Source: Luteolibacter sp. SL250
GTDB taxonomy: Bacteria; Verrucomicrobiota; Verrucomicrobiia; Verrucomicrobiales; Akkermansiaceae
DNA length: 64,000 bases
Direction of reading: 5' to 3'
NCBI RefSeq assembly: GCF_026625605.1
Contig: NZ_CP113054.1
Coordinates: forward strand, 1,798,001 to 1,862,000
The translations under genes were made by a program, and so were the position numbers. Numbering within the stretch: position 1 is the stretch's first letter; each line of letters opens with the position of its first letter. Positions 1-64,000 of this stretch are shown piece after piece. Below the pieces are notes generated by a model. That model did no database searches and was not told the origin of the DNA. It saw only the letters and a list, made by a program, of their open reading frames with translations.

Positions 1-625
1 CGTTGTAGCTTTCGAGGGCGTTCGCCGCCGTGTGGTCGAACCTGCGGAAGAACCACAGCGCCAGTCCCACGTTCATCAGCGAGCTGACGAAGAACGAGAA
101 GGCGAACATCCGCGTCGCGTTGCGCAGCAGTTGGAGATACGGCGCGTCCTTGCCCAGGTCAGCGATGATCTTACGGATCTTCGGGATGTCGAAGATGCTG
201 TCATTGTAGAGGAATACGTTCAGCAGCGGCGTCGCCGTCCGTGCGGATGCCAGCACCGCCACGCCCAGCATCAGCGGGATGGAGCCTTCCTTCAGGCCGA
301 ACAGCAGTCCGGCGTTCTCCTTCACCGTGCCGTCCTTGTTCCACAGATACAGCGTCAGGCCGCCCGTCAGCAGCACGGAGAAAAGCCCGATGGCGGAGAA
401 CAAGTTGAACTTCCGCGTCTGGATGAACGACCAGATCCCGTAGAAGAAGGGCAGCGCCAGCGCGATGATCATCGCGTAAAGCGGGCCGATGTGCCATGGC
501 CTCACTTCCTTGCCCAGCTTCTGCTGGATCTCCGGATCCTTGCTCAGGTAGCTGAGCACCAGCACCGGGATGATGACATTGATGAGGATGTTCGCGAGCG
601 GGTTGTCTTTCGGCTTCTGGGACAC
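1..625 (-). CDS. VC0807-family integral membrane protein (partial)
   Basis: Translating the minus strand from the GTG (VSQKPKDNP...) gives an uninterrupted 208-codon frame that leaves the window at base 1, so the C-terminus is missing. It has several hydrophobic segments (ILINVIIPVLVLSYL, IGPLYAMIIALALPFFYGI, FSAIGLFSVLLTGGLTLYL, GSIPLMLGVAVLAS) separated by short charged loops. The pattern PVLVLSYLS...GPLYAMIIAL...LTGG fits the VC0807 family of inner membrane proteins, whose function is not established. No ATG lies in frame near the N-terminus and no Shine-Dalgarno precedes the GTG, so the start is a best guess. The aldolase terminator lies just upstream, so this gene probably has its own promoter. 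Confidence 0.7.
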   Translation of the reverse strand, partial: MSQKPKDNPLANILINVIIPVLVLSYLSKDPEIQQKLGKEVRPWHIGPLYAMIIALALPFFYGIWSFIQTRKFNLFSAIGLFSVLLTGGLTLYLWNKDGTVKENAGLLFGLKEGSIPLMLGVAVLASARTATPLLNVFLYNDSIFDIPKIRKIIADLGKDAPYLQLLRNATRMFAFSFFVSSLMNVGLALWFFRRFDHTAANALESYN

Positions 626-663
626 GCCGGGGAGGAAAGCAGGGATGGTGGATTCCGGAAACG

Positions 664-696
664 AAAAAGCGGAGCCCCATGGGGACTCCGCTTTTT
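664..696 (-). terminator. Intrinsic terminator downstream of fba
   Basis: An 11-bp perfect stem (AAAAAGCGGAG / CTCCGCTTTTT) closes on CCCCATGGGG, which is itself self-complementary, and ends in a T-run on the minus strand. It lies 44 nt after the aldolase stop. The symmetric A and T runs could make it work in both directions. Confidence 0.85.
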
Positions 697-712
697 GGAA
701 ATGGATGAAGAT

Positions 713-733
713 GCGGACTGAAGTCCGCGCTCC
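713..733. repeat. Single palindromic repeat arm (family C)
   Basis: The core GCGGACTGAAGTCCGC followed by GCTCC is identical to one arm of the twin-hairpin element at 43447-43515. Here only one arm is present, between the fba stop and its terminator. Confidence 0.6.
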
Positions 734-739
734 ATGGGA

Positions 740-1771
<1,032 letters not shown>

Positions 1772-1958
1772 GACGGCGGAGTGCGTAACCAAGGGGAGGC
1801 CTTCCGACAAGCGGGAATTCCCGTCGGGAAAACGGCCGGCGGTGGGTGGACGTGGGGCATCCGACAACCATCCGCCCCACCTCCATGGCACCGGGGCAGG
1901 ATGCCAGCGGGGCTTCCGTACTTGCCATGCACTGGGAATCCGGGTTTTGTCCCACCCG

Positions 1959-2795
1959 ATGCCGACCGCTTCTCCCGATGCCATCGTCTGCAAGCCCACG
2001 CCGTGGTTCCTGCTCCGTGCGGTGGCCATGCTGCTGATGTTTTCCGTCTTCGCCGTTTATTTCGCTTACGACGGCGCGATCGGCTACCGGAAGAAAAACC
2101 ACGTGTTCTATCTGGCGCAGTCCTTCGAAGAGGCGGTCAAAGCGTTCAATGCCAAGGGTGATGCCCTGACGGAGGCGGAGTGGAAAAGCTTCGCCGCCAC
2201 CCAGAGCGTGAAGTTCCCGGAGGATCCCTATATCCTGCCGAAGGATCTGAAACAGCCCATGCCCTGGCCGGAGATCCTCCATGACTTCGCAAAGGTGAAG
2301 GAACGCCGGCAGTGGACGCTGCTGTGGCAGGACTACTCCGCGGAACACGGCTACGCCAGCAAGCCGCCGGAGGAGCCGATGACGAAGCGCGAGATCGACC
2401 AGCAATGGATCTGCGTCGTCGTCTGTGTCATTCTTTCCCTGGTCACGGCGTTTTTCCTCATCCGGACCTTCCGCCGCCGCATCGTGGCGGATGAGGAGGG
2501 CATTACCTCCCAGGAGGGGAAACGGGTGCCCTACACGGATCTCAAGACGCTGGACCTCAGGAAGTGGGACAACAAGGGCCTCGCCTTCGCCGGGTATGAC
2601 GGCGTTTCCGGCAAGGGCCGCCTCCGCATCGACGGCCTGACCTACGGCGGATTCAAAAAAGAGGACGGCCAGCCGGCGGAAAAGCTGATGGAACGCATCC
2701 GCTCGAAATTTTCAGGGGAAATCATCGAATTCGTCCGTGCGGAGGAAATTTCCGACGGGGAACAGGAAGGGAAATCAGCCCCGGAAGACGGGTGA
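1959..2795 (+). CDS. Two-TM membrane protein with C-terminal PH-like domain, unknown function
   Basis: The 278-aa protein has a hydrophobic segment at about residues 15-35 (WFLLRAVAMLLMFSVFAVYF). A periplasmic or external domain of about 115 residues follows, then a second TM (WICVVVCVILSLVTAFFLI, about 149-167). The C-terminal domain begins RRRIVADEEGITSQEGKRVPY, resembling the short beta-rich PH-like domains found behind TM segments. I do not recognise the family. The chosen ATG (MPTASPD) puts the first TM near the N-terminus. An upstream extension would run through the divergent fba start region. Confidence 0.75.
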   Translation: MPTASPDAIVCKPTPWFLLRAVAMLLMFSVFAVYFAYDGAIGYRKKNHVFYLAQSFEEAVKAFNAKGDALTEAEWKSFAATQSVKFPEDPYILPKDLKQPMPWPEILHDFAKVKERRQWTLLWQDYSAEHGYASKPPEEPMTKREIDQQWICVVVCVILSLVTAFFLIRTFRRRIVADEEGITSQEGKRVPYTDLKTLDLRKWDNKGLAFAGYDGVSGKGRLRIDGLTYGGFKKEDGQPAEKLMERIRSKFSGEIIEFVRAEEISDGEQEGKSAPEDG

Positions 2796-2904
2796 AACAC
2801 AGCTCCCGCGCGGATTTACCCGGCAACCGCTGTTTTCAGGGTTGCCAAGTCCGCCAGCGGCGCGATAACCAACCGCAACGCCAACCAATCAACCAAAGCA
2901 GCCC

Positions 2905-3147
2905 ATGTCTGACAAAAGCATCGAAGAACGCGTAAAAGATATCATCGTTGACCAACTCGGCGTCAGCGCCGACCAAGTGACCCCTGAGGCGAAGTTCGTC
3001 GAGGACCTCGGTGCCGACTCCCTCGACACCGTCGAACTGGTGATGGCTTTCGAAGAGGAATTCGACATCGAAGTTCCTGACGAAGAAGCCGAAAAGCTCC
3101 AGGCTGTCGGCGACGTCGTGACCTACATCAACAGCCAGCAAGGCTGA
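2905..3147 (+). CDS. acpP: Acyl carrier protein
   Basis: This 80-aa acidic four-helix protein carries the growing acyl chain in fatty acid synthesis. The phosphopantetheine attachment motif [18 protein letters not shown] contains the modifiable Ser, and the C-terminal helix [18 protein letters not shown] is canonical. The length is exactly that of the family. It is followed directly by an intrinsic terminator, so it is transcribed separately from the next gene. No Shine-Dalgarno is visible before the ATG. With accA 1.6 kb downstream it forms a loose lipid-synthesis group. Confidence 0.97.
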
Positions 3148-3172
3148 TCAAGCGGCAGGCGTACGCTTTCGG

Positions 3173-3206
3173 AAAGGGCGGACTCCTCGCGGATGTCCGT
3201 CCTTTT
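3173..3206 (+). terminator. Intrinsic terminator of acpP
   Basis: A stem of AAAGGGCGGAC paired with GTCCGTCCTTTT flanks a short loop and leads into a T-rich run, 25 nt after the acpP stop. It overlaps the first codons of an open upstream extension of the next gene, which supports starting that gene at 3247. Confidence 0.75.
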
Positions 3207-3246
3207 CTTTGCAATGCGCCCGAATGAGCGGAGATTCCCCCGGCTG

Positions 3247-3783
3247 ATGCATTCCCCGGACAACATCCAATACGCGCTGGAGATGACGAAGGTGCTCCGC
3301 GAGCCGGATCGCCGGATCGAGACCTTCGGCGAGACCCGCTTCGAGTTCCAGCTCATCAGCGAGCTGTTGGACCGCAACAACGAGGTCAGGGTGCGCACGG
3401 GTGAGGTGGAGGCCATGCGGCCGCGCATCTTCCGGCCGGACGGCTACCGGGGTATCGAGCTGGAGGGCTTCAACGACGACGCCCGCGCCCGGCTGGACGC
3501 GCTGGTGCGGAAGTTCAAGGAGCAGGGCAGGGATCTCGCCTTCCTCCAGTACGGGTTCCAGTTCAAGCGGGGCCACGTGCAGGAGGAAATCATCCACGAC
3601 TCCATCGACGCCGTCCGGGAGCGTGTTATGGAGGACATCCGCCGTACGGGGAATCCCTCGCTGGCGGTCATCGAGGGCGTGGACGACGCCTGGGAGATCT
3701 CCATCCTGAAGTTTTCCTTTGAAATGATCCTGCGTTCCCAGGAGATCAACGCATTCGACTTCAAGAGGCGGGGACTGTTATAA
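3247..3783 (+). CDS. Conserved hypothetical protein, soluble
   Basis: The 178-aa product is charged and has no signal peptide or TM segment. It begins MHSPDNIQYALEMTKVLREPDRR and has a central conserved-looking stretch with RIFRPDGYRGIELEGF. The C-terminal part (SLAVIEGVDDAWEISILKFSFEMILRS) is mixed alpha/beta. I do not recognise a family. The start is placed after the acpP terminator. The next gene begins 14 nt downstream, so the two are probably co-transcribed; this hints at an envelope-linked role but does not show one. Confidence 0.7.
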   Translation: MHSPDNIQYALEMTKVLREPDRRIETFGETRFEFQLISELLDRNNEVRVRTGEVEAMRPRIFRPDGYRGIELEGFNDDARARLDALVRKFKEQGRDLAFLQYGFQFKRGHVQEEIIHDSIDAVRERVMEDIRRTGNPSLAVIEGVDDAWEISILKFSFEMILRSQEINAFDFKRRGLL

Positions 3784-3797
3784 CCCCGTGTGTCATC

Positions 3798-4709
3798 ATG
3801 AGACTGTGGTTTCTGGTCAAGTTGGTCGCCCTTTTCGCCGTGCTCGGCGTCATGGGATTCACGGCGATGTTCCTCTACCACATCCTCGTCGCCCCGATGG
3901 GCGGCGTGTTTGAGAAGCTGATCCCCAATCCGACGGAGATCGTCAAAAAAGAGCCGGATGTGGATTTCGCGAAGATGCTGGATTCCGCCGAGTTGCCGGA
4001 TATTGATCCGGGGGAAAAGGCGTTCCAGAAGGCGCACGAACTGCTCGCGCTCGACCAATACACGGAGGCCCGCGAGAAGCTCGCCGCCATCGTGAATGTT
4101 TTCCCCACTTCTCCGTCGGCACCCATCGCCCGCCGCATCGTGGGGGATATGAACATGGACGAGGTGCTGTCCACGGCCCACCGGGAGGGAAAGACCGTCC
4201 ATGTGGTGAAACGCGGGGACTCCTTCCTCGGCATCGCGGGGAAGAACAAGACCTCCCTGGACATGATCATGTATCTGAACGGCATGTTCGAGCTGGGCAA
4301 CATCCAGCCCGGGGACGAACTCATCGTCATGCCGCTGGAATACCGGCTGCTCATCGAACCACAGCGCATGGCGGTTTCCATCTGGGATGGCGGCAGGTTC
4401 CTGCGGGAGTATCCCATCATCCGCATCGGCTCAGGCACCCCGCTCGGAAACCAGAAAACCGCCATTGAATCAAAGGGCGCGATGCTCGGAGGTAAACGCC
4501 TCCAGCCGCAGGCGAAAGGCTACCGCGGGGCCGCGAAGTACATCCAGTTCACCAAGGTCCCGGTCCCGCTGCTGGCGGACGACCCGACCACCAGCGACGA
4601 CGACAAGGAAGGTGCCCGCGGCATCTTCCTCAGCGGTCCGGACATGGAGGAGCTGAATCTTCTCACCCGCGCCGGAAATGAGGTGGAAATCCGCAATCCG
4701 AAACGCTAA
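3798..4709 (+). CDS. LysM protein with degenerate L,D-transpeptidase-like domain
   Basis: This 303-aa membrane-anchored envelope protein has an N-terminal TM (about 5-29), a short helical segment resembling a TPR pair (75-115), and a LysM-like peptidoglycan-binding motif (134-180, with VHVVKRGDSFLGIAGKN and NIQPGDELIVMP). The C-terminal domain (184-300) follows the beta pattern of YkuD L,D-transpeptidases: MAVSIWDGGRFLREYPI, GSGTPLGNQK, then GIFLSGPDMEELNLL near the end. The family's catalytic SHGCxR segment is absent and no Cys occurs in this domain. It is therefore probably a non-catalytic wall-binding relative rather than an active cross-linking enzyme. Confidence 0.75.
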   Translation: MRLWFLVKLVALFAVLGVMGFTAMFLYHILVAPMGGVFEKLIPNPTEIVKKEPDVDFAKMLDSAELPDIDPGEKAFQKAHELLALDQYTEAREKLAAIVNVFPTSPSAPIARRIVGDMNMDEVLSTAHREGKTVHVVKRGDSFLGIAGKNKTSLDMIMYLNGMFELGNIQPGDELIVMPLEYRLLIEPQRMAVSIWDGGRFLREYPIIRIGSGTPLGNQKTAIESKGAMLGGKRLQPQAKGYRGAAKYIQFTKVPVPLLADDPTTSDDDKEGARGIFLSGPDMEELNLLTRAGNEVEIRNPKR

Positions 4710-4753
4710 CGTCCCTCCCAGCGGCCCGTCCGCCATCATTTTTCCCACCGAAC

Positions 4754-5707
4754 ATGCAGCTTCTCGAATTCGAAAAACCCGCCGCCGAGCTTGAACGCGA
4801 ACTGGAGAAACTGCGCGCAAAAGCAGCGTCGCAGAATATCGACATGTCTGCGGAGATCTCCATCATGGAGGGGAAACTGGCCGAAACCCGCGCTTCGATC
4901 TACAGAAACCTCACACCCTGGCAGCGCGTCCAGATCGCCCGTCACACGAACCGCCCGTTCATGCTCGACTACGTCGCACTCGCCTTCACGGACTTCTACG
5001 AACTGCATGGTGACCGTCACATCGGTGATGACGCATCCATGCCCGGAGGTTTCGCGCGGATCGGAAACCAGCGCGTGGTCGTCATCGGCCACCAGAAGGG
5101 CCGGGACACTAAGGAGAACCTCAAGCGCAACTTCGGCAGCGCCCACCCGGAAGGCTACCGCAAGGCGCTCCGCCTGATGAAGATGGCGGAAAAGTTCGGC
5201 CTGCCCGTCATCACCCTCATCGACACCCCCGGAGCCTTCCCCGGCATCGGCGCGGAGGAGCGCAACATCGCGGAAGCCATCGCCTTCAACCTGCGGGAAA
5301 TGATGCTTCTCAAGGTTCCCGTCATCGCCGTCGTCCTCGGCGAAGGTGGCTCCGGTGGTGCACTCGGCATCGGCGTCGCGGACCGCGTCCTCATGCTGGA
5401 GAACGCCTACTACTCCGTCATCAGCCCGGAAGGCTGCGCCGCCATCCTCTGGAAGCACCGCAAGCACGCCCCGGAGGCCGCGGAAGCCATGAAACTCGTC
5501 GCCCCGGACCTGATGAAGCTCAACCTCATCGACGACGTCATCGCGGAGCCGACCGGTGGCGCCCACCACGATCACCGGGCCACTGCGGACGCCTTCAGGG
5601 ACACCATCCTCCGTCACCTGGAGGACCTGAAAAAGCTCCCCGTCCAGAAGCTCCTCGACCAGCGCTACGAAAAGTTCCGCGCCTTCGGCGCGTGGCAGGG
5701 CAAGTGA
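4754..5707 (+). CDS. accA: Acetyl-CoA carboxylase carboxyltransferase subunit alpha
   Basis: The 317-aa product moves CO2 from carboxybiotin to acetyl-CoA in the first committed step of fatty acid synthesis, together with AccD, which is not in this window. Diagnostic segments are LTPWQRVQIARHTNRP, FGSAHPEGYRKALRLMKMAEKF, TPGAFPGIGAEERNIAEAI and GEGGSGGALGIGVADRV, the oxyanion-type CoA carboxylase signature. Length and N-terminal coiled coil are typical. It is preceded by the LysM gene with a 44-nt gap and followed by a hairpin-rich spacer. Confidence 0.97.
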   Translation: MQLLEFEKPAAELERELEKLRAKAASQNIDMSAEISIMEGKLAETRASIYRNLTPWQRVQIARHTNRPFMLDYVALAFTDFYELHGDRHIGDDASMPGGFARIGNQRVVVIGHQKGRDTKENLKRNFGSAHPEGYRKALRLMKMAEKFGLPVITLIDTPGAFPGIGAEERNIAEAIAFNLREMMLLKVPVIAVVLGEGGSGGALGIGVADRVLMLENAYYSVISPEGCAAILWKHRKHAPEAAEAMKLVAPDLMKLNLIDDVIAEPTGGAHHDHRATADAFRDTILRHLEDLKKLPVQKLLDQRYEKFRAFGAWQGK

Positions 5708-5722
5708 CGCCCGGTGGGAAAG

Positions 5723-5776
5723 GATGACAATCCTCCGGATTGTCATCTGGGGCAATCCGGAAGCTTGCCTCCTTTC
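5723..5776. repeat. Palindrome plus degenerate family-A repeat arm
   Basis: GATGACAATC and GATTGTCATC form a 10-bp stem closed by a five-base loop (CTCCG). A few bases later comes GGCAATCCGGAAGCTTGCC, a one-base variant of the family-A arm found at 18.1-19.5 kb. It sits just after the accA stop and may also act as its transcription terminator. Confidence 0.6.
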
Positions 5777-5907
5777 GTCGTGGCTTTCGTTGCGGAGACC
5801 TGAGGTGCCTTCCGCCATCCACCACACTCCACGGCGGGCTGCCCTGGAGCTCCCGCATTGGGCCGTCTTTTCTTGTCCATCCCGGATTATTGCCTGACAC
5901 TCGTCCG

Positions 5908-7983
5908 ATGAACTCCCTCCGGTTTCTTTGTCCCGCCGCTCTGTTGTGGATCTGCCTCTTCGTCGATTCCTCCGGACAGGGTAAGGATGCTGACAAACTG
6001 AAGCGCATGAATGCGCGGACCTTGGAGGCAAAGGAGCTCCCTGAAACCGTAGGATGGTTGGAGGATACGGAGGGAAAGGTGAAAGAGCGCGCCACCCGCG
6101 CGTTGCTCGCCGGGCCGGAGGCACTGGAAGAACTTGCCCAGCAGCTCCGCAGGAATGAGATGAAGGACAAGGATGGCCGCTATACCACCCCCTACTTCTA
6201 CCGCCAGATCGCGCTGGGTGGTGATCCTATCAGGGGGGAGAAACGGAGGGCCTATCAGAAGCGGGTGTTCGGGGAGTGGCTGGAGAAATTCCCCCGGTCG
6301 GAGGCTGCGATGCTGGCGCAGGCCCGTCTCCATGCGGAGTTGGCCAATGACACGAGGCTCATCCCCAACGGAAAGGATGTGGAGGGCACCAAATGGATCC
6401 GGATGCGGCGTGATCTGGAGGCGTCCGCCGCGTTTCTCGAAAAATCATCCGCTCTCCGCTCGGTGGATCCCGCATGGATGAATACCTATTTCGTCACGGT
6501 GGACCAGTTGGGGGATGACACGGATGGCCTGGAACGGGGAACCGTGGAGTTGATCCGGAAATTTCCGGATTGCGGCTACGTTCTCTCCCGCGCGGTTCTG
6601 AACCGCGTTGATCGCCGGGAGCCGGATGAGCGGGAGAATTTGGCCCCTTGGCTCAAGCGGCATTTGGATACGCTGCCGCCTGACACCGCCGCAAAGCTGT
6701 ATGCCCTCACCTACGCCGGGTTCGGGAACCATCGTGGCTATTCTGCAGCGCGGGGCTACCTGCCACTGGAGAGGGAGCGTATGTTGAAAGGGCTGGAACT
6801 GTTGGCCGCGGAGTATCCGGACAGCATCGTGATCGCCACGCAGGAAGTCGCGCTGCGCTGCTGGGTCCTGGAGGACCGGGCCGGAGCGCTGGCAGCGCTC
6901 AAACGGGCCGGCAACATCCTCGATGTGGAATTCATGGTGGGCACCAAGGACGGTTATAAGATCGCCGTCAGCTTCATCCGCTCCACACCTTGGAACCCCC
7001 AGGAGATGGGTGTCCCCGCCTTTTCCGGTTACTTCAGTGAAACCCCGCCGGATCGGGGCACCATCATGCGGAAGGCCTGTGCCGCCGGCCCCGCCGCGCT
7101 GGAGGAACTCATCAAAAAAATCCGCTCCGAAAGTCCGTTGGATCAGCACGGGAACTCGAATGCCGCACGCTTCTTCAGTTGGTTCAACGTCAAGGAAACG
7201 AATCTATACACCGCGGAGCTGCGCTTGGCCCATGCGGACCTGTTGGAGCGCTGGCGGAAGGAATATCCGGCATCGCCGGACGCCCAGCTTGCGTCCGCCC
7301 GCTACTGGATCAGCCGTGCTTGGGATGCCCGCGGGACAACCTACGCCAACGAGGTCGGGGAAAACCAGTGGAAGGGCTTCGCCGAAGGGTTGGCCCAGGC
7401 GAGAAAGCACCTCACGGCGGCGAAAGAACTGCAGCGGACGGATCCCGCATGGACGGATGTGGCGCTGGATCTGTTGCTCGGTGAAGGGGATCCGAACGAT
7501 GAATTCGAAGATATCACGGATGTGATGTTCAGCCATTTCCCGGAATGCCCGCAGACACTCGGTGGGGCTCTCTATTCATTCCGTCCGAAATGGGGCGGCA
7601 AGGCCGGTGCATGGGAACCTTGGGTGCGGGAAAAGACCAAAGCCCTGCCGGAGGATGTCCGTGCCCGCACCTATGCACAGGCGGTGATCATGGATGCCGG
7701 CTATGCCTTTTTCTCGAAGGAGAACGAAAAGGAGATTTTCGGAGGGAAGAAACCGGACATGGACCTGCTGTGGAAAGGCATTGCCTCCCTGCGGGAGAAG
7801 CATCCGGATTCCATCCGCTATCCCAGCGCGGAGGCCATGTTCCACTGCAAATATTCCGGAAAGGCGGCCCTCGCCCTGAAGGAGATCAAAAAACTGGATG
7901 GGAAAGTCGATCTGCGGGTGTGGTACAGGTATGACTACTATGAACGCTGCACCAACTGGCTGGCATGGAAATTGATGGAATGA
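5908..7983 (+). CDS. Secreted protein with internal duplication, paralog 1 of 3
   Basis: The 691-aa protein has an N-terminal signal peptide (SLRFLCPAALLWICLFVDSS). The mature part is two homologous halves offset by about 325 residues. AGPEALEELAQQLR (68-81) matches AGPAALEELIKKIR (393-406), and EWLEKFPRSEAAMLAQAR (123-140) matches RWRKEYPASPDAQLASAR (448-465). The WLKRHLDTLPPDTAAKLYA and WVREKTKALPEDVRARTYA segments also align. The mostly helical, Trp-rich units recall DUF4034-type proteins, but that is from memory and the function is unknown. The ATG is chosen because it begins the signal peptide. Two paralogs follow on the same strand. Confidence 0.85.
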   Translation: MNSLRFLCPAALLWICLFVDSSGQGKDADKLKRMNARTLEAKELPETVGWLEDTEGKVKERATRALLAGPEALEELAQQLRRNEMKDKDGRYTTPYFYRQIALGGDPIRGEKRRAYQKRVFGEWLEKFPRSEAAMLAQARLHAELANDTRLIPNGKDVEGTKWIRMRRDLEASAAFLEKSSALRSVDPAWMNTYFVTVDQLGDDTDGLERGTVELIRKFPDCGYVLSRAVLNRVDRREPDERENLAPWLKRHLDTLPPDTAAKLYALTYAGFGNHRGYSAARGYLPLERERMLKGLELLAAEYPDSIVIATQEVALRCWVLEDRAGALAALKRAGNILDVEFMVGTKDGYKIAVSFIRSTPWNPQEMGVPAFSGYFSETPPDRGTIMRKACAAGPAALEELIKKIRSESPLDQHGNSNAARFFSWFNVKETNLYTAELRLAHADLLERWRKEYPASPDAQLASARYWISRAWDARGTTYANEVGENQWKGFAEGLAQARKHLTAAKELQRTDPAWTDVALDLLLGEGDPNDEFEDITDVMFSHFPECPQTLGGALYSFRPKWGGKAGAWEPWVREKTKALPEDVRARTYAQAVIMDAGYAFFSKENEKEIFGGKKPDMDLLWKGIASLREKHPDSIRYPSAEAMFHCKYSGKAALALKEIKKLDGKVDLRVWYRYDYYERCTNWLAWKLME

Positions 7984-8022
7984 GTCATGTCTTGATGGCA
8001 CGGAACATTTTACATATCCCCC

Positions 8023-10086
8023 TTGATGATGAATCTCCGTATCTGCATTCCCGCGATTGCTTTCCTGCTTGCAGACATCGCCCCCGGCCAGGCGAAGAAC
8101 CCACTTTCCGGCACGAACCCGATGTCCCGGCGGTTGGCCGCGGACTCAGTGCCGCCTGTCACCGAATGGCGTGAGGACGATACGGAAGGAAGGGTGACCG
8201 CGAGGACGGCGGAGGCCATCGCGGCCGGGCCGGACGCCATGGAGAAGTTGGGCCAACATCTCCTCACAGCGGAGTCGAAGGACGGTGACGGCCGCTACAC
8301 CATGCCATATTTCTACCGCGAACTCGCTTCGCCGAAGGGCAGGCCGCAGGACATCCACACCATGGTCGGGGAGTGGCGGGCGAAGTGCCCGCAATCGCTC
8401 GTGGCGATGGTTGCGGAAGCGGCTTCGCTCAACGGTAGGGCCGTCGCTGCCATCGGGGACTCCGGGGAGGCACCGACCCTGGATGACAACTACCAGCGGG
8501 TGGCGGATATCTGCGCCCGCTCGTTGGCCCTGCTGGAGAAGTCGAAGGAGCTGGCGGACAAGGACCCCGGCTGGCATGTCACGAAGCTGGTGACCATCCG
8601 CGTCACGGACCATAACCGGGAGGCGTTCGAGAAGGCGGTGGACCATGCGTTGCAGCATTTCCCTGACAGCGGCTACATCCTTTCCCGTGCGGTGATGCAG
8701 ATCCGGCCGGAGTGGGCGGGTGACCGCCTCGCCTGGGAACCATGGCTCCGTGGAAAGCTGGCGAAACTGCCCCCGGACGTGGCCGCGAAGGCCTATGTCA
8801 GGACCATCGCCGAGCTGTCGATCTCTGTGGGCCAGAACGCGAGCATGACCTTGACCGGCGTGGTGCCGGATCTCGGCATGATCCACCGCGGCTGGGAGGC
8901 GTGGGCGAAGGATTATCCCGCCAGCATCGGTCTGGCCAGCGAGCAGGCCGCCCTCGCAGCGTGGGGGGTGCTCGACCAGGCCGCGATCCAGTCAGCGCTG
9001 CGCCGCGCGAATGGCAAGCTGGATGGCATGTTCACCCCCAAATCATCCTATGAAAATCTCCTCTACCATTTGAAGTCCATCCCCTGGGACCCGAAGATGG
9101 TGGGGCTGCCGGACATCAAGTCGTTCGTCCGGGATGACGTCGCCTTCACGGCGCGGGTCGTGGAGGCGGCTGCGGATGGTCCGAATGCGCTGGAGGATAT
9201 GGTGAAACACCTCCACACCTCGGAGCAGCGTGACGCGGACGGGAGCTACAACGCATTCGCCTTCTACCAATGGTTCCAGCAGGACATGCCTTACCTGACC
9301 CAGTTGAGGGAGTCGATGGAACGGCAGAAGCTGCTGGCAGCATGGGAGAAGGAATTCCCGGCTTCGCCCTACGCGAAGCTGGCATCCGCCCATCACTGGG
9401 TGGCCCGCGCCTGGGCGGCACGCGGCGCCAGCTACGCTGGTGGTGTCTCCGACAGCCGTTGGGCGGGATTCCGCTACGGTCTGTTGAAAGCCTCGGAGTA
9501 TCTGAAGCAGTCGCAGGAACTGCGGGAGACGGAACCCGCGTGGTTCACCGCCGTCGTGCAGGTGATGATGGGATCCGGGCAACTCGACCTCCAGAGCGAT
9601 CAGTTCAAGGCGCTCGCCGAGCCGATGTTCAAAAACTTCCCCGAGTCCCGCGAATGCCATCTCATGCTCGCCTTTGCGACCGCGCCGCGTTGGGGCGGTG
9701 AGTCCGGTGAGTGGGAGCCGTTCCTGCGCGAGGGTCTTGCCGGCCTGCCGGAGGATGCGAGTGCCCGCGCCTATGCCTCCGCCGTCATCGCCAACGAGGG
9801 TTACGCCATGCGCTATCCGGACCAACGGAAGGAGCGTTACGGAAGCATCAAGCCGGACAAGGTGCTGGTGCGCAAAGGCCTGAGATCCCTGGCGGAGAGA
9901 TTTCCCAAGAGCACCTACGTCACCAATGCGGAGGCCATGTGGTACAGCGGCTATGATGAGAATGCGGACCTTGCCTATGACGCCATGCAGCGCCTGAACG
10001 GCAAGCTCGATCTGCGCGTGTGGGACGACTACGACAACTACCACCGCTGCGTGCGCTGGGTCACCTGGAAGGCATACGGCAAGTGA
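8023..10086 (+). CDS. Secreted protein with internal duplication, paralog 2 of 3
   Basis: The 687-aa paralog begins 39 nt after the previous gene and shares its architecture. It has a signal peptide (IRCIPAIAF-like hydrophobic core ending near GQA), then a conserved opening block (VTEWREDDTEGRVTARTAEA). Two homologous halves begin at AGPDAMEKLGQHL and DGPNALEDMVKHL. The second half contains the strongly conserved WEKEFPASPYAKLASAHHW and RAWAARGASYAGGVSDSRW, and the end LDLRVWDDYDNYHRCVRWVTW matches the ends of both siblings. The start could be any of two adjacent ATGs in MMMNLR. Function unknown; probably periplasmic or extracellular. Confidence 0.85.
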   Translation: MMMNLRICIPAIAFLLADIAPGQAKNPLSGTNPMSRRLAADSVPPVTEWREDDTEGRVTARTAEAIAAGPDAMEKLGQHLLTAESKDGDGRYTMPYFYRELASPKGRPQDIHTMVGEWRAKCPQSLVAMVAEAASLNGRAVAAIGDSGEAPTLDDNYQRVADICARSLALLEKSKELADKDPGWHVTKLVTIRVTDHNREAFEKAVDHALQHFPDSGYILSRAVMQIRPEWAGDRLAWEPWLRGKLAKLPPDVAAKAYVRTIAELSISVGQNASMTLTGVVPDLGMIHRGWEAWAKDYPASIGLASEQAALAAWGVLDQAAIQSALRRANGKLDGMFTPKSSYENLLYHLKSIPWDPKMVGLPDIKSFVRDDVAFTARVVEAAADGPNALEDMVKHLHTSEQRDADGSYNAFAFYQWFQQDMPYLTQLRESMERQKLLAAWEKEFPASPYAKLASAHHWVARAWAARGASYAGGVSDSRWAGFRYGLLKASEYLKQSQELRETEPAWFTAVVQVMMGSGQLDLQSDQFKALAEPMFKNFPESRECHLMLAFATAPRWGGESGEWEPFLREGLAGLPEDASARAYASAVIANEGYAMRYPDQRKERYGSIKPDKVLVRKGLRSLAERFPKSTYVTNAEAMWYSGYDENADLAYDAMQRLNGKLDLRVWDDYDNYHRCVRWVTWKAYGK

Positions 10087-10160
10087 AGGCGCGTGGGTCT
10101 TGGTCGCTCCGCCTGATGACGATTGCGCGGAGGAGCCCCATCTGCTAGCCATTGGTCCCC

Positions 10161-10607
10161 ATGGATGGGTTCGAGGGCATCTTCCAATACATCGCCATCG
10201 CCGGCCTGGTTCTGGGCCTGCTGGTGAAGCCATGGGATGTCAGCCGGGTGAGGACCGCCATCCGCCGCAAGGGCGGGAAGGTGACCAAGCTGGAGACCGG
10301 TCCCTACAGCTCCGGCTGGCTGGTCGGAATGAACTCCACCATCCACCAGGTCGAATACACGGATGATGACGGGGAAACCCACCTCGCGGAAGTGTCGACT
10401 TCCTTGCTGATGGGGCTCTCCTTTGTCTCCGACATCATCATGCCGAAGGCCAGACTGCTGCGGAAGAACCCGAAGAACCCGGAAGCGGCGGCCGCCGCGC
10501 GGAAAGCTTCCGGCCACCACTACCCGGAGTTTCCTTCAGATCTCAAGGTGGATGAGAGCCGACGCCCGCGCCAGCGAATGGCGTGCCGGCCGCAACGGGA
10601 TGGTTAG
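10161..10607 (+). CDS. Small membrane-anchored protein, unknown function
   Basis: The 148-aa product has one N-terminal hydrophobic segment (IFQYIAIAGLVLGLLV) followed by a cytoplasm-like domain (VRTAIRRKGGKVTKLETGPYSSGW). VEYTDDDGETHLAEVSTSLLMG suggests a small beta-rich fold, and the tail is basic. It lies between the second and third large secreted paralogs on the same strand, 74 nt after the former. I do not recognise a family. An alternative TTG start three codons upstream is possible. Confidence 0.65.
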   Translation: MDGFEGIFQYIAIAGLVLGLLVKPWDVSRVRTAIRRKGGKVTKLETGPYSSGWLVGMNSTIHQVEYTDDDGETHLAEVSTSLLMGLSFVSDIIMPKARLLRKNPKNPEAAAAARKASGHHYPEFPSDLKVDESRRPRQRMACRPQRDG

Positions 10608-10793
10608 GCACAAATGCCGGCAAGGGATGAAGGAATTGTGATCGGTGGACCTTGCATTCGGGTTTGCGGTGCGGCGATTTCCTGCGGAAGCCTTATGTCA
10701 TTCGGAGAGGTGCCGCGCGGTGGGGTTTATGATCATCCGATGATATGGCTTCCAAGCCTTGCCCTGCTTCCATCGGTCGTCCATATACCGGGT

Positions 10794-12896
10794 ATGCTTA
10801 TCCGTTGGTCCCTGGTCTTCTGCTCGCTTTCGGTCATGGTTCTCAGTCATGCCGGCGCGCAGGATTCGCCGCCCGGAAAGCTCGTCAATCCACGGACACA
10901 GGTACTGAAGGTGAAGGAGCTGCCTCCCCTCTCCGGATGGGTGGAGGATACCGAAGGTGGTATCAGGGCGCGGTCGGAAATGGCATTGCTGGAAGGAGTG
11001 GAAGCCTTGGAGAATATGGCGGCGGAGCTGCTTGCCAAAGAGATGCGTGACAAGGACGGTCGCCACACCACGCCCATTTTTTTTGAGGGAATCACGGGTG
11101 AGGGCGGGAGGATTGATGGCAGGCCGAGGCTGGAATACCAGTTGGAGGTTTGTGCTGAATGGCGACGGCGCTTTCCTCAATCCCGTGCCGCCATGCTTGC
11201 GGAGGCACGGCTGTGTTCGCTTCAGGCCCACTATGCGATCTATTCAGGCAGGGGTGTGGCGGACGCAGATGACATCTGGAAGGTGGCTGGCGGTTTCATC
11301 GACCGTTCGATGGCCCTGTTGGAACAGTGCCGGGATTTCCGCAAGGTCGATCCTGCATGGTATGCCGCCTACTTCCAGGTGGTGGTGAAGTCAGACCTCG
11401 ACCGCCCGGCGTTCGACAGGCTGGCGGCGGAGCTGGTGAATGACTTTCCCGGGGATTCCCTGTCCCTTTCGAAAGCCGTCAAGTGCCTCTACGCCGAATC
11501 CTTTGGCAAACCCGGGGAGTGGGAACCGTGGCTGCGCGGTTTGCTCGGGAACCAATCCCCGGAAGACCGGGCGAAACACTATGCCCGCGTGCTGTATGAG
11601 ATCGGTGTCACCGATGGTTACGGCTCCGCCGGACCGGCATTCCTATGGCATTGCGCGATCGATGCGGAGCTGCTCGCGTCTGGCATGGATCTGCTGTCAA
11701 AACAGTATCCTGATAGTGTCTGGCTTGGCTCCGCGCATGCATCCGCTGCTGCGACCTGTTTGCGGGACCGCCAGCTCGCGTTCAAATACCTCAAACTTGC
11801 TGGAGGACACCTGCACATGGATCATATCGGTGGAAAGGGCGGCTATGATTCCGCTCTCGCGTTCATCGGCCAGGTGCCGTGGGATCTGGGTAAAGTCGGC
11901 GGCCCCCGCATTATTGCCCGCAGCTTCGGAGATGATCCGGAGTTTTCCCACAGAATGGACGAGGCCGCCGCGCGGGGACCTGCGGCGTTGGAACAGTTGA
12001 TCAGGACCATCCGTTCCACCGACGGTGGCAGGGACGAGGATGGTCTCTATTACAGCGAGCGGTTTTTCGGCTGGTTCAGGGAGAAACCGCGGAACATCGC
12101 GCAGGAGAAGCGGCGCATCCTCAAACAGGAACTGGTCGCAAAATGGTCCGCGGAGTTTCCTGCGTCTCCGTTTGCGAAACTTGCCTCCGCCAGCTATTGG
12201 GCGCATAGTGCGTGGAACGCGCGCGGCGGATACCATGCCGGTGCTGTGGAAGACGTACAGTGGAAGGGGTTTGGAACCCGCCTCGGACAAGCGCGCAAAG
12301 ATCTCATGGCATGCAGGGAACTGCGCGATGACGAACCTGTCTGGTCGTCCGTCGCGCTCATGATCATGAAGGGCGAGGGAATGGACCGGGAGGAATTCGA
12401 CGCGCTCTCCGATCATGTTTTCATCAGGTTCCCGGAATGCACCGACGCGGTGCTCCAGACCATGGATCTGCTGCAGCCAAAATGGTACGGCAAGCCCGGC
12501 GAATGGGAACCTTGGTTGCGCGCGCGGCTGAAGGATCTGCCGGAAGAACAACGTTCCATGGCTTACGCACGGGCTATGATCACCGTCCTCGGGTATGCGA
12601 GAAGTTCAAAGACGAATCTGCAGAATGTCTTTGGCGGGAAAAAACCGGACGTGCTTTTGCTGCTCGGTGGGCTGCGTCTGCTCGCAGCGAAGTTTCCGGA
12701 TAGCAAGCTGATCGCCAATGCGCAGGCGATGCACTTTGGCCTCTACTCGGAAGAGTCGGATACCGTTTACAAGGCGTTGCAGAAGATGGATGGAACGATT
12801 GACCTGCGGGTATGGTCCAAATACTCCGCCTATGAACCCTGCGAAAATTGGATCGCGCGCCTGCGGACGGAGGCGGCTCTGAAGGCAGCCAGATGA
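10794..12896 (+). CDS. Secreted protein with internal duplication, paralog 3 of 3
   Basis: The 700-aa paralog begins with a clear signal peptide (IRWSLVFCSLSVMVLSHAGA). The family opening follows (VKELPPLSGWVEDTEGGIRAR), close to VKELPETVGWLEDTEGKVK-type sequence in paralog 1. The two halves begin at EGVEALENMAAELL and RGPAALEQLIRTIR. The second half carries KWSAEFPASPFAKLASASYW and SAWNARGGYHAGAVEDVQW, and the C-terminus reads KMDGTIDLRVWSKYSAYEPC. An upstream open extension without a signal peptide was not used. The 186-nt gap before it suggests its own promoter. Function unknown. Confidence 0.85.
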   Translation: MLIRWSLVFCSLSVMVLSHAGAQDSPPGKLVNPRTQVLKVKELPPLSGWVEDTEGGIRARSEMALLEGVEALENMAAELLAKEMRDKDGRHTTPIFFEGITGEGGRIDGRPRLEYQLEVCAEWRRRFPQSRAAMLAEARLCSLQAHYAIYSGRGVADADDIWKVAGGFIDRSMALLEQCRDFRKVDPAWYAAYFQVVVKSDLDRPAFDRLAAELVNDFPGDSLSLSKAVKCLYAESFGKPGEWEPWLRGLLGNQSPEDRAKHYARVLYEIGVTDGYGSAGPAFLWHCAIDAELLASGMDLLSKQYPDSVWLGSAHASAAATCLRDRQLAFKYLKLAGGHLHMDHIGGKGGYDSALAFIGQVPWDLGKVGGPRIIARSFGDDPEFSHRMDEAAARGPAALEQLIRTIRSTDGGRDEDGLYYSERFFGWFREKPRNIAQEKRRILKQELVAKWSAEFPASPFAKLASASYWAHSAWNARGGYHAGAVEDVQWKGFGTRLGQARKDLMACRELRDDEPVWSSVALMIMKGEGMDREEFDALSDHVFIRFPECTDAVLQTMDLLQPKWYGKPGEWEPWLRARLKDLPEEQRSMAYARAMITVLGYARSSKTNLQNVFGGKKPDVLLLLGGLRLLAAKFPDSKLIANAQAMHFGLYSEESDTVYKALQKMDGTIDLRVWSKYSAYEPCENWIARLRTEAALKAAR

Positions 12897-12982
12897 TCAG
12901 CATGCTGAATCGTTACGGAAGATGTCTTGTCCGTTCGTGAAACGGGTATGAGACCACGGCACGAGCCGTCTCCACATCCCAT

Positions 12983-15076
12983 TCACTCCACCGGCACGTG
13001 CGGCTCGAAGGTCATCGCCCGTTCGTGTTCGCGGGCTTTCGCGGCCTGCCTGGCCTGCTGGTAGAATTGTTCCTGCACGCGGAACGCCTTCTTGCCCTTC
13101 GCCCGGACGATCCGCTGGGAGGTGCCGTCGGGCAGGATGCGGGAGGCCTGCGTGTTGTCCTGGAAGTAGGCGTCCAGGATGCGGATGAGGCGGCGTTTCA
13201 GTGGCGGTGCGTCGATGGGGATCATCAGTTCCACCCGCTTCTCCAGATTCCGGGTCATCCAGTCCGCGGAAGCGATATAGACCTGGGAATCCCCACCCTG
13301 GTGGAAATGGAAAAGGCGGGCGTGCTCCAGGAAACGGTCAATGACGGAGATGACCTCGATGTTCTTCGAGTGCTTCGCGTCGCCCGGTTTCAGACAGCAG
13401 ATGCCACGGATGTTGAGTTTCACCTCAACCCCGGCTTGGGAGGCCTTGTAGAGAGCGGCGATGATATCGGGATCCTGCAGGGAGTTCACCTTCGCGGTGA
13501 TCTTCGCAGGCAGCCCCTGTCCGGCCCGGTCCGCCTCGCTGGCGATGAGGTCCAGCAGCTTCGGCTTCATCGCGGTGGGGGCGGGGACCAGGCGCTGGAA
13601 GCGCAGCAGTTTGGAACGCCCTGTGACGGCGTTGAAGAAGAGTGAGGCGTCGTTGCCGTAGTCAGGCTTGCAGGTGAGGTAGGAGAGGTCCGTGTAGAGG
13701 CGGGAGGTGGACTCGTTGTAGTTGCCCGTTCCCAGGTGGACGTAGCGGCGCAGGCGTCCGGACTCCCGGCGGACGACCAGGCAGATCTTCGCGTGCGTCT
13801 TCAGGCCCTTCACCCCGTAGACGATCTGCGCGCCTGCGCGGCGGAGTTCGTCCGCACGGTCGAGGTTGCGGGCTTCATCGAAACGCGCCTTCAGTTCCAC
13901 CAGGGCGGTCACGTGCTTGCCGTTCTCCGCCGCCTTGATCAATGCGTCGATGATGCGGGACTGGCGGGCGGTGCGGTAGAGCACCTGTTTGATGGCGATC
14001 ACGTCGGGGTCCTCCGCCGCTTCCTCGATGAGTCGCAGCACCGGCTCGAACGATTCATAGGGATGGAAAAGCAGCAGGTCGCCGGAGGCGATGGTCTCGA
14101 ACATGGTCGAGCCGGGCGTGATGGCGGGGGAGAGCTGGCCGGGCCAGTCGGCGTCGCGGAGGTGGTCGAAGCCGGAGAGGAACGCCACATCCATGAAGGA
14201 GGAAAGTCCAGGCGGCCCGTCCATCTGGTAGACTTCCTGCGGGCTGGCGCCGGTAACCTTCTGGATGATGCGGGCGAGGTCGCGCGGTGCGTCCTCACGC
14301 AGCTCCAGCCGCACGGTGTCCGCGAAGCGGCGGGCGGTCAGCACATCCTCCATCTCGCCTGCAAGGTCGGTCGCGTCCTCCTCCTGTACGGCCATGTCGC
14401 CGTTGCGGGTGACGCGGAAGACGGTGGTGGCGGTGACATTCTCACCGGGGAAAAGCTGGTCGGCATGCGCGGCCACCAGATCCTCGATGAAGAGGAAGGA
14501 TGCACCCTCGCCATCCGTGGAGATGGGCACGCGGCGGCCCACGCTTTCCGGGATGGGGATCACGGCGTGGCGTACGGCCTGGGTTTCCGGGTCGAGCAGG
14601 CGGCAGGCCACCACGATCTGGAGACCGGGCACCTGGAGCGCCGGGCCGTCCGGATCGATGGCCAGCGGGGTGAGCAGGGGGAAGACCCCATCTTCAAAAA
14701 TGACGGAAGCCTGTGCCGCCTGGGTCAGGTTCAGGTCGCGGACGGAGAGAAGGCGGATCTGGTGCTTCTCCAGCGCGGGGAGCAGCACGTTGTTGAGCAG
14801 GGAGTATTGATCCGCGCACATCCGGAGGATGCGGGTGCGCAGCAGGGCCAGGTTCTTCACCGGGGTGAGGCCGGACAAGTCAGGCGTCTTCCGCCCGCTG
14901 CGGCGCATGAGCATGAGGCTGCCGATGCGGACCTGGAAGAACTCATCGAGGTTCGACGCGGTGATCGCCAGGAACTTCAGCCGTTCCAGCAGCGGCAGGT
15001 CGTCGCGCAGGGCTTCGTTGAGCACCCGCTGGTTGAATTCGACCCAGGAAAGTTCGCGGTTGAGGTAGGGGATCAT
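12983..15076 (-). CDS. ppk1: Polyphosphate kinase 1
   Basis: The 697-aa enzyme polymerises the gamma-phosphate of ATP into inorganic polyphosphate through a phosphohistidine, usually at the inner membrane. The N-terminus YLNRELSWVEFNQRVL is diagnostic. ALVELKARFDEARNLDRAD and GVKGLKTHAKICLVVRRE carry the catalytic His and Arg residues, followed by VHLGTGNYNESTSRLYTD. The second phospholipase-D-like half has YIASADWMTRNLEKRVELM. Full family length. The Ppx-like gene lies 111 nt upstream on the same strand and ppk2 is divergent beyond it, giving a polyphosphate island. Confidence 0.97.
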   Translation of the reverse strand: MIPYLNRELSWVEFNQRVLNEALRDDLPLLERLKFLAITASNLDEFFQVRIGSLMLMRRSGRKTPDLSGLTPVKNLALLRTRILRMCADQYSLLNNVLLPALEKHQIRLLSVRDLNLTQAAQASVIFEDGVFPLLTPLAIDPDGPALQVPGLQIVVACRLLDPETQAVRHAVIPIPESVGRRVPISTDGEGASFLFIEDLVAAHADQLFPGENVTATTVFRVTRNGDMAVQEEDATDLAGEMEDVLTARRFADTVRLELREDAPRDLARIIQKVTGASPQEVYQMDGPPGLSSFMDVAFLSGFDHLRDADWPGQLSPAITPGSTMFETIASGDLLLFHPYESFEPVLRLIEEAAEDPDVIAIKQVLYRTARQSRIIDALIKAAENGKHVTALVELKARFDEARNLDRADELRRAGAQIVYGVKGLKTHAKICLVVRRESGRLRRYVHLGTGNYNESTSRLYTDLSYLTCKPDYGNDASLFFNAVTGRSKLLRFQRLVPAPTAMKPKLLDLIASEADRAGQGLPAKITAKVNSLQDPDIIAALYKASQAGVEVKLNIRGICCLKPGDAKHSKNIEVISVIDRFLEHARLFHFHQGGDSQVYIASADWMTRNLEKRVELMIPIDAPPLKRRLIRILDAYFQDNTQASRILPDGTSQRIVRAKGKKAFRVQEQFYQQARQAAKAREHERAMTFEPHVPVE

Positions 15077-15086
15077 GGGAGAAAAA

Positions 15087-15178
15087 TTTCCAGTGTTCAG
15101 TTTTCAGTTTTCAGGAAGGCAGCATGCAGGAATCCGGAAGCGACCGCAGTCTCTTCCCTGAAAACTGAACACTGGAAA
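15087..15178. repeat. Inverted repeat pair between ppx and ppk1
   Basis: Two 21-bp arms that are exact reverse complements (core CAGTGTTCAGTTTTCAG) enclose a 50-bp spacer. The pair fills most of the 111-bp gap between the ppx stop and the ppk1 start, so it could act as an attenuating hairpin in the message or as an mRNA-stabilising element. The arms are not of family A-D sequence. Confidence 0.8.
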
Positions 15179-15187
15179 CTGACAAAC

Positions 15188-16747
15188 TTAGTTATCTTCA
15201 TCGATGACGACGGTGAGGCCGAAGACTTCCTCGAAGAGGTCCGCCTTCGACTCCATGGCGATGCGTTCCACGGCGGCGTCCTCCAGTCCGGGCAGGCGGA
15301 CGCGGAGCTTGCCGGCTTCACGCTTGATCTCGATCTGCGCGACGCGCTGGGCGTGGGTGCGCTCCAGTGCGTCCGCCACGCGGAGCAGCGCCGCCAGCTT
15401 TGAAACGCGGATCCGGTCCTCCGTCCCGAGGGCGGCGTAGCTGGGGTGCTCCAGCTTCGGCCCGGAGTGGCGGTGGTAGCGGGAGACCAGCGCGACGATG
15501 GTGACATCCAGCCGGTCCAGTCCGAAGATCTCCGAGTTGAGGATGATGTATTCCGAATGCTTGTGGTGCGCGCGCGCGGTGATGAAGGTACCCACCTCGT
15601 GGAGGATGGCCGCCACCTGGAGCAGCAGCGCGTCATGTGGCGTGAGGCGGTGCAGATCCGCCGTGGCATCGAAGAACCGGGTGCACAGGCTGCCCACGTG
15701 TTCGCCATGCGCGATGTCCGATTGGTAGCGCTCCGCGAGGATGTTGGCGGAGCGCAGCACCTCTTCCGCGAAAGTTCCGGTCAGTTCCTGGGAAACCAGC
15801 AGGTCATGCAGCAATCCCTGCTCGTAGTCACTGTCCGGGATGTGGATCTCCTCCTGCTTGAGAACCTCCGCGATGGCCAGGTTGATCTCCAGCGCGGGCA
15901 GCAGGCCTTCAGCGGTCTGGTAGTCCACCTGGAATCTCTTCACCAGCTCCACGTCGGAAAGCGTCGCCGCCTCCGAGGTGAACTGGCGGAGCGTCTTCAG
16001 TGGGGAGGCGCTGCCTTTCTTGATGAGCGAGGGCGCCACGGACTGGATCTCATAGCCGATCGCCACGATGCCGTCGATGGCCACATCCGAGTAGTCGAAT
16101 CGGATCTGGGCCAGATTTCCGGACGTATGTTCGCGGATCACGCGGTTGAGCGCGGGACCTTCGGTGTGGGAGCCTTCCAGCGCCTCACGGGTGCGGTGGG
16201 TGCCCAGCCGGTAGCTGGTGTAGCGGGTGATCTTTCCGTTCTGGAACAGAAGGGCGCGGGTGTTGCCGGGACCCACGTGGACCACCAGGGTGGTGTCCTG
16301 CTGCATGGCTGGCAGATTCTTCAGTCGGCGGCGCGTCTTCAGATAGATGAGGCGGGTCATCTCCCCGTCGTCGATGGTGCTCACACGCAGCCCGCACGCG
16401 ATGCGGATGCGGTTCATCACCGTGTCATGGTTCGTCGCCTCGCTGAGGATGTTCGTCGCCACCGCGCGGGTGAGGTCGTGCGGGTCATAGCCCAGCTCCG
16501 CCAGTGCCTTCTGGTAGCCTTTGATGATGGAAACGATGCGTTCCGTGGTGGAAAGGCTCACTTTGCCGTCACGGAAAATGTCGCTCGCCAGTGGAGCCGG
16601 CTGCTCCAGGAAATCGACAGGGGACAATGTGCCTTTTCCGTCACGTTCCGCCACCATCATGGAAACGGAACTGGCGCCGATGTGGAGCGCGGTATGGAGT
16701 GAGGCGGAATTTTGCTTCAGTTGCAGGGACTTCCGGGAGGCGGGCAT
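15188..16747 (-). CDS. ppx: Ppx/GppA-type phosphatase with C-terminal HD-like domain, divergent
   Basis: The 519-aa protein has an ASKHA-fold N-terminal half (TALHIGASSVSMMVAERD at 18-35) and an HD-like C-terminal half (AAILHEVGTFITARAHHKHSEYII). This matches exopolyphosphatase/guanosine pentaphosphatase architecture. The expected role is polyphosphate or (p)ppGpp turnover, fitting its place beside ppk1. The phosphate loops are unusual: the second Gly-rich loop reads VVHVGPGNTRALLF instead of the family's DxGGGS-like motif, and the HD pair reads HE. Activity may be altered. The start MPASRKSLQ precedes the first beta strand at a normal distance. Confidence 0.85.
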   Translation of the reverse strand: MPASRKSLQLKQNSASLHTALHIGASSVSMMVAERDGKGTLSPVDFLEQPAPLASDIFRDGKVSLSTTERIVSIIKGYQKALAELGYDPHDLTRAVATNILSEATNHDTVMNRIRIACGLRVSTIDDGEMTRLIYLKTRRRLKNLPAMQQDTTLVVHVGPGNTRALLFQNGKITRYTSYRLGTHRTREALEGSHTEGPALNRVIREHTSGNLAQIRFDYSDVAIDGIVAIGYEIQSVAPSLIKKGSASPLKTLRQFTSEAATLSDVELVKRFQVDYQTAEGLLPALEINLAIAEVLKQEEIHIPDSDYEQGLLHDLLVSQELTGTFAEEVLRSANILAERYQSDIAHGEHVGSLCTRFFDATADLHRLTPHDALLLQVAAILHEVGTFITARAHHKHSEYIILNSEIFGLDRLDVTIVALVSRYHRHSGPKLEHPSYAALGTEDRIRVSKLAALLRVADALERTHAQRVAQIEIKREAGKLRVRLPGLEDAAVERIAMESKADLFEEVFGLTVVIDEDN

Positions 16748-16875
16748 CGGTCATAGACTGGCTGCGAACCGCGCATTTACAACCTCCAATGTGTGACGCA
16801 CGTTTCACGGGCGGGGATGGGATTTCGCGGTCCTTCCGGCTTGTCAGGGGTCACTCCCGGGGGGATAAATGCGCC

Positions 16876-17703
16876 ATGCCGGTGAAGGGCCCACTTGAAC
16901 GATATTTTGTGAAGCCGGGGGATGCCCTGGATCTTGGCAAGATGGACACCTCGGAGAAAACGGTCTTCGAGTCCGTGACGAAAGACTCCTATCTTCCGAT
17001 CGCCGACCGGCTGAAGGTGGAGTTGCGTGAACTGCAGAAAGTCCTATACGCCCAGAGCAAACATCGGGTGCTGGTGGTGGTGCAGGCCATGGACACGGGG
17101 GGGAAGGATGGCTGCGTGAAAAACGTATTCTCCGGGATCGATCCGCAGGGCATCCGGGTGCAGGCGTTCAAGAAACCCGCGGAGGAGGAACTGGCGCATG
17201 ATTTCCTGTGGCGCATCCACCAGCACGTTCCGCGGAACGGAGGGATGGTCATCTTCAACCGCAGCCACTATGAGGACATCATCGCGGTGCGGGTGAAAAA
17301 GCTTTTCCCGGACGAAGTTTGGAAACGCCGCCAACGCCATGTGCTGGAGTTTGAACGCATGCTGGCGGAGGAAGGCACCACCATCGTCAAGTTATTCCTC
17401 CATATCTCCAAGGATGAACAGAAGAAGCGCCTGGAGTCCCGTCTGGCGAACCCGGCCAAGCATTGGAAATTCAACCCGGACGACCTTTCCGACCGCGCCC
17501 GGTGGGCTGACTTCATGAAGGCATACGAAGAGGTGATCTCAAAGACCTCCACCGACCTCGCTCCGTGGTATGTCATCCCGGCGGACCGGAAGTGGTACCG
17601 TGACCTCGTCGTCGCCCAGATCATGGTCAACACGCTGAAGGGCCTGAACATGGAGTACCCGAAGATCACCTGGGACCCGAAGTCCATCGTCGTGGGGGAC
17701 TGA
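16876..17703 (+). CDS. ppk2: Polyphosphate kinase 2 (PPK2 family)
   Basis: The 275-aa single-domain enzyme uses polyphosphate to phosphorylate a nucleoside diphosphate (or monophosphate). Walker A is VVVQAMDTGGKDG, Walker B is NRSHYED, and the lid-like segment RQRHVLEFERMLAEEGTTIVKLFLHISKDEQKKRL is conserved. APWYVIPADRKWYRDLVV is the family C-terminal signature. The length fits single-domain PPK2s; class cannot be settled by eye. It is divergent from the ppx-ppk1 unit across 128 bp. The ATG at MPVKGPLERYFVKP is the family-like start, although the frame is open further upstream. Confidence 0.95.
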   Translation: MPVKGPLERYFVKPGDALDLGKMDTSEKTVFESVTKDSYLPIADRLKVELRELQKVLYAQSKHRVLVVVQAMDTGGKDGCVKNVFSGIDPQGIRVQAFKKPAEEELAHDFLWRIHQHVPRNGGMVIFNRSHYEDIIAVRVKKLFPDEVWKRRQRHVLEFERMLAEEGTTIVKLFLHISKDEQKKRLESRLANPAKHWKFNPDDLSDRARWADFMKAYEEVISKTSTDLAPWYVIPADRKWYRDLVVAQIMVNTLKGLNMEYPKITWDPKSIVVGD

Positions 17704-17710
17704 AGGAAAG

Positions 17711-17736
17711 GAAGGGAGGGCAAGCCTCCGGATTGC
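17711..17736. repeat. Single family-A repeat arm
   Basis: AGGGCAAGCCTCCGGATTGCC-type sequence, the left arm of the family-A inverted pairs that follow at 18.1, 19.0 and 19.4 kb, lies immediately after the ppk2 stop. No matching right arm is seen here. Confidence 0.7.
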
Positions 17737-17758
17737 CTCACCTGAAAGGACAACCTAC

Positions 17759-17950
17759 TCACGCCGCGAGCGACGCCTGCGTGCGTGACAGGATCACGGG
17801 AGCGGGTTGGGCCGCCGCCTGGGCACGGGCAGCGCCGAGTTTCTCCAGCCTCCGGCGGAGGTAGAGGATCTCGCGTTCCTGTTCGGCGATGGTGCGGGTG
17901 TCCATTTTCTGGCGGAGGACCTGTTCGTTGGTTGCGGAGAAGAAGTTCAT
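17759..17950 (-). CDS. Small coiled-coil protein, unknown function
   Basis: The 63-aa product MNFFSATNEQVLRQK... has a heptad-like helical stretch (IAEQEREILYLRRRLEKLGAARA) and an Ala/Gln-rich tail. I do not recognise it. The longer open frame upstream has a Pro-rich, low-complexity translation typical of non-coding DNA, so the internal ATG was chosen. It sits between ppk2 and the family-A repeat block and may be a decayed gene end. Confidence 0.45.
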   Translation of the reverse strand: MNFFSATNEQVLRQKMDTRTIAEQEREILYLRRRLEKLGAARAQAAAQPAPVILSRTQASLAA

Positions 17951-18120
17951 GAATTTCGGCGGATCATCGCAGGGCGGATGCCATGACCGGCCGGGGAGCG
18001 CCGGATGCTGATGGTGCAAGGGTTTCCACCCCATCAGGGACGGATGGGGGGGGGGGCTCCCGGTGGCGCGTATTGCACCACCGCCCGCAGCCCGGATTGC
18101 ACGATGCCGGGAAAGGGAGG

Positions 18121-18214
18121 AAAGGAAGGCAAGCCTCCGGATTGCCTGCATCAAAATGGAGAGGGCTTGAGGTGGTGATTCTTTGGGTGGCAATCCGGAG
18201 GCTTGCCTTCCTTT
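18121..18214. repeat. Family-A twin-hairpin (REPIN-like) element 1
   Basis: Two 26-bp arms are exact reverse complements of each other: AAAGGAAGGCAAGCCTCCGG... on the left and ...CCGGAGGCTTGCCTTCCTTT on the right, separated by 42 bp. Within each arm GGCAA..TTGCC and GGCTTGCC-like segments are partly self-complementary. The inverted pair with a short spacer is the layout of REPINs. It lies between the small coiled-coil gene and the aqpZ stop. Confidence 0.85.
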
Positions 18215-18220
18215 CTACCC

Positions 18221-18913
18221 TCACCTGCGGGCGTCGGCCGGGCGGATGAACCCGTAGAGGACCGCGCCGATGATGGCACCGAGGATAGGGGCCACCCAGA
18301 ACAGCCAGACCTGGGAAAGATAAGCGCCGCCGGCAAAGGTGGCGGTACCCAGACTCCGCGCCGGATTCACGGAGCAGTTGGTGACCGGGATGGAGATCAG
18401 ATGGATGAGCGTCAGCCCCAGGCCGATGGCGACGGGAGCCAGCCCCGCAGGTGCCTGCTTGTCCGTGGATCCCAGGATGATGATCAGGAAAACCGCTGTC
18501 AGGGCAACCTCTGCGGCGAAGCAGGCGACCAGCGAGTATTTCCCCGGAGAAAGGTCCGCGTAGCCGTTCGAAGCGAACCCGCCGGCAACAAACCCAGCCT
18601 TTCCGCTGGCGATGAGATAGAGCAATCCCGCACCGGCAATGCCGCCGATGACCTGCGAGATGATGTAGGGGACCAGATCCTTCGCTGGAAAGCGTCCGCC
18701 GACAAACAATCCCACGGAGACGGCGGGGTTCAGGTGGCATCCGGAGATGTGGCCGATGGCATAGGCCATGGTCAGGACCGTGAGGCCGAACGCCAGTGCC
18801 ACCCCCAAAAATCCGATGCCCAGCTCCGGCCATCCCGCAGCCAGCACCGCGCTCCCCGCGCCTCCGAATACCAGCCAGAATGTCCCGATCGCTTCAGCAA
18901 TGTACTTTTTCAT
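18221..18913 (-). CDS. aqpZ: Aquaporin Z
   Basis: The 230-aa major intrinsic protein has six hydrophobic segments and two NPA half-helices ([13 protein letters not shown] and [13 protein letters not shown]). It is expected to conduct water across the inner membrane. The second NPA is followed by ARS, and narrow-filter residues (for example [14 protein letters not shown] in helix 2) are of the AqpZ type rather than the glycerol-facilitator type, where the second box would be NPARD. The start [15 protein letters not shown] is canonical. Family-A repeats flank the gene on both sides. Confidence 0.94.
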
Positions 18914-19024
18914 GGATGCAACTTTTGGTTGGGAGTGCCCGGTTCCGGCACTTCACGCTCTATCTGGATTAGAAACTGACAGCGCATTACTCAAGGTTAA
19001 TTATGCGGGGTTCGGGAGGAAAGA

Positions 19025-19117
19025 AAGGAAGGCAAGCCTCCGGATTGACTCATCAGATCGGCGGATCCCGGGCATGCTTCTTTCTGTGGGGGGCAATCCG
19101 GAGGCTTGCCTTCCTTT
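19025..19117. repeat. Family-A twin-hairpin element 2, abutting the RAYT remnant
   Basis: The left arm (19025-19050) and right arm (19092-19117) are the same 26-bp family-A inverted pair with one mismatch, separated by 41 bp. The right arm ends two bases before the stop codon of the truncated RAYT reading frame. Confidence 0.85.
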
Positions 19118-19118
19118 C

Positions 19119-19364
19119 TCAGGAGAGCAGGCGGTGGTATTCCGCTTCGGTTTCCGGGGACCAGGGCTGCGGGTGCTCCGCGATCCAGCGGGCACGGTCT
19201 GCCGTCCATTGGTTGAGGGGCGAAGAGGGAAGGGAGTCGGCGAGACGGAAAGTGACGAAGTAGGTTTTTCCATCCTGCTGCCAATGGGGGAGATGGCGGC
19301 GTGTCTTGTCAATGGGGGCCTCACCGCTGAGAAAACGGAGGTCGGACCACTGGAAGGAAGACAT
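19119..19364 (-). pseudogene. Truncated REP-associated tyrosine transposase (RAYT) N-terminus
   Basis: An 81-codon frame contains RRHLPHWQQDGKTYFVTFRLADSLP, the characteristic N-terminus of RAYT / Y1-transposase-like proteins that process REP hairpins. Intact members continue for another 100 or more residues with a histidine pair and a catalytic Tyr. Here the frame stops after EAEYHRLLS, exactly where a family-A repeat begins. No catalytic residues remain, so it cannot act as a transposase. The flanking by two family-A pairs (19025-19117 and 19390-19479) indicates a remnant of the element that once mobilised this repeat family, or a repeat inserted into the gene. Confidence 0.8.
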
Positions 19365-19389
19365 GAGGAAAGATAGGAGGGGATGGAAG

Positions 19390-19479
19390 AAAGGAGGGCA
19401 AGCCTCCGGATTGCCTCATCATGAATGGCAAGCCGCGGGATGTTTTTTGGGGAGGCAATCCGGAGGCTTGCCTTCCTTT
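19390..19479. repeat. Family-A twin-hairpin element 3
   Basis: Arms at 19390-19415 and 19454-19479 form the same 26-bp inverted pair with one mismatch, separated by 38 bp. It lies between the RAYT remnant's 5' side and the stop of the methyltransferase gene at 19483. Confidence 0.85.
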
Positions 19480-19482
19480 CCC

Positions 19483-20655
19483 TTATCCCACCACCCGGCT
19501 CCAGAGCAGCTTGAGGTAGCGGCTTTCCGGGTAGTTGGAAAGGGTGGGGTGGTCAGGGCCGGCTCCCGTGCGGTCGAAGATCTGCAGGCGCTTGTTCAGG
19601 CGATGCGCGCCGCCGGTGATGATGCGCTCGTGTTCCTCCACGGAAAGCTGGCCGGAGCAGGAACAGGTGACGTAAAGGCCGTCCTTCTCGACGAGCTGGA
19701 GTGCCAGCTTGTTGAGGTCGGCGTATTTCGCCACGCCCGTTTCATCCTCGCGGCCGTGGATGAACTTCGGCGGGTCCGCGATGACGAGGTCCCACTTGCG
19801 GCCGTTCTCGATCATGGTGCGCACCCAGGTGAAGGCGTCCGCGTGGGTGAACTTCACCTTCGCGGAGTTCAGGTTCGCGTTTCGCTTCGCCATTTCCACG
19901 GCGGTTTCGTCCAGGTCCACGGCGGTGACGTCCTTCGCCCCGGCGAGGGCGGCGGAGACGGAGAAGCCGCCGGTGTAGCAGCAGAGGTCCAGCACGGACC
20001 GGCCCTCCGCCAGCGCGCCGAATTTTTTCCGGTTGTCCCGCTGGTCGCAGAAGAAGCCCGTCTTGTGCCCGTCGGTGAAGTCCACCTCGTAGCGGATGCC
20101 GTGTTCGCGGATCTTCACCGTGCGGAACTTGTCGGACTCCACGCCGCCGCTGCGCGGGATGCCCTCCACCCGGGCCAGATCCGGATCGACACGGACGACC
20201 ATGCGCTTCGTGCCGAAGGATTCATGGAGCAGCGGCAGCCAGCCGCCGAGGCGCTGCCAGGCGGCCAGGTTGGTGATCTCCACGGACAGCACGTCCGCGA
20301 ACTTGTCCGCCACCATGCCGGGGAGGAAATCCGCGTCGCCGTGGACGGCCCGGTAGCTGTCCGTCTCCGCGTCCAGCTTGTGGATCTCCCGGCGCAGGGA
20401 GGCCGCACGGCGGATGGCGGTTTCGAAAAATGACTCGTCCAGATCCTCGAGCGAGTGGCTCACCACCCGCAGCGGCATGCGCGACTTCGGGTTCCAGAAG
20501 CCCCAGCCGAACCGCGTGCCTTCCTTGCCCAGCACCTCCACGAACGAACCCGGGTCCGCATCGCGCGAGACCTCGCCGATCATTTTCGGCCAGATGGAGG
20601 GGTGGAAGGACTGGTACTTGAGTTGGACGGTCGGCACGCGGGTGAGGATGAACAT
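19483..20655 (-). CDS. Class I SAM-dependent rRNA methyltransferase, RlmI-like
   Basis: The 390-aa protein has an N-terminal PUA-like domain (VQLKYQSFHPSIWPKMI... VLGKEGTRFGWGFWNPKSR) and a C-terminal Rossmann methyltransferase. Motifs are FFCDQRDNRKKF, VLDLCCYTGGFSVSAALAGA (SAM loop), VIADPPKF (motif IV) and VTCSCSGQLS. This is the RlmI / 23S rRNA m5C1962 layout; the exact target base is inferred. The N-terminus overlaps a heptamer array, so several ATGs are possible; the one giving MFILTRVPTVQL is used. Confidence 0.85.
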   Translation of the reverse strand: MFILTRVPTVQLKYQSFHPSIWPKMIGEVSRDADPGSFVEVLGKEGTRFGWGFWNPKSRMPLRVVSHSLEDLDESFFETAIRRAASLRREIHKLDAETDSYRAVHGDADFLPGMVADKFADVLSVEITNLAAWQRLGGWLPLLHESFGTKRMVVRVDPDLARVEGIPRSGGVESDKFRTVKIREHGIRYEVDFTDGHKTGFFCDQRDNRKKFGALAEGRSVLDLCCYTGGFSVSAALAGAKDVTAVDLDETAVEMAKRNANLNSAKVKFTHADAFTWVRTMIENGRKWDLVIADPPKFIHGREDETGVAKYADLNKLALQLVEKDGLYVTCSCSGQLSVEEHERIITGGAHRLNKRLQIFDRTGAGPDHPTLSNYPESRYLKLLWSRVVG

Positions 20656-20685
20656 CGAACATCGAACGTCCAACATTGAACGCTG
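20651..20685. repeat. Heptamer tandem array at a gene start
   Basis: Five consecutive 7-bp units AACATCG, AACATCG, AACGTCC, AACATTG, AACGCTG. The array covers alternative start codons of the RlmI-like gene on the minus strand. Because seven is not a multiple of three, unit gain or loss would shift the frame of an upstream start but not of the chosen one. Confidence 0.75.
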
Positions 20686-20743
20686 AAGTGAAGATTTTCG
20701 TGGCTGGAGTTGTCAGGTTGGGGGATCTGGCAAGGATAAGCGG

Positions 20744-21922
20744 ATGAAAATGCACCGCATCCTGGCTGAGGCCGCTTCGACCATCGCGAAATCGGTCTTC
20801 CGGGAGTTCAAAGTCCTGGACCATGAGCTGGCGGCGGCGTTCGAGGAAAACCCGAAGTGGGGCAAGCGGGACCGAGGTTTCATCGCGGAGACCGTGTTCG
20901 AGGTGGTGCGCTGGCGACGGGCGCTGGGCTTCCTGGTGGACAGCGAGGAAACCACCGCCCTGTGCGCGGCGCAGTGGGTCCGCATGGGCTATGAACTGCC
21001 GGAGTGGTGGAAATACAATGGCCGTGGCGCGGAGGAGATCGCCTCCCGGCAGGACCTGCTGGCGGACCAGCCGCGCGCCGTGCGGGAGTCCATCCCGGAC
21101 TGGCTGGACCAGCTTGCTTTCTCCGAGCTGGGAGACGCCTGGGACGCGGAAATTTCCGCCCTCAACGAGCGCGCCGCCGTCTATCTGCGGGTGAACACGC
21201 TCAAGACCACGCGCGAAAAAGCCATGGAATGGCTGGCGAAGGAAGGCGTGGAAACCTCACCCGTGGACGGCGTGCCGGACGCCCTGGTGCTGGCCCCCGG
21301 AAAGGCCCTGCCGAAGCCGCTGCGCTACGACGGTCGGATCGAGATCCAGGACGCGGGCTCCCAGCTCATCGCCGGCATGGTGGCTCCGCAGCCCGGAGAC
21401 CGGGTGATCGACGCCTGCTCCGGTGCCGGTGGAAAGGCACTGCACCTCGCCGCCCTGATGGAGAACCAGGGCCGCATCTACGGCATGGATGTGGATGGGA
21501 AGAAGCTCAAGGAACTGGAGAAACGCGCCACCCGCGCCGGTGCGAAGTGCGTGACCACCCGCCTCATCAGCGAGACCACGGCGGACGAGTTCGGTCCCAT
21601 CGCGGACCGTCTGCTCATCGACGCGCCTTGCTCCGGACTCGGCACGCTCAAGCGCCAGCCTGATCTCAAGTGGCGGTTGAAGCCCGCCGCGCTCGAGCGG
21701 GTCCGCACCATCCAGGCGGAGCTGCTCCAAGAGTACCCGAAGATGCTGAAAGCCCGCGGCCGCCTCGTCTATGCCACCTGCTCCGTCCTGCCATCGGAGA
21801 ACCGCAGGCAGGTGGACAAGCTGCTGGAAGGTGGGGCTTTCGAGTTGCTGGAGGACCGCGCCATCTCACCAGCGGAACTCGGCTTCGACGGATTTTATGG
21901 AGCCGTGCTGCTGAAGAAGTAA
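20744..21922 (+). CDS. RsmB-like RNA m5C methyltransferase
   Basis: The 392-aa protein is of the NOL1/NOP2/Sun class. An N-terminal helical region resembles NusB (HELAAAFEENPKWGKRDRGFIAETVFEVVR). The methyltransferase domain has VIDACSGAGGKALHLAALM, LLIDAPCSGLGTLKRQPDLKWR (first Cys) and LVYATCSVLPSENRRQ (nucleophilic Cys). A second, better RsmB match is encoded at 31.0-32.2 kb, so this paralog may target another rRNA position. It diverges from the RlmI-like gene across 88 bp. Its stop codon lies within a family-B repeat arm. Confidence 0.9.
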   Translation: MKMHRILAEAASTIAKSVFREFKVLDHELAAAFEENPKWGKRDRGFIAETVFEVVRWRRALGFLVDSEETTALCAAQWVRMGYELPEWWKYNGRGAEEIASRQDLLADQPRAVRESIPDWLDQLAFSELGDAWDAEISALNERAAVYLRVNTLKTTREKAMEWLAKEGVETSPVDGVPDALVLAPGKALPKPLRYDGRIEIQDAGSQLIAGMVAPQPGDRVIDACSGAGGKALHLAALMENQGRIYGMDVDGKKLKELEKRATRAGAKCVTTRLISETTADEFGPIADRLLIDAPCSGLGTLKRQPDLKWRLKPAALERVRTIQAELLQEYPKMLKARGRLVYATCSVLPSENRRQVDKLLEGGAFELLEDRAISPAELGFDGFYGAVLLKK

Positions 21923-22066
21923 GGAGGGAGGACACTCTTGTCCTCCGGCGGCATTGGCGAGCCACAAAGGAGTTTTCAGGGAAGAGAAGAAGCTGACCGC
22001 CAATCGAGAGCCCTTCGTTACGGGTTCCCATTGCAGCCGGTGGACAAGAGTGTCCACCCTCCTTAC
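21919..22066. repeat. Family-B twin-hairpin element 1
   Basis: The left arm (21919-21949, core GGACACTCTTGTCC) and right arm (22036-22066) are inverted copies of 31 bp. The heads differ by a compensated pair: GAGGACA...TGTCCTC on the left, GTGGACA...TGTCCAC on the right. The interior contains GAGAAGAAGCTGACCGCC, shared with the element at 32.3 kb. The left arm includes the TAA stop of the preceding methyltransferase gene. Confidence 0.8.
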
Positions 22067-22068
22067 TC

Positions 22069-22257
22069 TCAATCCCCGTCCTTCGCATTTTTGCGGAGCT
22101 GCTTCTCGAACTTCATCGGCTTGCAGAGGACGTAGGGGATGTTCGCGACGCGGGCGCACTTCCGGCAGAAGAACTCCGGGTTCCGGGTCAGTTCGAGAAG
22201 CTCCTCCGCACGTTCACGGATCTCGTGTTTCGACCAATCGCAGAGCGTTTCCGACAT
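22069..22257 (-). CDS. Small Cys-containing hypothetical protein
   Basis: The 62-aa product MSETLCDWSKHEIRERAEEL... has a helical N-terminal half and a CRKC pair (FFCRKCARVANIPYVLCKP) followed by a third Cys, so a small metal-binding or zinc-ribbon-like fold is possible. The C-terminus is basic (KFEKQLRKNAKDGD). No family recognised. It is divergent from dps and starts about 70 nt from the dyad in the dps upstream region. Confidence 0.65.
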   Translation of the reverse strand: MSETLCDWSKHEIRERAEELLELTRNPEFFCRKCARVANIPYVLCKPMKFEKQLRKNAKDGD

Positions 22258-22329
22258 CGTTTCACACAAAGTCAACCAGCCGCCGGGAGAGTCAAGAAAA
22301 CGCCGAAAATTGTCACGTTCGCGCGAATC

Positions 22330-22410
22330 ATTCTCAATAAGAGAATGCGCGAAATTGGTTGAAATACCAACGAATTTTTCACTTGCGGGTCATCAAAACA
22401 GGGGCATATT
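22330..22410 (+). promoter_or_regulatory. dps upstream region with two dyads and a possible promoter
   Basis: ATTCTC-AATAA-GAGAAT (22330-22346) is a perfect 6-5-6 dyad that looks like a Fur/PerR-type site when read on the other strand (TTGAGAATGATT). TTGGT-N6-ACCAA (22355-22370) is a second dyad. A weak promoter could be TTGCGG (22383) and CATATT (22405) with 16-bp spacing, 53 bp before dps. Regulation of dps by an iron or peroxide sensor would fit; this is inference. Confidence 0.4.
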
Positions 22411-22462
22411 GAGACTAACCAAGCGGCTCGATCCCACCGCCTTCCCAAGACAACTCAGCACC

Positions 22463-22936
22463 ATGAAAACACAGACGAAATCAGCCACCAAGAACGACGC
22501 GGTTGTGAAAGGCCTCACCACCCTCCTGGCGGACTCCTACGCCCTTCTCGGCCAGACCCACATCGCCCACTGGAACGTGGAAGGCCCGGCGTTCTTCTCC
22601 CTGCACACCGCTTTCCAGACCCAGTATGAGGAACTCTTCGAAGCCGTCGATGAGATCGCCGAGCGGATCCGCGGTCTGAACGTGCTCGCCCCAGGCGGCC
22701 TGAAGACCCTCGCCTCGCTGTCCTCCATCACGGAGCTGGCCGCCGAGCCGATGCCCGCGAAAGACTTCGTCGCGCACCTCATCGAAGGTCACGAAACCGT
22801 CGTCACCAACGCGACCTCCGCCCGCAAGGCCGCAGAGGACGCCGGTGACCTGGAAACCCAGGACCTCATCATCAAGCGCATTCAGACCCACGAGAAGACC
22901 TTGTGGATGCTGCGCTCCTTCCTGAAAAATCTCTGA
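22463..22936 (+). CDS. dps: Dps ferritin-like DNA-protecting protein
   Basis: The 157-aa four-helix protein forms a dodecamer that oxidises and stores iron and shields DNA. The ferroxidase helix is HIAHWNVEGPAFFSLHTAFQTQYEELFEAVDEIAERI, with the His, Asp and Glu ligands in the usual spacing. A Lys/Thr-rich N-terminal tail (MKTQTKSATKND) resembles the DNA-contact tail of enteric Dps. The ATG is the only one that gives this tail; an open frame upstream is not Dps-like. A strong terminator follows. OxyR is encoded 37 kb away in the same window. Confidence 0.95.
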   Translation: MKTQTKSATKNDAVVKGLTTLLADSYALLGQTHIAHWNVEGPAFFSLHTAFQTQYEELFEAVDEIAERIRGLNVLAPGGLKTLASLSSITELAAEPMPAKDFVAHLIEGHETVVTNATSARKAAEDAGDLETQDLIIKRIQTHEKTLWMLRSFLKNL

Positions 22937-22961
22937 GCCTGCGACGCTCCGCGATATACCC

Positions 22962-22996
22962 ACCCGCACCCGCCCCCATAGCGGCTGCGGGTTTTT
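22962..22996 (+). terminator. Intrinsic terminator of dps
   Basis: Stem ACCCGCA / TGCGGGT with an inner CCGC/GCGG pairing, followed by TTTTT, 26 nt after the dps stop. Confidence 0.8.
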
Positions 22997-23073
22997 CGTG
23001 CCGTGGTGGAATGGCTGGGAGGGAGCGCATTTCCCCTCGCCCATGAATGCGCGGACCGTTCATGCTGGCTGGC

Positions 23074-23655
23074 ATGACATGGCAGGAACAGTTGGTTGCG
23101 GAGTTGCGGGCGGTGGACCGTGAGCAGGCGACCCACGGCCTTTACGGATTGCGGGAGGCCATGAAGAAAGGAAACCGGCTACCATTTCTGGCCACGCTCC
23201 TTTTCGAGAAGCCGCCGGAGACCAACCTCCTCCAGCGGCTGGGTATGGAGGGAAGGGGGAGTTCGTACAGCGAAACAGCTTCGTTCACGCTGACGGATGG
23301 TATGCGGGCGGATCTGGAAATTCTCACCCACGCCTCCACGAAGGTCCGCCACTACGGCGACTCCTACGTTCTGGATCGGGCGCATGGGAAGAAAAGTGCC
23401 ATCCATCCGGATCTGGAGTCCATCGTGCCGAAACTAGCGGCTGGGAGGGGATACTCCGCCAAACGCATGAACGCCCTCCTGTTCATCACCCACGCACCCA
23501 CGGAGCGGCAGCTCAAGGCGGGGTTGGGCCGGGCAATCACGCCGGAGTTCATGGACCGCTATCAGGTCTCGCTGGTCTTTGATATCTGGGAGGATATCTA
23601 CCGGAGAGGTTTTCATTCGGGTATCTTCCTCTGGACCGCGGAGTCCAGCAGATGA
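23074..23655 (+). CDS. Conserved hypothetical protein, soluble
   Basis: The 193-aa product MTWQEQLVAELRAVDREQ... lacks a signal peptide or TM segment. It appears mixed alpha/beta, with RGYSAKRMNALLFITHAP and YQVSLVFDIWEDIYRRGFHSGIFLWT near the C-terminus. No family recognised. Two in-frame ATGs lie 4 and 9 codons upstream; the one used gives the most ordinary N-terminus. It is convergent with the methyltransferase gene 14 bp downstream. Confidence 0.6.
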   Translation: MTWQEQLVAELRAVDREQATHGLYGLREAMKKGNRLPFLATLLFEKPPETNLLQRLGMEGRGSSYSETASFTLTDGMRADLEILTHASTKVRHYGDSYVLDRAHGKKSAIHPDLESIVPKLAAGRGYSAKRMNALLFITHAPTERQLKAGLGRAITPEFMDRYQVSLVFDIWEDIYRRGFHSGIFLWTAESSR

Positions 23656-23669
23656 AGCAGGGCCACCGC

Positions 23670-24560
23670 TCACTCCAGCCAGACGGACTTCAGATACGGC
23701 TCGCCGGTGAAGTCGGAGGGCATGGTGGAATGGGAGGCCTTCATCCCACGGCGGACGGAGGTGAGGAGCTGCCGCTCGAAGGCGGACGGCGGCAGTTTTT
23801 TGAAGTTCGTGCAGCAGAGGATCCAGCCGCCGGGGGCCAGCACGCTGGCGGCCAGCGCGGCCAGCTCGCCGAAGTCATTCTCCACACGGAAGACCTTGCC
23901 CTTTTCATCCCGTGAGAACGTCGGCGGGTCGAGGACGATGCCATCGAACCTGCGCTCCTGTTTCGCGAAGCGGCGCAGCCAGTGGAACGTGTCGCCCTTG
24001 CAGAAATGATGGGCGGCGGGGTCGATGCCGTTGTGGGAGAGGTTCCGCTTCGCCCAGTCCAGATAGGGTTGGGAGAGGTCCAGGGTGGTGGTCTCCGCAC
24101 CGGCGGCGGCGGCGGCCACGGAGAAGGCACCCGTGTAGGAGAACGTGTTTAGCAGTCGCAGCCCGGTGCCCATCCGGCGACGCACCTCCGCGCGGTTGTC
24201 CCGCTGGTCCAGGAAGATGCCCTGGGAGTAGCCGGACTGGAAGGAGATCTCGAAGTTCAGGCCGTTCTCCCGCGCGAGGAACGGTCCGTCCGTGACCGGG
24301 CCGCTGAAGTGGGCGGGGGAGTCCTTCTGGTGCTGGTCCAGGTGCTTCCAGTGGACGGACTGCGGCTGGTCGCGCAGCCAGCGACCGAACTCCGGCGGGA
24401 TCGTCCGGCCCGTGGTGGACACCAGCCAGCGGTCCGCGAAGGTCTCCAGGAAAACGCCCGGCACCCCATCTCCGCTGCCGTCGATGAGCCGCAGGGCATC
24501 GGTCATTCCATCAGGCAGGGGCTGGCGCTTGCGGATCGCGGTCGTGAAAGGGTCGGGCAT
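23670..24560 (-). CDS. Class I SAM-dependent methyltransferase, RlmI/RlmK-like
   Basis: The 296-aa protein has a short N-terminal region (DALRLIDGSGDGVPGVFLETFADRWLV) like the PUA-linker domain of rRNA methyltransferases. The Rossmann domain contains FQSGYSQGIFLDQRDNRAEV, LLNTFSYTGAFSVAAAAAGA (SAM loop), GIVLDPPTFSRDEKGKVFR (motif IV) and ILCCTNFKKL. DQRDNR and NTFSYTG place it beside the RlmI-like gene at 19.5 kb. The likely role is 23S rRNA methylation; the target is unknown. The ATG at MPDPFTTAIRKRQ was chosen over an upstream extension that runs into repeat family D. Confidence 0.85.
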   Translation of the reverse strand: MPDPFTTAIRKRQPLPDGMTDALRLIDGSGDGVPGVFLETFADRWLVSTTGRTIPPEFGRWLRDQPQSVHWKHLDQHQKDSPAHFSGPVTDGPFLARENGLNFEISFQSGYSQGIFLDQRDNRAEVRRRMGTGLRLLNTFSYTGAFSVAAAAAGAETTTLDLSQPYLDWAKRNLSHNGIDPAAHHFCKGDTFHWLRRFAKQERRFDGIVLDPPTFSRDEKGKVFRVENDFGELAALAASVLAPGGWILCCTNFKKLPPSAFERQLLTSVRRGMKASHSTMPSDFTGEPYLKSVWLE

Positions 24561-24620
24561 CTGGCGGAGGGAGGATGGGTGGGGAATCCCCGCCGGGCGA
24601 GATCCAATATGGTAGGGTAG

Positions 24621-24774
24621 GTAGCGAAGGTCGTGAGACCTTCGGCTGGGTGAGTGGGTGGAATCCCAAGGCAAAGTTAGCTGAGGGACGTGATGGGAGG
24701 GGGAATCATCAGAGGACTGGAGTTCCGGGATGAGGGTGAGTTCTCACCGCCGAAGGTCTCACGACCTTCGCTAC
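24621..24774. repeat. Family-D twin-hairpin element
   Basis: Two 26-bp arms at 24621-24646 and 24749-24774 are exact reverse complements. Each contains the palindromic head CGAAGGTCGTGAGACCTTCG. The 102-bp interior has no coding signal. It occupies the space between the start of the methyltransferase gene and the stop of the DUF1553 gene. Confidence 0.85.
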
Positions 24775-24794
24775 TCCCTTGCCTTCGCCCCCGC

Positions 24795-27700
24795 CTACCT
24801 CGTCACCGCCTCATCCAGATTCAGGATCTGGCTGGTAAGCAAGGTCCAGGCGGCGAGTTCCGCGGGTGGGAGGGCGGCGTCGGGAGGAGTGCCGCCGGTG
24901 GCCAGCAGTTCGGCGGCGGCTTTGGGATCCTTCGTGAACGATGCGCTGATGTCGGTGAACGTGCGGGTGATGATCTTCCTTTCCTCCGCGTCCAGCGGGC
25001 GGTTGAGCAGGCGTGCGGTAATGAAGTCGAGCCGCGCGGCGGGATCTGCGGAGGCTTTCATCGCGTGGGTGGCGAGCTGCCTGGCGGACTCGACGAACTG
25101 CGGGTCATTGAGCAGGACCAGCGCCTGCAGCGGCGTGTTCGTCTGGTCGCGGCGGACGCAGGTGACCTCGCGGGACGGGGCGTTCAGGATCTCCATGGAA
25201 GCCGGCGGCGCGGTGCGTTTCCAGAAGGTGTAGACGGAGCGCCGGTAGAGGCCCTCGCCGCTGTCTTCCTTGTAGGAACGGGTGTTGGACTGCGGCATGG
25301 CGACGGCTTCCCAGATGCCTTCCGGCTGGTAGGGCTTCGCTGGCGGGCCGCCGGTTTTCGCGGATAGCAGGCCGGAGGCGGACAGCGCCATGTCGCGCAG
25401 CACCTCCGCATCCATCCGCTGGCGCGGGCCGCGGGCCAGCAGCTTGTTGTAGGGATCCTTCTCCAGCTTCTCCGGGGAGATGGTGGCGGACTGGCGGTAG
25501 GTGGCGGAGGTGACGATGAGCTTCAGGATGTGGCGGTGGTCCCAGCCGGAGTCCATGAACTCGACGGCCAGCCAGTCCAGCAGCTTCGGGTGGGTGGGCC
25601 GCGCGCCCATGATGCCAAAGTCCCCGGCCGACTCGACGATGCCGGTGCCGAAAAACTGCTGCCATGCGCGGTTGACCGTGACCCGTGCAGTCAGCGGATT
25701 ACCCCGGTTCACCAACCATTTCGCGAGGTCCAGGCGGTCGTGCGGACCTTCCTCCGGGATGGCCGGGAGGGAGACGGGGATGTTCGCCGGGACAAGCGCA
25801 CCTTTCGAGGAATACACGCCGCGCTCCAGGATGTGGGCGGTGGCGGGGCTGTCCTTCTTTTCCTCCATGATGAGGGTCACGGACCCGCGCTGGCGGAGGG
25901 TGGTCTGCTCCGCGGTGAGCGGGGCCAGCGCTTTCAGGAGCGCCAGTGTCGGTTGGTCGTGGCCCGTCAGGTAGTGGTCGAAGAGAGCGGCGGTCTGCTC
26001 CTTCGTCCGTTGCTCCGCGGGGATGGAAAGGAAATGCTGGAGTTGGTTCTGCCCGCTGAACGCGGCGATCTCCCCGGCGGGGAGGATCCTGCGGTAGAAG
26101 CGGAAGTCCTGGATCGCCACGGTGCCGCCCAGCCGGTTCGCGCCGTCTTTCCGTGAGCCGATCCTCAGGCTGGCGTTGGTGGAGATGTCCTGCCCCAGCG
26201 TGTTCGGTTCCGGGCCTTTCTTCACCGCTTTGCCGTTGACGAAAAGCGTCAGCGTCCGGTGGGAGGCCTGGCTGCCGTCGAAGGTGACCATGACATGGTG
26301 CCACTTGCCGGGTTCCAGAGGTTCCGGCGCGACGATCTTGTTCGCGGCGTCCGGCCAGCGGTCGATGAAATGGGTGCCGACCTTCCCGTTCTCCAGCCAC
26401 AGGTCCCAGCCACGGTGCTGGTTCGCAGGGTCCATGCGGGCGATCACCGCGCCGCTGGGTGTCCCCTCGATGTAGAGATGCACTCCGAAGCTGACTTTCT
26501 CACTGCGGGAGATGGCTCCCACATCGCCCAGATCCGTCGTGGCGGAGCTGGCCAGCAGGGCGGGACCCAGCGGGCCGTCGCGGTGCCCGCCCGGGATGGT
26601 CCATTCCGTGGGCTTGCCCTCCACCGTGCCGCGGGAGATGGACTCTCCGGTATTGAGCGGGAGGTGGAGTGCCAGGGAAGGATCCGTCACATCCCCGGAG
26701 CCGATCTTCGCGTTCGCCAGCCATGCTCCGAAGTCCGCCTTCGCGGCGGATTTCCGGGCGGCGATTTCTCCGTCGATCTTCGCGATCTCCCCGGCAAGAC
26801 TCGTCCACCGCTCCCGGTCCGCGGGCAGCGGGGCGAAGATGTTCGGCGGATGCTCCGCATTATTGCCATCCATCGCCTTCATGGTGTTGTTCCGGAAGAA
26901 CGCGGCCATGGAGTAGAAGTCCGCCGTGCTCACCGGGTCGAACTTGTGGTCGTGGCAGGCGGCGCAGCCGGTGGTCAGGCCCAGCCAGACGGCGGACACC
27001 GTTTCCACGCGGTCCTTTGCGTAGATGGCCTCGTATTCCTCGGAAATGGCTCCGCCCTCGCCGGTGGTGGCCAGGCAGCGGTTGAAGCCGGTGGCGATCT
27101 TCTGCTCCAGCGTGGGGGAGGGCAGCAGATCCCCGGCGATTTGTTCGATGGTGAACCGGTCCCACTTCATGTTCGTGGCAAAGGCGTCCACCACCCAGTC
27201 GCGGTAGGGCCAGATGGCGCGGTAGTTGTCGATGTGGATGCCGTGGGTGTCCGCGTAGCGGGCGGCGTCCAGCCACAGCCGGGCCTGGTGTTCCGCGGCG
27301 GCGGGGGAGGCCAGCAGGGCGTCGATGACCGGTTCCGGGTCGGGCGCGGCGAGGAATTTCTCTGTTTCCTCCGGGGATGGGGGCAGGCCGGTCAGGTCCA
27401 GGTGCAGGCGGCGGAAAAAGCGCCGGGCTTCCTCCGGCGGGTTCGGGGGCAGGCCTTCCGTAGCGAGCCGGGCTTTGATGAAATGGTCGATGGCGTTCTC
27501 CCCGGCGGGCACGTCCGGCCGCACGGGCCGGATGAAGGACCAATGCGCCTGATACTCCGCGCCCTGCTGGATCCACCGCTCCACCAGGGAGATGTCACGC
27601 GCAGAGAGCTTCTTGTGGCTGGCCGGGGGAGGCATAACCTCCTGCTCATCCGTGGAGCGGATGAGCTTCATGAGCATGGATGCGGCGGCATCCCCCTTGA

Positions 27701-27986
27701 TGATGACGGGCTGCCCGCCCTCCCGCGCGGCGAAGGCCTTGTCCGCCAGGTCCAGCCGCAGCGGCTCGCTTTTCGGCTCCCGCGTGCCGGAGTCCGGGCC
27801 GTGGCAGTGGTAGCAGTTCTCGGAGAGGATGGGCTGGATGTGGTCGTTGAAGCTGATCTTTTCCGGCAGAGATTCCTCCTTCGGCGCATCCGCCCGGTGT
27901 GGAGCGTCGGGCATGACGGGACGTTCCTCCGGCTGGCAGGAACCGAGAAGGATGGCTGATGCGAGCAGGAGCCCGTGGGTTTTCAT
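24795..27986 (-). CDS. Secreted PSCyt1-DUF1549-LamG-DUF1553 lipoprotein
   Basis: The 1063-aa protein starts with a lipoprotein signal (LLASAILLGSC). A cytochrome-like PSCyt1 segment has CYHCHGPDSGT and MPPPASHKKLS (about 57-130). A DUF1549 domain (HFIKARLATEGLPPNPP... GCAACHDHKFDPV, with a second CxxCH heme motif) follows, then a concanavalin/LamG-like domain (SFGVHLYIEGTPSG... LRIGSRKDG) and a DUF1553 domain at the end. Such proteins abound in Planctomycetes and Verrucomicrobia and are thought to take part in polysaccharide breakdown or electron transfer. The usual DUF1501 partner gene is not adjacent. Confidence 0.92.
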   Translation of the reverse strand: MKTHGLLLASAILLGSCQPEERPVMPDAPHRADAPKEESLPEKISFNDHIQPILSENCYHCHGPDSGTREPKSEPLRLDLADKAFAAREGGQPVIIKGDAAASMLMKLIRSTDEQEVMPPPASHKKLSARDISLVERWIQQGAEYQAHWSFIRPVRPDVPAGENAIDHFIKARLATEGLPPNPPEEARRFFRRLHLDLTGLPPSPEETEKFLAAPDPEPVIDALLASPAAAEHQARLWLDAARYADTHGIHIDNYRAIWPYRDWVVDAFATNMKWDRFTIEQIAGDLLPSPTLEQKIATGFNRCLATTGEGGAISEEYEAIYAKDRVETVSAVWLGLTTGCAACHDHKFDPVSTADFYSMAAFFRNNTMKAMDGNNAEHPPNIFAPLPADRERWTSLAGEIAKIDGEIAARKSAAKADFGAWLANAKIGSGDVTDPSLALHLPLNTGESISRGTVEGKPTEWTIPGGHRDGPLGPALLASSATTDLGDVGAISRSEKVSFGVHLYIEGTPSGAVIARMDPANQHRGWDLWLENGKVGTHFIDRWPDAANKIVAPEPLEPGKWHHVMVTFDGSQASHRTLTLFVNGKAVKKGPEPNTLGQDISTNASLRIGSRKDGANRLGGTVAIQDFRFYRRILPAGEIAAFSGQNQLQHFLSIPAEQRTKEQTAALFDHYLTGHDQPTLALLKALAPLTAEQTTLRQRGSVTLIMEEKKDSPATAHILERGVYSSKGALVPANIPVSLPAIPEEGPHDRLDLAKWLVNRGNPLTARVTVNRAWQQFFGTGIVESAGDFGIMGARPTHPKLLDWLAVEFMDSGWDHRHILKLIVTSATYRQSATISPEKLEKDPYNKLLARGPRQRMDAEVLRDMALSASGLLSAKTGGPPAKPYQPEGIWEAVAMPQSNTRSYKEDSGEGLYRRSVYTFWKRTAPPASMEILNAPSREVTCVRRDQTNTPLQALVLLNDPQFVESARQLATHAMKASADPAARLDFITARLLNRPLDAEERKIITRTFTDISASFTKDPKAAAELLATGGTPPDAALPPAELAAWTLLTSQILNLDEAVTR

Positions 27987-28094
27987 CAGGATGGGAATTT
28001 GGGGATTCAGAGGAATACTCCGGGGTGCCCCCGGGTACTGTCACCGAAAATACGCTTTGCCATCGGAGGGATTCACGGCCATCTCGGTGACGGA

Positions 28095-28652
28095 GTGGTG
28101 GATTTCCCGGATAGAGAACCCTGTCCCTGGCTGCCGCAGGTGGTGTCCCGCCTGGGGCCGGAGATCACGCGCCGGTTGGAGGGAAAAAAGGAGGACTTCT
28201 ACCTAGCCGCGCTCGGCTACTCCCAGTCCCTGTGGTTGGAAGGAAAGCCCGCCCAAGCGATCCTCCAACTCAACAAGGCATGGATGGCGGACCTCCACGG
28301 GGGAGAGGACATCCTTACCCGCCGGCCATCGCCCTACCGGGCCCTCCGCTGGATCATGGAACGGGCGCAGGGTGGGGCGGCGGGCTTCATGGGAAATCCC
28401 GTTCGCCATTTCCAGCACCTCGCCAGCCGGATGAGCGGACCCCGCGCGGAGATCCGGGTGTTGAGGGCGTGGGCGTGTTTCCACCTCGCCTCTTCCGTGC
28501 TCGATCCCGCGAACTACCCCCGGGATGGTGTCCAGATCGCAAGGGAGGGGCTATGGATTCCAGGCAGGGAGAGGGTGTTCAACGGCATTCGCCGTTTTGG
28601 TTGGAAAAATGAGATAATTCAGCTTAATCTTGCCTTTAATCGGATATTTTAA
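28095..28652 (+). CDS. Hypothetical protein, helical, start uncertain
   Basis: The downstream 150 residues (EDFYLAALGYSQSLWLEGKPAQAILQLNKAW... RILRAWACFHLAS-type) are helical and composition-typical of real coding DNA. RYPRDGVQIAREGLWIPGRERVFN-type sequence near the end reads like a conserved motif. No ATG is available in frame. A GTG at VVDFPDREPCPWLPQ is used, but another GTG lies at 27975, overlapping the divergent lipoprotein start. Function unknown. Confidence 0.5.
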   Translation: MVDFPDREPCPWLPQVVSRLGPEITRRLEGKKEDFYLAALGYSQSLWLEGKPAQAILQLNKAWMADLHGGEDILTRRPSPYRALRWIMERAQGGAAGFMGNPVRHFQHLASRMSGPRAEIRVLRAWACFHLASSVLDPANYPRDGVQIAREGLWIPGRERVFNGIRRFGWKNEIIQLNLAFNRIF

Positions 28653-28767
28653 GGGATAAGTTGCATAATGAACGTCTGATAGTCGTTTTTTATCACGCGA
28701 TCACGTAGGTGGTTTATGGCCGTTTTAGTGACATCTTATCTCCGGCCCCGTTGCCGACCCCCAATTT

Positions 28768-28953
28768 ATGATTCTGGAACTGAACTCGGTTAACCTGGAC
28801 GGCGCCAGCGAAGCTGTCCGTCAGATCCACGATCACTTGGAAGACGCGAAGCGTCATATCGAAGGAGGAGGGATAGTGACCGTGACAAAGGCGGGTGAGG
28901 AGATTGGCACGGCGGGCACCACGGAGGAACTGGTCCGTTTGGTGATCCTTTGA
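28768..28953 (+). CDS. Small hypothetical protein
   Basis: The 61-aa product begins MILELNSVNLDGASEAVRQIHDHLEDAKRH with a helix, followed by GGIVTVTKAGEEIGTAG, which loosely recalls the strand-turn of Phd-type antitoxins. No toxin frame follows, so that reading is weak. It is preceded by a locally AT-rich 115-bp spacer that could hold its promoter. Confidence 0.5.
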   Translation: MILELNSVNLDGASEAVRQIHDHLEDAKRHIEGGGIVTVTKAGEEIGTAGTTEELVRLVIL

Positions 28954-29082
28954 TGGATCCCCACGGGGTGCATTACGAAAGCTCCGGATTGCACGAAGCG
29001 CGGCCTGCTTTGTGTTGTGTGATCTATGTGTCTGATGATCAGTGATTCATTCTCTGGCCGCAAAGCTGCGACGACGGAGATC

Positions 29083-29292
29083 ATGAACGCGCTTGTCATT
29101 TCCTTGGGCTCCATCGCACTGGCTGCCTCCGTCTCTTCCTGTGAGCGGAAGCCATCCTCCGGCACCAATACTTCCGAATACCGCGAAGGAAAATCAGGGG
29201 CTACCTCCGCAACCATCAACAGTGATAGGACGGATAACCCGACCCCATATCAGTCCGCGAAGGATGAGGGTGGGAAAATGAAGCCGGATTGA
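29083..29292 (+). CDS. Small putative lipoprotein
   Basis: The 69-aa product MNALVISLGSIALAASVSSCERKPSS has a short signal sequence ending in a lipobox-like SVSSC. The remaining residues are polar and low in complexity (Ser, Thr, Lys, Asn). It would be a small outer or inner membrane lipoprotein. Its function cannot be inferred. Confidence 0.55.
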   Translation: MNALVISLGSIALAASVSSCERKPSSGTNTSEYREGKSGATSATINSDRTDNPTPYQSAKDEGGKMKPD

Positions 29293-29320
29293 CGGGGCTG
29301 CAAACCCGGGTTTCAGGATC

Positions 29321-29354
29321 AAAAAAAGCGGACCGCCTTCCGGCTGATCCGCTT
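29321..29354 (-). terminator. Intrinsic terminator of the secreted protein gene at 29.4-30.1 kb
   Basis: Read on the minus strand, stem AAGCGGA / TCCGCTT with an inner GCC/GGC pairing is followed by a run of seven T. It begins about 18 nt after the stop. Confidence 0.8.
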
Positions 29355-29372
29355 GGTATCTTCCGGAGGAGA

Positions 29373-30107
29373 TCAGTTGGTTTCCTGGAAGGTGACGAGA
29401 AGGGCAAGGTCCTGAAGGTCGAATCCTCCGTCGTTCTTGTTCGTGTGGGTCAGCTCCATGAGGTAGATGACATCCTTCGGGCCGATTTTGACGCGGCCTT
29501 GGCCGTCGAGGTAAGGCTTGATGAAGTCCTCGATGGTGGGCTGCTGGTAGAGCGGGGTGGTGGTGGGAGGCATGTCTCCGTTGACCAGGGCGACCACGTT
29601 CTGTCCGCTGTTGGAGGTGAACTGGTCGGACCAGCCGTTGAAGTAGTAGCGCCCCGCGAAGTTGATCGGTTGGTTGGCGCTGACCTTCTTGGTGTAGACG
29701 ATCGTGCCTGGTTTCACTTTGTCCTGGGTGTTGGAGAAGATTTCGGTGTAACCGCTGTTGTTGATGCTCACGGAGGCTTGGGTTTGTGCCCATTCCCACC
29801 GGGTGACGATCCCCCATGCGTTGAGCCAGACCACTTTCACGGAGGCTCCGACAACACGGACGTCCATGTTCACCTTGACCTTCGGGGTGCAGGTGCCGGG
29901 AGGGGTGATCTTGACGATGTCCTTCACCACGGCCGGGTAGGTGATATCCCAGTTGAGGGTGGGCTTGGTTCCGGCGCGAACCAGAAGGGAGGAAGCTTCC
30001 AGCTTGCCGACGGGCACCGGAGGATCCTGTGCCAGAGCGCGGCATGGGAACATGGCTCCGAGAGCGAGGATGATGATGGCGACGACCGCAAATGGGTTCG
30101 ATTTCAT
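29373..30107 (-). CDS. Secreted hypothetical protein, beta-rich
   Basis: The 244-aa product has a signal peptide (NPFAVVAIIILALGAMFPCRALAQ). The body contains many Val/Thr-rich strands (LVRAGTKPTLNWDITYPAVV, VKVNMDVRVVGASVKVVWLNAW) and ends with DVIYLMELTHTNKNDGGFDLQDLALLVTF. This looks like an Ig-like or beta-sandwich surface protein. I do not recognise a family. It has its own terminator. Upstream lies a divergent or separate small membrane protein gene. Confidence 0.75.
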   Translation of the reverse strand: MKSNPFAVVAIIILALGAMFPCRALAQDPPVPVGKLEASSLLVRAGTKPTLNWDITYPAVVKDIVKITPPGTCTPKVKVNMDVRVVGASVKVVWLNAWGIVTRWEWAQTQASVSINNSGYTEIFSNTQDKVKPGTIVYTKKVSANQPINFAGRYYFNGWSDQFTSNSGQNVVALVNGDMPPTTTPLYQQPTIEDFIKPYLDGQGRVKIGPKDVIYLMELTHTNKNDGGFDLQDLALLVTFQETN

Positions 30108-30306
30108 GGTGGGGGGGAGGGGGAATTGGAAACGCGCGAGTGGGGGAGCGCTTCCAGAACTGCCAATACCCTACCCGGATTCTTCCCTCCGGCCTATTCC
30201 GCAATCACGTAGGGCCAGTCGCCCCGCATCCGGCCGGGAAAAACCAGCCCGGACTGATGGGGATACCCTTCCTTATTCCCCTCCTTTTGGCAATTCCATT
30301 CCTCCG

Positions 30307-30438
30307 TCACCTCGCGTTCGCCGGGACTGGTTTCCGGGAGAACCCGGAGCTGCTGCTGAGATACCACAGCACCGCACCCCCGCCAATGACAGCGGCCAGC
30401 ACGATGAGGGTGAACAGCATGCCGAGGAAGGATTTCAT
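30307..30438 (-). CDS. 43-aa single-TM small protein
   Basis: A minus-strand frame encodes MKSFLGMLFTLIVLAAVIGG followed by GAVLWYLSSSSGFSRKPVPANAR. This is one TM helix of about 22 residues with a short basic tail. An AGAGGA Shine-Dalgarno-like sequence precedes the ATG by 2 bases, which is rare in this window. The product has the look of a genuine small membrane protein. Function unknown. Confidence 0.6.
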   Translation of the reverse strand: MKSFLGMLFTLIVLAAVIGGGAVLWYLSSSSGFSRKPVPANAR

Positions 30439-30527
30439 GTCCTCTTTGATGTGGTAGCATCGCCTGCTTGGCGAGCGTGAAAAACGGGAGCTTGAGATGC
30501 CACTCCGCCGGTATCATCATGGTTTCC

Positions 30528-31001
30528 ATGAAATCGTGGAGTATCTGGACCTTGTCACTCGCGGGAGTGATGCTTTGCTCCGCCCAGGTGGATTTCCCCG
30601 GGAACCCGTTGGTGGGACCGAAGAAATATACCAAACGGGAAGTGGGTGGCGGTGCGGAGCCGGGTGCTTCCGTGGAATCTCCCACCGGGTCCGGCATGGC
30701 GAGATATGTGACCCATGTCATCCTTTATGACACGCGCTTCTGGACCAGTGTGGAGGGGAAGCCGTTGGCGGGAAAGTTGGTGGCGTTCGAGGATCTGGTC
30801 GTTACCGCTCCGAAGGGTGCGCCGGTCCCACCGATGCCCGCGCCTCCGGTGAAGCCGACCGTCGTGCAGGACGGCAACGTACGCCTGCTGGTGGACAGGA
30901 AGCCGGTGGTGGTGCCGCTTGCGCGCCTGAGTTGGCAGGACCGGGAACTCATCGACGGCATCCAGGCGGCGCTGGATAAGAAGGCGGCTGAGGGCCGCTG
31001 A
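30528..31001 (+). CDS. Secreted hypothetical protein
   Basis: The 157-aa product has a signal peptide (WSIWTLSLAGVMLCSAQVDF). A linker (GPKKYTKREVGGGAEPG) follows, then a domain of short strands including YVTHVILYDTRFWTSVEGKPLAGKLVAFEDLVVT. A Pro-rich stretch (GAPVPPMPAPPVKPT) leads to a final segment with VRLLVDRKPVVVPLARLSWQDRELID. Function unknown. An ATG three codons upstream is an alternative start. The gene is convergent with rsmB, 4 bp apart. Confidence 0.7.
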   Translation: MKSWSIWTLSLAGVMLCSAQVDFPGNPLVGPKKYTKREVGGGAEPGASVESPTGSGMARYVTHVILYDTRFWTSVEGKPLAGKLVAFEDLVVTAPKGAPVPPMPAPPVKPTVVQDGNVRLLVDRKPVVVPLARLSWQDRELIDGIQAALDKKAAEGR

Positions 31002-31005
31002 ACGG

Positions 31006-32247
31006 CTACGCCTTTCTCCGGATCAGCGCGGCGAAGGCCCCGTCCGTGCCGTCACGGAAAGGCAGCGCGTCGCGGGTTTCCACCAGTTCCAGCTCCGGAT
31101 GGGCGGCCAGGAACGCCTCCACCTGGGCGGCGTTCTCCGCGCGTTCGATGGAGCAGGTGGAATAGACCAAGCGTCCGCCGGGCTTCAGGCAAGGCAGGGC
31201 GGCCTCCAGGATCTTGCGCTGGGTGACGACGAGTTTCTCGATGTCCGGGGCCTGCAGCCTCCAGCGGACATCCACGCGGCGGCGGATCACTCCGGTGTTC
31301 GAGCATGGGACGTCCAGCAGGATGGCATCGAACGCGCCGTGCCATTCCTCCGGGGCGGGCTTCGTCCAGTCATGGACGGCGGTTTCCGCCTGCCCGGCGT
31401 GGAGGCGCTCCAGATTTTCCTGCAGGCGGGGGAGGCGTTTTTCGTTGGAGTCCGTGCAGAGCAGGTTCTCTGCGGAGCCGAGTGCGGCGGCGATGAGGAA
31501 TGCCTTTCCGCCCGGGGCGGCGCAGGCGTCCAGCACGCCCTCGCCGGGTTGCGGGGCCAACAGGTCCACCGCGTGGCGGGTGGCCGGGTCCTGGATGTAG
31601 ATCTTCCCGGCGGCCAGCAGGGCGGTGGGTGGAGCGCCGGACAGCTCATGGAAGCCGGGGGCGCCCTCGACGGCGGGATAGGTGGACGGGTCGAAGTCGT
31701 CCGCCTTTGCCAGCGGGTTCACCCGGAAATAGTTTTCGGCGGGCGTGTTGTCCCACTCCATCAGGGAAATGGTGTTTGCCTTTCCGAACTCCTGCCGCCA
31801 GCGGTTGTAGAGCCAGTCCGGGTGGGAATGCACCACCGCGGCGGGCAGTTCCTCCACATCCAGCAGCCGCTTCCGCGACGTGATCGCGCGTCGCAGCACC
31901 GCGTTGATCAGGGAGCGGACGCTGGCCTTGCCCGCCTCCACCGTCTCGTTCACCGCCGCGTGGTCCGGGATGCCCAGAATAAGGATCTGCACCAGCCCGA
32001 CGCGCAGGACATCCCGCGTCTCCGGGTCCAGCTTGCCCTCACGCAGGATGCCGATCCAGTGGTCCAGCAACCTGCGGTGGCGCAGTGTCGCGAAAAGGAT
32101 GGCCTGCAGCAGCCCGCGGTCCTGGGAGGAAAGCATCCGCCGGTCCGCGTGGCGGTCGATCAGCGTCTCGGCATAGTCATGGCCCTTCGCCCACGCCCGG
32201 AGGGCGGAGACGGCGGCTTGGCGGACATGGAAATTCTTGGCGGGCAT
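31006..32247 (-). CDS. rsmB: 16S rRNA m5C967 methyltransferase
   Basis: The 413-aa protein has an N-terminal NusB domain (NFHVRQAAVSALRAWAKG... VRSLINAVLRRA, about 4-130) joined to a Sun-type methyltransferase. Motifs are VLDACAAPGGKAFLIAAALG (SAM), ILLDVPCSNTGVIRRRVDVRWRL and LVYSTCSIERAENAAQ (catalytic Cys). This is the RsmB arrangement that methylates C967 of 16S rRNA. The ATG at MPAKNFHVRQ places the NusB domain at the N-terminus. A family-B repeat lies just upstream. Confidence 0.92.
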   Translation of the reverse strand: MPAKNFHVRQAAVSALRAWAKGHDYAETLIDRHADRRMLSSQDRGLLQAILFATLRHRRLLDHWIGILREGKLDPETRDVLRVGLVQILILGIPDHAAVNETVEAGKASVRSLINAVLRRAITSRKRLLDVEELPAAVVHSHPDWLYNRWRQEFGKANTISLMEWDNTPAENYFRVNPLAKADDFDPSTYPAVEGAPGFHELSGAPPTALLAAGKIYIQDPATRHAVDLLAPQPGEGVLDACAAPGGKAFLIAAALGSAENLLCTDSNEKRLPRLQENLERLHAGQAETAVHDWTKPAPEEWHGAFDAILLDVPCSNTGVIRRRVDVRWRLQAPDIEKLVVTQRKILEAALPCLKPGGRLVYSTCSIERAENAAQVEAFLAAHPELELVETRDALPFRDGTDGAFAALIRRKA

Positions 32248-32559
32248 GGGGAAAGGAGTAAGGAGGGTGGACACTCTTGTCCACCGGCGGCATTGGCGAA
32301 CGGAGGAGGAGAAGTTTTCAGTGTTTTGGCTCAGATGATTAAGTTTTCCTGTTCGTCTCAGTTGCTTCGCAACGGTGTTTTCAGGAAGAGAAGAAGCTGG
32401 CCGCGAATCGAGATTTCTTTGCTGAGGGTTCCGGTTGCAGCCGGTGGACAGGAGTGTCCACCCTCCTTACTTCCCGCCCCGCCGTCAATAAGCCGCGCCG
32501 ATCCCTTCGTCCATGTTTTCCAGCCGGATGACGTCTCGCTCGAACGCGGCAGCGGCAAG
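32248..32559. repeat. Intergenic region holding family-B twin-hairpin element 2
   Basis: Of this 312-bp gap, 32258-32288 and 32440-32470 are inverted 31-bp arms with the head GTGGACACTCTTGTCCAC (right arm GTGGACAGGAGTGTCCAC). The 151-bp interior shares GAGAAGAAGCTGGCCGC with the element at 21.9-22.1 kb and carries an extra AT-rich insert. The remaining bases show no gene. Confidence 0.8.
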
Positions 32560-32823
32560 TCAGTCGATCGGATACGTCTCAGTGACATATCCCTCCCGCC
32601 AGTGATCCTGATCCAATGCATATTCTTCGACGTAGAAACCACGGCGATCTTCATCTTCCAAGGTATCCACGATTCTGGGGTGTTCGCAGAACCCAGGCTG
32701 GATTTTGAGGCGTTCGACGGCTGCCACCGCTGTCTCGTGACTCCGGTAGACGCCAATCATCTTCACCTGATCTTCATCCTCATTGAGAATGTTCAGGTGC
32801 TGTACTACGAATACGGATTCCAT
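32560..32823 (-). CDS. DUF7336-like small protein
   Basis: The 87-aa product MESVFVVQHLNILNEDEDQVKM... has the pattern VxxLQH...D..VKMIGVYRSHETAVAAVERLKIQPGF...FYVEEYALDQDHWREGYV. This fits the family of small single-domain proteins annotated DUF7336. They are predicted to be cytoplasmic with no known activity. Family assignment is from memory of the motif. It lies 24 bp from the bioD stop on the same strand. Confidence 0.75.
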   Translation of the reverse strand: MESVFVVQHLNILNEDEDQVKMIGVYRSHETAVAAVERLKIQPGFCEHPRIVDTLEDEDRRGFYVEEYALDQDHWREGYVTETYPID

Positions 32824-32847
32824 GATAGATACCGTGTTCTCTGCGGA

Positions 32848-33477
32848 TCAAAGATGCAAGAACCCCTCAGGATCCAGGAAGTTCTGGTTGAAGATGAGGT
32901 GCTCCAGCAGCGGTACTCCGGTCAGTTCCTCGACCATGCCCTTGTTGGTGATCATGGCGGTGTCCATCTCATCCTCCAGTTGGTTGAGGACGATGCCGGC
33001 GCAGGTCAGGCCCTTCGCCTTGATGGCCTCCACCGTCAGGATGATGTGGTTCAGCGCGCCCAGCTTGTTCGCCGCGACGACCACCACCGGCAGGCCCAGA
33101 TCCGCGGCCAGGTCGGAAACGCGGTAGCCGGCGGCGATGGGGACCTCCCAGCCGCCCGCGCCTTCGACGATGACTTTCGCATGCTTGTTGGCGAGCTGGT
33201 GGTAGCCTGCGGTCAGCTCGGCGGGGTTCACCGGATTGTTTTCCAGCATGCCGGCCACCAGCGGGGACAGCGCGGAGGCGAGGTGGACGGGGTTCACTTC
33301 ATCCAGCTCCAGACCGCCGGACACCTCCGCCAGTTGGATGGCGTCATCGCGGTCACCGCAGGAGACGGGCTTGTAGCCCACGGCGTCGATCCCCTCCTCA
33401 CGCAGGGACTGGAGGATGAGGCGGGTGGCGTAGGTCTTGCCCACGCCGGTATCGGTGCCGGTGATGAAGAAACTCAC
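32848..33477 (-). CDS. bioD: Dethiobiotin synthetase
   Basis: The 209-aa ATP-dependent enzyme closes the ureido ring of dethiobiotin from DAPA and CO2 in biotin synthesis. FFITGTDTGVGKTYATRLIL is the modified P-loop, GYKPVSCG follows, then VIVEGAGGWEVPI and VVVVAANKLGALNHIILT (base recognition). The start is a GTG (VSFFITG), giving the family N-terminus; upstream codons encode a Pro/Ser-rich stretch overlapping nadB's promoter side. No other bio genes are in the window. It is divergent from nadB. Confidence 0.93.
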   Translation of the reverse strand: MSFFITGTDTGVGKTYATRLILQSLREEGIDAVGYKPVSCGDRDDAIQLAEVSGGLELDEVNPVHLASALSPLVAGMLENNPVNPAELTAGYHQLANKHAKVIVEGAGGWEVPIAAGYRVSDLAADLGLPVVVVAANKLGALNHIILTVEAIKAKGLTCAGIVLNQLEDEMDTAMITNKGMVEELTGVPLLEHLIFNQNFLDPEGFLHL

Positions 33478-33572
33478 GGGGGAGGGGTGGCGTGGCGGGA
33501 CGCTCCGGTCAAGGCTGTCGCTGCGCGAAATTTCGCTTTGCGGGGGCGGCGGGATGTCGATGCTGGGCGCGG

Positions 33573-35186
33573 ATGACAACGGATTTCCTGGTGATCGGGG
33601 CGGGCATTGCGGGTTTATCGTTCGCCCTGAAGGCGGCGAAGCATGGCTCGGTCACGGTGCTGGCGAAGGGAAAGCTGATGGAGTCCAACACCGCTTGGGC
33701 GCAGGGTGGCATCGCCGCCGTGCTGCCGGAGGAGGAGCGCGAGGCGGGGGACACTGTGGAGGACCACGTGCGGGACACCCTGGATGCCGGCGCAGGTCTC
33801 TGCAATGAGGCCGCCGTCCGCCTGATCGTCGAGGGCGCGGACGAGACCATCGACGACCTCATTGCCCATGGCGTCCACTTCGACCGCAGCGGGGATCATT
33901 TCCAACTGGGGAAGGAAGGCGGGCACTCCCACCGGCGCATCCTCCACTCCCGGGACACGACCGGGCGGGAGATCGCGCGCGCGCTCATCGGGGCCGCCCG
34001 CAACACGCCCAACATCACGCTGCTGGAGGACCGCGTGGCCATCGAACTCATCACCAGCTCGAAGCTCGGCTCCCTGACGGATGACCGCGTGCTGGGGGCC
34101 TACGTGCTGGACGCGGAGAGCGGAGAGGTGGAGGTATTCCGCTCCGACCGCGTGATCCTGGCGACGGGCGGCTGCGGAAAGGTCTATCTCTATACCACCA
34201 ACCCGGACTCCGCGACGGGGGACGGAGTGGCGCTCGCCTGGCGGGCGGGGGCGGCCATCGCGAACATGGAGTTCATCCAGTTCCACCCCACCTGTTTCTA
34301 CAATCCCGGAGCGACCGGCCCGGAGGCACGTTCCTTCCTTGTCAGTGAGGCGGTGCGCGGGGAAGGCGGCATCCTGGTGAATGCGAAAGGGGAGGAGTTC
34401 ACGAAAAAGATCGATCCGCGCGGTTCCCTGGCCCCGCGCGACATCGTGGCCCGCGCGATCGACCGCGAGATCAAGCGCACCGGCGCGCCCTGCGTCTATC
34501 TGGACGTGACGCACAAACCCCCGGGCTTCATGCGCGAGCGTTTTCCCTTCATCTACGAGACACTCCTCAAGTTCGGCCTCGACTGTGAGAAACAGCGCAT
34601 CCCCGTGGTGCCCGCCGCCCACTACCAATGCGGCGGGGTTTCCACGGATGTGGATGGGAAAACCACGCTCAAGGGGCTGTTCGCCATCGGTGAGGTCGCC
34701 TGCACCGGCCTGCACGGTGCCAACCGCCTCGCCTCGAATTCATTGCTTGAAGGCAATGTCATGGCCCGTCGGGCGCTGGATGGAATGATCCGTTCCTATG
34801 GCCCTGGCAAAGCGGACTCCACCCCTCCACCCATCCCGGAATGGGAACACGGTGACGTCGCGGAGCCGGATGAGCTGGTGGTCATCTACCATAACTGGGA
34901 TGAGATCCGCCGCCTGATGTGGGACTACGTTTCCATCGTCCGCACGGACAACCGCCTGCGGCGTGCCGCCGCCCGCCTGCGGAACCTCAAGAAAGAGGTC
35001 CGCGAGTTCTATTGGGGGCACCGTGTGAACGTGGACATCCTGGAACTGCGCAACCTCGTGGCTGTTGCCAGTCTCGTCGTGGAGTGCGCCATCCGGCGCA
35101 AGGAATCCCGAGGCCTGCACTTCACCCTCGACCACCCGACGGCGGACCAAGCTTCCTGCCGGGACACGGTCATCCGGAAGTTCTGA
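33573..35186 (+). CDS. nadB: L-aspartate oxidase
   Basis: The 537-aa FAD enzyme oxidises L-aspartate to iminoaspartate, the first step of NAD synthesis. The FAD-binding N-terminus is DFLVIGAGIAGLSFALKAAK. The active site region has NTAWAQGGIAAVL, MEFIQFHPTCFYNP, RGEGGILVN and HYQCGGVSTDVDGKTTLKGL. A helical C-terminal domain follows. SNSLLEGNVMARRALDG is typical of NadB rather than SdhA. The quinolinate synthase partner nadA is not seen nearby. Confidence 0.95.
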   Translation: MTTDFLVIGAGIAGLSFALKAAKHGSVTVLAKGKLMESNTAWAQGGIAAVLPEEEREAGDTVEDHVRDTLDAGAGLCNEAAVRLIVEGADETIDDLIAHGVHFDRSGDHFQLGKEGGHSHRRILHSRDTTGREIARALIGAARNTPNITLLEDRVAIELITSSKLGSLTDDRVLGAYVLDAESGEVEVFRSDRVILATGGCGKVYLYTTNPDSATGDGVALAWRAGAAIANMEFIQFHPTCFYNPGATGPEARSFLVSEAVRGEGGILVNAKGEEFTKKIDPRGSLAPRDIVARAIDREIKRTGAPCVYLDVTHKPPGFMRERFPFIYETLLKFGLDCEKQRIPVVPAAHYQCGGVSTDVDGKTTLKGLFAIGEVACTGLHGANRLASNSLLEGNVMARRALDGMIRSYGPGKADSTPPPIPEWEHGDVAEPDELVVIYHNWDEIRRLMWDYVSIVRTDNRLRRAAARLRNLKKEVREFYWGHRVNVDILELRNLVAVASLVVECAIRRKESRGLHFTLDHPTADQASCRDTVIRKF

Positions 35187-35288
35187 AATACGGGAGCAGT
35201 CCTTGGTTTCAGGGCATTTCAAACAAGGTCTGTAGGATCATTAAGGATGTTTAATGATTAACACATGCTTGGTTTTGGTTTGTGAAAA

Positions 35289-35307
35289 ATGCGATTATTT
35301 GTCGCAT
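35289..35307. promoter_or_regulatory. Dyad upstream of PEP-CTERM gene
   Basis: ATGCGA-N7-TCGCAT is a perfect 6-7-6 inverted repeat in an AT-rich 260-bp spacer, 139 bp before the PEP-CTERM start. It could be an operator; no regulator is identified. Confidence 0.3.
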
Positions 35308-35445
35308 GTGGATTAATTTGAGTAATTTGTGTATCCATTGAGGAGGTTCTTGGTCGGGATCGAAGCGGGGTTCTAACACTTTGTTTGACCATCGGGCCGC
35401 ACTCTGGCCAATTGGGGCCGCTTTCACCCCCAAAAGCTCCCCCCC

Positions 35446-36069
35446 ATGAAAACAACTCTGCTGCTTTGTGCAGTGGGATTTGCCTCGTTCGCGTTCAGCG
35501 GCAAGGCTGTGTCCCAAACCATCACCACCACCCTGGTTGAGATCAATCCGAACGTGCCGGTCAACGGTTCCTTGGATGGAAGCTACTTCCAGAACTACCC
35601 GTCCGGTACTCTGCTTTTCACCGACTTCCAGGCATTCTGCGTGGAACCGGCCCAAGGGCTCAGCTACGGCCAGACCGTTACCTTCGACCTCCAGGACCCG
35701 CAGGATCTTGTGAACTCCGTCGCCATCTCGAAGCTGGTCGGTGGTTTCCTTGCATCCGGTGGAACCGCTCTCGACGCCGCTGCGGTCCAATGGGCCATCT
35801 GGGAAGTCGTCGCGGAGCTTTCCCCGACCCGTTCGCTCGGCAACGGTAACGTGGTCCTTTCGCCCAGCAGCCCAACCAACCCGGATGGCGACGCTGTGGC
35901 GGCACTGGCGAACCAATACCTGGCGAACATCGACACCTTCGCTCCAGCGAACATCTACTATCTCACGCATCCGGACTATCAGAACGTCGTCACTTGGGCG
36001 ATTCCTGAGCCGGGCAGTGTCGCTCTTGCCGCACTCTCCGCGCTCGTGCTGTTCCGCCGCAGGCGCTGA
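35446..36069 (+). CDS. PEP-CTERM sorting-domain surface protein
   Basis: The 207-aa protein has a signal peptide (LLLCAVGFASFAFSGKAVSQ) and a C-terminal PEP-CTERM signal: IPEPGSVALAALSALVLFRRRR, which splits into Pro-Glu-Pro, a TM helix and a basic end. The middle is a beta-rich domain (LLFTDFQAFCVEPAQGLSYGQ, AAAVQWAIWEVVAE). Such proteins are sorted by exosortase (not in this window) and are usually linked to extracellular polymer. A second PEP-CTERM gene follows on the same strand. Confidence 0.88.
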   Translation: MKTTLLLCAVGFASFAFSGKAVSQTITTTLVEINPNVPVNGSLDGSYFQNYPSGTLLFTDFQAFCVEPAQGLSYGQTVTFDLQDPQDLVNSVAISKLVGGFLASGGTALDAAAVQWAIWEVVAELSPTRSLGNGNVVLSPSSPTNPDGDAVAALANQYLANIDTFAPANIYYLTHPDYQNVVTWAIPEPGSVALAALSALVLFRRRR

Positions 36070-36272
36070 ATGGCGGCGGAGCTTTCATGCGTCTCCTGAG
36101 CTTCCCTGCCGGATCAGCCGGCATGGAAGGGGATATTCAGGAAGGAATTCCGTCCGAGAGCTGGCAGGGAAATTTGAAAACAACGGTTACCCGTCGAGGC
36201 TTCCATAAGCATCGTCGGGTTTTCCATTTTCAGAACGTAGGTTGGTGCTGGGAAAGCCGGTTGCGGGCCATC

Positions 36273-36301
36273 TTGACAAACGGCGTTCCTTCGGGTGGTA
36301 T
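36273..36301 (+). promoter_or_regulatory. Possible sigma70-type promoter
   Basis: TTGACA (36273-36278), 17-bp spacing, TGGTAT (36296-36301), 51 bp before the ATG of the autotransporter-repeat PEP-CTERM gene. The -35 is perfect and the -10 is weak. Confidence 0.4.
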
Positions 36302-36352
36302 GTGGCAGATTAGTTTCTGTTTTTGACGGAAAAAGTCTAAAAACCCCCAGCC

Positions 36353-38122
36353 ATGAAAACCCGCCTTTTTCCGGCCTTCGTTGTCGCTTGCATTTCACTC
36401 CCAGGTTCGCTGAGCGCGATTCCGCTCTATTGGGATGGCAGTGCCGGTTCCGCTTTCAGCAATGCGGAAAACTGGTCCACGGATGCCGCCGGGAATGTGA
36501 ACCCGGATTCGTTGATCCCTGGTGCTTCAGATGTGGCGACGTTCAACGCGACGTCCCTGGTAACGGGCAGTTTGTCTCCGCAGATCGTTGATCTGGGCGG
36601 GAATATTTCGGTCTCCGGCCTCAATTACACCGGCCAATCCAACCGGCTTACCCTGCAGGGTGGAGGATCCAATGTGGTGCTTTCCATTGGTGCGGGCGGC
36701 ATCGTGGCTTCCGGTGCCACGAACACCACTGATCCTCCTACGAAGGTCTTCACGATCGGGAGCACCACGGCCAACCAGAATGTGGCCATCTCCCTCACAG
36801 CAGACCAGAGCTGGCTTTCCAATATCAGCGGAACGGGAACCAGTACCGATGGGATATTCGTTCGCAACGGTGTGAGTTTGGGAGTCGCCGGTGCCCATAC
36901 GCTGACTTTGGGAGGAAGTTCCACTTCCACCCCGTTGAACACCATCTCGGGTGTGATCAGCGACGGAGGTGCCGACCGGTCCCTCTCGATCAGCATGGCT
37001 CCCGGTGCATCCAACGGCAACAACCGCTGGACCCTTTCCGGAAACAACACCTACTCGGGCGCCACGACCGTCAGCCAAGGTGCGCTGACCATCGGCCATG
37101 TGAATGCACTGGGCTCCACTTCTTCCGGGACGGTGGTGCAGTCGGGTGCCGGTCTCTTTTTCCGTGGGGATGTGGGCACCATGGCGGCGGAGGCTCTCAC
37201 ACTGAGCGGCAACGGCCCGGACTCGAAAGGCGCGCTCCGTAATGTCAATGGGACCAACACCTGGACGGGAGCCATCACCCTCGCGTCCGGCACGGTTTCC
37301 ATCGGAGCCGATGCCGGCACCCTCACCCTGGCCTCCACGGCGAACATTTCGACCAATGTCGCCTCCACGACCCTCCAGTTTGTGACCACCAGCGCTACGG
37401 CCACCTCCGCTCTGACAGTGAATGGCAACATTTCCGGCGCGATCTCGGTCAACAAGGGGCCCGGCAGCAACAACTCCCCGAACGCCACGGTCACATTCGG
37501 AACCACCGCGAAGACCTATACCGGCAGCACCGCCGTCACCAGCGGCATCCTCGCTCTCAACACCGGTTTGACGAACACATCGGCGGTGACCGTGGCGGCA
37601 GGCGCCACGCTGCGGGGGAACAACGGATCCATCAACAATCTCGCGACCACGACCATCAATGGCAGGCTGGCACCCGGCGCGACGCTGCTGCCTGAAATCG
37701 GAAGCCTGACCATGGGCCGTCTTGATTTCGCAGCCACTTCCACTCTCGCGATTGACATCAATTCCTCCACCGCAACTTCGGATCTCATCACGCTGGATGG
37801 ACTCACGGGCAATCTCAACATCACGGAAGGGTCGATCCTGACGCTCAATGATCTCGGGGGAGCGTCCTTGGTCAATGGCGCGCTGATGTTCATCAAATAC
37901 AGCGGCGTCTGGAATGGCCAGCGGTTCACCTACGGCGGAAATCTGATCAATGACAATGACCAGATCACGTTGAACGGAAACCAGTTCCAGCTTGACTACG
38001 ATTTCGTGAACGGTGCCGACAAAGGCGTGGCGCTGGTCGTGGTGCCGGAACCGGCGGCCGCCGGGTTGGTGGCGTTCGGCGCTCTGGTACTGGGGCTGCG
38101 CAGGCGCAGGGCAGCCGCGTGA
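36353..38122 (+). CDS. PEP-CTERM protein with autotransporter-associated beta-strand repeats
   Basis: The 589-aa protein has a signal peptide (LFPAFVVACISLPGSLSA), then Thr/Asn/Gly-rich repeats such as NRWTLSGNNTYSGATTVSQGALTIG and TKTYTGSTAVTSGILALNTGL-like units. These are autotransporter-associated beta-strand repeats, expected to form a right-handed helix at the cell surface. The end is VPEPAAAGLVAFGALVLGLRRRR, the PEP-CTERM signal. No beta-barrel domain is present, so export depends on the exosortase route. A TTGACA promoter-like sequence precedes it. Confidence 0.9.
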   Translation: MKTRLFPAFVVACISLPGSLSAIPLYWDGSAGSAFSNAENWSTDAAGNVNPDSLIPGASDVATFNATSLVTGSLSPQIVDLGGNISVSGLNYTGQSNRLTLQGGGSNVVLSIGAGGIVASGATNTTDPPTKVFTIGSTTANQNVAISLTADQSWLSNISGTGTSTDGIFVRNGVSLGVAGAHTLTLGGSSTSTPLNTISGVISDGGADRSLSISMAPGASNGNNRWTLSGNNTYSGATTVSQGALTIGHVNALGSTSSGTVVQSGAGLFFRGDVGTMAAEALTLSGNGPDSKGALRNVNGTNTWTGAITLASGTVSIGADAGTLTLASTANISTNVASTTLQFVTTSATATSALTVNGNISGAISVNKGPGSNNSPNATVTFGTTAKTYTGSTAVTSGILALNTGLTNTSAVTVAAGATLRGNNGSINNLATTTINGRLAPGATLLPEIGSLTMGRLDFAATSTLAIDINSSTATSDLITLDGLTGNLNITEGSILTLNDLGGASLVNGALMFIKYSGVWNGQRFTYGGNLINDNDQITLNGNQFQLDYDFVNGADKGVALVVVPEPAAAGLVAFGALVLGLRRRRAAA

Positions 38123-38687
38123 GGATGAGGTCCGGATGTGGGGATGATTGCCCTCCCCCGGCGGGAGCGGAGCGGAGGGAAGGGAAGGACTCTTCTCCGG
38201 AAAGTCCGGGGAGGATGGCACAACGCCCCATGATCCCCCAAACTTCCTTCAGGCCCCTGAAATCGGACGTCATCCCCGTTCCCTTCGGGCTTGTCAGGCA
38301 GAGCCGCGTCGCACGGGATTTTTCGGAGAAAAGTCATTCCTTTCCGCGCGGTGCGCGGTGCTTCCGTAGGGTCATGGCTGCGCCATGACGGCTGGGCGGA
38401 GGGGGGCGACCATCCGATTCGCCCGTCCATCACCGGTGTCATCTCACACCGTCTTCCCAGATAATGTCATCTTACGGCGGACCGGCCTTTTGTTACCACG
38501 GATTGAAGGATTGAAACGGATTTCACGGATTCGGATTCTCCGCTTCATTCTTAATTCCACTTGGTGCAATGTCCCCTTCCGATCAGGGATGGGGAAATCC
38601 AACAAAGTGGAATTAATCTGCGGAACCCGCATGATCCGTTGTTCCCTCTGCCATCACGAAAAGTCAGACGATTTCTGAGACTTGGTA
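38123..38687. other. 565-bp non-coding region with degenerate repeats
   Basis: No credible gene seen. It contains two imperfect inverted arms of a GGAAAGGA...TTCTCCGGAAAG type (about 38179-38206 and 38315-38345), related to those at 55.2-55.45 kb. A stretch near 38495-38545 reads GGATTGAAGGATTG and ACGGATTTCACGGATTCGG, a type of degenerate tandem sequence. The convergent genes on either side account for the lack of promoters. Confidence 0.6.
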
Positions 38688-40025
38688 TCACTGTTTGCGA
38701 TTCTTCTTCTCCCAACTGCCGCGCCACCCGGTGGCGGTTTCCTTGAGCTTGGGATCGTTGATCTGGGAAAGCGCCCAGGCGGATTCCTCGGGGTTGTTGT
38801 GTTTCCAGAGCATTTGCTGGGAATATTCGGCGAGGGCGGTGTTGCGGCCCCAGGTGGAGGCCGGGACGGAATCCAGCCAGGCGCGCGCGCCCTGGGGATC
38901 GTTCATGGCATAGTAACTGACGGAGCGGTGGATGACCGCCGCGGCGTCCGGCATCTGCGGCAGATTGACCGCCCACGCGGCGAGGCTGGCCTGCTTCTCC
39001 GGCGTGGAGGCGTAGGTCCGGATGTGCTCGTTCACCTGCTGGACGACTTCCTTGTACTCGCCCGCCTTCACGATCATGGCGATGAGCTGGGGTGAATGTT
39101 CACCACCGGTTTCCGCGTGATGGGCCAGGGAGCGTAGCATGCGCCCGCGGTCCGCTTCCGGGAGCTTCGTGAGTTCCGCCTGGATGGTGTCGGCGGAGGA
39201 GTTGGCCAAGGATTTGCCGAACTCGTGCACGAGGATCGTGCGCTGGGCATCCGAAGTGGATTCCAGAAACTTCGAGCGGATTTCGTCCGTGGAACCACGC
39301 GCACCCAACTCCCTGATGGAGTCACGCACCATGTCCCGGAAGAGGTTATCCTGCGGCAGTTCGGTGAGCTTGTCATAGAACGCGCCGATCTTCGACGGAT
39401 CTTCCTTGATGGCGGCCAGCACCTGCGGGAAGAGGGAGCGGCGGGTGTGATACGGGATCTGCCGCAGATGGTTCGCCACCAGCAGGGGATTTTCCTTCAC
39501 CACGGACTGCGCCCACTTGCCCTTGGCGAGGGCCGCACCGAGGCCGAACCGGCCGGAGGTGATGATGTCCCAGGACTCCGTCGGACGCCTCGCGAATTCC
39601 TGGTCGAACGCCTGCAGCAGACCCTGGATGCCCATTCCCTGGTTGCGCCCGTCCCATGAGGTGTCGAACGCGGCGATGAGCGCACCTTCCAGGTCCACCT
39701 CAGCCCATTGGCGCAGAAGTTCCATCTGGAGGTAGAAGCGCTGCTGGGCCGGCAGGGATTGGTCGGCGATGGCGTCCCACGCCTTCTGGTATTCGCCGGC
39801 GCGGAACTTCTGCGGAGCGGCATGTCGTGCGGCCGTGGCGGCCTTCATTTCAGCGGACCCTCCATTTCCATGGCGGTGGCCGGGGCGGGTGGGCTTGCCG
39901 GATGGAACATCGGTGGCTGCGGTGCCCGAGTGGGCCTCCTGGCGGTGGAGCAGGGCGAAGGCGAGCAACAGCCCGAACACCGCCGCTCCGGCGTGGGTGA
40001 GTTTCGAGATGGAGGGTTTCATCAC
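38688..40025 (-). CDS. Membrane-anchored or secreted helical-repeat protein
   Basis: The 445-aa product has one N-terminal hydrophobic segment (ISKLTHAGAAVFGLLLAFAL), a His/Gly-rich linker, then an all-helical body with short repeating elements (EKQASLAAWAVNLPQ, DPQGARAWLDSVPASTWGRNT, NPEESAWALSQINDPKLKE). This style of helical repeat protein is common in Verrucomicrobia; function unknown. The start overlaps the stop of the upstream gene by 4 bp (ATGA), so the two are translationally coupled. It is the last gene of an apparent four-gene minus-strand operon. Confidence 0.8.
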   Translation of the reverse strand: MMKPSISKLTHAGAAVFGLLLAFALLHRQEAHSGTAATDVPSGKPTRPGHRHGNGGSAEMKAATAARHAAPQKFRAGEYQKAWDAIADQSLPAQQRFYLQMELLRQWAEVDLEGALIAAFDTSWDGRNQGMGIQGLLQAFDQEFARRPTESWDIITSGRFGLGAALAKGKWAQSVVKENPLLVANHLRQIPYHTRRSLFPQVLAAIKEDPSKIGAFYDKLTELPQDNLFRDMVRDSIRELGARGSTDEIRSKFLESTSDAQRTILVHEFGKSLANSSADTIQAELTKLPEADRGRMLRSLAHHAETGGEHSPQLIAMIVKAGEYKEVVQQVNEHIRTYASTPEKQASLAAWAVNLPQMPDAAAVIHRSVSYYAMNDPQGARAWLDSVPASTWGRNTALAEYSQQMLWKHNNPEESAWALSQINDPKLKETATGWRGSWEKKNRKQ

Positions 40026-41638
40026 CGGGTAGGAGGTGGGGCTTTGATGCGGTCGCGCATGGCGGGGTCCTTCACCCAGGAGTCCACCTCGGCATACATG
40101 GCTTTGTCGTTCGGGGTCACGCTGCGGAGGATGCCGATGGCGGCCATCTCACGGTCGATGCCCTCCGGCATGTTCTTCACCCATTCCACGTAGTCCCGGC
40201 TGTAGAGGGAGATGTTGCTCGCGCTGTGCCATACCCATGACTCGAAGCGCGCCTGGTGCAGCGTGGGATCGTTGTGGGGGATGGCCTGGAGGTAGTCGTA
40301 GAATTTCTGGGGATCGACATTGTAGAACATCCACTGCGTCGGTTTCAGGGCGACCTGCCACTTGTCCGGCTCAGGGGTGTGTGCTAGCGCCTGCATGGCG
40401 GCGGGTCCGTTTTCCTCCGCAAGTTCCTTGAATACCTGGAGGCGGATGGCGTCCGGGGATGCCTGCGCCAGTCCGGGGAGATCCGCCACCACGGCTTCAT
40501 AGACCTCCTCGAAGGTGACCTTCCCGTTGCGGAAAGCGAAGCGCCAGTCCTTCGAAGCCTTGTCGAGGGCCTTGGCGACGTCCCTGCCGCCGAGTTCCAG
40601 CGTGAGCTGCTCCGCATCCTTGCCGTCGGTGCGGTTCTTGGCCAGTGTCTCCGCCCGCACCTCGATGGGGATATGGGAACTGTTCTCCAGCAGTTGGCGG
40701 TACTCGGGGGAGTTGGTGAGCGCCTCGCGGAAGGCGGGGTCCATGTCCTCTGAGGCCATGTGTTTCATGAGCCACTCCGCGCCCTTCTGTCCGTTGCGCA
40801 TGGCCAGGTAGGCGAGGCCTGCGGGGGAATTGTTCTCCCTGGCGATGGCAAGGAGTTCATCCGCCTTGTCGAACGGCCAACTGGAGAATGCCTGGCCACG
40901 AATGCGGTTCCAATGTTCCGGTGGGAGGGTGTCCTTGAGGCTCCTCAGGATGGCGGGGTCTCCCTGGCTGGCGACATAGTTGGCGAAGACATAGGAAAAT
41001 TGGCCGGAGTTGCGCGGATCCCGTTCTTTCAGCCAGCCGGTGGCTGTTTCCAATCCCTTCTCATGGATGGCGGCGTAGAGAGCGGACCCCATATCAATGT
41101 GGAAGGAGCGGTTGCCATCGTAGAGATACTTGATGGCGGCCTCCGGGTCCTGGCGGAACCAGTGCAGGAGACGTGGCTGGAGTTCGGCCAGTTCCTTCGC
41201 CTCTTCCGGGGTGAAGGTGCGGCCCTGGGCACGGGAGTTCTGCTTTTCCAGCAGGGCGATGGCGGCTGCGGCGACGTCATCCGCCGGAGCCAGCGCGTCC
41301 GCGGACTTGGCCAGCCGTTCGTAGGAAGACTTCAGGTATTCCCCGTAGGTGAAGCTCTGCGTGTGGTTCGTTCTCTCCGCCGCCCGTTCGGCGAAAAGGT
41401 AGGGTGCCACGGCTTTCAGCACGTCCACTCCGCTGCGTGTCTGCGTGGAGCGGTCCCGGCGGTGGGAGGATCTGGTTGCGGATTTATTCTCGTCCTCCTT
41501 GCCCGGGCCTTCGTTGCCTGATCCATCCTGGTGGGTGGCGTGCCAGATGCCCAGGCCCAGACCGAGGCCCACCGCCAGACCGGCGACATGGGTGCAGACC
41601 GCACGGAGATATGGATTCCGGGTTTTCAAGGTTTGCAT
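40022..41638 (-). CDS. Membrane-anchored helical-repeat protein
   Basis: The 538-aa product has a TM or signal segment near the N-terminus (AVCTHVAGLAVGLGLGLGIW), a charged linker (GKEDENKSATRSSHRRDR) and a long helical body (YATGWLKERDPRNSGQFSYVFA-type, AGLAYLAMRNGQKGAEWLM, YVEWVKNMPEGIDREMAAIGIL). The repeat style resembles the downstream 445-aa protein, suggesting they are distant paralogs. It overlaps that gene by 4 bp and follows the small membrane protein gene by 71 bp. Function unknown. Confidence 0.8.
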   Translation of the reverse strand: MQTLKTRNPYLRAVCTHVAGLAVGLGLGLGIWHATHQDGSGNEGPGKEDENKSATRSSHRRDRSTQTRSGVDVLKAVAPYLFAERAAERTNHTQSFTYGEYLKSSYERLAKSADALAPADDVAAAAIALLEKQNSRAQGRTFTPEEAKELAELQPRLLHWFRQDPEAAIKYLYDGNRSFHIDMGSALYAAIHEKGLETATGWLKERDPRNSGQFSYVFANYVASQGDPAILRSLKDTLPPEHWNRIRGQAFSSWPFDKADELLAIARENNSPAGLAYLAMRNGQKGAEWLMKHMASEDMDPAFREALTNSPEYRQLLENSSHIPIEVRAETLAKNRTDGKDAEQLTLELGGRDVAKALDKASKDWRFAFRNGKVTFEEVYEAVVADLPGLAQASPDAIRLQVFKELAEENGPAAMQALAHTPEPDKWQVALKPTQWMFYNVDPQKFYDYLQAIPHNDPTLHQARFESWVWHSASNISLYSRDYVEWVKNMPEGIDREMAAIGILRSVTPNDKAMYAEVDSWVKDPAMRDRIKAPPPTR

Positions 41639-41709
41639 ACCCTGAATGATCCCGCGTCCGCGGCAATCAAAAAACGGAAGACATGTTCAGAGTCTTTCCT
41701 GGCCGGATG

Positions 41710-42159
41710 TCACTGTTGGATGAGGAGATTTGTCAGTTGATAGTGATAACTGAACGGATTCTCCGGAATGGACTTCCGCTTGTACCAGACCTGCACGTCG
41801 CTATCCTGCGGGAGTTCCTTGAGGATGGATTCATGCTCCGGACCGAACCGGATCAGGATACCCATCTTTCCCGGGCGGCTGACATGCATGCCGCCGGAAC
41901 TGCCGATGCCGGTGAAGGTTCCCTCTACCAACTCCGGTGCGCTCTGCCGGTATTCCCGCTCGATGAGGGGCCGGAAGAACGCGCTGAAGCGCCGGCCGTT
42001 TTCCTCATTGTAGTCCAGGTTCATGCCCATGATCCGCAGCACGGGGCGTTTGGTGGAGGCCACCCAGCCCATGGACGAAGTCTTGTAGGCCCAGAAGTAG
42101 CCGGCTCCGAGGAGACCTGCGACCAAAGCGACGATGATGAGAACACGAAGGGGCCTCAT
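41710..42159 (-). CDS. Small membrane-anchored protein
   Basis: The 149-aa product MRPLRVLIIVALVAGLLGAGYFWAYK begins with a TM anchor. A globular domain of about 115 residues follows (RRFSAFFRPLIEREYRQSAP, MGILIRFGPEHESILKELP, VQVWYKRKSIPENPFSYHYQL). Domain family not recognised. It starts 18 bp after the FHA gene's stop, so it is probably in the same operon. Confidence 0.7.
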   Translation of the reverse strand: MRPLRVLIIVALVAGLLGAGYFWAYKTSSMGWVASTKRPVLRIMGMNLDYNEENGRRFSAFFRPLIEREYRQSAPELVEGTFTGIGSSGGMHVSRPGKMGILIRFGPEHESILKELPQDSDVQVWYKRKSIPENPFSYHYQLTNLLIQQ

Positions 42160-42177
42160 TCAAAGGCAGGGGATCAA

Positions 42178-42924
42178 TCATTGTCCCGGAGCGGGAGCCG
42201 GACCACCGGGGAGTGGCAGCGGCTTGCCATCTCCCTGCTGGATGGGCGCGGGCATCGGCACCACCGGCGGTGGCATCGGCACCGGGGCAGGTGGCGGGGT
42301 GGGGGCGGCGGGAGCTTGTGCGGCTGCCGGAGCCACCACCTTGCCTTCCCGCTTCGCCTTGATGTGGTCGATGATGGAGCCGCCGGTTTCCTTCTGGTGG
42401 CGGATGCCCACACCGATGCCGAAGGCGACGGCGGCGAAAATGATGAGCAGGATGGCGGCGAGGAAGCCACCACCGCCGTCTTCCTCCACACGGATGACCT
42501 GGCGCTTGGGGATTGGGCGGGGTTTGACGGCTTGGGCCATCGGCTGGGTGGAGATCGGAGCGTCCGGGACGGGCACGTGGACGTAGCCGGGGTCGGCCGG
42601 GATCTCGCTGGCAAGGAATGCCTGCTCTTCATCCGTCAGGGAAAAGTCGAACGCCACATCCCCCAGGAAAACGGTGCTGCCGTGGAAAAGGGAAACATAC
42701 GGATAGCGCACGCCGTCCTGCTTCACGCCGTTGGTGGAGCCCAGGTCGTGCAGCTCATAACCGCCCAGGACCCGCCGCATCTCCGCGTGGTGGGTGGAAA
42801 CCGAGCCGCTGTCCACGACGATGTCATTTTCACTCCCGCGGCCGATCTGCACGACTTCCCGATCCAGTTGGAACCGATAGGGTTGCGGGTTGGCTTCGGC
42901 GACGGTGATGGTGACACGGGGCAT
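42178..42924 (-). CDS. FHA-domain membrane protein
   Basis: The 248-aa protein has an N-terminal FHA phosphothreonine-binding domain (residues 1-95: IGRGSENDIVVDSGSVSTHHAEM, LHDLGSTNGV, FLGDVAFDF). A linker, a TM segment (GGGFLAAILLIIFAAVAFGIG, about 152-172) and a Pro/Ala-rich C-terminal tail of about 60 residues (PPPAPVPMPPPVVPMPAP) follow. It would read phosphorylation signals at the membrane. No Ser/Thr kinase is in the window. It is the first gene of an operon with a small membrane protein and two helical-repeat proteins. Confidence 0.88.
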   Translation of the reverse strand: MPRVTITVAEANPQPYRFQLDREVVQIGRGSENDIVVDSGSVSTHHAEMRRVLGGYELHDLGSTNGVKQDGVRYPYVSLFHGSTVFLGDVAFDFSLTDEEQAFLASEIPADPGYVHVPVPDAPISTQPMAQAVKPRPIPKRQVIRVEEDGGGGFLAAILLIIFAAVAFGIGVGIRHQKETGGSIIDHIKAKREGKVVAPAAAQAPAAPTPPPAPVPMPPPVVPMPAPIQQGDGKPLPLPGGPAPAPGQ

Positions 42925-43054
42925 TTTGACTTTTACGTGAAGTTCTCACGGCTTCTAACGCGATCCGGGGGCGGAATGCACGGGAAATTTCTCGCCCTTT
43001 CCTGCGGGGAATTGATCTCTTGCCACACCCCCGTGCCTCTGCTCCATTTCCGTC

Positions 43055-43375
43055 ATGGCGAATCCCACCAACGTTCTTTCCAGCGGTATCGAGATCACCG
43101 GCTCCATCCGCTTCTCCAATGACATGATCATCGACGGCAAGATCGAAGGTGAGATTACCTCGGACAAGGGCCGCGTGACCATCGGGGAGAACGCCACCAT
43201 CAAGGGCGATGTCACCGCCGGCGAGGTGAAGGTCTATGGCAAGGTGGAAGGAAAGATCACCTCCCAGCGCTGCGAGCTGAAGGACAAGTCCCGCATCAAC
43301 GGCGACATCAAATCCAAGGTCTTCTCCATGGAGGAGGGCGCCTCCCTCTCCGGCCGCACCGAGATCGGGGGCTGA
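43055..43375 (+). CDS. Bactofilin
   Basis: The 106-aa product is almost entirely a right-handed beta-helix polymerisation domain: ITGSIRFSNDMIIDGKIEGEI, GRVTIGENATIKGDVTAGEV, VYGKVEGKITSQRCELKDKS. The short Gly/Val/Ile-rich repeats match bactofilin (DUF583). Bactofilins form cytoskeletal polymers that scaffold wall or stalk synthesis. An intrinsic terminator follows, so the gene is alone in its transcript. It is divergent from the FHA gene. Confidence 0.93.
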   Translation: MANPTNVLSSGIEITGSIRFSNDMIIDGKIEGEITSDKGRVTIGENATIKGDVTAGEVKVYGKVEGKITSQRCELKDKSRINGDIKSKVFSMEEGASLSGRTEIGG

Positions 43376-43408
43376 TCAGGGATTCCAGCACCATACGTTT
43401 TCCAGAAG

Positions 43409-43440
43409 CAGCGGCGGTCTCCGGACCTCCGCTGTTTTTT
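43409..43440 (+). terminator. Intrinsic terminator of the bactofilin gene
   Basis: A two-part stem (CAGCGG/CCGCTG enclosing GGTC/GACC around TCCG) is followed by TTTTTT, 34 nt after the stop. Confidence 0.85.
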
Positions 43441-43446
43441 CTTCAT

Positions 43447-43515
43447 GGAGCGCGGACTTCAGTCCGCTTTGGGGAATCCAGCCAGCGAAGCCAAGCGGAC
43501 TGAAGTCCGCGCTCC
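43447..43515. repeat. Family-C twin-hairpin element 1
   Basis: The left arm GGAGCGCGGACTTCAGTCCG (43447 onward, to 43469) and its inverse at 43493-43515 enclose a 23-bp spacer containing AGCCAGCGAAGCC. The head is GCGGACTTCAGTCCGC. The element at 45148-45214 has the same interior reversed and the same tail (CCCAGTT), but the head is GCGGAATTCATTCCGC. Confidence 0.85.
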
Positions 43516-43541
43516 CAGTTCCACCATCGGCTATCAAGAAA

Positions 43542-44018
43542 ATGCCCGGACGTTTCGATATCCTCGACATCGCGGTCCTCCACCAGCCCGGCAGCGGTTG
43601 GCCCGACAAGTCGGGCAGCCCGGAACGGTTCACGTTGGATTTCCTGGTGAATGGCAGATCCCTCCACCGGTTGCTGGGAGGGGACGAGCTGGGACTGGTC
43701 GGGCGGTTTGACTGTGACTATCCGGAACACAACGTTGATTCCGTGAAGGTATTCCTGCTGGAGGCTCCCGCTGACCACGAGGGGAAGTCCATCCTCTTCG
43801 GCTGCGGCATCTGCCTGGACCTGGGCTGCGGGGCCATCCTGGTGGAGATCACCCGGGAGGATGACGGCTGGCTGTGGTCCGGGTTCTCCTATGACAAGGG
43901 ATGGGCTGAATGGCCGCCGGACACCGCACGCTATGAGGAGGTCTATCCGTTTTTCTTTTCCGATGAGAACTATGCCGATGTGATGAAGAGGGCGGCTACC
44001 TTTGTGAGGCGCGAATGA
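43542..44018 (+). CDS. Hypothetical protein of an uncharacterised family
   Basis: The 158-aa soluble product begins MPGRFDILDIAVLHQPGSGW. It has a Cys-containing core (SILFGCGICLDLGCGAILVEIT) followed by a Trp-rich segment (DGWLWSGFSYDKGWAEWPPD) and YPFFFSDENYADVMKRA. The C-x2-C...C pattern with a following W-S-x-F recalls a family often labelled 'oxidoreductase' without evidence. Function unknown. Confidence 0.65.
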   Translation: MPGRFDILDIAVLHQPGSGWPDKSGSPERFTLDFLVNGRSLHRLLGGDELGLVGRFDCDYPEHNVDSVKVFLLEAPADHEGKSILFGCGICLDLGCGAILVEITREDDGWLWSGFSYDKGWAEWPPDTARYEEVYPFFFSDENYADVMKRAATFVRRE

Positions 44019-44082
44019 AGGCGCTGGGAGCGCTCCATCTTTCCCCTTTCTCATGCGGTGGGGCGGGGCCATCATCCGTGGC

Positions 44083-45141
44083 ATGGGACGGGACGACTTT
44101 CTCCGCAGGCTGGGCATCCGCCATCCCATCATCCAGGCGCCGATGGCCGGGGTTTCCACGCCACGGCTGGCGGCGGCCGTTTCGCAGGCGGGCGGGTTGG
44201 GCTCCATCTCCATCGGGGCGGCCACGGTGGATCAGGCGGAGCGGATGATCGCGGAGACGCGTGCGCTGACGGCGCTGCCGTTCAATGTGAATGTCTTCTG
44301 CCATGCTCCGGCCGTGCGCGATGTGGGCCGGGAAAGCGGGTGGCTTGCCCACCTCGCGCCGTTGTTCCGGCAGGTGGATGCGGAGCCTCCCACCGCGCTG
44401 GAGGAGATCTACCGGAGCTTTCTTGCGGATGAAGACATGCTTGGTCTGCTGCTGGCCGCCCGCCCGGCGGTGGTGAGCTTTCATTTCGGCCTGCCGGATG
44501 CGGACTGGATCGGTGCGATGCGTGAGGCGGACATCGTCACCATCGCCACCGCGACGAACCTCCATGAGGCGGAGATGATCGGAGCCGCTGGGGTGGATGC
44601 AATCGTAGCACAAGGGATCGAAGCGGGCGGGCACAGGGGGATGTTCGATCCGGATGCTGATGATGAGCGGCTGGATACGGCGTCGTTGGTGCGGCTCCTG
44701 ATGGAAAACAGCGGGCTGCCGGTCATCGCGGCGGGAGGGATCATGGATGGCCGTGGCATCCGCGCCGCGCTGGATGAGGGAGCCGCCGCCGCGCAGCTCG
44801 GCACGGCATTCATCGCCTGTCCGGAGTCGTCCGCCAGCGCCGCCTACCGTCGGCGGTTGCTGGGGGCGGGGACCGGGGAAACTCTCCTCACCTCCGTCAT
44901 CTCCGGTCGCCCGGCGAGGGGTTTTCCCAATGGATTGACGCGGCATGCGGACATCCCGGCCAGCCCGCCCGTCCCCGCCTATCCGGTGGCGTATGATGCG
45001 GCGAAGCAGCTCCACGCTACGGCGCTCGTCTCCGGCAGCGATAGCTTCGCGGTGCAGTGGGCGGGCACGGGTGCGGCCCATGCACGGGGATTGCCAGCGG
45101 CGGAGCTGATGGCGGCATTGGTACGTGAGCTGGAGGGGTGA
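44083..45141 (+). CDS. Nitronate monooxygenase-like flavoprotein
   Basis: The 352-aa TIM-barrel FMN enzyme has HPIIQAPMAGVSTPRLAAAVSQAG at the N-terminus and a conserved FHFGLP. GVDAIVAQGIEAGGHRG forms the phosphate-binding region and VIAAGGIMDGRGIRAALDEGAAAAQLGTAF the C-terminal FMN loop. It fits the 2-nitropropane dioxygenase / nitronate monooxygenase family, which detoxifies alkyl nitronates. The related enoyl-ACP reductase FabK is less likely given the GGHRG loop. The ATG (MGRDDFLRRLGI) at the start of the barrel was chosen over an upstream one. Confidence 0.85.
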   Translation: MGRDDFLRRLGIRHPIIQAPMAGVSTPRLAAAVSQAGGLGSISIGAATVDQAERMIAETRALTALPFNVNVFCHAPAVRDVGRESGWLAHLAPLFRQVDAEPPTALEEIYRSFLADEDMLGLLLAARPAVVSFHFGLPDADWIGAMREADIVTIATATNLHEAEMIGAAGVDAIVAQGIEAGGHRGMFDPDADDERLDTASLVRLLMENSGLPVIAAGGIMDGRGIRAALDEGAAAAQLGTAFIACPESSASAAYRRRLLGAGTGETLLTSVISGRPARGFPNGLTRHADIPASPPVPAYPVAYDAAKQLHATALVSGSDSFAVQWAGTGAAHARGLPAAELMAALVRELEG

Positions 45142-45461
45142 CGCTGAGACCGCGGAATTCATTCCGCTTGGCTTCGCTGGCTCATTGCTCCGGGGCGGAA
45201 TGAATTCCGCGGTCCCAGTTCTGGATGGGAAAATCCCGCCCGTACTACGCGATCGCGTAATGGGGTTGTGTCCGGAAATGTGCCATCTTCCCGCCGTCCG
45301 AACGAAAGTCCCCCCGCTTCCGGAAAGACACCCCCCAAATACAGCATCCGACTTCCCCCCGAAGCAGCAGCAACGAACCCACCCGTGGCCGGTCCTCCCC
45401 CCGATACCGCCCGCCGGTGGGTTTGCCTTTTCCCGCCCGGCGCGGGTGGAAAGTCATCGCG
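45142..45461. repeat. Intergenic region: family-C twin-hairpin element 2 and a C-rich hairpin
   Basis: 45148-45167 and 45195-45214 are inverted 20-bp arms with the head GCGGAATTCATTCCGC, and the spacer contains GGCTTCGCTGGCT. Further on is C-rich DNA with several runs of five or six C. AACCCACC and GGTGGGTT (about 45376-45424) can form an 8-bp stem, possibly a terminator for the isomerase-like gene that ends at 45462. No gene seen. Confidence 0.7.
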
Positions 45462-46385
45462 TCACAGGGCAAAGACGGCGTCCATCTGACGGGCGATCTC
45501 CTTGAGCCGCGCGAGATCCCCGCCGCCGACCTCCGCGGTGGCCCAGCCGCCGGGCTTCCCGTCCGTGGCGCGGAAATCGATCTCCGCGAGTGCCTTGTTC
45601 AGTTCCGGCCAGTTCTCATCCCCGCCGTCGATGGGGGCCTTGAAGCCGTCGCCGTCCTTTCCGGACTCCTTGGCCAGCTTCAGGCTGTAGCCCTTGATAT
45701 CCAGCTTGATGAGGCGCTTCGCTCCGAGGGCGCGCACCCATTCGGCGGGGGAGGCTCCGTATTTGAGCATGTTCGAGTGGTCGAGGTAGGCACCGAGCCA
45801 CGGGCTGGCGAAGGCATCCACGTAGTCCACGAGCTGCTTCGGCGTGGTGATGAAGTTGTTCCAAACCGTCTCAATGGCGATCTTCACGCCCAGTTCCTCC
45901 GCCAACGGCAGTGCCTTCTTCACCTCCGCGATGGACCGCTCCCACACTTGGTCGAAATTTTCCTTCTCCGGATCCTTCACCGCGCCGGGCACCAGCAGGA
46001 CGGTGTCACCGCCCAGGTGCTTGCTGTCGCGGAGGGCGGTTTTCAGGCCCTCCAGCCCCTTTTCCCGGACGGTGGCATCGGGATCGGAAAGGCGGACATT
46101 CCAGTGGATGCTGTCCACCACGCCGTGGATGGCCAGGCCGTGTTCCTTGGCCAGTGCCTTGATCTCATCCAGATTCAGGTCGGTGGGGCTGTCGGCCTCG
46201 AAGCCGTCGAAGCCCGCGGCCTTGATGTTGGCGATGCGGGTGGCGAGGTTGTCGCCCTTGCTCATGCCCAGCTTCACGGCCTTGCGGTAGGGGGCTGTCC
46301 CGCCGGCGGCGGCGAATGCGGATGGCATGAAAAACGGGACGAGCCCGGCGGCTCCGGTGAGGATGAAAGCGCGGCGTGTGGGCAT
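45462..46385 (-). CDS. Secreted sugar phosphate isomerase/epimerase-like protein
   Basis: The 307-aa protein has a Tat-like signal (TRRAFILTGAAGLVPFFMPSAFA) and a xylose-isomerase-like TIM barrel. Metal-site-type segments are GFDGFEADSP, LLVPGAVKDP, GVKIAIETVWNNF (Glu), GAYLDHSNMLKYG (His) and RLIKLDIKGY. Proteins of this kind in Planctomycetes and Verrucomicrobia are exported and act on sugars of unknown identity. The ATG starts the twin-Arg signal; a longer upstream open frame lacks it. A radical SAM gene lies upstream on the same strand. Confidence 0.88.
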   Translation of the reverse strand: MPTRRAFILTGAAGLVPFFMPSAFAAAGGTAPYRKAVKLGMSKGDNLATRIANIKAAGFDGFEADSPTDLNLDEIKALAKEHGLAIHGVVDSIHWNVRLSDPDATVREKGLEGLKTALRDSKHLGGDTVLLVPGAVKDPEKENFDQVWERSIAEVKKALPLAEELGVKIAIETVWNNFITTPKQLVDYVDAFASPWLGAYLDHSNMLKYGASPAEWVRALGAKRLIKLDIKGYSLKLAKESGKDGDGFKAPIDGGDENWPELNKALAEIDFRATDGKPGGWATAEVGGGDLARLKEIARQMDAVFAL

Positions 46386-46473
46386 GGTTCCAGCTTCTAG
46401 CGGTGGTGGGGGCGGGGAGGCACTCGAAATCGGCTGAAACGGAAGGAAATGATGGTTTTCCATACCTGCCGGC

Positions 46474-47520
46474 TCAGAACAGCTCCCCCTGTCCGGGCAT
46501 GACGCGGCGGAAGGATGCGGTGCTGAGTTGCGGGAAATGGGGATCCAGTCCGTGGCGGCGGCAGAGGGTGTGGAAGACTGCGTTGAGTTGCTTCGACTGT
46601 TCTCCGGTGCCACGGTTGCGGATGCCGGGGGTGGTGGCGTTCACGCTGCCGCCGTGGAACGCGCGGATGCGGCCCAGCACCTTTTCCTTTGCCAGCGGTT
46701 GGTGGCGGTCCAGCCAGCCGGAGAAGACGTCCTTCACCGCGCCGGGCAGGCGCACGACGGAGTAGGCGGCGAATTTCCCGCCATGGTCCGCCACGGCCTT
46801 CAGGATGGCGGGCAGCTCGCTGTCGTTCAGGCCGGGGATCATGGGCGCGGCGCTGACGCCGGCATGGATGCCCGCTTCGGAAAGTTGGCGGATGGTTTCC
46901 AGCCGTGCGCGGGGTGAGGAGGCGCGCGGCTCCAGCACGCGGGCCAGCTTAGGGTCCAGGGTGGTGACGGACAGATAGACGGCCACCGCGTTGTGGCGGG
47001 CCAGCTCCGCCAGGTGGTCGATGTCCCGCGCCACCAGCGCGTTCTTCGTGATGATGGTCACCGGGTTCCGGAAACGGGCCAGCACCTCCAGGCAGCGGCG
47101 GGTGATCTCCAGCCTCCGCTCCACCGGCTGGTAGCAGTCCGTCACGCCGGACATTGCGATTTTCCCCACCTTGTAGGACGGCTTTGCCAGTGCGGCCTCC
47201 AGCAGTTCCGGCGCGTTTTCCTTCACCACGATCTTCGACTCGAACTCCAGTCCGGCGGAGAAACCGAGGTATTCGTGGTAGGTGCGGGCGTAGCAATACG
47301 CGCAGCCGTGCTCACAGCCCCGGTAGGGATTCAGCCCGTAGTCGAAGGACAGATCGTCCGCATCATTCACCGCCAGCACGGACTGGGAGTCATCCCGCAG
47401 GAAGACGGTCTTCAGCGGCCGCGGGTCGTCATCCACCCATGCGTCGTCGTCCACTTCCACGCGCATCGCGGAAAAGCGGTTGGCCGGATCCGCGTCCGCA
47501 CCCCGTCCTTTGGGAATCAT
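46474..47520 (-). CDS. PA0069-family radical SAM protein
   Basis: The 348-aa protein has the cluster-binding motif CEHGCAYCYARTYHEY after NPYRGC. It is followed by a TIM-barrel pattern (GKIAMSGVTDCYQPVERRLEITRRCLEVL, TIITKNALVARDIDHL, AVYLSVTTLDPKLARVLEPRASSP, SAAPMIPGLNDSELPAIL). These match the PA0069 family of 4Fe-4S/SAM enzymes related to spore photoproduct lyase-like proteins; the substrate is unknown. Full length. The start MIPKGRGADADPANRF is typical of the family. Confidence 0.92.
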   Translation of the reverse strand: MIPKGRGADADPANRFSAMRVEVDDDAWVDDDPRPLKTVFLRDDSQSVLAVNDADDLSFDYGLNPYRGCEHGCAYCYARTYHEYLGFSAGLEFESKIVVKENAPELLEAALAKPSYKVGKIAMSGVTDCYQPVERRLEITRRCLEVLARFRNPVTIITKNALVARDIDHLAELARHNAVAVYLSVTTLDPKLARVLEPRASSPRARLETIRQLSEAGIHAGVSAAPMIPGLNDSELPAILKAVADHGGKFAAYSVVRLPGAVKDVFSGWLDRHQPLAKEKVLGRIRAFHGGSVNATTPGIRNRGTGEQSKQLNAVFHTLCRRHGLDPHFPQLSTASFRRVMPGQGELF

Positions 47521-47635
47521 GTGGGAAATCTTTCATAGTGTTCATGTGAACGCAATGAAAAGAGTTTTTCCGTCAAGGTGGGTGAACCGCCAAAGTGACC
47601 TTCCCCCGACTTCCCGGGTTGAACAGGTGGTCCGG

Positions 47636-49282
47636 ATGGCGCATGGTGGACGGATGGATCCAAGCGGCGAACCCGGGCAGAACAAAGACAGCCTCCTACT
47701 GGAACGACTTGAACTTTCACTGCGGGCTTCCAGCGAGGGCTTGTGGGACTGGTCGCTGGATGATGGGTCCATTTACTACTCCCCGAGAGTTCTGGAGCTG
47801 CTGGAGGCGGGGGATGAGACGGATGCGCCGAATGTGTTCCTGCCGCCCCACGGCGCGATCCACGAGGATGATCTGGAGATGTTCGGCCGGGTGGTGGCCC
47901 GGGCGCTGGAACCCCACGGGCCGGACACACTGGCGATTGATGCGAAGGTGAGGACGGTGATGGCGGAGCCGCGCTGGCTGAGGATCCGGGGCACGATCGT
48001 AAGGGACTCACACGGACGGGTGGCGAGGATCGCCGGGTCGATGATCGACATCAGCCTGCGGAAGCGGGCGGAGGCGCAGGTGGAGGAGGAGCGTTTCCTG
48101 CTGCGGCAGCTCATCGACCACATCCCGGTGCAGGTTTATTTCAAGGACAGGGAGTCCCGCTTCGTGCTGGCGAACCAGGGGATGGCGGAGTGGATGGGGC
48201 TGGAGCACCCGGACCAGTTGCTGGGGAAACACGACCGGGATTTCTTCCTGGACCAGCATTCCGGTGAGGCGCAGGAGGATGAGAACCGGATCATGGCGAC
48301 GGATGAACCGGTCACGGAAAAGCTGGAACATGAAACGTGGCAGGAGGGAACCGACGAAACATGGGTGCTGACCTCGAAGTTTCCGTGGAAAGACCGGAAC
48401 GGGAAGCTGAAAGGGACCTTCGGTGTGTCCAACGACGTTACGGAACTGGTGAAAACGCGGCAGGAGGCGGTGGTGATGGCAAAGGAACTCCAGCAACGGA
48501 ACCAGGCCTACGAGGAGGAACTGCAACTGGCGCGGGAGATCCAGCAGGCGCTGGCGGGCGGCGGATTCCCGAAGATCGCCGCAAAGGATGGCTCGTCACT
48601 GGCACTGGGGTCCCGCTACATCCCCATCTCCGGGCTGGCGGGAGATTTCTTCGAGGTCATCCCCATCTCACCGGGGCAGGCGGGCATGTTGATCTGTGAC
48701 GTGATGGGCCATGGCGTGAGGGCGGCGCTGGTGGTGGCCATGTTGCGCGGCCTGCTGGAGAAGCAGCGCGGCCAGGCGGCGGATCCGGGGCTTTTCCTGA
48801 GGGGGTTGAATGACGGCCTCTCCTCCATCCTGGAGCGGGCGGGGACCACCATGTTCGCCACTGCCTTCTATGCCGTGGCGGACCTGGAGGAGGGCACACT
48901 GCGCTACTCCTGTGCGGGGCATCCCGCTCCCATCGCCATCGGCCCGGACGGCATCCGGCAACTGGCGGATGTCCGGGCGGAGAAAGGCCCCGCGCTGGGC
49001 CTCATCCGCGGTGCGGCCTATCCGACGAACGAACTGCCGCTGCACTCCGTGGACCGGTTGGTGATGTTCACGGACGGGGTGCTGGAGGCGGAAAGCCGCA
49101 GCGGCGAGCCGTTTTTCGAGAAGCGGTTGATGGAGATCGTGGGGAAACACGCGGCGGATCCGCTGGACACCCTGCTGGACTCCATCCTCGCCACGGTGCT
49201 GGAGTTTTCCGAGACGATGCAGTTCGACGACGACGTGTGCCTGCTGGCGATGGAACCACATAAGGCCGCCGTGGGGGTGTGA
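47636..49282 (+). CDS. PAS-PAS-SpoIIE serine phosphatase
   Basis: The 548-aa cytoplasmic signalling protein has a first PAS domain (GLWDWSLDDGSIYYSPRVLELL... RIAGSMIDISLRKRAE), a second PAS (QLIDHIPVQVYFKDRESRFV... GTFGVSNDVTELV), a coiled coil (ELQQRNQAYEEELQLAREIQQAL), and a C-terminal PP2C/SpoIIE phosphatase. The phosphatase motifs are SGLAGDFFEV, LICDVMGHGVRAALVVAML and DDDVCLLAM. It likely dephosphorylates an anti-sigma antagonist; no such partner is adjacent. The start is uncertain between ATGs at 47555, 47636 and 47654. Confidence 0.92.
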   Translation: MAHGGRMDPSGEPGQNKDSLLLERLELSLRASSEGLWDWSLDDGSIYYSPRVLELLEAGDETDAPNVFLPPHGAIHEDDLEMFGRVVARALEPHGPDTLAIDAKVRTVMAEPRWLRIRGTIVRDSHGRVARIAGSMIDISLRKRAEAQVEEERFLLRQLIDHIPVQVYFKDRESRFVLANQGMAEWMGLEHPDQLLGKHDRDFFLDQHSGEAQEDENRIMATDEPVTEKLEHETWQEGTDETWVLTSKFPWKDRNGKLKGTFGVSNDVTELVKTRQEAVVMAKELQQRNQAYEEELQLAREIQQALAGGGFPKIAAKDGSSLALGSRYIPISGLAGDFFEVIPISPGQAGMLICDVMGHGVRAALVVAMLRGLLEKQRGQAADPGLFLRGLNDGLSSILERAGTTMFATAFYAVADLEEGTLRYSCAGHPAPIAIGPDGIRQLADVRAEKGPALGLIRGAAYPTNELPLHSVDRLVMFTDGVLEAESRSGEPFFEKRLMEIVGKHAADPLDTLLDSILATVLEFSETMQFDDDVCLLAMEPHKAAVGV

Positions 49283-49318
49283 TGACCCCGGCATGGCGCG
49301 GAAGGGGTAGTCGTTTTC

Positions 49319-49612
49319 TCAGACCTCTCCGATGATCTTTTCCCGCTTCGCCGCGTATTCTTCCTGCGTGATGAGTCCCTGCGCCTTGAGCGTCTCCAGT
49401 TCCTGCAGCTTTGCCAGTGGACCGGTCGATGGCGGCAGTGGCGGAGCCATCGTCACCGCCGGAGGCATGTTTCCGGGTCTGTTCAGCGCGAGGACCACGA
49501 GCACGATCACCGGGATGCCGACCAGGACGGCGAGCACCATCAGGATCATGATCAGCTCAGGCCCTCCGATGGGGCCGAGAAACGCCACTGGAGCATCAAG
49601 GTGATTCATCAT
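49319..49612 (-). CDS. SHOCT-domain membrane protein
   Basis: The 97-aa protein has an N-terminal TM (LIMILMVLAVLVGIPVIVLVVLAL), a Pro-rich linker and a C-terminal SHOCT motif (LAKLQELETLKAQGLITQEEYAAKREKII). SHOCT segments are small helical oligomerisation modules found at the ends of membrane proteins. Function unknown. It is convergent with the phosphatase gene, 36 bp apart. Confidence 0.88.
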   Translation of the reverse strand: MMNHLDAPVAFLGPIGGPELIMILMVLAVLVGIPVIVLVVLALNRPGNMPPAVTMAPPLPPSTGPLAKLQELETLKAQGLITQEEYAAKREKIIGEV

Positions 49613-49730
49613 CCCACGATCTTTACGGAATCAGTGAGAGCATCAATGGAAAAGCGACGTGGGGCGTCTGGTCTGGAGGAGGGATCCGGAAACCGGAGGC
49701 GTCCAGTTGGAGGCATGCAATCCGGAGCCC

Positions 49731-51500
49731 TCACTGTCCGCCGGAGGCGGGTTTGAAAAATCGTTGCGCACCCTTCCGCATGAGCGCGTCCGACATGCAC
49801 GCCTGGTCGATGACATCAGCGCCTTTCCCGCGCCGCCATCCGTGGTAGCTGGCGATGGTTTCAAAAGCGGCGTTGAGTGAGCCTTGCATGGGATTGTGGA
49901 GAAGAAGGGTGACCTCGATGTTCTCCGGCAGTCCTTGGGGGAACAACAGACCGGCCCGCTCCAGCCGCTGCACTCCGGGGCCGAAAGAATTTCCGCCGGA
50001 CAGGGCCAGTCCCATGATCATGGCATGGGGGTGGATCCAGCGGATGCCGGGCAGGTCGGGGCCGTTCGCGGTGTAGCCCGTGCCGGGCATACCCGCCTCC
50101 CCGGCGGACAGACCGAAGATCCCGGCGTTCGTGGCTGGAGCGTCAGGCCACTGTTCCTTCATGTAGGAAATCTGGCGTTGGAGTAGTTCCTGCCGCTGCT
50201 TCGGCCACACGGAGCCGACGATGAGGTCGGGGTCCTTGCGGTCGAAGTCGGGGAAGAACAGGCTCTGGATTTCCATGATGAACTCCACCCCGCGGAAGAC
50301 GTTGCCTGTCGATTCCATACGGCCCTGCGGATGACGGTTTTCGATCATGGCTTCCAGCGCGAGCACCAGCGCGGTTTCTCCGCCCCAGTCGCGCCATTTC
50401 CCCACCAGAGGAGATTTCCCATCCTCCGCCAGGCCGTGGCTGACCCAACCCTCCGCGTCCGTGATCTCATCGAAATCCAACCCGTTGATGCCGGCATCGA
50501 GCGCGTCGGACACATCGATCAGATTGAGAATGGCGGCGGCCAGCCGCAGGGAAATAAGGGCAATGGCGGTATCGACGGTGCTGTACTCCGTGCCGGGGTG
50601 GATCCATGCGGAGCCGTCCTCCCGGCGGACGGTGAAGTGCGGTAGGAAACCCGCCGCCCGAGGCAGTGCCAGCAGCACGGCGGTGGTGTGGCGGATTTCG
50701 TCCGAAACCTTTTCCCTGTCCAGCAGACCCTCCGCAGCGGCGGCGGCGCTGGCCAGCGCGTGCATGCCGGTGGACGCCACGGAGTCGAACACACCGGCAG
50801 GGGCGTGGGCGCGGTCGCGGGTGAGCCCGCTTTCGGCGTCATGGCAGCGGCGGAGCTTGCCGAGGGAGACGCGGAACATCCACTCTTCCGGGGGGATGTC
50901 AGGGCGCTCCACCTCAAATCCCAGGCTGGTCACCTCCACCTCCGCTCCGGGCTCGATGATGAGGTTGATGAATTTCACCCGACCCAGTTCCACCGGCTGC
51001 AGTTCAAAGCGCAGCCTCGGTTGCAGGCCGGGGTTGAGGGGGATCTTCCGCTCCCAGACGGGCTTCCGTTCCAGGTCCGCCAGTTCCAGCCGGACTTCTC
51101 CCGTGCCGCGGATGTTCAGGGTCACCGCGCGGACCGGGGAACGGGTGGCGGGCGGCCCCAGAAGGCCGGTCACATCGGTGAGATCCATCTGCCGGTCATC
51201 CAGCGCCAGTCCGGCGAGAGAATGCCAGACACCGGTCCACTCCGCGCCGGCCTTCACCTTGACCGGACCGCCTTTCGACTCGATCCTTTCTTCGCCCGGA
51301 CCCATCAAGCCGAAGTCGGTGCCGAGATGGGTGAAATTTTCGAAGGGGTTGATGGCCGCGCGCTTCTCCCCGTGGTCCTTCGGAAAGGAAATGGGATAAT
51401 CCATCACCGGCTGCCAGACGATCCCCCCGGCCGCCTGGCAGGAAAGCCAGACCATGAGGAACCACCAGCGCCAAGCCAACATCGCGCGTATTTTCGGCAT
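49731..51500 (-). CDS. Secreted glycoamylase-like (alpha/alpha barrel) protein
   Basis: The 589-aa product has a signal peptide (WRWWFLMVWLSCQAAGG) and an N-terminal beta-rich domain (GEVRLELADLERKPVWERKI). The C-terminal helical domain contains FDSVASTGMHALASAAAAAEGLL, HFTVRREDGSAWIHPGTEYSTVDTAIALISL and TGYTANGPDLPGIRWIHPHAM. These resemble the glycoamylase/DUF3131 family that includes GH144 endo-beta-1,2-glucanases. Substrate unknown. The start is set by the signal peptide; another in-frame ATG lies 6 codons downstream. Confidence 0.75.
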   Translation of the reverse strand: MPKIRAMLAWRWWFLMVWLSCQAAGGIVWQPVMDYPISFPKDHGEKRAAINPFENFTHLGTDFGLMGPGEERIESKGGPVKVKAGAEWTGVWHSLAGLALDDRQMDLTDVTGLLGPPATRSPVRAVTLNIRGTGEVRLELADLERKPVWERKIPLNPGLQPRLRFELQPVELGRVKFINLIIEPGAEVEVTSLGFEVERPDIPPEEWMFRVSLGKLRRCHDAESGLTRDRAHAPAGVFDSVASTGMHALASAAAAAEGLLDREKVSDEIRHTTAVLLALPRAAGFLPHFTVRREDGSAWIHPGTEYSTVDTAIALISLRLAAAILNLIDVSDALDAGINGLDFDEITDAEGWVSHGLAEDGKSPLVGKWRDWGGETALVLALEAMIENRHPQGRMESTGNVFRGVEFIMEIQSLFFPDFDRKDPDLIVGSVWPKQRQELLQRQISYMKEQWPDAPATNAGIFGLSAGEAGMPGTGYTANGPDLPGIRWIHPHAMIMGLALSGGNSFGPGVQRLERAGLLFPQGLPENIEVTLLLHNPMQGSLNAAFETIASYHGWRRGKGADVIDQACMSDALMRKGAQRFFKPASGGQ

Positions 51501-51718
51501 GCGGGCCAGTTGGCGCAAGCAAGCATTCTTCCGGTGATTATTCCTTCCGGTCGATCCGACGGATGCCATGCGTCAGGGCAGGCCCTGCAGGCCACGCGGA
51601 CCGAGCGAAATCACTCCACCGATTCCGACCATAGTTCGGTCATTGAAATCCGGCGGGAAAGGAGTGATGTTGACGATGAGCGGTGGCTCAGAACTTTCCC
51701 GGGTTGCTGCTTGTTGAA

Positions 51719-51751
51719 GAATCCCGCACCGGATCGTCCGGGGCGGGATTC
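51719..51751. terminator. Hairpin 3' of phoD
   Basis: GAATCCCGC / GCGGGATTC form a 9-bp stem about 23 nt after the phoD stop on the minus strand. It lacks a clear T-run on either strand, so it may be a stabiliser rather than a terminator. Confidence 0.4.
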
Positions 51752-51773
51752 GAGCTTTTCCGGATGGTGTGGC

Positions 51774-53363
51774 TCAGGCTTTCTGCATTCCCGGACGGGT
51801 GTTCTCCACGACGAAGGATGCCGGGGTGTGGACAGGGGCACCGGGGCGGGTGATGTAGTCGACTTCCCGGAAGTCGGTGCGCCATTGGTTGGCGTCGATG
51901 GTGCAGCTCACGTAGCCGCGCCGCCTGCTGTAGTAGTTCACCCACGGGTTTTCCGACTTGAGGGACTCGAAGGCTTTGGTGGCGTCCTCTCCGTCGCCGT
52001 TGGAACTGATGGAGGTGCAGACGAACTCCGTGCCGACGACGGCTCCGTTGTTGTCCTCCGGTTGGAGGTTCAGGTCATTCGCCCAGTGGGTGTGGATGTC
52101 GCCGGTGAGGACGATGGGGTTGGTGATCTTCAGGTCGTGGAACGCCTTGAGCAGGGCGCGGCGTTCGAACTCGTAGCCGGACCACAGATCCATGCCGAAT
52201 TTTTCCTCCGGTCCGGGTTGGCGGTCCACGCGGGCCATCATGACCTGCTGGGCCATGACATTCCAGGTGGGGCGGGAGGTGGTGAGTTCGGAGAGCAGCC
52301 ATTCGCGCTGGATGGAGCCGAGCATGGTGCCGTTCGGGTTGAGCATCTCCGCGGTGGGGGCCTTCGAGCCGTCGCCGTTCGGCTGGTCGGTGCGGTACTG
52401 GCGGGTGTCCAGCACGTGGAAGTCCACCAGCTTTCCGTGACGGATGCTGCGGTAGAGCTTCATGCCCGGGCCGTCCGGCATGGAACTCTGGCGGAGCGGC
52501 ATGTGTTCGTAGTAGGCTTGGTAGGCGGCGGCGCGGCGGTTGAGGAATTCCTCATAGGAGGCCGGACCTTTCTCCTCCGGGATGTCACCGGCGTAGTTGT
52601 TGTCGAACTCATGGTCATCCCAGGTGACGGCCCATGGCGCGGCGGCGTGCATCTTCTGCAGAGAAAGGTCCGTCTTGTACTGGGCGTGGCGGTTGCGGTA
52701 CTGCTCCAGGGTCTTGATCTCCGGTCCCACGTGCTCGCGGATCTTTCCGCTTTTGCCGGGTCCTTCATAGATGTAGTCGCCCAGATGCAGGACGAGGTCC
52801 GGGGACTCCGCCAGCATGTGGTCATAGGCGGTGTAGTGGCCCGCCTCGAAGTGCTGGCATGATGCATAGGCGATCTTGAGCGGGGAAGTCTGCGCCGCCG
52901 GCCGGTCCGCGCGTTCCAACGTGCGGGTGCGGCCCTGCGGGCTGACGTCGCCGCCCGCCTTGAAATCATACCAATACCAGCGGTCCGGCTTCAACCCGGC
53001 CACCTCCACGTGGACGGAGTGGGCGAGGTGGGGGATGGCCACGGCCTCGCCCTTTGCCACCACCTTCGTCATCGCCTCGTCCTCACACACACGCCACTGG
53101 ACCTTCACCGGCTCCGCGGGCATGCCGCCACCCTGGAGCGGTTGGGGGGCCAGGCGCGTCCAGAGCACGAATCCCTCAGCGTCCGGATCTCCTGATGCCA
53201 CGCCCAGTGTGAAGGGATAGCCGGAAAAAACGGGCAGGCGTGTGCCGGTGCCCTGCTCGCCGAAAATGCGGCTGGTGCCCATGGCGATGAGGAAGGATGC
53301 GGAGCCGGCGAGATACGCACGGCGGGAAATGGAGTTTGGGTTGAAGTGCGGATGGGGATTCAC
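51774..53363 (-). CDS. phoD: PhoD-type alkaline phosphatase / phosphodiesterase
   Basis: The 529-aa exported enzyme has a twin-Arg signal (SISRRAYLAGSASFLIAM). The N-terminal PhoD domain has FTLGVASGDPDAEGFVLWTRL, YWYDFKAG and SPQGRTRT. The metallophosphatase core follows with YASCQHFEAG, LVLHLGDYIYEG, WAVTWDDHEFDNNYAGD and NPIVLTGDIHTHWANDL. It hydrolyses phosphate mono- and diesters outside the cytoplasm using Fe/Ca. It is divergent from the glycerophosphodiesterase gene and 4.3 kb from another alkaline phosphatase gene, forming a phosphate-scavenging group. Confidence 0.93.
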   Translation of the reverse strand: MNPHPHFNPNSISRRAYLAGSASFLIAMGTSRIFGEQGTGTRLPVFSGYPFTLGVASGDPDAEGFVLWTRLAPQPLQGGGMPAEPVKVQWRVCEDEAMTKVVAKGEAVAIPHLAHSVHVEVAGLKPDRWYWYDFKAGGDVSPQGRTRTLERADRPAAQTSPLKIAYASCQHFEAGHYTAYDHMLAESPDLVLHLGDYIYEGPGKSGKIREHVGPEIKTLEQYRNRHAQYKTDLSLQKMHAAAPWAVTWDDHEFDNNYAGDIPEEKGPASYEEFLNRRAAAYQAYYEHMPLRQSSMPDGPGMKLYRSIRHGKLVDFHVLDTRQYRTDQPNGDGSKAPTAEMLNPNGTMLGSIQREWLLSELTTSRPTWNVMAQQVMMARVDRQPGPEEKFGMDLWSGYEFERRALLKAFHDLKITNPIVLTGDIHTHWANDLNLQPEDNNGAVVGTEFVCTSISSNGDGEDATKAFESLKSENPWVNYYSRRRGYVSCTIDANQWRTDFREVDYITRPGAPVHTPASFVVENTRPGMQKA

Positions 53364-53570
53364 ACCTCGATGAATGCCAGCAAATCCGGGACGGAATCAA
53401 GGCACGTTATGTTCATCGTAAGTTTCTTGACCGGTCGTGGATTTCCGGATTCCGGGATGGTCTTGGGGGGATGGCTCATAAAGTATGGCGGGATCGTCAC
53501 CGCAAAGCGCTGCGGGCGGCGGCGCGTAAAAGGCCCATCATCCGCCACGTATTTTACACGATCCAATTCC

Positions 53571-55199
53571 ATGAAACCCATCCTCATCACCGGCGTCCTT
53601 TTCGCCTGCACGTTGTTCGCGTCCGCACAGCATCCGCGTTTTGTCGCGCACCGCGGTGCGTCGCACAAGGCGCCGGAGAACACCATCGCCGCGTTCAAAC
53701 TGGCGTGGGAGGAGAATGCGGACGGCATCGAGGGGGACTTCTATCTGAGCAAGGACGGCGAGGTGGTCTGCTTCCATGACAAGGACCTGAAGCGCGTGGC
53801 GGGACGGGAAGGGAAGATAGAGGAGATGTCCTGGAGCGAGCTTTCCACGTTGGATGTGGGGTCATGGAAGAGCCCGGACTACAAGGGGGAGAAAATCCCT
53901 CGCCTGGCGGATGTGCTGGACCTGCTGAAGCCGGGAAAACTGTTCTACCTGGAGATCAAGGACGGCCCGGAGATCGTCGCGCCCATCGGGAAGATCCTCG
54001 CGGAAAAGAAGGCGGACCCGGAACAGGTGATCTTCATCGCCTTTGATGCGGAGGTGGTGAAGGAGTGCCGCAGGCAGCTCCCGCAGTTCCGCGCGCACTG
54101 GCTTTCCTCCCTGAAGGGCGCGGATGAACCGGGCAAGGCGGAGGCCTACGTGAAGGAGCTGGGAAGCACGGGTGCGCAGGGCTTCCAGTTCGACTGGCGG
54201 GCACCGGTGGGTGCGGAGTGGGTGAAGGCGCTTAAGGACAGGAAATACACCATCACCTCATGGACGGTGAATGACGCCGACGCAGCGCGGCGGATGATCC
54301 GCTACGGGGTGGATTTCATCACCACGGACCGGCCCGCGGGGCTGCGTGCGGAACTCAAGGATCCCGAAAAACTCTGGAACGTGCGGGATCACATCAAGCG
54401 GGAGGATTTCATGATCCAGAGCCATCGTGGTGCGGGGGAGTTGGGGCCGGAGAACTCGAAAGAGGCGTTCGGGTTGGCGTGGAGCCTGGGCACCATCCCG
54501 GAGGCGGACATCCGCACGACGAAGGACGGCGTGATCGTCGCGTTCCATGACAAGGACTTCCATCGCATCCTGCCGCATGAGACCGAGGAGGTGCGGAAGA
54601 AGGGCATCGAGCATCTCACGTGGAAGGAAGTTGCCGCGCTCGATATCGGCGTGTGGAAGGGGGAGAAGTTCAAGGGCCAGCGCGTGTCCTCCTTCGCGGA
54701 CATCGTATCCCAACTGAAGGAGGATCCACGGCGCAAGATCTACGTCGATATCAAGAACGTGGACCTGAAGCAACTCGCGGATGAGGCGGACAAGGGGGGC
54801 GTCACCAGCCGGCTGATCCTGGCCAGCACGAAGCCGGACGTCATCCGCGGCTGGAAGGCGGTGGCGCCAAAGTCATTCACCCTCCACTGGATGGGCGGGG
54901 ATGAGGCGGCGCTGGCCGCACGGCTGGACAAGCTGGAGGCGGAGCATTTCAAGGGCGTGGACCAGCTCCAGATCCATGTGCGCCGGAAGGACGGCGTGCT
55001 CACCCCGTCCGTGGACTTTCTCAAGGAAACCGGCCGCAGGCTGCGCGCGCGGGGTATCCTGTTCCAGACCCTGCCATGGGAGATGAAGGATGCGGAGACC
55101 TATCAGCAGCTGATGGACCTGGGATGCGCGAGCTTCGCCACGGATTTCCCGGATGCCGTTTCCAAGACGGTGACGGACTACTATGCGGGTAGTCGGTGA
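53571..55199 (+). CDS. Double-domain glycerophosphodiester phosphodiesterase
   Basis: The 542-aa secreted protein has a signal peptide (ILITGVLFACTLFASA) and two GDPD domains in tandem. The first has FVAHRGASHKAPENTIAAF, GIEGDFYLSKDG and FHDKDLKRV (residues 25-75). The second begins at about residue 282 with IQSHRGAGELGPENSKEAF, EADIRTTKDG and FHDKDFHRI. Both retain the His, Glu-x-Asp and HD catalytic elements, so both may be active. It would release glycerol 3-phosphate from phospholipid head groups. The ATG starts the signal peptide; an upstream frame lacks one. Confidence 0.9.
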   Translation: MKPILITGVLFACTLFASAQHPRFVAHRGASHKAPENTIAAFKLAWEENADGIEGDFYLSKDGEVVCFHDKDLKRVAGREGKIEEMSWSELSTLDVGSWKSPDYKGEKIPRLADVLDLLKPGKLFYLEIKDGPEIVAPIGKILAEKKADPEQVIFIAFDAEVVKECRRQLPQFRAHWLSSLKGADEPGKAEAYVKELGSTGAQGFQFDWRAPVGAEWVKALKDRKYTITSWTVNDADAARRMIRYGVDFITTDRPAGLRAELKDPEKLWNVRDHIKREDFMIQSHRGAGELGPENSKEAFGLAWSLGTIPEADIRTTKDGVIVAFHDKDFHRILPHETEEVRKKGIEHLTWKEVAALDIGVWKGEKFKGQRVSSFADIVSQLKEDPRRKIYVDIKNVDLKQLADEADKGGVTSRLILASTKPDVIRGWKAVAPKSFTLHWMGGDEAALAARLDKLEAEHFKGVDQLQIHVRRKDGVLTPSVDFLKETGRRLRARGILFQTLPWEMKDAETYQQLMDLGCASFATDFPDAVSKTVTDYYAGSR

Positions 55200-55507
55200 G
55201 GGGGGAGGTGCTCATGGCCGCGCAATGAGCGGAAAGGAAGCGTTTTCTCCGGAAGGGTTTGGGTGACGTGCTTGTGCTGATGCGGCATGTCAAGGGTGGC
55301 GGACCTCGTGATAGGTTCGGTTGACGGGGAGGATCCCAAGGGGCGGAGGTGCTCTGGTTGATGATGCTCCAACGCATCGCTCACTGTATCCGCCGCACAG
55401 ACCATGCGGCATCTCCCCTTGGCCCTTTCGGAGAAGGGTCTTCCTTTCCGTCGGCGGCGCCGACGGGGGGGGAAGATGGCGCTATGGGAGAAAAGCCTTT
55501 CCTTTTC
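55200..55507. repeat. 308-bp intergenic region with a degenerate inverted repeat
   Basis: No gene seen. Imperfect arms at 55231-55257 (GGAAAGGAAGCGTTTTCTCC...) and 55423-55449 (GGGTCTTCCTTTCC at its end) are inverted and resemble the arms at 38.2-38.35 kb. The region lies between convergent genes. Confidence 0.6.
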
Positions 55508-56920
55508 TCAGCCCAGCATCTCGATGAGATGGCCGTAGACATCGCTGTTGCGGACCATGCCGGTGAAGCGGTCGCACTGCGGGCCGAAGGCGGAGACGAG
55601 GGTGGGGTCGGTGGTGTGGGACGTGCCCGTCCAGCCGATGCCGGTATGGTTCCCCTGGATCTGACCGAGAAGTCCTTCCGGCTTGGCGAGCTGTTCGTTC
55701 CACTCAATGACCGGCTTTTTCGCGAAGATATCCAGCAGGGCGGAAATCTCGTTGTCCTCCGCGCCGAAGCCCAGACGGCTGGAGACCAGTCCTTTGAGGC
55801 TTTCCTTGTCGTCCGGGCGGGAGAGTTTCGTCCAGTCGGTGAACAGAGCTTCGTAGGATGCTTTCTGCTTCGTGATGCTTCCGAAAAGTCCGTTGGTCTT
55901 TCCGTAGCCTCCGCCGGTGCCGTTGAGGCCGGGGTTCGCATTGCCATGGTCGCTGGTGGCGATGACCAGGATGTCGTCCCGTCCCGCTGTGGTGGCAAGG
56001 ACGTGGGCCAGAGCGTCGTCGAAGGCGATCTGGTCGTGCAGAAGTGCGCCGATGTCATTGCGGTGCGCGGCGTGGTCGATCCTCGCGCCCTCGATCTGCA
56101 GGAGGAACGGCTTGTCTCCCTCCAGGAAGCGTCCGAGAGCGGCGGTCGCCATCTCGGTCAGGGTGGGGACGGTGCGTTTCAGTTCATCGGAAGCATCGCG
56201 GTCGATGGAGTAGGGGATGTGTCCGCGGGAAAAGGTGCCGAGCAGCTTGGGTGACTTCGCGGCCAGCATGGCGTCACGGTTGCCCACGACGTCGTAGCCC
56301 GCTGCGGAGAACTCACCGGAGAGGTCGCGCTTGTCCGGGCGTTCGTCTTTGGAAAAGTAGCCGGAACCGCCGCCCAGCAGGACGTCCACGGTCTTCAGGT
56401 ATTGGGTGGCGATCTCCTCCTCGTTCCCGCGCTCCGTGCAAACGGCGGCGAAGCCCGCCGGGGTGGCGTGGGTGATGGTGGCGGTGCTGACCAGGCCGAT
56501 GCGGACGCCTTTTTTACCGAGGGCATGGGCCAGCGGTACCAACGGGCGGCCGTCCGGGCGGACATTGATCGCACCGTTGTTCACCCGCTCGCCTCCGCCC
56601 CAGGAGGTGGAGGCTGCGGCGGAGTCCGTGACCAGGGAGTTGGCGGAGGCGGTGTCCATCAGGCCGCGGGCGGCCTTGCGGTCGTTCATCAGGGCCCACC
56701 AGCGGGTGCCGGACTTCCGGGTGAGCTGGGACCATGCCTCCCCCAGCGTGAGGACGCCGGGACTCATGCCGTCGGAAACCATGAAAATGACACCCCGGAT
56801 CTTTTTTCCGGCCTCCTTGGGCGGCTGGGCGGATGAGCGTGGCGCGGCGAAGGCGGCGAAGCCTCCGGTGAGCGCTGCGGTCTTCAGCCAGTCGCGGCGG
56901 GAGAAATCGGGTTTGTTCAT
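55508..56920 (-). CDS. Alkaline phosphatase (PhoA superfamily), Tat-exported
   Basis: The 470-aa enzyme starts with a twin-Arg signal (FSRRDWLKTAALTGGFAAF). The core has GVIFMVSDGMSPG (metal-binding Asp), NSLVTDSAAASTSWGGG (nucleophile Ser and its neighbours), IEGARIDHAAHRND (metal His/Asp), ILVIATSDHGNANPG and HTTDPTLVSAFGP (metal His). This is the alkaline phosphatase fold that hydrolyses phosphomonoesters in the periplasm. The start is set by the Tat signal. With phoD and the glycerophosphodiesterase it would recover phosphate from organic esters. Confidence 0.93.
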   Translation of the reverse strand: MNKPDFSRRDWLKTAALTGGFAAFAAPRSSAQPPKEAGKKIRGVIFMVSDGMSPGVLTLGEAWSQLTRKSGTRWWALMNDRKAARGLMDTASANSLVTDSAAASTSWGGGERVNNGAINVRPDGRPLVPLAHALGKKGVRIGLVSTATITHATPAGFAAVCTERGNEEEIATQYLKTVDVLLGGGSGYFSKDERPDKRDLSGEFSAAGYDVVGNRDAMLAAKSPKLLGTFSRGHIPYSIDRDASDELKRTVPTLTEMATAALGRFLEGDKPFLLQIEGARIDHAAHRNDIGALLHDQIAFDDALAHVLATTAGRDDILVIATSDHGNANPGLNGTGGGYGKTNGLFGSITKQKASYEALFTDWTKLSRPDDKESLKGLVSSRLGFGAEDNEISALLDIFAKKPVIEWNEQLAKPEGLLGQIQGNHTGIGWTGTSHTTDPTLVSAFGPQCDRFTGMVRNSDVYGHLIEMLG

Positions 56921-57310
56921 GGGGGTAACTTCTAGATCGGCCCCCCGGGCACCGCAAGAACGGGAGCGCACTTTGTCGATACCGTCACCTCATTTGCAGG
57001 AGGAGGGTTTCACCGCAAAGGTGGGGAGAAGTGCCGGGTGATCCGTGATCGGTGATCAGTGGAAGACGGGATCGATGGAGGATGTGGTTCCGGGCGGATC
57101 ATTTTCTGATGAGGTGAAATTTGTTTGCCGTTAATGTGTTATGGGGAATCTGGAGCGGAATCTGGAATCTGTTCCGATCTCTCCGGTATCATCATTCCCG
57201 CATTGATCACCGATCACTGATCACTTGGCACTTCTTCCGAAATGCCAGGAAGGGGGGTAGTCGCACCCCGGGCTTGCGCCTGCGGCCCGGGTCACCTAAA
57301 CGTCCCGGCC
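56921..57310. repeat. 390-bp intergenic region with an inverted repeat pair
   Basis: Arms at 57028-57058 and 57204-57234 are inverted with about 28 of 31 matching bases and contain GTGATCGGTGATCA / TGATCACCGATCAC. The interior (145 bp) is AT-richer than the surroundings and may hold the parC promoter. No gene seen. Confidence 0.7.
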
Positions 57311-59293
57311 ATGACGCACGATCCGGACCAGCATTCCTCCCTGAAGGGGATGTATTCCGACTATTTCCTCGACTACGCCAGCTACGTCATCCTGGAGCGG
57401 GCGGTGCCCCACCTCAACGACGGCCTGAAGCCCGTCCAGCGCCGCATCCTGCACTCCATGGATGAGCTGGACGACGGCCGCTACAACAAGGTGGCGAACG
57501 TCGTGGGGAACACGATGAAATACCACCCGCACGGCGACCAGTCCATCGGCGACGCCATGGTGGGCCTGGGCCAGAAGGAACTGCTCATCGACACCCAGGG
57601 CAACTGGGGCAACACGCTGACCGGGGACGGTGCCGCCGCCCCTCGTTACATCGAGGCCCGGCTGACGAAATTCGCGCTCGACGTCGTCTTCAACCCGAAG
57701 ACGACGGAATGGCTTCCCAGCTATGACGGCCGGAACAAGGAGCCGGTCACCCTGCCGATCAAGTTCCCGCTGCTGCTGGCGCAGGGCGTGGAGGGCATCG
57801 CCGTGGGTCTCGCCTGCAAGGTGCTGCCGCACAATTTCAACGAACTCATCGAGGCGTCCATCGCCGTGCTGCGCGAGCAGCCGTTCACACTGGTGCCGGA
57901 CTTCCCGACCGGGGGCATCATGGATGCCAGCCAGTACAATGACGGCCTGCGCGGCGGAAAGGTGCGTGTGCGTGCCCGCATCGCCACGGACAAGAAGGGC
58001 CTGCTGCGCATCACTGAGATCCCGTTCGGCACCACGACGGGGAACCTGATGGATTCCGTCGTCGCGGCGGCGGACAAAGGGAAGATCAAGATCGCCAAGA
58101 TCGAGGACAACACGGCGGCCCACGCGGACATCCTCGTCCACCTGCCTGCCGGAGCGGATGCGGAGAACACCCGCGATGCGCTCTATGCCTTCACCGACTG
58201 CGAGCTGAGCATTTCCCCGAACGCCTGCGTCATCGCGGACGGAAAGCCGGTCTTCATGCCCGTCTCGGAGATCCTCCGCCGCGTGACCCTCCAGACGAAG
58301 GACCTGCTGAGGCAGGAGCTGGAGATCAAACTGGGCGAGCTGGCCGACAAATGGCACTTCAGCTCCCTGGAGAAGATTTTCATCGAGAACCGCATCTACC
58401 GCGACATCGAAGAAGAGGAGACCTGGGAAGGAGTCATCACCGCCATCGACAAGGGCCTCACCCCGTTCAAGCCGCTACTCAAGCGCGAGGTGACCCAGGA
58501 CGACATTGTCCGGCTCACGGAGATCCGGATCAAGCGTATCTCGAAGTTCGACTCGTTCAAGGCGGACGAGGAGATCAAGGCACTGGAGAAGTCCATCGAG
58601 GAAACGGAGAAGAACCTCCGCAACCTCACGCGCTACACCATCCGCTGGTATGAGGAGCTGATGCGGAAATACGGCAAGGACCGCGAACGGCGGACGGAGA
58701 TTTCATCGTTCGATCGCGTGGACCGCACGCAGGTCGTCGCCGCGACGGAGACGCTCTACCTGGACGCGAAGAACGGCTTCGCCGGCTACGGCCTGAAAAA
58801 GGACGGCGAGCCGCTGGAGAAATGCTCCACGCTGGATGACCTCATCACCTTCACGGGAGATGGCAAGATGCGGGTGCTGAAGGTGGCGGAGAAGGTCTTC
58901 GTCGGCCAGAAGCCGCTGCGCGTGGCGATCCTGCGCAAGGACGAGGATCTCGTTTACTCCATGATCTACCGCGACGGCCGCGACGGGCCGATCCTGGCGA
59001 AGCGTTTCCGCATGGGCGGCATCACCCGCGACAAGGAATACGACCTGACGAAGGGCACGCCCGGCACGCGCATCCTCTACTTCGCCGTCCACAAGACGGA
59101 GGAGGAAAGCGCCCAGCAGATGCTGCTGGTCCACCTGAAGCCGGTGCTGCGGATGCGCAACCTGATCCGCCCGCTGCCGTTCTTCGAGTTCGGCATCAAG
59201 AGCCGGTCCAGCGCCGGGAACCTGGTCACCAAGCACGCGATCGAGAAGATCGTCCGCGCGCCGAAGGACTATGATCCGACGCTGGGTGCGTGA
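57311..59293 (+). CDS. parC: DNA gyrase/topoisomerase IV subunit A (ParC-like)
   Basis: The 660-aa topoisomerase subunit has the breakage-rejoining domain: YFLDYASYVILERAVPHLNDGLKPVQRRIL, KYHPHGDQSIGDAMV, TGDGAAAPRYIEARLT with catalytic Tyr113, and GVEGIAVGLACKVLPHNF. The C-terminal domain is short and lacks the GyrA box, so it is ParC-like. It is expected to decatenate chromosomes with a ParE partner not in this window. The ATG (MTHDPDQHSSLKG) is family-like; the longer upstream frame is not. It is convergent with oxyR, 24 bp apart. Confidence 0.93.
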   Translation: MTHDPDQHSSLKGMYSDYFLDYASYVILERAVPHLNDGLKPVQRRILHSMDELDDGRYNKVANVVGNTMKYHPHGDQSIGDAMVGLGQKELLIDTQGNWGNTLTGDGAAAPRYIEARLTKFALDVVFNPKTTEWLPSYDGRNKEPVTLPIKFPLLLAQGVEGIAVGLACKVLPHNFNELIEASIAVLREQPFTLVPDFPTGGIMDASQYNDGLRGGKVRVRARIATDKKGLLRITEIPFGTTTGNLMDSVVAAADKGKIKIAKIEDNTAAHADILVHLPAGADAENTRDALYAFTDCELSISPNACVIADGKPVFMPVSEILRRVTLQTKDLLRQELEIKLGELADKWHFSSLEKIFIENRIYRDIEEEETWEGVITAIDKGLTPFKPLLKREVTQDDIVRLTEIRIKRISKFDSFKADEEIKALEKSIEETEKNLRNLTRYTIRWYEELMRKYGKDRERRTEISSFDRVDRTQVVAATETLYLDAKNGFAGYGLKKDGEPLEKCSTLDDLITFTGDGKMRVLKVAEKVFVGQKPLRVAILRKDEDLVYSMIYRDGRDGPILAKRFRMGGITRDKEYDLTKGTPGTRILYFAVHKTEEESAQQMLLVHLKPVLRMRNLIRPLPFFEFGIKSRSSAGNLVTKHAIEKIVRAPKDYDPTLGA

Positions 59294-59317
59294 TCCACGG
59301 GTCGCTTCGCCACTCCC

Positions 59318-60217
59318 TCACCGCAGCTCCGCCTGGATGCCCTGGAGAAGATTGGCGAGCTCCTTTGCGGCCATTGAAAGCGGTTGCGCCCGGCGCTTGA
59401 GCAGGCTGATGGTGCGCTCCGGATCGGGGTTCGCGAAGCGGCGGAAAACCAGCGATGGGTCATTGCGCGTCCGTGCGGCGAACTCCGGGACGACCGCGAA
59501 GCCCATGCCGGAGGCGACCATGGCGAGGGCGGTGCCGAGCTGGTCGCACTCCAGCCGGGCGTCCAGCCGCTTGAGCCGGCAGACTTTCAGGGTGCGGTCG
59601 GTGAGGCAGTGGCCGTCTTTCAGGTGGATGAGTTCCTCCGCCGCCAGTTGATCGGGGCGGGGGGCGGACTTCGCGCGGGACAGGGGGTGGTTCGCGGGCA
59701 GGGCGAGCAGCAGCGGCTCGCGGAAAAGTTCCTTCACATGGAGCGACCACTTCTTGAGGACCTGCGGCGCGACATCGCTCAGCACGGCGAACTCGATGGT
59801 CCCGTCGACGATCTGCTGGATCAGCTCGCCGGTGCGTGCTTCCTGGATCTGGAGGTCGATCTTGGGGTAGACCTCGCGGAACGGCTTGAGCAGCTTTGGC
59901 AACAGGTAGGGGGCGATGGTGGGGATGATGCCGAAGGTGACCCTGCCTTCCTGGGTTTCGCGCCGCTTTTCGAAGCGTTCGCGCAGCTTCCTGGCCTCAT
60001 CGAGAAGACGGGTGGCATGTTCCAACAGGACCAACCCGGCGCTGGTTGGCTCCACGCCGCGCGGCCTGCGGTGGACCAGCGGCTCGCCAAGCTCATCCTC
60101 AAGTGCTTTGAGCTGCTGGCTCAGTGATGGCTGGGCGACCTGGCACGCCTTCGCCGCCGCAGTGAGGGATCCTTCGCGGATGATGGTGGTGAAATACTCG
60201 AGCTGGCGCAGATCCAT
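59318..60217 (-). CDS. oxyR: OxyR-type hydrogen peroxide-sensing LysR regulator
   Basis: The 299-aa protein has an N-terminal winged helix (LRQLEYFTTIIREGSLTAAAK... PSLSQQLKALEDELGEPLVHR, 3-50) and a LysR effector domain. The peroxide-sensing pair Cys204 and Cys213 lies in DGHCLTDRTLKVCRL, with the same nine-residue spacing as Cys199/Cys208 in E. coli OxyR. It would activate antioxidant genes after disulfide formation. A CATAG-N7-CTATG dyad sits 14 to 30 bp upstream of the ATG. It is divergent from the PfkB gene. Confidence 0.93.
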   Translation of the reverse strand: MDLRQLEYFTTIIREGSLTAAAKACQVAQPSLSQQLKALEDELGEPLVHRRPRGVEPTSAGLVLLEHATRLLDEARKLRERFEKRRETQEGRVTFGIIPTIAPYLLPKLLKPFREVYPKIDLQIQEARTGELIQQIVDGTIEFAVLSDVAPQVLKKWSLHVKELFREPLLLALPANHPLSRAKSAPRPDQLAAEELIHLKDGHCLTDRTLKVCRLKRLDARLECDQLGTALAMVASGMGFAVVPEFAARTRNDPSLVFRRFANPDPERTISLLKRRAQPLSMAAKELANLLQGIQAELR

Positions 60218-60230
60218 GATCTGATCATCC

Positions 60231-60247
60231 CATAGACACGGGCTATG
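60231..60247. promoter_or_regulatory. Predicted OxyR/LysR operator upstream of oxyR
   Basis: CATAG-N7-CTATG is a perfect dyad whose core ATAG-N7-CTAT equals one half of the OxyR consensus and fits the LysR T-N11-A box. It lies 14-30 bp before the oxyR ATG in the divergent spacer with the sugar kinase gene. Autoregulation is the natural reading; a second half-site is not evident. Confidence 0.6.
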
Positions 60248-60360
60248 ACAAGGTTCTAATCCATAAGTGATAGTGATGATTTGGATTGGGTTGCGCACTT
60301 TTCTGTTCGCTTCACCCGCAGGCATGTGGGGAGATGGCGGCAGGAAGGACCCCGGCAGCC

Positions 60361-61296
60361 ATGGCAGAAATCATCACCATCACACTCAATCCTGCGATCG
60401 ACCACACCGTCCATCTGGAGACATTTGTGCCGGGGAAGGTCAATCGTGTGGACTGGCATCACCGTCAAGCAGGGGGAAAGGGTGTGAATGTAGCGGCGCT
60501 GCTGGCCGCGTACGGGATTCCCTGCATGGCGACCGGATTTCTGGGGGAGGACAATCCCGCGCTTTTCGAGAAGCTGTTTCGTGAGACGGGCATCGACGAT
60601 GCATTCATCCGTATCCCCGGAGAGACCCGAACCGGGATCAAGATCATCGGTGACAGGAGCGCAGGCACGACGGACATCAATTTTCCCGGACTGAGTCCTG
60701 ATGGCGTTGGGTGGAGCAGGTTGGTCAGGACGGTGGGTGAACTGGCCACGCCGGGGAAGTGGTGTGTGTTCGGTGGAAGCCTGCCATCCGGGGTGGAACC
60801 CGCGCATTTCCGCGACCTGCTGGAGATAGCGAAAGCGGGTGGGGCGTGGGTTGCTGTGGATGCGAGCGGGGAGGCCTTGGCACTGGCGCTCGACCTGGGA
60901 GTGGATCTCATCAAACCGAACGAGCACGAACTGGCGGAGGTGATGGGCATCCCTCCGGAAGCGCTGGTTGCGGATCCCGCGCCGGTTCTGCGGCAGTTGG
61001 GGGAGGGGATCGGGCACATTGTCCTGTCCATGGGGGAAAAGGGGGCATTGTTCCACACGAAGGAAGGCACGCTCCATGCGAAGCCGCCGGAGGTGGAGGT
61101 CGTCAGTACCGTTGGGGCCGGAGACTCGTTGCTGGCCGGATATCTGGCAGGGTTGGTGACCGGACGGTCGCTGGAGGCCCGCGCCCGCCTGGCCACCGCA
61201 TTCGCATGGTCCGCGTTGGAGAAAGTTTCCAGATCCCTTCCTGCGATGGATGAAATCCACGTCCGGATGGAACGGGTGGATGTGGAAACATGGTAG
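60361..61296 (+). CDS. PfkB-family kinase, 1-phosphofructokinase-like
   Basis: The 311-aa protein has the FruK/LacC pattern: ITITLNPAIDHTVHLETFVPGKVNRV at the N-terminus, AGGKGVNVAALLAAYG (substrate region), FGGSLPSGVEPAHF, LIKPNEHELAEVMG and STVGAGDSLLAGYLAGL, the last holding the catalytic Asp. It most likely phosphorylates fructose 1-phosphate or tagatose 6-phosphate. No PTS genes are adjacent. The ATG at MAEIITITLNP begins the first strand; upstream open codons are Arg/Pro-rich and not family-like. Confidence 0.9.
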   Translation: MAEIITITLNPAIDHTVHLETFVPGKVNRVDWHHRQAGGKGVNVAALLAAYGIPCMATGFLGEDNPALFEKLFRETGIDDAFIRIPGETRTGIKIIGDRSAGTTDINFPGLSPDGVGWSRLVRTVGELATPGKWCVFGGSLPSGVEPAHFRDLLEIAKAGGAWVAVDASGEALALALDLGVDLIKPNEHELAEVMGIPPEALVADPAPVLRQLGEGIGHIVLSMGEKGALFHTKEGTLHAKPPEVEVVSTVGAGDSLLAGYLAGLVTGRSLEARARLATAFAWSALEKVSRSLPAMDEIHVRMERVDVETW

Positions 61297-61377
61297 GGCG
61301 TGGCGGTCTGGTCCGTGGAGCTTGTTCATGGTATATCTGCCGCGTTCCACGGTGGGAACGGCTGATGGCGCGTTTCA

Positions 61378-61406
61378 TTGACATGCCATGGCCAGGCGGA
61401 TAGTTG
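61378..61406 (+). promoter_or_regulatory. Promoter-like block upstream of secreted paralog 1
   Basis: TTGACA, 17-bp spacing, TAGTTG, 10 bp before the ATG at 61416. The same block (GCGTTTCATTGACATG ... GCGGATAGTTGG) precedes the second paralog. The closeness to the ATG would mean a very short leader or a leaderless message. Confidence 0.5.
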
Positions 61407-61415
61407 GTTTTCCTA

Positions 61416-62780
61416 ATGTATTTCGGAAAGCTCGTGCCCCCATTGCTATCCTGTGCCCTGGTGGTGCTGCCGGTTCATGCTGGCGAGTTTGTGGATAAAC
61501 TGAGGGAATCCGCTTCGCTGGAGATCGAGAAATCCGAGACTGACGCACTCTTCAGGCAGGCGGAGCTTTCGCAAAAGTATGTCGCGGCGTTGAAGTCGCT
61601 GGAGGAGAGGGTCCGGACGACCGGGGATCTGGATGCGATCATCCGCGTGCGGGAGGAAGCGGACTCGATCACGAAGTCCGGGGAGGTGACTTCCCACGGG
61701 GACAAGGGCATCACGGACCTGCGGGAGAAATACATCGCGGCCCGAACCGTCATCATGAAGGACGCCGACACGGCGCGTGGGAAGGTCGTCGAATCGTTGA
61801 CCAGGGCCATCCGCGAGAAGGAAGCGGCGCTGACGAAAGCGGGTCAGGTGGATGAGGCGCTGGCGGTGCGGAAGGAGGGCGAGCAGATGTTGCTGGAGCT
61901 TTCCGCCGGGACGCAGAACCAGGGGGTGGAGTTCGAGGAGGATGCGCGCGCCACAGGACCGACGGAGCTGAAGGAACTGAAGGAAATCAACGTCCCCACG
62001 ACCGCGCCCGCCCTGTTCGAGAAACCATTCTCGATCAAGGGAACGTGGTTGGAGTCGATGACGCTCCCGCCACTGAAACAGAGGATCAGCGAGCAGGTGG
62101 TCCTTGGCGACAGGGGCAAGAAGAAGTGGCCGACCATCGTGCTGCCGAAAGGGACGGTCTGGTCGGGCAGGGACACGAGGATCTTTTCCTCGGCGGCCTA
62201 CATCGTGGCGACGAAATCCTCCTTCGAGCGGTTGAAATTTCTCGGCGATCTGGCGAGTGATTCTTATTTCGTGAACTGCTCCTTCGACGAGTGCACCCTC
62301 AACCGCGGTGGCGGTTGGTGGGGTTGGGACCAAGCGTCGAAATACTATCTGGAGAACTGCGTGGTCGGCAAATCCCTGGCCTCCGCATGGAACGTGGTGG
62401 ACAACGGATTCCGCGTGCGGACCAGCGTGTTCGAGAAGGTGGAACTGCCGACGGTCTCCTTCAAGGAGAAGGAGCCGGCGAACTATCTGAATCACCCGTG
62501 GTTCAGGTTCGAGAACTGCCGCTTCGTGGGGTGCAAGGTTCCGTCGAGTTTCGTGCTGGTGACGAGGGACTGCATTTTCCAGGACTGCGTTTTTGTGGAT
62601 GATGAGGGCCTGAAGGAGGGGCAGAAGCCGATCGATGTGGTCATCTACGTCGGGCCGGGCGGAAGGTATGACATCTCGAAACTGCCGAAAAATGTGACCA
62701 TCACCCGGAAGCCGGACACGGAGTGGAAAGGCGGGACCATTCCCACGGCGCAGGCGCTGCGGGATATGATGGCGTTCTGA
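61416..62780 (+). CDS. Secreted coiled-coil and beta-repeat protein, paralog 1 of 2
   Basis: The 454-aa product has a signal peptide (GKLVPPLLSCALVVLPVHAGE). A long helical segment follows (about 25-170: EKSETDALFRQAELSQKYV, ALTKAGQVDEALAVRKEGEQ). The C-terminal part has short strand-like units with Phe/Asn/Cys (SYFVNCSFDECTLN, YYLENCVVGKSLAS, FRFENCRFVGCKVP, CIFQDCVFVDDEG), as in right-handed beta-helix or pentapeptide-like proteins. I do not recognise the family. A near-identical paralog begins 76 bp after its stop, under a duplicate upstream block. Confidence 0.8.
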   Translation: MYFGKLVPPLLSCALVVLPVHAGEFVDKLRESASLEIEKSETDALFRQAELSQKYVAALKSLEERVRTTGDLDAIIRVREEADSITKSGEVTSHGDKGITDLREKYIAARTVIMKDADTARGKVVESLTRAIREKEAALTKAGQVDEALAVRKEGEQMLLELSAGTQNQGVEFEEDARATGPTELKELKEINVPTTAPALFEKPFSIKGTWLESMTLPPLKQRISEQVVLGDRGKKKWPTIVLPKGTVWSGRDTRIFSSAAYIVATKSSFERLKFLGDLASDSYFVNCSFDECTLNRGGGWWGWDQASKYYLENCVVGKSLASAWNVVDNGFRVRTSVFEKVELPTVSFKEKEPANYLNHPWFRFENCRFVGCKVPSSFVLVTRDCIFQDCVFVDDEGLKEGQKPIDVVIYVGPGGRYDISKLPKNVTITRKPDTEWKGGTIPTAQALRDMMAF

Positions 62781-62819
62781 TGGCAGGAAAGGTGCCTCTG
62801 TCTGCCGACCCGCGTTTCA

Positions 62820-62848
62820 TTGACATGATTTGGTCACGCGGATAGTTG
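62820..62848 (+). promoter_or_regulatory. Promoter-like block upstream of secreted paralog 2
   Basis: TTGACA, 17-bp spacing, TAGTTG, 8 bp before the ATG at 62857. It is a duplicate of the block before paralog 1; the -35, spacing and -10 are retained while the spacer sequence has changed. Confidence 0.5.
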
Positions 62849-62856
62849 GTTTCCTC

Positions 62857-64000
62857 ATGTACCTCGGAAAGTTTCTGCCTCCACTGCTTTCCTGCGCTCT
62901 TGTGGTATTGCCTGCCCATGCCAGCGAATTCGTGGAGAAGCTGAAGGAATCCGCCTCCACGGAGATCGAGAAATCCGAGACCGACGCGCTGTTCAAGCAG
63001 GCGGAGCTTTCCCAGAGATATGTCGCCGCGCTGAAGGCGCTGGAGGAAAAGGTGAGGGCGACGGGTGACCTGGAGGCGCTCATCCGTGTCCGTGAGGAGG
63101 CGGAATCCATCACAAAGTCCGGCCAGACCACTACCCACGCGGACCCGGGCATCGTGGATCTGCGGGGAAAATATATCGCGGCCCGCGACGTCATCATGAA
63201 GGATGCGAACGCCGCGCGGGCGAGGGTCGTGGAAGCGCTGATGAAGACCATGCGCGAGCAGCAGGCGACGCTGACGAAGGCGGGCCAGGTGGACGAGGCG
63301 CTGGCGATCCGGAAGGAAGGGGAACAACTGCTGCTGGAGCTTTCCGCGGGGATGCAGAACGAGGGGGTGGAGTTCGAGGAAGACTCCCGCGGCACGGATC
63401 CGGTGGAGCTGAAGGATATTCCGAAGATCGACATCCCGGTGGTCAACCCGCCGGTGGTGGAGAAGCCGTTCGCCCTGAAGGGAAGGTGGCTGGAGTCGAT
63501 GACCGTGCCTCCGCTGAAGCAGCGGATCAGCGACGGCATCATGATCGGGGAGCGCAACAAACAGCAGCGGGCGAACATCGTTGTGCCAAAGGGAACGGTG
63601 TGGTCCGGCAAGACCAACATCCTCACCAACTGGGGAACCATTGTGGCTACGAAAGCCAGCTTCGACGGGCTGAGCTTCCTGGCGGACCATGCCTGCAAAA
63701 ACTTTTTCCTGAACTGCTGGATCAACGACTGCGGCTTCAACAAGGGCGGCTGGTGGTATGGCGAGGACCAGGCGACGAAGTTCTATTTCGAGAACTGCCT
63801 CGTCACGAACCGCCTCGCCCTGGAGTGGAACGTCGTGGATGTCGGATTCCGTGCGCGGACCTGCGTGTTCGAGAAGGTCGATCTGCCACCGATCTCATTC
63901 CGCGACCGGGAGCCTGCCAACTACCTGAACCATCCGTGGTTCAGGTTTGAGAACTGCCGCTTCGTGGACTGCAAGGTTCCGTCCAGCTTCGTCCTGGTGA
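62857..64000 (+). CDS. Secreted coiled-coil and beta-repeat protein, paralog 2 of 2 (partial)
   Basis: The reading frame starts MYLGKFLPPLLSCALVVLPAHA and runs uninterrupted to the end of the window (about 381 codons), so the C-terminus is missing. It matches paralog 1 along its length: SEFVEKLKESASTEIEKSET, LTKAGQVDEALAIRKEGEQ, FFLNCWINDCGFNKGGWWYG, FYFENCLVTNRLALEWNVVD and NYLNHPWFRFENCRFVDCK. The signal peptide is nearly identical to that of paralog 1. Function unknown; the pair looks like a recent tandem duplication that also copied the promoter block. Confidence 0.85.
   Translation, partial: MYLGKFLPPLLSCALVVLPAHASEFVEKLKESASTEIEKSETDALFKQAELSQRYVAALKALEEKVRATGDLEALIRVREEAESITKSGQTTTHADPGIVDLRGKYIAARDVIMKDANAARARVVEALMKTMREQQATLTKAGQVDEALAIRKEGEQLLLELSAGMQNEGVEFEEDSRGTDPVELKDIPKIDIPVVNPPVVEKPFALKGRWLESMTVPPLKQRISDGIMIGERNKQQRANIVVPKGTVWSGKTNILTNWGTIVATKASFDGLSFLADHACKNFFLNCWINDCGFNKGGWWYGEDQATKFYFENCLVTNRLALEWNVVDVGFRARTCVFEKVDLPPISFRDREPANYLNHPWFRFENCRFVDCKVPSSFVLV

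Follow-up and report, generated by a model that had tools for sequence, protein, structure and literature searches.

Three neighbouring genes of Luteolibacter sp. SL250, here called A, B and C, encode a doubled variant of the DUF4034 family (PF13226), itself already known but uncharacterised, in which each protein carries two homologous units. The genes lie in a window of 64,000 nucleotides (contig NZ_CP113054.1, positions 1,798,001 to 1,862,000), between accA and ppk1 (Table 1). At slightly better than even odds (roughly 55%), we take A–C to be exported, non-enzymatic, TPR-like alpha-solenoid binding proteins of the DUF4034 kind, which would have arisen by doubling within one gene and then copying of that gene, the second unit keeping the family signature and the first acting as an extension or arm. 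The first-pass annotation had the coordinates and lengths (687–700 aa) of the three proteins right. It also called the genes tandem: they are neighbours, but strict contiguity does not hold, as an open reading frame of 148–151 codons separates B from C. The start given for C is the one that aligns with A and B; its frame is already open from 10614. Promoter-like sites were at shuffle level and terminator-like sites below that of shuffles.

Table 1. Positions in the window of the three two-unit genes, their units, the small gene and the surrounding block.
Feature	Coordinates	Strand	Description
Protein A gene	5908..7983	+	691 aa; two DUF4034-like units, about residues 62–351 and 396–686
Protein B gene	8023..10086	+	687 aa; two DUF4034-like units, about residues 71–343 and 389–681
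Protein C gene	10794..12896	+	700 aa; two units, about residues 70–358 and 397–688
A first unit and leader linker	5974..7014	+	Family signature mostly lost
A second unit	7015..7980	+	Family signature retained
B first unit	8092..9108	+	Family signature mostly lost
B second unit	9109..10083	+	Family signature retained
C first unit	10860..11903	+	Family signature mostly lost
C second unit	11904..12893	+	Family signature retained
Small gene separating B from C	10161..10607	+	148 aa; alternative TTG start 10152 (148–151 codons)
accA–ppk1 block	5796..12982	.	Nearest relative without colinear DNA match except the small gene

Compared pairwise, the six units gave z scores of 29–127 in all 15 combinations, with 29–46 for the nine pairs of a first and a second unit (200 shuffles each), and a profile of the three first halves aligned with that of the three second halves over 304 columns (probability 99.9, E = 1.3e-35). 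An HMM built from 18 single-unit relatives found two units in each of A, B and C, scoring 63–96 bits for first and 152–183 bits for second units (best of 300 shuffled units, 6.0 bits); an HMM from 14 relatives chosen without any motif gave 57–76 and 144–170 bits (best shuffle, 3.8), the relatives having been found mainly through second units, which biases comparisons of first with second units towards the second. Two homologous halves per protein, as proposed at first pass, are borne out. The further description of six copies of one unit stands for homology but not for equivalence, since second units keep the family signature and first units are mostly without it. The landmarks reported from all six halves take degenerate forms in the first ones: none of these three has the W of FPxSPxAxLASAxxW, WEPW reads LAPW in A, GPxALE reads GVEALE in C, and the LPED landmark is variable.

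This signature, AWxARGxxxAxxV plus PxWxG, is common to relatives and second units. With the 18 relatives as reference, 10 of which carry the signature by selection because the search pattern contained it, second units kept 18/18 core signature cells and first units 5/18 (core cells: B second-unit positions 102, 104, 105, 106, 110 and 113); repeating the count with the 14 relatives found without the signature pattern left the outcome unchanged. Across all conserved columns, second units kept 74/99 and first units 58/99 against the 18 relatives, and 68/78 and 46/78, respectively, against the 14 chosen without motif selection. Scaffold positions G45, W79, P84, A101, P143, P178, P266 and S268 were each kept in 3/3 first units, and S268 is nearly invariant.

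A possible relation to DUF4034 had also been raised at first pass. It held by the curated cut-off of 21.3 bits for A (25.5 bits) and B (34.1 bits); C fell below it (16.1 bits) and joins the DUF4034-like group through its 35–40% identity to A and B. The best-matching stretches were partial (profile positions 56–111, 39–105 and 60–104 of 274) and fell, in all three proteins, on the part of the second unit that carries the signature. With only 5/18 core cells, first units would not by themselves count as DUF4034 by signature. A–C differ from DUF4034 in having two units per protein, in the closeness of the three genes and in first units that lack most of the family signature. In the literature searched, whose reach excluded most subscription journals, we found no described function for DUF4034. 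A single NCBIfam match (E = 0.13, far under its cut-off) was rejected, and the sole PDB match by sequence (E = 0.31) was taken as chance.

Single-unit relatives are present in many phyla, and 25 of 43 relatives from named genomes matched DUF4034 at E 0.001. None of the 78 other relatives read had the two-unit form (in nine cases the frame extends past the end of the fetched DNA), and no other doubled form was seen across 73 genomes from the genus, drafts in many cases. On these sequences, the doubled form looks special compared with its relatives. Verrucomicrobiota single-unit relatives (for example, loci L049–L052) have the unit, the signature and hydrophobic or lipoprotein-like leaders in common with A–C, but their proteins, of 343–396 aa, hold a single unit (about 280 residues), compared with two in A–C. 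A first search of genome contigs with the first unit of A yielded no relative. Partial matches occurred in four plasmid records; of the two opened, one was unannotated and one had unspecific neighbours. No recurring neighbour gene was noticed when ten single-unit loci were read by eye. Elsewhere the unit is fused to other domains, including enzyme-like ones, making a role near enzymes possible. Both of these observations count against the favoured reading of A–C as non-enzymatic binding proteins.

In a tree, the six units grouped together with support of 100/100, first units with 100/99 and second units with 99/95; by this topology, the unit duplication came before the gene triplication. How the block came to this site is a separate matter. 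In the nearest relative searched (G446), with AccA and PPK1 96–97% identical, the interval between accA and ppk1 holds an ortholog of the small gene by itself, without A, B or C. The small gene product has a hydrophobic stretch close to its N-terminus (by eye) and matched no Pfam or NCBIfam family. Synonymous divergence (dS) of the small gene between the two genomes was 0.94 (rough standard error 0.17), about twice the highest value among 13 neighbour genes (0.17–0.48; orthologs were found by tblastn, and one of the 13 has a stop in G446 and a hand-chosen start). We read the accA–ppk1 block as a swapped-in variable block, probably brought in by recombination. Alternatively, the block may have been lost in G446 rather than gained here, by two deletions flanking the small gene. 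In favour of loss, the small gene separates A and B from C, an arrangement that a single simple insertion fails to explain. Against it, a simple loss should have left the small gene with an ordinary dS rather than one of 0.94, and no further doubled form turned up in the genus genomes, which makes loss the less probable course.

Judged by hydrophobic N-termini alone (3/3), A, B and C are probably exported. Signal peptides had been noted at first pass, but a secreted form is no unusual feature of these proteins: the first 60–70 residues include a hydrophobic stretch in each of the 18 single-unit relatives examined. A lipobox pattern was present in 9 of these 18 relatives and in none of A, B and C (first 80 residues).

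The AlphaFold2 full-length model of A, based on an alignment of three rows, was all helical (pLDDT 75.2, pTM 0.69), and the second unit of A, modelled from an alignment to the other five units, reached pLDDT 85.1 and pTM 0.85. Differing folds of the halves had been named at first pass as the finding that would speak against the repeat; the halves are instead predicted to fold alike, with 16 and 17 helices in the same order. Structure comparison returned mostly TPR and other helical-repeat proteins, and the top VIA-align rows for the unit were TPR proteins, the best being 6q6g_Z (Z 11.2, rmsd 6.8, 235 aligned), short of the value of about 13 below which the tool itself warns about helical repeats. 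Foldseek gave no match under E 0.001 for the unit model and three for the full-length model, with TM-scores of just 0.13–0.19. No Pfam TPR model matched A, B or C (hmmscan, E up to 10; most matches above about 0.1 are removed by its filters). The models predict a TPR-like alpha-solenoid for each half; the three-row alignment, the Z under the warning level, the Foldseek outcome and the absence of TPR matches count against this reading.

A pseudo-dimer is another candidate for the doubled architecture: the single-unit relatives would work as homodimers, and the fused, degenerate first unit of A–C would only complete the dimer interface. Retention of the eight scaffold positions in all first units despite loss of the signature would fit, but the full-length pTM of 0.69 lends moderate trust only to the arrangement of the halves, and we consider this unlikely. 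Still more speculative is a role for the accA–ppk1 interval as a swap locus, where homologous recombination through conserved flanks would exchange cassettes of exported two-unit solenoids, one unit being a fixed frame and the other a recognition module, so that each species would hold its own extracellular binding arms. A–C might further be fast-diverging conflict proteins (contact-dependent competition, defence against phages or predators, or surface variation), with several variants maintained at such a locus. The block's absence from G446, the 35–40% identity among the three paralogs and the unusual divergence of the resident small gene are in keeping with this; against it, A, B and C matched no PADLOC-DB family at E up to 1, which also led us to reject a known defence system, and a viral origin was rejected because protein A had no match in viral contigs and one single-unit relative none in phage records. 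We regard conflict proteins as quite improbable. Least probable of all is an enzyme of unrecognised type with an active second unit and a pseudo-enzyme first unit: a motif kept in one unit and lost in the other is the usual look of such a pair, but the ten invariant family residues comprise only W, R, G, A, P and V, leaving out D, E, H, C, S and K, and the fold predicted for the unit is that of a repeat solenoid. The lack of a recognised catalytic motif noted at first pass agrees with both observations.

For the favoured reading, exported binding solenoids, LbcA of Pseudomonas aeruginosa offers a comparison. LbcA, a TPR lipoprotein that serves the CtpA protease as adaptor, has 11 TPRs and a lipid anchor; the exported, all-helical protein forms a right-handed TPR spiral believed to wrap around its substrate (PMC8764530). 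The likeness to A–C is of a works-like kind only; in contrast to the TPRs and lipid anchor described for LbcA, A–C have neither a Pfam TPR match nor a lipobox pattern. LbcA was among the structure matches (8sxf_C: Z 9.5, rmsd 7.2, 243 aligned; 7rqf_A: Z 8.0, rmsd 20.9, 354 aligned), with both Z scores in the unspecific range.

On this reading, an ancestral single-unit exported protein would have duplicated within its gene to give a longer, two-solenoid protein. The first unit would afterwards have kept its packing positions and lost the signature loop, the second unit would have kept the loop, and the doubled gene would subsequently have been copied twice. The second unit may then carry the conserved binding or folding feature of the family, and the first may serve as an extension or partner-specific arm. 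Outside the cytoplasm, A, B and C may each wrap or display a partner of their own, protein or peptide, in the manner of exported TPR adaptors.

The A–C region poses a defined question on recombination at the accA–ppk1 site. The three proteins are also a compact natural experiment, each having one unit with the signature and one largely without it, so that the parts of the unit used for folding and for partner binding could be separated by test.

Three neighbouring proteins, A, B and C, each consist of two units that meet near residue 365. Compared pairwise, the six units scored above shuffles in all 15 combinations (z 29–127, 200 shuffles each), the nine first-versus-second pairs among them at z 29–46, and a first-half profile matched a second-half profile over 304 columns (probability 99.9, E = 1.3e-35). 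A family HMM of 18 single-unit relatives, built without any window sequence, gave 183, 174 and 152 bits to the second units of C, A and B, and 96, 76 and 63 bits to the first units of C, B and A; the top of 300 shuffled units reached 6.0 bits. With another HMM from 14 relatives, none chosen by motif, second units scored 170, 170 and 144 bits and first units 76, 64 and 57 bits (top shuffled score 3.8 bits). The internal duplication that the first-pass annotation had claimed for each protein is therefore real, borne out by pairwise scores, profile comparison and relatives' HMMs alike.

We placed the six units in a midpoint-rooted tree with the 18 relatives. They formed one group (100/100), a grouping that excludes sampled relatives only, in a tree with long branches and 8 of 21 inner branches open. 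First units grouped together (100/99) and second units separately (99/95); the unit duplication thus preceded the two gene duplications.

The description of "six copies of one unit" holds by descent but conceals an unequal fate. The family has a conserved signature, AWxARG...A..V plus PxWxG (numbering from the second unit of B). Second units kept 74 of 99 cells in the 33 columns at least 85% conserved among the 18 relatives, and first units 58 of 99. Because 10 of those 18 rows had been picked with the signature as search pattern, we redid the count with 14 rows found through profile or protein search alone: across 26 columns, 68/78 cells were kept in second units and 46/78 in first units. The underlying searches matched second units mostly, which tilts such comparisons in their favour. 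In both counts the core signature (W102, A104, R105, G106, A110 and V113) was complete in second units (18/18 cells) and largely gone from first units (5/18), with P193, W195 and G197 at 9/9 and 4/9. G45, W79, P84, A101, P143, P178, Y222, P266 and S268 were retained in all six units. First units look like frames that have lost the special feature of the family.

A, B and C share 35–40% identity over their length, and A and B are 39 bases apart. Each has a hydrophobic stretch at its N-terminus, which points outside the cytoplasm; a simple pattern search found no lipobox in any of them. As a "tandem" triplet they are indeed neighbouring genes on the same strand, but a small gene separates B from C.

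Features of the accA–ppk1 region and downstream repeats
Feature	Position	Strand	Remarks
accA (presumed)	4754–5707		upstream neighbour, by reading
Protein A	5908–7983	+	691 aa
Protein B	8023–10086	+	687 aa
Small gene	10161–10607		148 aa; 151 aa if TTG at 10152 is the start
Protein C	10794–12896	+	700 aa; frame open from 10614
Polyphosphate gene cluster	12983–17703		includes a putative second polyphosphate kinase, presumed by reading
Polyphosphate kinase 1 (ppk1)	12983–15076		Pfam
Exopolyphosphatase (presumed)	15188–16747		by reading
Palindromic repeat	5718–5776, 17710–17740, 18117–18215, 19023–19118, 19386–19482		~28-base arms, often inverted pairs

The suggested relation to DUF4034 (PF13226, cut-off 21.3 bits) stood for A (25.5 bits) and B (34.1 bits), but C alone fell below it (16.1 bits). 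No usable match came from sequence searches of NCBIfam, PADLOC and PDB, and we found no paper for 'DUF4034' or 'PF13226' in the literature searched. PF13226 matched in 2 of 14 control genomes (Escherichia coli and Deinobacterium chartae) and, at E 0.001, in 9 of 387 phylum genomes. At the same threshold an A-B-C profile matched 52/387 phylum genomes (at most three candidates scored per genome) and 9/73 genus genomes, own genome included, one genus match covering part of the first unit only and appearing by eye to be another, efflux-adaptor-like protein. Protein A alone matched, again at E 0.001, in 7 of 60 genomes sampled from the family, own included. Among the matches listed outside the own genome, coverage in these searches never exceeded one unit.

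A scan of named genomes, with eight single-unit relatives as query and the signature AW[HEQ]ARGx[GA][YW]A as pattern, yielded 43 loci out of 74 pattern matches, so these loci carry the signature by selection. They span Verrucomicrobiota, Planctomycetota, Acidobacteria, Pseudomonadota, Actinomycetota and others; 25 of the 43 reached E 0.001 against DUF4034. Extra domains occurred in a few (Sel1 in three; FGE-sulfatase, rhomboid and beta-helix in two each; WD40; thioredoxin-like). The family HMM found the unit in all 81 proteins checked, and two units in A, B and C only. The 81 comprise A, B, C and 78 relatives (35 from the protein A and profile searches, 43 from the scan, some genomes twice), nine with frames running past the fetched DNA and one interrupted by a stop; eight further genus loci and at least 22 phylum genomes with a match lie outside this set. 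Single-unit proteins from two genomes of the genus resemble Akkermansiaceae loci in length and leader. Six large proteins of other phylum genomes combine the signature region with C-terminal repeats, ankyrin-like by eye.

Among the places listed for 73 genus genomes, accA adjoins ppk1 in three: the own genome, G446 (the nearest relative searched; AccA 97%, PPK1 96% identity) and G433. The two genes lie far apart on the same contig in four others, and the remainder have them on separate contigs or lack one, so that adjacency is not readable there. The interval measures ~7.3 kb in the window, ~0.8 kb in G446 and ~1.2 kb in G433. DNA identity to G446 is 89–90% up to 5795 and resumes at 12983; between these points the sole in-order match is the small gene (74%). 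A, B and C had no match within 80 kb of G446, nor did the A-B-C profile match in its genome.

Several copies of one palindromic repeat lie in this region, the first just after accA. Their 19-base core (up to one mismatch) occurs at 14 sites in the own genome, eight at genome positions 1803751–1817472 (this region) and six at 3.82–3.89 Mb (reversed control, 0); the G446 stretch also contains similar pieces. Past ~31 kb (31099–64000) none of the ORFs found an ortholog within the 80 kb of G446 compared, which may mean little, as the poor gene caller missed true pairs elsewhere.

The small gene belongs to no Pfam or NCBIfam family and occurs in only four of the 73 genomes of the genus, counting the own genome; two of these are distant matches. 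Its dN/dS against G446 (0.23) points to a genuine gene that is under constraint. Its dS is 0.94 (rough standard error 0.17; 141 codons; 67% amino-acid identity), compared with 0.17–0.48 for 13 neighbouring genes (77–98%). Because A and B lie upstream of it and C downstream, one plain insertion cannot explain the block. Most simply read, recombination in one of the two lineages would have replaced the entire interval with that of a more distant donor; no other genome searched had the doubled form, and hence none stood out as donor. A hypervariable small gene, with loss of the block in G446, is possible.

Given B and C as aligned sequences, AlphaFold2 predicted protein A to be nearly all-helical (mean pLDDT 75.2, pTM 0.69), and the helices of its two halves, 16 and then 17, follow the same order; its second unit, with the other five as alignment, reached pLDDT 85.1 and pTM 0.85. 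Foldseek and VIA-align returned mainly TPR and other helical-repeat proteins, and a few other helical proteins such as 14-3-3. The top match of the unit (6q6g_Z, Z 11.2, rmsd 6.8, 235 aligned) lies in the range that helical repeats reach by common arrangement alone, up to Z ~13 by the tool's own warning; these matches thus speak for a type of fold but not for any given family or function. Foldseek gave no match at E 0.001 for the unit, and three for the full length (TM-scores 0.13–0.19).

Ten residues are invariant across 17 aligned units and relatives, all W, R, G, A, P or V. Together with the predicted solenoid and the leaders, these residue types lead us to judge it most likely, at a probability of 0.55, that the three proteins are exported scaffolds which bind or adapt partners and have no enzymatic role. 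One adaptor built as a TPR spiral is LbcA of Pseudomonas aeruginosa, which might wrap the proteins that the CtpA protease takes as substrates (PMC8764530). We offer it as an example of how such a protein may work and claim no shared family; unlike an LbcA-type system, A, B and C have neither the lipobox pattern nor a Pfam TPR match. Within an uncharacterised family, these proteins are a real case of a unit that was duplicated, with one copy losing its signature, and of a gene that was then triplicated and is patchily present.
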